Below, in pieces: positions 1 through 8,035 of a stretch of 8,035 bases of DNA (its first letter is position 1; every line of letters starts with the position of its first letter). Below the pieces are notes generated by a model. The model was not told the DNA's origin. It did not search any database and worked only from the letters and a program-made list of their open reading frames with translations. Position numbers and translations under genes: made by a program. The stretch is taken from positions 1-8,035 of the forward strand of contig JAGUYV010000049.1 in NCBI GenBank assembly GCA_020061125.1, given 5' to 3'. The stretch is from a bacterium. GTDB taxonomy: Bacteria > UBP15 > UBA6099 > DSWB01.

Positions 1-1031
1 CTCAAATGCCGCGGCCGCGCGGCGCGGCCAGGCAGGCGGTCCTTGAGGCAGTCGCCCCCGCAGAACCGCAGCCAGCGGCACTCCTCGCACGCCTCGTTCC
101 ATTCCTGCTTCTTCCGCGCGAATTCCCGGTACAAGGGCGCTTTGAGCAGATCCTCCCAGGAATCCCGCTCGATGTTGCCGAGCCGCAAATCGCGCTCCAC
201 GAAAAAATCGCACGGATACACATCGCCGTTGTGCTCCACCACCAGGTACTGCGAGCAGTTGCGGCCCATGTGGCACGCGGTGCGCCGGTTGTCCGCGAGC
301 AGCGCCAGAATGGAGTCGAACAGGCGCACGGACACCCGGCGCGCATCGCGCGCATGCCACGCGTCGAACACCTCGCAAAGGAACGCGCCCCACGCCTCGC
401 CGTCAATGGCGTATGGGGCCAGCCCCGCGCCGCCGGGGCCAGGCTCCACGCACGGAATGTACTGGTGGTGCAGGAACCCGTGGTCCGTCAGATAGGTGTA
501 CACCCCGGCGCCTTGCGCGGCGTTGCCCCGGCTCACCAGGGTGAGGATGTTGAACTCCGCGCCGTGCGTTTGCAGGCGCTCGATGCCCTTCATGGCCAGG
601 GCGTGCGTGCCGCCGCCCGCGGCCGTGCGGCGGTGCAGGTCGTGCAGTTCCGCGGGTCCGTCCAGACTCACGCCCAGCAGGAACCGGTAATCCGCGAACA
701 GCCGCGCCATGTCGTCGGATATGAGCGTGCCGTTGGTCTGCACGCCGTTGCCCACCACCGCGCCCGAGCGCCCGTACTGCGTTTGCAGGGCCACGACTTT
801 TTCAAAGAACTCGACGCCCATGAGCGTTGGCTCGCCGCCCTGCCACCCGAAGATGTGCTGCGGCTGATCCGTTTCCATGAACGACCGCACCAGGCGCCGC
901 AGCACGCTGTCCGGCATGCGGTGCGCATCCTCGCGGGGATACAGCGCACACCGGTCCAGATAGAAGCAATACTCGCAGCGAAGGTTGCAATCCGCGGACG
1001 CGGGTTTGATGAGAAGCGAAAACGGTTTCAA
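1..1031 (-). CDS. Anaerobic sulfatase-maturating-type radical SAM/SPASM enzyme (partial, C-terminus off the window)
   Basis: Enzymes of this family (anSME) use S-adenosylmethionine and iron-sulfur clusters to oxidise an active-site Cys or Ser of a sulfatase to formylglycine, in the cytoplasm and without oxygen. About 343 residues are visible. The radical SAM cluster motif CNLRCEYC gives C15, C19 and C22, and a GGEP motif lies near residues 65-68. The SPASM cysteines are C253, C259, C274, C315, C318, C324 and C328, with D275 in PCDFF at the position of the family's proposed catalytic base. This spacing matches the known clostridial anSME offset by two residues. I chose the TTG at 1031 because it gives the family-like start (M)KPFSLLIKP and has GGCAGG about 8 nt upstream; no in-frame ATG exists before the cluster motif, and a TAG lies upstream. 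The last SPASM cysteine would lie beyond the window. No sulfatase is visible, so the substrate is unknown; another peptide-modifying SPASM enzyme is possible. Confidence 0.9.
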   Translation of the reverse strand, partial: MKPFSLLIKPASADCNLRCEYCFYLDRCALYPREDAHRMPDSVLRRLVRSFMETDQPQHIFGWQGGEPTLMGVEFFEKVVALQTQYGRSGAVVGNGVQTNGTLISDDMARLFADYRFLLGVSLDGPAELHDLHRRTAAGGGTHALAMKGIERLQTHGAEFNILTLVSRGNAAQGAGVYTYLTDHGFLHHQYIPCVEPGPGGAGLAPYAIDGEAWGAFLCEVFDAWHARDARRVSVRLFDSILALLADNRRTACHMGRNCSQYLVVEHNGDVYPCDFFVERDLRLGNIERDSWEDLLKAPLYREFARKKQEWNEACEECRWLRFCGGDCLKDRLPGRAARPRHL

Positions 1032-1072
1032 GCCGGGAACCTGCCGGAGAGCGATTTTGTCACGCTTCTATA

Positions 1073-1101
1073 GTTATAGACCATGGACGCGCAATACAAA
1101 A
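1073..1101 (-). promoter_or_regulatory. Candidate promoter of the radical SAM gene
   Basis: Reading the minus strand, a TATAAC -10 (1078-1073) matches five of six consensus bases. Upstream lies TTTTGT at 17-nt spacing, or TTGTAT at 15-nt spacing; both are weak -35 matches. The predicted transcript start near 1066 leaves a leader of about 35 nt before the TTG start at 1031. An eight-C run at 1111-1118 sits just upstream of the -35. Confidence 0.4.
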
Positions 1102-1311
1102 CCTTTTCTGCCCCCCCCGGCGTCCGCGCCGCGCGCAATGGCGTTCGCCGGGAAACCGCCGCGCATGCAGGCCGCGGCGCAGGGCGTCCGTTGGTGAATT
1201 TCCATTGTCCCTCAAGTGTTCAGCTTTTCAGCTTGTTGGCTTAACGGAAAACTCTGTGAAGGCACGGTTGCTGATTCCGCGCACATCGTACGCATCACCA
1301 TTTATCGCCTC
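1102..1311. other. Intergenic spacer with no recognised gene
   Basis: Together with its flanks (1032-1448) this is a gap of more than 400 bases between divergently oriented units. It starts GC-rich (including a run of eight C at 1111-1118) and becomes less GC-rich after about 1195, where the AT-rich island approaches. I see no credible ORF, tRNA or repeat array in it. The promoters for the flanking units are listed separately. Confidence 0.5.
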
Positions 1312-1339
1312 TTTCCAGCCACGGAATCTGTGATATAAT
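1312..1339 (+). promoter_or_regulatory. Strong extended -10 promoter of the AT-rich island
   Basis: A perfect TATAAT (1334-1339) is preceded by TG plus one base (1331-1333), making an extended -10 element. TTTCCA at 1312-1317, with 16-nt spacing, matches four of six -35 bases. The predicted transcript start is about 1346, giving a leader of about 100 nt before the GTG at 1449. This is the best sigma70-type promoter in the left half of the window. Confidence 0.6.
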
Positions 1340-1364
1340 TTCCAAGGTGGTTTTCAACGCATTC

Positions 1365-1439
1365 ATGCTATGGAAGGGTTTTATAGGAAGAGAATCCTAC
1401 AAACCGGGAAAAGAGGCCCAAGGGGAAAGGGAGGCATAA
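1365..1439 (+). CDS. Possible 24-residue leader ORF
   Basis: ATG at 1365 opens a 24-codon frame ending in TAA at 1437-1439, ten nucleotides before the GTG of the next ORF and in the same frame. It starts about 20 nt after the predicted transcript start. An AAGGTGG stretch at 1344-1350 resembles a ribosome binding site but lies about 14 nt from the ATG, which is long. The peptide is charged and hydrophilic (it ends GEREA) and has no recognised family. The likely binding site of the following gene (GGGAGG, 1429-1434) lies inside its 3' end, so translation of this ORF could affect the downstream start. It may equally be a chance frame. Confidence 0.25.
   Translation: MLWKGFIGRESYKPGKEAQGEREA
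1377..1405 (+). promoter_or_regulatory. Leader hairpin upstream of the small membrane protein gene
   Basis: GGTTT (1377-1381) pairs with AAACC (1401-1405), and TAGGA (1384-1388) pairs with TCCTA (1395-1399). The result is a two-part stem with a small internal loop and an AGAGAA terminal loop. It lies in the predicted 5' leader of the 1449 gene and inside the small leader ORF. No T-run follows, so it is not an intrinsic terminator. A regulatory role is possible but unproven, and it matches no riboswitch class known to me. Confidence 0.35.
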
Positions 1440-1448
1440 TTAAGTATA

Positions 1449-1763
1449 GTGTCCACAAAACTCGTATTGTATTTATTATTATTTTATGTAATTATATCCA
1501 ATATATTATTCGCATTATTTATATCATTACTATATATTTTCATAATTAACAAGCATAGTTTGTACAAATGTATTATGAATAGCAATGATCATTTGATTGC
1601 CTTTTATCCAAAATTAATGCTGATTGTTATGCTTCGAAAGGAATATGATCGGTTGTGCATAAATGACATTTTATTCGAAAAGAAGCTAAAATTACAAAAA
1701 TATCTCGCGATCAATTCAGCGATCAGCACTATTTTGTTAATAATATATTTGATTGTTTCTTAG
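1449..1763 (+). CDS. Small two-helix membrane protein of unknown function, AT-rich
   Basis: This encodes a 104-residue protein of no family I can assign. Residues about 4-33 form a long hydrophobic stretch (LVLYLLLFYVII and onward). A basic, polar central part with KEYDRL and KKLKLQK segments follows, then a second hydrophobic helix at about residues 86-103 (AISTILLIIYLIV). This suggests two membrane helices with a short soluble domain between. The GTG start is the only ordinary start after an in-frame TAA at 1437; GGGAGG ends 14 nt upstream, a long spacing. Base composition and codon use (ATA, TTA, AAA, TAT) are strikingly AT-rich against the GC-rich neighbours, which suggests horizontal transfer. 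The size, helix-polar-helix layout and a tyrosine-rich/basic stretch before the last helix faintly resemble the UspB family (about 111 residues), but that is only a guess. A strong promoter precedes it. Confidence 0.6.
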   Translation: MSTKLVLYLLLFYVIISNILFALFISLLYIFIINKHSLYKCIMNSNDHLIAFYPKLMLIVMLRKEYDRLCINDILFEKKLKLQKYLAINSAISTILLIIYLIVS

Positions 1764-1775
1764 AGGAAAACAGGG

Positions 1776-1901
1776 ATGCTTACAATTAAAATGACGCTGC
1801 AACACACAACACATTCACTGCAAAGCAACCAAGGCGCGGGACGGCTTCTTAGTATTATGTTATCTGTCCTTGTATTACCCAGTATTGCCTATTCTGCCTA
1901 G
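1776..1901 (+). CDS. Short ORF with a signal-peptide-like C-terminal half; possible gene remnant
   Basis: This is a 41-codon ORF starting 12 nt after the stop of the membrane-protein gene and in the same frame, with AGAGGA about 8 nt before the ATG. Residues about 23-41 look like a secretion signal: an arginine, the hydrophobic core LLSIMLSVLVL, then PSIAYSA, a good signal peptidase I site. The frame then ends in TAG exactly where a mature protein should begin. Past the TAG the frame stays open for 14 codons (PIGDSIKPFYFYTN) to a TGA at 1944-1946. It is either the truncated front end of a secreted or outer-membrane protein, a very small secreted or membrane peptide, or chance. It shares the AT-richness of its upstream neighbour and probably its transcript. 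I do not recognise a family. Confidence 0.35.
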   Translation: MLTIKMTLQHTTHSLQSNQGAGRLLSIMLSVLVLPSIAYSA

Positions 1902-1945
1902 CCTATCGGGGATTCTATTAAACCTTTTTACTTTTATACAAATTG

Positions 1946-1972
1946 ACGCACAGAACTTGACGGGATGTGCGT
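1946..1972 (-). terminator. Hairpin just downstream of the FecR gene
   Basis: A perfect 7-bp inverted repeat, ACGCACA (1946-1952) and TGTGCGT (1966-1972), encloses 13 nt and starts 3 nt after the FecR stop codon. On the minus strand it is followed by an A/T-rich stretch with only a three-T run, so it is a poor intrinsic terminator. It may act as a 3'-end stabilising hairpin or a weak terminator between converging transcripts. Confidence 0.35.
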
Positions 1973-1974
1973 AA

Positions 1975-2631
1975 TCAGTACAAGCCGTCGCGGGTGAAAC
2001 CTCCCTGGTGGCAACGGAAGCACTCCCTGGAGGAGGGCATCATGCTTTCGAGTTTGTCGTGATTTTTCATGGGCGCGGATACGCTTGCGGCACCGGACGC
2101 TTTGACAAGCTCGCCCCGGGCCGCGGTTACGGACTTGCCGCCGGACTGGACTTCCACGGAACCGTCGCACACGCAGAACCAGGCGTTGTCATCGGATTCC
2201 ACGATGGAGCTGAAGGCCGTGCCTCGCACTCCGGCCACGGCCGTGGGTGTCTGGACCTCGAAGCGCTTGTCCGAAGTCAGCTTCTGGGCTTTGGCCCATA
2301 CGAATCCGTTGTCGTGCTTCACGCGCACCTGGTTCTTGCCGGGCATGGTCACGGTCACTTTGCTCAACGGGCCGATGAACAGCAAGTCGCCGGTGGCAAA
2401 TTTGACAACCAGGGATTCCTTTGCGCCGGTTGTGATTACATCGCCTTCAATGATTTCGGCGTTGACGGCCGCAGGCTTCTCTTTCTGATTGCTGAACAGC
2501 TTCGGATGGCCCTGCAGCTTGACAATGCGTCCGGACGCCGCGCCCGGAGCCGCGGAATTCAGAAACAGCAGCGGCACAAGAGCCACGGCCGCCACGAATA
2601 ATGTGCGGATGAATTTGTTTAAGGTCATCAT
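1975..2631 (-). CDS. Secreted FecR-domain protein with a C-terminal CxxCH haem-c motif
   Basis: This is a 218-residue protein with an N-terminal export signal (basic start NKFIR, hydrophobic core to about residue 25, cleavage likely near residue 32). Residues about 33-177 are a FecR-like domain. The family landmarks are visible: a G-rich first strand, IIEGDVITTGAKESLVVKFATGD, and the hallmark PTAVAGVRGT at about residues 129-138, followed by DGSVEV. A CVC pair (C153, C155) lies just before it. The tail carries CFRCH (C204, C207, H208), a covalent haem-c attachment motif. H191 and M197/M198 are possible sixth ligands. The start at 2631 is chosen because GGGAGA lies about 6 nt upstream; M at 2628 is equally possible and the TTG at 2655 unlikely. 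It begins 32 nt after the porin gene, so co-transcription is likely. A FecR domain normally senses or binds in the periplasm; no sigma factor or TonB receptor is nearby. Confidence 0.85.
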   Translation of the reverse strand: MMTLNKFIRTLFVAAVALVPLLFLNSAAPGAASGRIVKLQGHPKLFSNQKEKPAAVNAEIIEGDVITTGAKESLVVKFATGDLLFIGPLSKVTVTMPGKNQVRVKHDNGFVWAKAQKLTSDKRFEVQTPTAVAGVRGTAFSSIVESDDNAWFCVCDGSVEVQSGGKSVTAARGELVKASGAASVSAPMKNHDKLESMMPSSRECFRCHQGGFTRDGLY

Positions 2632-2663
2632 GATGCGTCTCCCGTGTGTCAGCAAGACTGTGA

Positions 2664-3977
2664 TTATTTGTCATAGGTGATTTGCAGGTAGGCCCAGCTT
2701 GCGTTCTGCGTGGCGTTCCACCAGTTCGCTACGCTGCTCAAATTGCCGGGCACATAGACCGAGTAACCCAGATGATAAGTCGCGGGGCCGTTTGTGCGGA
2801 ACCGCCACTCGAAGTCCCATTCGGTTCCGGCATCACTGGGTGCGGATGCGCCGTTCGGCCACAGATTGCCCGCCGCGCTGTATCCGGCAGGGGTTCCGTC
2901 GGCCAGAAACCACGCGGCTTCCGGGCTTTCGAGCCGAAACTTGTGCACCTGCACCAGGCCGAGTACGCGAGGACTGATTTTATAAAATGCGTATAGTGTG
3001 ACAATGTTTGCGTTCATGGGGCCGAACCAGTCCATGGCGCCGAACCGGTTGTGGTTGGCCGGGAAGGGCTGCTGAAAGGTTTCATACCGGTCCGCTGTGC
3101 CCGTGTCGTCGCCCGAGCCGGAGCTGAATTCGATGCCGAAATTTGTGAACACGCGGCCCGAGGCGAAAAAGTCCGCGCCCAGCATGTAGTGCCACGCGCG
3201 GATTTTCTGGCGCTGGCCGGGCGTGAGCTGCGGTTCGAACTTGGTGGTTTTTCCGATTTGGTAGTGCGCTTGTCCCAGCAGGGTCCATCGGGGCGAGAGC
3301 TTGCCGGCGCGCCGCGCGCCCAGTGTGTACAAATCCTGGTCCACGGCCGCGCCCGTTCGCAGATAGGGCCGCCGGTTGTAGAACAGGCTGTATTCGGTCT
3401 CGGTGTTGGTGAAGCTCACATGCCTGGCGTTGAGCCCGGCCAGAAAGCCATCCCGCCCGCTGGTGGACGGGTCCGAAGGCCAGGCGGCGACGGCGTCCAG
3501 ATCCCAGTTGCCGGACTCTTTGCTGACCCGCGCGCCGTCGAATGTGTTGCCCACGAGGTCCCAGTCGTCCGGCGCAACGAGCAGTCCGCCGCCGAAATGC
3601 AATTCCTGCCGCCCCAGGCGCACGAATGATTCCTCTCCAAACAGGCCGCGGGTTTCCACGAAGGCCTGATGGACGCGACCGTATTCTCCGGGTTTGAAAG
3701 CCGTGTCCGCGTTGCCGAACCCGTTGGCTGTGGCCGCGCGCAACTGGAGCAAGCCCCGGCTGCCGGAGGCCCATGTGCGTTCCGCTGTCACATCCGCCCG
3801 GAGAGAATGCAGCACTGTTGCACTCCCTTCGGAAGACCTTCGTATTTCGTACTGGTTGAACCGCTGGAAATGCTCCATGCGGTATCTCAACTGCGTGGAG
3901 ACCTCCGCCTTAACGGACTGTGCGGCAAATAGCATCAACAGCCATAATACCGCACACAATACCTTGTCGTTTCTCAT
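2664..3977 (-). CDS. Outer-membrane beta-barrel porin, alginate-export (AlgE-like) family
   Basis: This 437-residue protein has a clear signal peptide (MRNDKVLCAVLWLLMLFAAQ, then SVKA, cleavage near residue 24). The rest alternates polar and aromatic residues in the manner of beta-barrels. The stretch at about 120-150 (VRLGRQELHFGGG, APDDWDLVGNTFDG) is typical of the alginate-export domain family. Other barrel-like strands include YSLFYNRRPY, GQAHYQIGK and FEWRFRTNG. The barrel probably passes small solutes across the outer membrane. AlgE itself exports alginate, but many family members sit in genomes without alginate synthesis, so the substrate is unknown. The start at 3977 has GGAG about 8 nt upstream; a TTG 12 nt earlier overlaps this site and is unlikely. 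It is the first gene of a probable operon with the FecR-haem protein 32 nt downstream. Confidence 0.85.
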   Translation of the reverse strand: MRNDKVLCAVLWLLMLFAAQSVKAEVSTQLRYRMEHFQRFNQYEIRRSSEGSATVLHSLRADVTAERTWASGSRGLLQLRAATANGFGNADTAFKPGEYGRVHQAFVETRGLFGEESFVRLGRQELHFGGGLLVAPDDWDLVGNTFDGARVSKESGNWDLDAVAAWPSDPSTSGRDGFLAGLNARHVSFTNTETEYSLFYNRRPYLRTGAAVDQDLYTLGARRAGKLSPRWTLLGQAHYQIGKTTKFEPQLTPGQRQKIRAWHYMLGADFFASGRVFTNFGIEFSSGSGDDTGTADRYETFQQPFPANHNRFGAMDWFGPMNANIVTLYAFYKISPRVLGLVQVHKFRLESPEAAWFLADGTPAGYSAAGNLWPNGASAPSDAGTEWDFEWRFRTNGPATYHLGYSVYVPGNLSSVANWWNATQNASWAYLQITYDK

Positions 3978-3990
3978 CTCTTGCTCCAAT

Positions 3991-4008
3991 GATATTCAAA
4001 ATGATATC
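3991..4008. promoter_or_regulatory. Inverted repeat in the porin leader, possible operator
   Basis: GATATTCAAAATGATATC contains GATAT and ATATC arms separated by 8 nt. It lies between the predicted porin transcript start (about 4019) and the ATG at 3977, a place where a repressor could act. The central ATTCAAA word recurs in the inverted repeat in front of the receiver gene (4392-4398). The arms are short, so chance is possible. Confidence 0.3.
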
Positions 4009-4025
4009 GCTCGACTGTTGGATGT

Positions 4026-4054
4026 ATTATAGTGCAAACCGCAAAAAATTTTAA
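4026..4054 (-). promoter_or_regulatory. Promoter of the porin-FecR unit
   Basis: Reading the minus strand, TTAAAA (4054-4049, four of six -35 bases) is followed at exactly 17 nt by a perfect TATAAT (4031-4026). A run of A and T bases upstream could act as an UP element. The predicted start near 4019 leaves a leader of about 42 nt. TTGTGACAA, a short odd palindrome at 4090-4098, lies about 75 nt upstream of that start and may be a regulator half-site. Confidence 0.6.
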
Positions 4055-4148
4055 AAAAAGGAACCGCAAACGCCGCAAGTTCGTTATATTTGTCACAAGC
4101 AACAAAGATTTCCTCTATACCCCATAACCCCTCATAATCCACTATTCC

Positions 4149-4172
4149 GCCGCTTCCAAGCGGCTTTTTTTT
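4149..4172 (+). terminator. Orphan plus-strand intrinsic terminator
   Basis: GCCGCT (4149-4154), loop TCCA, AGCGGC (4159-4164), then eight T (4165-4172): a textbook rho-independent terminator on the plus strand. No plus-strand gene lies upstream in the 170 nt back to the porin gene, which runs the other way. On the minus strand the hairpin has no trailing T-run. It may end a small non-coding RNA, or stop antisense or divergent transcription. Confidence 0.55.
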
Positions 4173-4291
4173 GTGCGCGGCAAGCGCCATCGCAGGAGCG
4201 AACCGCGCCCGCAAAATGCACACAAAACAGCACAACATGTAATGGTTTGCATACAAATTTGACGGCAAGACACATTGCGCGATAATTCGGA

Positions 4292-4307
4292 TGTGATCCC
4301 GATCACA
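4292..4307. promoter_or_regulatory. Perfect CRP/HcpR-type palindrome
   Basis: TGTGATCCCGATCACA is a perfect TGTGA-N6-TCACA palindrome, the consensus of CRP-family regulators. From memory, HcpR of Desulfovibrio, which controls nitrosative-stress genes, uses a CRP-like site of this type. It lies 117 nt before the receiver ATG and about 280 nt upstream of the porin promoter start, so the receiver gene is the likelier target. A weak TTTATT -10 candidate at 4349-4354 would place the site centre near -61.5. Confidence 0.6.
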
Positions 4308-4377
4308 AAAAGTCACGGTTTTTCGGGACTTTTGAGCGCTTCAATATCTTTATTCTGTCAACTCTTTTGGTATGGTT

Positions 4378-4398
4378 TTTGAATAAATGGGATTCAAA
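4378..4398. promoter_or_regulatory. 21-bp perfect inverted repeat before the receiver gene
   Basis: TTTGAAT (4378-4384) and ATTCAAA (4392-4398) are perfect complements separated by 7 nt. The repeat ends 25 nt before the ATG at 4424, close to the ribosome binding site. It could be an operator for a dimeric regulator or a leader hairpin. No T-run follows. Confidence 0.4.
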
Positions 4399-4423
4399 TG
4401 TCTGTTCTGGCATGGGGGAAACA

Positions 4424-4834
4424 ATGGCCTTTAACAGCACGCCGAAAATACTGGTCGCGGATGACGATGCGCTGTACCGCATGATATTCGAGGAGGCGCT
4501 CGACAAACTGGGCTGCGCGTACAAAATCGTGGACGGCGGCAGCCAGGCGATCATGGAGCTTATCGCCGCGCCCAATGCGTTTTCGTGCGTGGTGCTCGAT
4601 GTTTTCATGGACCGGCTGGATGGTATCGAGACAGGCCACATCATCCGCCGGTTGAACCAGGATGTTCCCATCATCATGATTACCGGAGATCACAGGCAGG
4701 AAACCGAGGACAAGGCGCGCTGCGTGGGCATCAACGATTTTCTGCGCAAGCCATTCACGCACGAGCAGATCATGGAATCGGTATCGCGCGCCCTGCGCGC
4801 CATGCCCGCGCTGGGCCTGGCTGCGGGCGCGTAA
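4424..4834 (+). CDS. Stand-alone receiver-domain response regulator (CheY-like)
   Basis: This is a 136-residue protein consisting of a single receiver domain. The acidic pocket is D13-D15 in VADDD, the phospho-acceptor is D59 in VVLDV, the switch threonine is T87 in MITGD, and the conserved lysine is K109 in RKPF. All catalytic landmarks are present, so it should accept phosphate from a histidine kinase. There is no DNA-binding or enzymatic output domain; about 15 residues follow the last helix (ending LGLAAGA), so it probably acts by protein contact or within a phosphorelay. ATG 4424 is preferred because GGGGGAA lies 4-5 nt upstream; ATG 4412 in frame is an alternative. No kinase gene is visible. 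It stands alone between a divergent porin unit and its own terminator, with a CRP-type palindrome upstream. Confidence 0.9.
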   Translation: MAFNSTPKILVADDDALYRMIFEEALDKLGCAYKIVDGGSQAIMELIAAPNAFSCVVLDVFMDRLDGIETGHIIRRLNQDVPIIMITGDHRQETEDKARCVGINDFLRKPFTHEQIMESVSRALRAMPALGLAAGA

Positions 4835-4885
4835 CACAACACATGGACGGGTCCGGTGGAGCCTCGAAAGATGCTCCGCCTAAAG

Positions 4886-4922
4886 AAGGCGGCAGTGCAG
4901 ACGCACTGCCGCCTTTGTTTTT
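4886..4922 (+). terminator. Intrinsic terminator of the receiver gene
   Basis: GGCGGCAGTGC (4888-4898) and GCACTGCCGCC (4903-4913) form a perfect 11-bp stem with a 4-nt AGAC loop, extended by A-T pairs and followed by TTTGTTTTT. It lies about 50 nt after the receiver stop codon. Confidence 0.9.
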
Positions 4923-4981
4923 GGTGCGCGGGCGGCTTTTGCCCCTGCGCCGGATGGGCGGCGTGATTGCGGGGCCATGCG

Positions 4982-5019
4982 AAAAAAAACAGGGGGCTTC
5001 CCGAATCCGGGAAGCCCCC
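4982..5019 (-). terminator. Intrinsic terminator of the nitric oxide reductase gene
   Basis: GGGGGCTTCCCG (4992-5003) and CGGGAAGCCCCC (5008-5019) form a perfect 12-bp stem with a 4-nt loop. Reading the minus strand it is followed by an eight-T run (4989-4982). It converges with the receiver terminator about 60-70 nt away, insulating the two genes. Confidence 0.9.
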
Positions 5020-5073
5020 GCCAGTGAAAAGGAGGAAATGAGGATATGAAAACCGCAAAGGCGGCAGAAGGGA

Positions 5074-7353
5074 TCACACGGGGATCTCGGTGTCTCCTTC
5101 GAGCGCGATGGGTTCGCCGCCCTTTACCTGTGCGGGTTTCATGTTCACGAATGCGCGCAGGAAGAACGCGGCCAGGGGAAACGCGCCCAGCACGATGATC
5201 ATGAGATCCGGGACCATGCGGATCTGGCCGATGAACTGCACGATGGGGCGGTCGAAGAACGCGGAGCTTTTGGCGTACCACATGCCGTGCGCATACGAGG
5301 CCGCAGTCTGCATCACGCCCACGGGCAGGAGTGTGAACAGGAACATCACGAACAGGCCGCCGTTGAGTCCCACGAAGGCGAGTTTGAGCAGGCCGTCGTT
5401 CCAGCGGTCCTCGCGCACCAGGCCGCGCCAGGTGAACAGGCACAGGGCGATGGAGAGCATGCCGTAGGTTCCGAACAACGCCGTGTGCCCGTGGTTGCTG
5501 GTGAGGTATGTGGCGTGTTCGTAGTAGTTGATCACGGGCAGGTTGATGAGGAACCCGAACACGCCCGCGCCCAGGAAGTTCCAGAACGAGCTGGCCACCA
5601 GGAACATGAGGGGCCAGCGGTAGGGGAAGTTCACGCCCGCGTCATTGATGTGCTTGTACTCCATCCAGCCGCGCACCACGAGCAGAATCATGGGGATTGG
5701 TTCGAGGGACGAGAATGTGGCGCCGAGCGCGATCCAGATGTCCGGGCCGCCGAACCAGAAGTAGTGGTGAGCGGTGCCTACGATGCCGCTGGAGAAGGAC
5801 AAGATGGCGGTGAGGTATGCGGCGCGCAGAGCGGATTCCTTGGAGACCAGGCCCACGGCCGTGAGCAGCAGGGCCAGGGACGCGGCGGCGAAGAACTCGA
5901 AGATGCCCTCGACCCAGATGTGGACCACGAACCAGCGCCAGTAGTCGGCCACGGTGATGTGCGAATGCTGGTTGTAGAAGAGGCCGAAGCCGAAGAACAG
6001 GACCACGGCGATGGCCGAGAGCACATAGAACAGGGTGAGGCCGCCGGCGCGCTCCTCGGGCCGCGCCAGCCGGGGCGCCAGAGCGCGGTATGCGATGCCC
6101 AGCCAGATGATCAGCCCGGCGAACAGCAGAATCTGCCACAGGCGGCCCAGCTCCAGATATTCCCAGCCCTGGTGGCCGAGCCAGAACCATGTCTTTTCCG
6201 AAAGAAAGCCCTTGATGCCCAGGACTTCGCCGAACAGGCTGCCGAGCGCCACGACGAGCACGGCGCCGAACAGGATGTCAACCAGCACGCCCTGGCCCTT
6301 TGGCTCGCGCCCGCCAATGAGCGGCCCGAGGTACAGGGCGCTGCCCACCCACGAGACCGCGATCCAGAAGATGCCGAGCTGCAGGTGCCAGCTCTTGACC
6401 CAACTGAACGGAATGAAGTCCGCGATGGCCTGCATGTAGAAGGCGCCCGGATGCACGGTGTAGTGCGCCAGAAGGCCGCCCATGAAGATCTGGAGAATGA
6501 ACAGAAGAATGACGATCAGCAGATATTTGGCGGCCTTGCGCTGGCTCACGGACACGGGCGCGGCCGCGATCTTGCGCGCCAGCTCCACGAGGTTCATGTC
6601 GCCGTAGAAGAATCTGTAGCGGTGCACCACATAGATGATGAAGCCCAGAACGCCGAGCAGGGAGATGAGGCCGAACAGGCTCCAGATGACCGCGTTCTGC
6701 GGCAGCTCGTTGCCCGCGAGCCGGTCCGGGGGCCAGTTGTTTGTGTAGGTGAAGTTCTTGTCCGGGCGGTTGGTGCCCGCGACCCAGGCGGTCCAGAAGA
6801 AGAAATCGCCGATGGCGTCCCGCTCCTGCTCCGTGGGCACGGCGCCGGGCAGGTACCCGTGGTGCGTGTCCCCGTCTCGGAAGGTGTCCTGCCAGAACTT
6901 TTTAATCTCGCTCACGGCGAACGCCTGCGCCGGGGACAGGGACAGGGTTCCGGTCTGCGGATCGTAGGTATTGGTTTTGATGTCGTGAAGCGCCAGGGCG
7001 TCTACCGCGCCGCGTTCCGCGGTGTCGAGTTCCGCATAATCCTTGCCGAACCGGTCTTTGGCGTAGTAATCGCGCAGGCGCAGCGCCATGATGTGCAGGG
7101 ACTCGGCCGAGAAATCGTGGCCGCGCAGCGAGCCGTGGCCCCACACGCTGCCGTGGTCCATAAGCCCGTAGCGCTGGTACACCTGCTGGCCCTTCATGAT
7201 GGACGCGGCGCTCATGAGTTGCCCGCCATCGGCCACCACGGCTTCGGGATACGGGGGCACCTTGTCCAGAGCGTAACGGCCGCCGATGAGCAGCACGGCC
7301 ATGGCAGCGACGAAGCTGATGACCGCGCCCCATTTCAATGTTTTCGAGACCAT
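5074..7353 (-). CDS. norB: Quinol-dependent nitric oxide reductase (qNOR), complete
   Basis: This reduces two NO to N2O in the cytoplasmic membrane, taking electrons from quinol. The 759-residue length fits single-subunit qNOR rather than the roughly 450-residue cytochrome-dependent NorB. An N-terminal helix (about 9-25) is followed by a soluble domain (about 30-215) that carries no CxxCH, as in qNOR. Then come about 13 hydrophobic helices. Haem ligands by family position are H323 (SWHLQ) and H623 for low-spin haem b, and H621 (SNHGH) for haem b3. H478, H529 and H530 (AHHYFWFG) with E482 (HIWVEGIFEF) form the non-haem iron site; glutamates replace the Tyr-His pair of true oxidases. The ATG at 7353 has AAGGAGG 5 nt upstream. 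It is transcribed alone, with a strong terminator and a 288-nt upstream region. The FrdX-type gene upstream is on the same strand. A detoxifying role is more likely than denitrification, since no other denitrification genes are visible. Confidence 0.95.
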   Translation of the reverse strand: MVSKTLKWGAVISFVAAMAVLLIGGRYALDKVPPYPEAVVADGGQLMSAASIMKGQQVYQRYGLMDHGSVWGHGSLRGHDFSAESLHIMALRLRDYYAKDRFGKDYAELDTAERGAVDALALHDIKTNTYDPQTGTLSLSPAQAFAVSEIKKFWQDTFRDGDTHHGYLPGAVPTEQERDAIGDFFFWTAWVAGTNRPDKNFTYTNNWPPDRLAGNELPQNAVIWSLFGLISLLGVLGFIIYVVHRYRFFYGDMNLVELARKIAAAPVSVSQRKAAKYLLIVILLFILQIFMGGLLAHYTVHPGAFYMQAIADFIPFSWVKSWHLQLGIFWIAVSWVGSALYLGPLIGGREPKGQGVLVDILFGAVLVVALGSLFGEVLGIKGFLSEKTWFWLGHQGWEYLELGRLWQILLFAGLIIWLGIAYRALAPRLARPEERAGGLTLFYVLSAIAVVLFFGFGLFYNQHSHITVADYWRWFVVHIWVEGIFEFFAAASLALLLTAVGLVSKESALRAAYLTAILSFSSGIVGTAHHYFWFGGPDIWIALGATFSSLEPIPMILLVVRGWMEYKHINDAGVNFPYRWPLMFLVASSFWNFLGAGVFGFLINLPVINYYEHATYLTSNHGHTALFGTYGMLSIALCLFTWRGLVREDRWNDGLLKLAFVGLNGGLFVMFLFTLLPVGVMQTAASYAHGMWYAKSSAFFDRPIVQFIGQIRMVPDLMIIVLGAFPLAAFFLRAFVNMKPAQVKGGEPIALEGDTEIPV

Positions 7354-7379
7354 GTCAACCTCCTTGCCAGATTGTTTTG

Positions 7380-7410
7380 CGGCGTCTGGGCGCGCGCGGC
7401 GCGAACGCCG
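7380..7410. repeat. GC-rich inverted repeat in the reductase leader
   Basis: CGGCGT (7380-7385) and ACGCCG (7405-7410) are perfect arms around a CG-alternating centre that adds a few more pairs. It lies 27 nt upstream of the reductase ATG. A possible -10, TATATT (7419-7414, minus strand), is immediately upstream, which would put this repeat at the very 5' end of the transcript. No good -35 accompanies that -10. Confidence 0.35.
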
Positions 7411-7463
7411 GAAAATATATGGCGAAGCCGCAGCAGGGTGCGGCAGGAGCGGGGGGCAGTGAC

Positions 7464-7498
7464 TTGTCCACGGGCGCGCGGCGCGCGCAAGCGGACAA
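7464..7498. promoter_or_regulatory. 35-bp imperfect palindrome upstream of the reductase gene
   Basis: The outer arms TTGTCC (7464-7469) and GGACAA (7493-7498) are perfect. Inside, GCGCGC-type arms (7474-7479 and 7483-7488) also pair around a centre at 7481, with one further C-G pair between. It could be a binding site for a regulator of the reductase or a large RNA hairpin. It has no T-run on either strand and is not a terminator. Confidence 0.4.
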
Positions 7499-7538
7499 CG
7501 GGTCCGGCGGGTTCGGATGTGAGGTATTGTTTGACTGG

Positions 7539-7555
7539 GATTTTACCGCAAAATC
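7539..7555. promoter_or_regulatory. Inverted repeat GATTTT-N5-AAAATC, possible operator
   Basis: GATTTT (7539-7544) and AAAATC (7550-7555) form a perfect 6-bp palindrome with a 5-nt centre, in the AT-rich part of the spacer upstream of the reductase gene. It abuts the T-run of the terminator behind the FrdX-type gene. It matches neither the FNR nor the NorR consensus as I know them. Confidence 0.3.
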
Positions 7556-7589
7556 AAAAAGAATGCACCCGGAGCGAAAATCCGGGCGC
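7556..7589 (-). terminator. Probable intrinsic terminator of the FrdX-type gene
   Basis: Reading the minus strand, GCGCCCGGA (7589-7581) and TCCGGGTGC (7573-7565) form a 9-bp stem with one G-U pair and a 7-nt loop. ATTC then TTTTT (7560-7556) follows. It lies about 50 nt after the stop codon at 7642. If it works, the reductase needs its own promoter downstream. Confidence 0.6.
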
Positions 7590-7641
7590 GCGGAATCATG
7601 CCTGGCGGTGTGGCGCAGGGGATTCATGGAGGAGCGGGGGG

Positions 7642-8035
7642 TCAGAACCATTCCTCGGCGAGTACGCCGCCGCGCACGCTCACGGTCACGGCCTTGAGGG
7701 GGGCTTTGCGCTTGCTGGCGTCGAGCGCGGCGCGCGCCATGTTCAGAAGCCCCATGCAGCAGGGAACTTCCATGATGGCCACGGTCAGAGTGTTGATCTC
7801 CGCGTCCTCGAACAGCCCCTTGATTTTCTCCACATAAATGTCCTGGCCCTGGTCCAGCTTGGGGCATGCGATGGCCAGGCTTTTGCCCTGGAGGAAATCC
7901 TTGTGGAAGTCGCCCGCGGCGTAGGCCACGCAGTCCGCGCTCAAGAGCACGTCCGCGCCTTTGAAATACGGGGCCGCCGGGGACACCAGATGAAGCTGGA
8001 CGGGCCACTGGCGCAGTTGCGACGCGCGCGCGCCC
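7642..8035 (-). CDS. FrdX-type 4Fe-4S ferredoxin-domain protein (C-terminal part; N-terminus off the window)
   Basis: The visible 130 residues match the C-terminal domain of a conserved anaerobe family that carries a 4Fe-4S ferredoxin domain at its N-terminus, outside this window. From memory, this is the family called FrdX in HcpR regulons, often next to hcp. Visible landmarks are RQWPVQLHLVSP, YFKGADVLLSADCVAYA (C35 of the visible part), KSLAIACPKLD (C57), MEVPCCMGLL (C92, C93) and the ending LAEEWF. The four cysteines may bind a cluster or a thiol. The frame is open to the window edge, so the in-frame GTG at 7986 is internal, not the start. It probably transfers electrons in nitrosative-stress defence, but its biochemical role is not established to my knowledge. 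A terminator separates it from the nitric oxide reductase gene on the same strand. Confidence 0.85.
   Translation of the reverse strand, partial: GARASQLRQWPVQLHLVSPAAPYFKGADVLLSADCVAYAAGDFHKDFLQGKSLAIACPKLDQGQDIYVEKIKGLFEDAEINTLTVAIMEVPCCMGLLNMARAALDASKRKAPLKAVTVSVRGGVLAEEWF

Follow-up and report, generated by a model that had tools for sequence, protein, structure and literature searches.

The known role of FecR domains is in signalling that connects sigma factors with receptors in the outer membrane. FecR itself attaches to the signalling domain that its receptor extends into the periplasm, and its topology, with a cytoplasmic anti-sigma domain at the N-terminus ahead of a transmembrane helix, is taken from the same source (PMC9249621). 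Adhesin retention domains also stay in the periplasm, where they hold their protein at an outer-membrane channel (PMC13090378). Very small haem modules are known from magnetochrome: in MamP, MamE, MamT and MamX, 19-28 residues carry one haem and are attached to another domain, with a PH ligand five residues ahead of the CxxCH (PMC3971196). A search of a text library returned no description of a FecR with haem c, the one paper that mentions both using the terms for different proteins, nor of a gene pair made of an outer-membrane barrel and a FecR.

We analysed a stretch of bacterial DNA of 8,035 nucleotides, called the window throughout, in which a gene for an AlgE-type outer-membrane barrel is followed by a gene for a FecR-domain protein with a CxxCH near its end. 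The features on which the comparison draws are the following.

1975..2631, minus strand: FecR-domain protein with a C-terminal CxxCH, 218 aa, apparently exported
2152..2442, minus strand: FecR domain, PF04773 (Pfam match)
2161..2175, minus strand: CVCDG (C153, C155), a CxC common to a small FecR group
2059..2061, minus strand: His191, putative distal haem ligand, from the alignment
1978..2022, minus strand: C-terminal tail CFRCHQGGFTRDGLY, predicted mono-haem c motif and conserved ending
2664..3977, minus strand: AlgE-type outer-membrane barrel, PF13372 Alginate_exp, 437 aa, first gene of the pair (Pfam and comparison)
4026..4055, minus strand: promoter-like TTTAAA, 18, TATAAT before the barrel gene (consensus match only)
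4292-4307: palindrome TGTGATCCCGATCACA (CRP/FNR/HcpR type) in the intergenic region that separates the barrel gene from the divergent response-regulator gene

The FecR gene runs on the minus strand from an ATG at 2631-2629 to a stop codon at 1975-1977, and a Shine-Dalgarno-like GGGAG was seen ahead of the ATG by inspection of the sequence; the plus frame across 1975-2631 holds no convincing gene, and Rfam gave no match. The first-pass annotation had placed the gene correctly at 1975-2631, and its description of the product agrees with what we find: a FecR-like domain with PTAVAGVRGT (PF04773 at residues 64-160, 46.8 bits against a cut-off of 24, the motif at residues 129-138), a poorly conserved linker, CFRCH near the C-terminus (residues 204-208) and a predicted secretion signal, which corresponds to a hydrophobic N-terminus judged to be signal-peptide-like at residues ~8-25. 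Three features were absent from this account: a CVC within the FecR domain, conservation of the residues that follow the haem motif, and a conserved barrel gene immediately upstream. The only cysteines of the protein are C153, C155, C204 and C207, the first two lying inside the FecR domain in the context WFCVCDG.

When the C-terminal part was used as a profile query over 386 genomes, a full-length match was obtained in one other genome (G182), and nothing else rose above noise. This relative (L044/L064, hereafter the L064 protein) is encoded in a MAG from groundwater that belongs to another phylum (JACQOF010000136.1), and its C-terminal end reads MQCLTCHQAGGTRDGLYGE. Both the CxC and the CxxCH are kept in it together with the last residues (CxxCHQxGxTRDGLY), and the identity between the two proteins, 31% overall, amounts to 11 of 15 in the last aligned positions against 28% elsewhere. 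On these sequence comparisons the CxxCH is not a product of chance: shuffling the window protein yields it in 0.11% of cases, and its conservation together with its flanks in the L064 protein is stronger evidence than the shuffles. The motif occurs in two of the 97 FecR ORFs that we collected, those of the window and of L064. A tree built from 92 FecR domains joins these two in one clade (support 100/97), separate from the remaining FecRs of either genome; since the L044 branch is long, its placement calls for some caution. A covalent-haem motif is very unusual for a FecR by this count, and the check proposed in the first-pass annotation, conservation across orthologues, came out in favour of the motif, with the CxxCH retained in the single orthologue found and no orthologue lacking it encountered.

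Furthermore, 84,980 species, each represented by a single genome, were scanned with a DNA pattern for CxxCHxxGxTRDGL, a scan that orthologues with a diverged tail would escape, and the L064 protein was the only FecR protein returned. Of the three other loci, L065 appears to encode an unrelated protein in which the motif is present, and neither L062 nor L063 has an open frame of at least 40 aa containing it. The six other genomes of the phylum of the window in the collection carry many FecR genes, none with a match reaching the tail, and the viral contigs scanned yielded no relatives. Matches on rhizobial plasmids, which reach residue 208-213, were set aside, the two proteins read, from Sinorhizobium sojae and Rhizobium sp. 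BG4, being large and having no CxxCH near the match.

The barrel of the window matches PF13372 with 102 bits. Its gene precedes the FecR gene on the same strand, with a gap of 32 bp to the FecR ATG, and the same arrangement is present in the L064 genome, where stop and start overlap by one base (TGATG). The two barrels are mutually closest (33% over 433 aa, 249 bits; the next best has 92), and a search with the window barrel against 356 genomes returned, at E below 1e-25, only the window genome and G182. As the conserved FecRs and the barrels are each mutually closest, the unit is a two-gene module. This module of a barrel and a candidate haem-FecR is so far found in two bacteria, which belong to different phyla, and its transfer between them appears likely.

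The pairing of a barrel with a FecR was also read in three genomes of the phylum of L064 (G035, G182 and G317), where a FecR gene adjoins the barrel gene in 17 of the 18 Alginate_exp barrel loci read, following the barrel as in the window; each genome contributed five or six such pairs (loci L075-L091). The barrel-FecR pairing itself therefore recurs. Apart from the orthologue (L064/L077), however, the FecRs of these loci are unlike the window protein in having no CxxCH and in falling into another clade of the tree, so that the pairing may have more than one origin. Among the barrel loci of other families an adjacent FecR gene was present in 2 of 28, both from one family and with the FecR on the other side of the barrel. 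The FecRs of L075-L091 are of the secreted type, and L080 has two consecutive FecR genes.

Models of the two orthologues were built from a two-row alignment and are consequently poor (mean pLDDT 57 and 52), the tail being without confident modelling. The model of the L064 relative matches the periplasmic domain of PupR (6ovk, E 1.4e-4) and BDI_1681 (4m0h), with E values from 1.4e-4 to 6.8e-4. The low-confidence window model matches the cell-surface anchoring domain of an antifreeze adhesin (5ix9, Z 6.8) over residues 31-119 (74 of 76 residues aligned), which is the N-terminal half only, and 5ix9 is found again (E 3.5e-4) by a sequence profile made from both orthologues. Searching the PDB by sequence with the window protein alone gave nothing useful.

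The window protein is like the FecR/PupR anti-sigma regulators in its PF04773 domain, in the fold match that the model of its L064 relative gives to PupR 6ovk and in its tie to an outer-membrane barrel protein. It is unlike them in its haem c motif and in what surrounds its FecR domain. PF04773 is the only domain match, with none to an N-terminal cytoplasmic anti-sigma domain, for which a hydrophobic segment starting at about residue 8 leaves no room; there is no transmembrane relay; and neither an ECF sigma gene nor a TonB-dependent receptor gene is adjacent among the neighbours in the window, which code for the Alginate_exp barrel, a radical-SAM maturase, a response regulator and qNor. The radical-SAM/SPASM protein (3-1031) scores above the cut-off for the anaerobic sulfatase maturase TIGR03942. 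Between its gene and the haem-FecR gene lies an AT-rich stretch with a hydrophobic ORF of 104 aa that belongs to no known family (1449-1763); the GC content is 28% at 1501-1800, compared with about 62% elsewhere.

The window protein may have the fold of the RTX adhesin retention domain (5ix9) over its N-terminal half, to judge from the match of a low-confidence model. It differs from the RTX adhesins in being small and stand-alone, in having no adhesin repeats and in the company of an AlgE-type barrel instead of a TolC-type channel. The tails of the window and L064 proteins resemble magnetochrome as a very small mono-haem module, with the haem here predicted, placed on another domain. They depart from it in that the nearest upstream His, His191 in the window protein, is separated from the first Cys of the CxxCH by 12 residues in the window protein and by 11 in the L064 relative, in a tail not modelled confidently, and in that the window has no magnetosome genes. 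The magnetochrome family PF18509 was rejected as an assignment: the L064 tail reaches E 0.017 and 15.1 bits against a cut-off of 30.4, and the window tail gives no match.

The barrel gene is the consistent neighbour in both genomes, and the evidence thus points first to a partner of the barrel. Because FecR is able to bind its receptor, periplasmic retention domains exist and the barrel gene is conserved, we infer that this is the most likely role of the protein. The module would comprise an AlgE-type barrel in the outer membrane and, encoded after it, a presumably exported partner with a FecR fold, which would sit at the periplasmic face of the barrel in the way of FecR/PupR-type domains on outer-membrane proteins. 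In this rare lineage the short C-terminal tail of the partner would bear one c-type haem. Such a haem would be a one-electron redox centre, and its simplest use is probably electron transfer or a response to redox state. We give this model as a whole, a FecR-fold partner of the barrel with a mono-haem c tail, a probability of about 0.5; the low confidence of both structure models and the presence of the CxxCH in two sequences only count against it. Attachment of haem to the tail, considered by itself, is rather probable. The conserved CFRCH lies in a protein with predicted export, as is expected of a c-type cytochrome, and attachment is plausible because the window genome has genes for c-haem maturation (four Cytochrom_C_asm matches, PF01578, over the cut-off).

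The main rival to the haem-bearing barrel partner, although we consider it unlikely, is a site without haem, in which the cysteines of the CxC and the CxxC, with or without His208, would bind a metal or form a pair of disulfides pinning the tail to the FecR domain. Such a four-cysteine site is possible because all the cysteines of the window protein are conserved as CxC and CxxC, both of them kept in L064, and the CxC occurs in other FecRs without CxxCH, several of which have C-terminal histidines, which suggests that the CxC by itself serves a metal-related or structural function. But the CxC of those FecRs occurs without the tail and so does not need it, and the His after the CxxC, which attachment of haem c requires, is retained in a genome equipped with the c-haem maturation genes. 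The group of CxCxG FecRs without CxxCH consists of L026, L053, L061, L134 and L135, three of the five having C-terminal histidines (NHT or GHT), and may have a metal site. Far less credible is an ordinary anti-sigma or structural FecR in which the CxxCH is incidental. The 19 FecR matches in the window genome and the absence of the motif from 95 of the 97 FecR ORFs would agree with it, but few parts of the protein are as well conserved between the two phyla as the motif with its flanks, by which this explanation is nearly refuted, and the low yield of CxxCH from the shuffles also speaks against it.

The first-pass annotation had further proposed a link to NO through a neighbouring NO reductase, that is, a periplasmic NO or redox sensor whose tail haem would bind NO and whose FecR domain would relay the signal. 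A qNor gene is present on the same contig, but at 5074-7353 it forms a separate transcription unit, outside the operon and beyond the divergent response-regulator gene, and no nor gene is found among the checked ORFs of the 11-kb L064 contig, which ends ~220 bp past the haem-FecR gene; the proposed link to NO is not supported. A sensor would be in keeping with the perfect TGTGA-N6-TCACA between the barrel and response-regulator genes, for which ~0.01 exact matches are expected by chance in the window, and with the occurrence, in three further genomes, of barrel homologues adjacent to genes for NapC/NirT, c552 or octahaem-type cytochromes. Against it, the CRP-type site is nearer to the response-regulator gene, the operon has no sigma factor or kinase, and the protein has no membrane or cytoplasmic part. 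NO sensing by the haem-FecR is possible, and the sensor as a complete account of the protein is improbable. A reading of the palindrome as an FNR-type site was discarded, the CRP/HcpR form being the better fit. The barrel genes beside cytochrome genes are Alginate_exp genes (L073, L115 and L119), and one of the three genomes belongs to the same taxonomic order as the window genome. Upstream of qNor lies an open-ended ORF (7642-7986); it contains PCCMG, is without a Pfam match and looks ferredoxin-like.

A more elaborate form of the barrel partner, which we regard as very improbable, would be a haem-controlled gate in the outer membrane: the partner would plug or brace the barrel, whose opening would depend on the state, redox or NO, of the tail haem. 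If this were true, the permeability of the outer membrane would follow respiration.

As a barrel partner with a predicted haem, the window protein would be an uncommon redox form of an envelope protein of a familiar type. The occurrence of a stand-alone FecR with a haem motif together with a barrel in two phyla suggests that the FecR fold serves as an outer-membrane partner outside sigma signalling. Such a barrel partner can apparently receive a redox centre, and the pair of barrel and FecR is common in at least one phylum.
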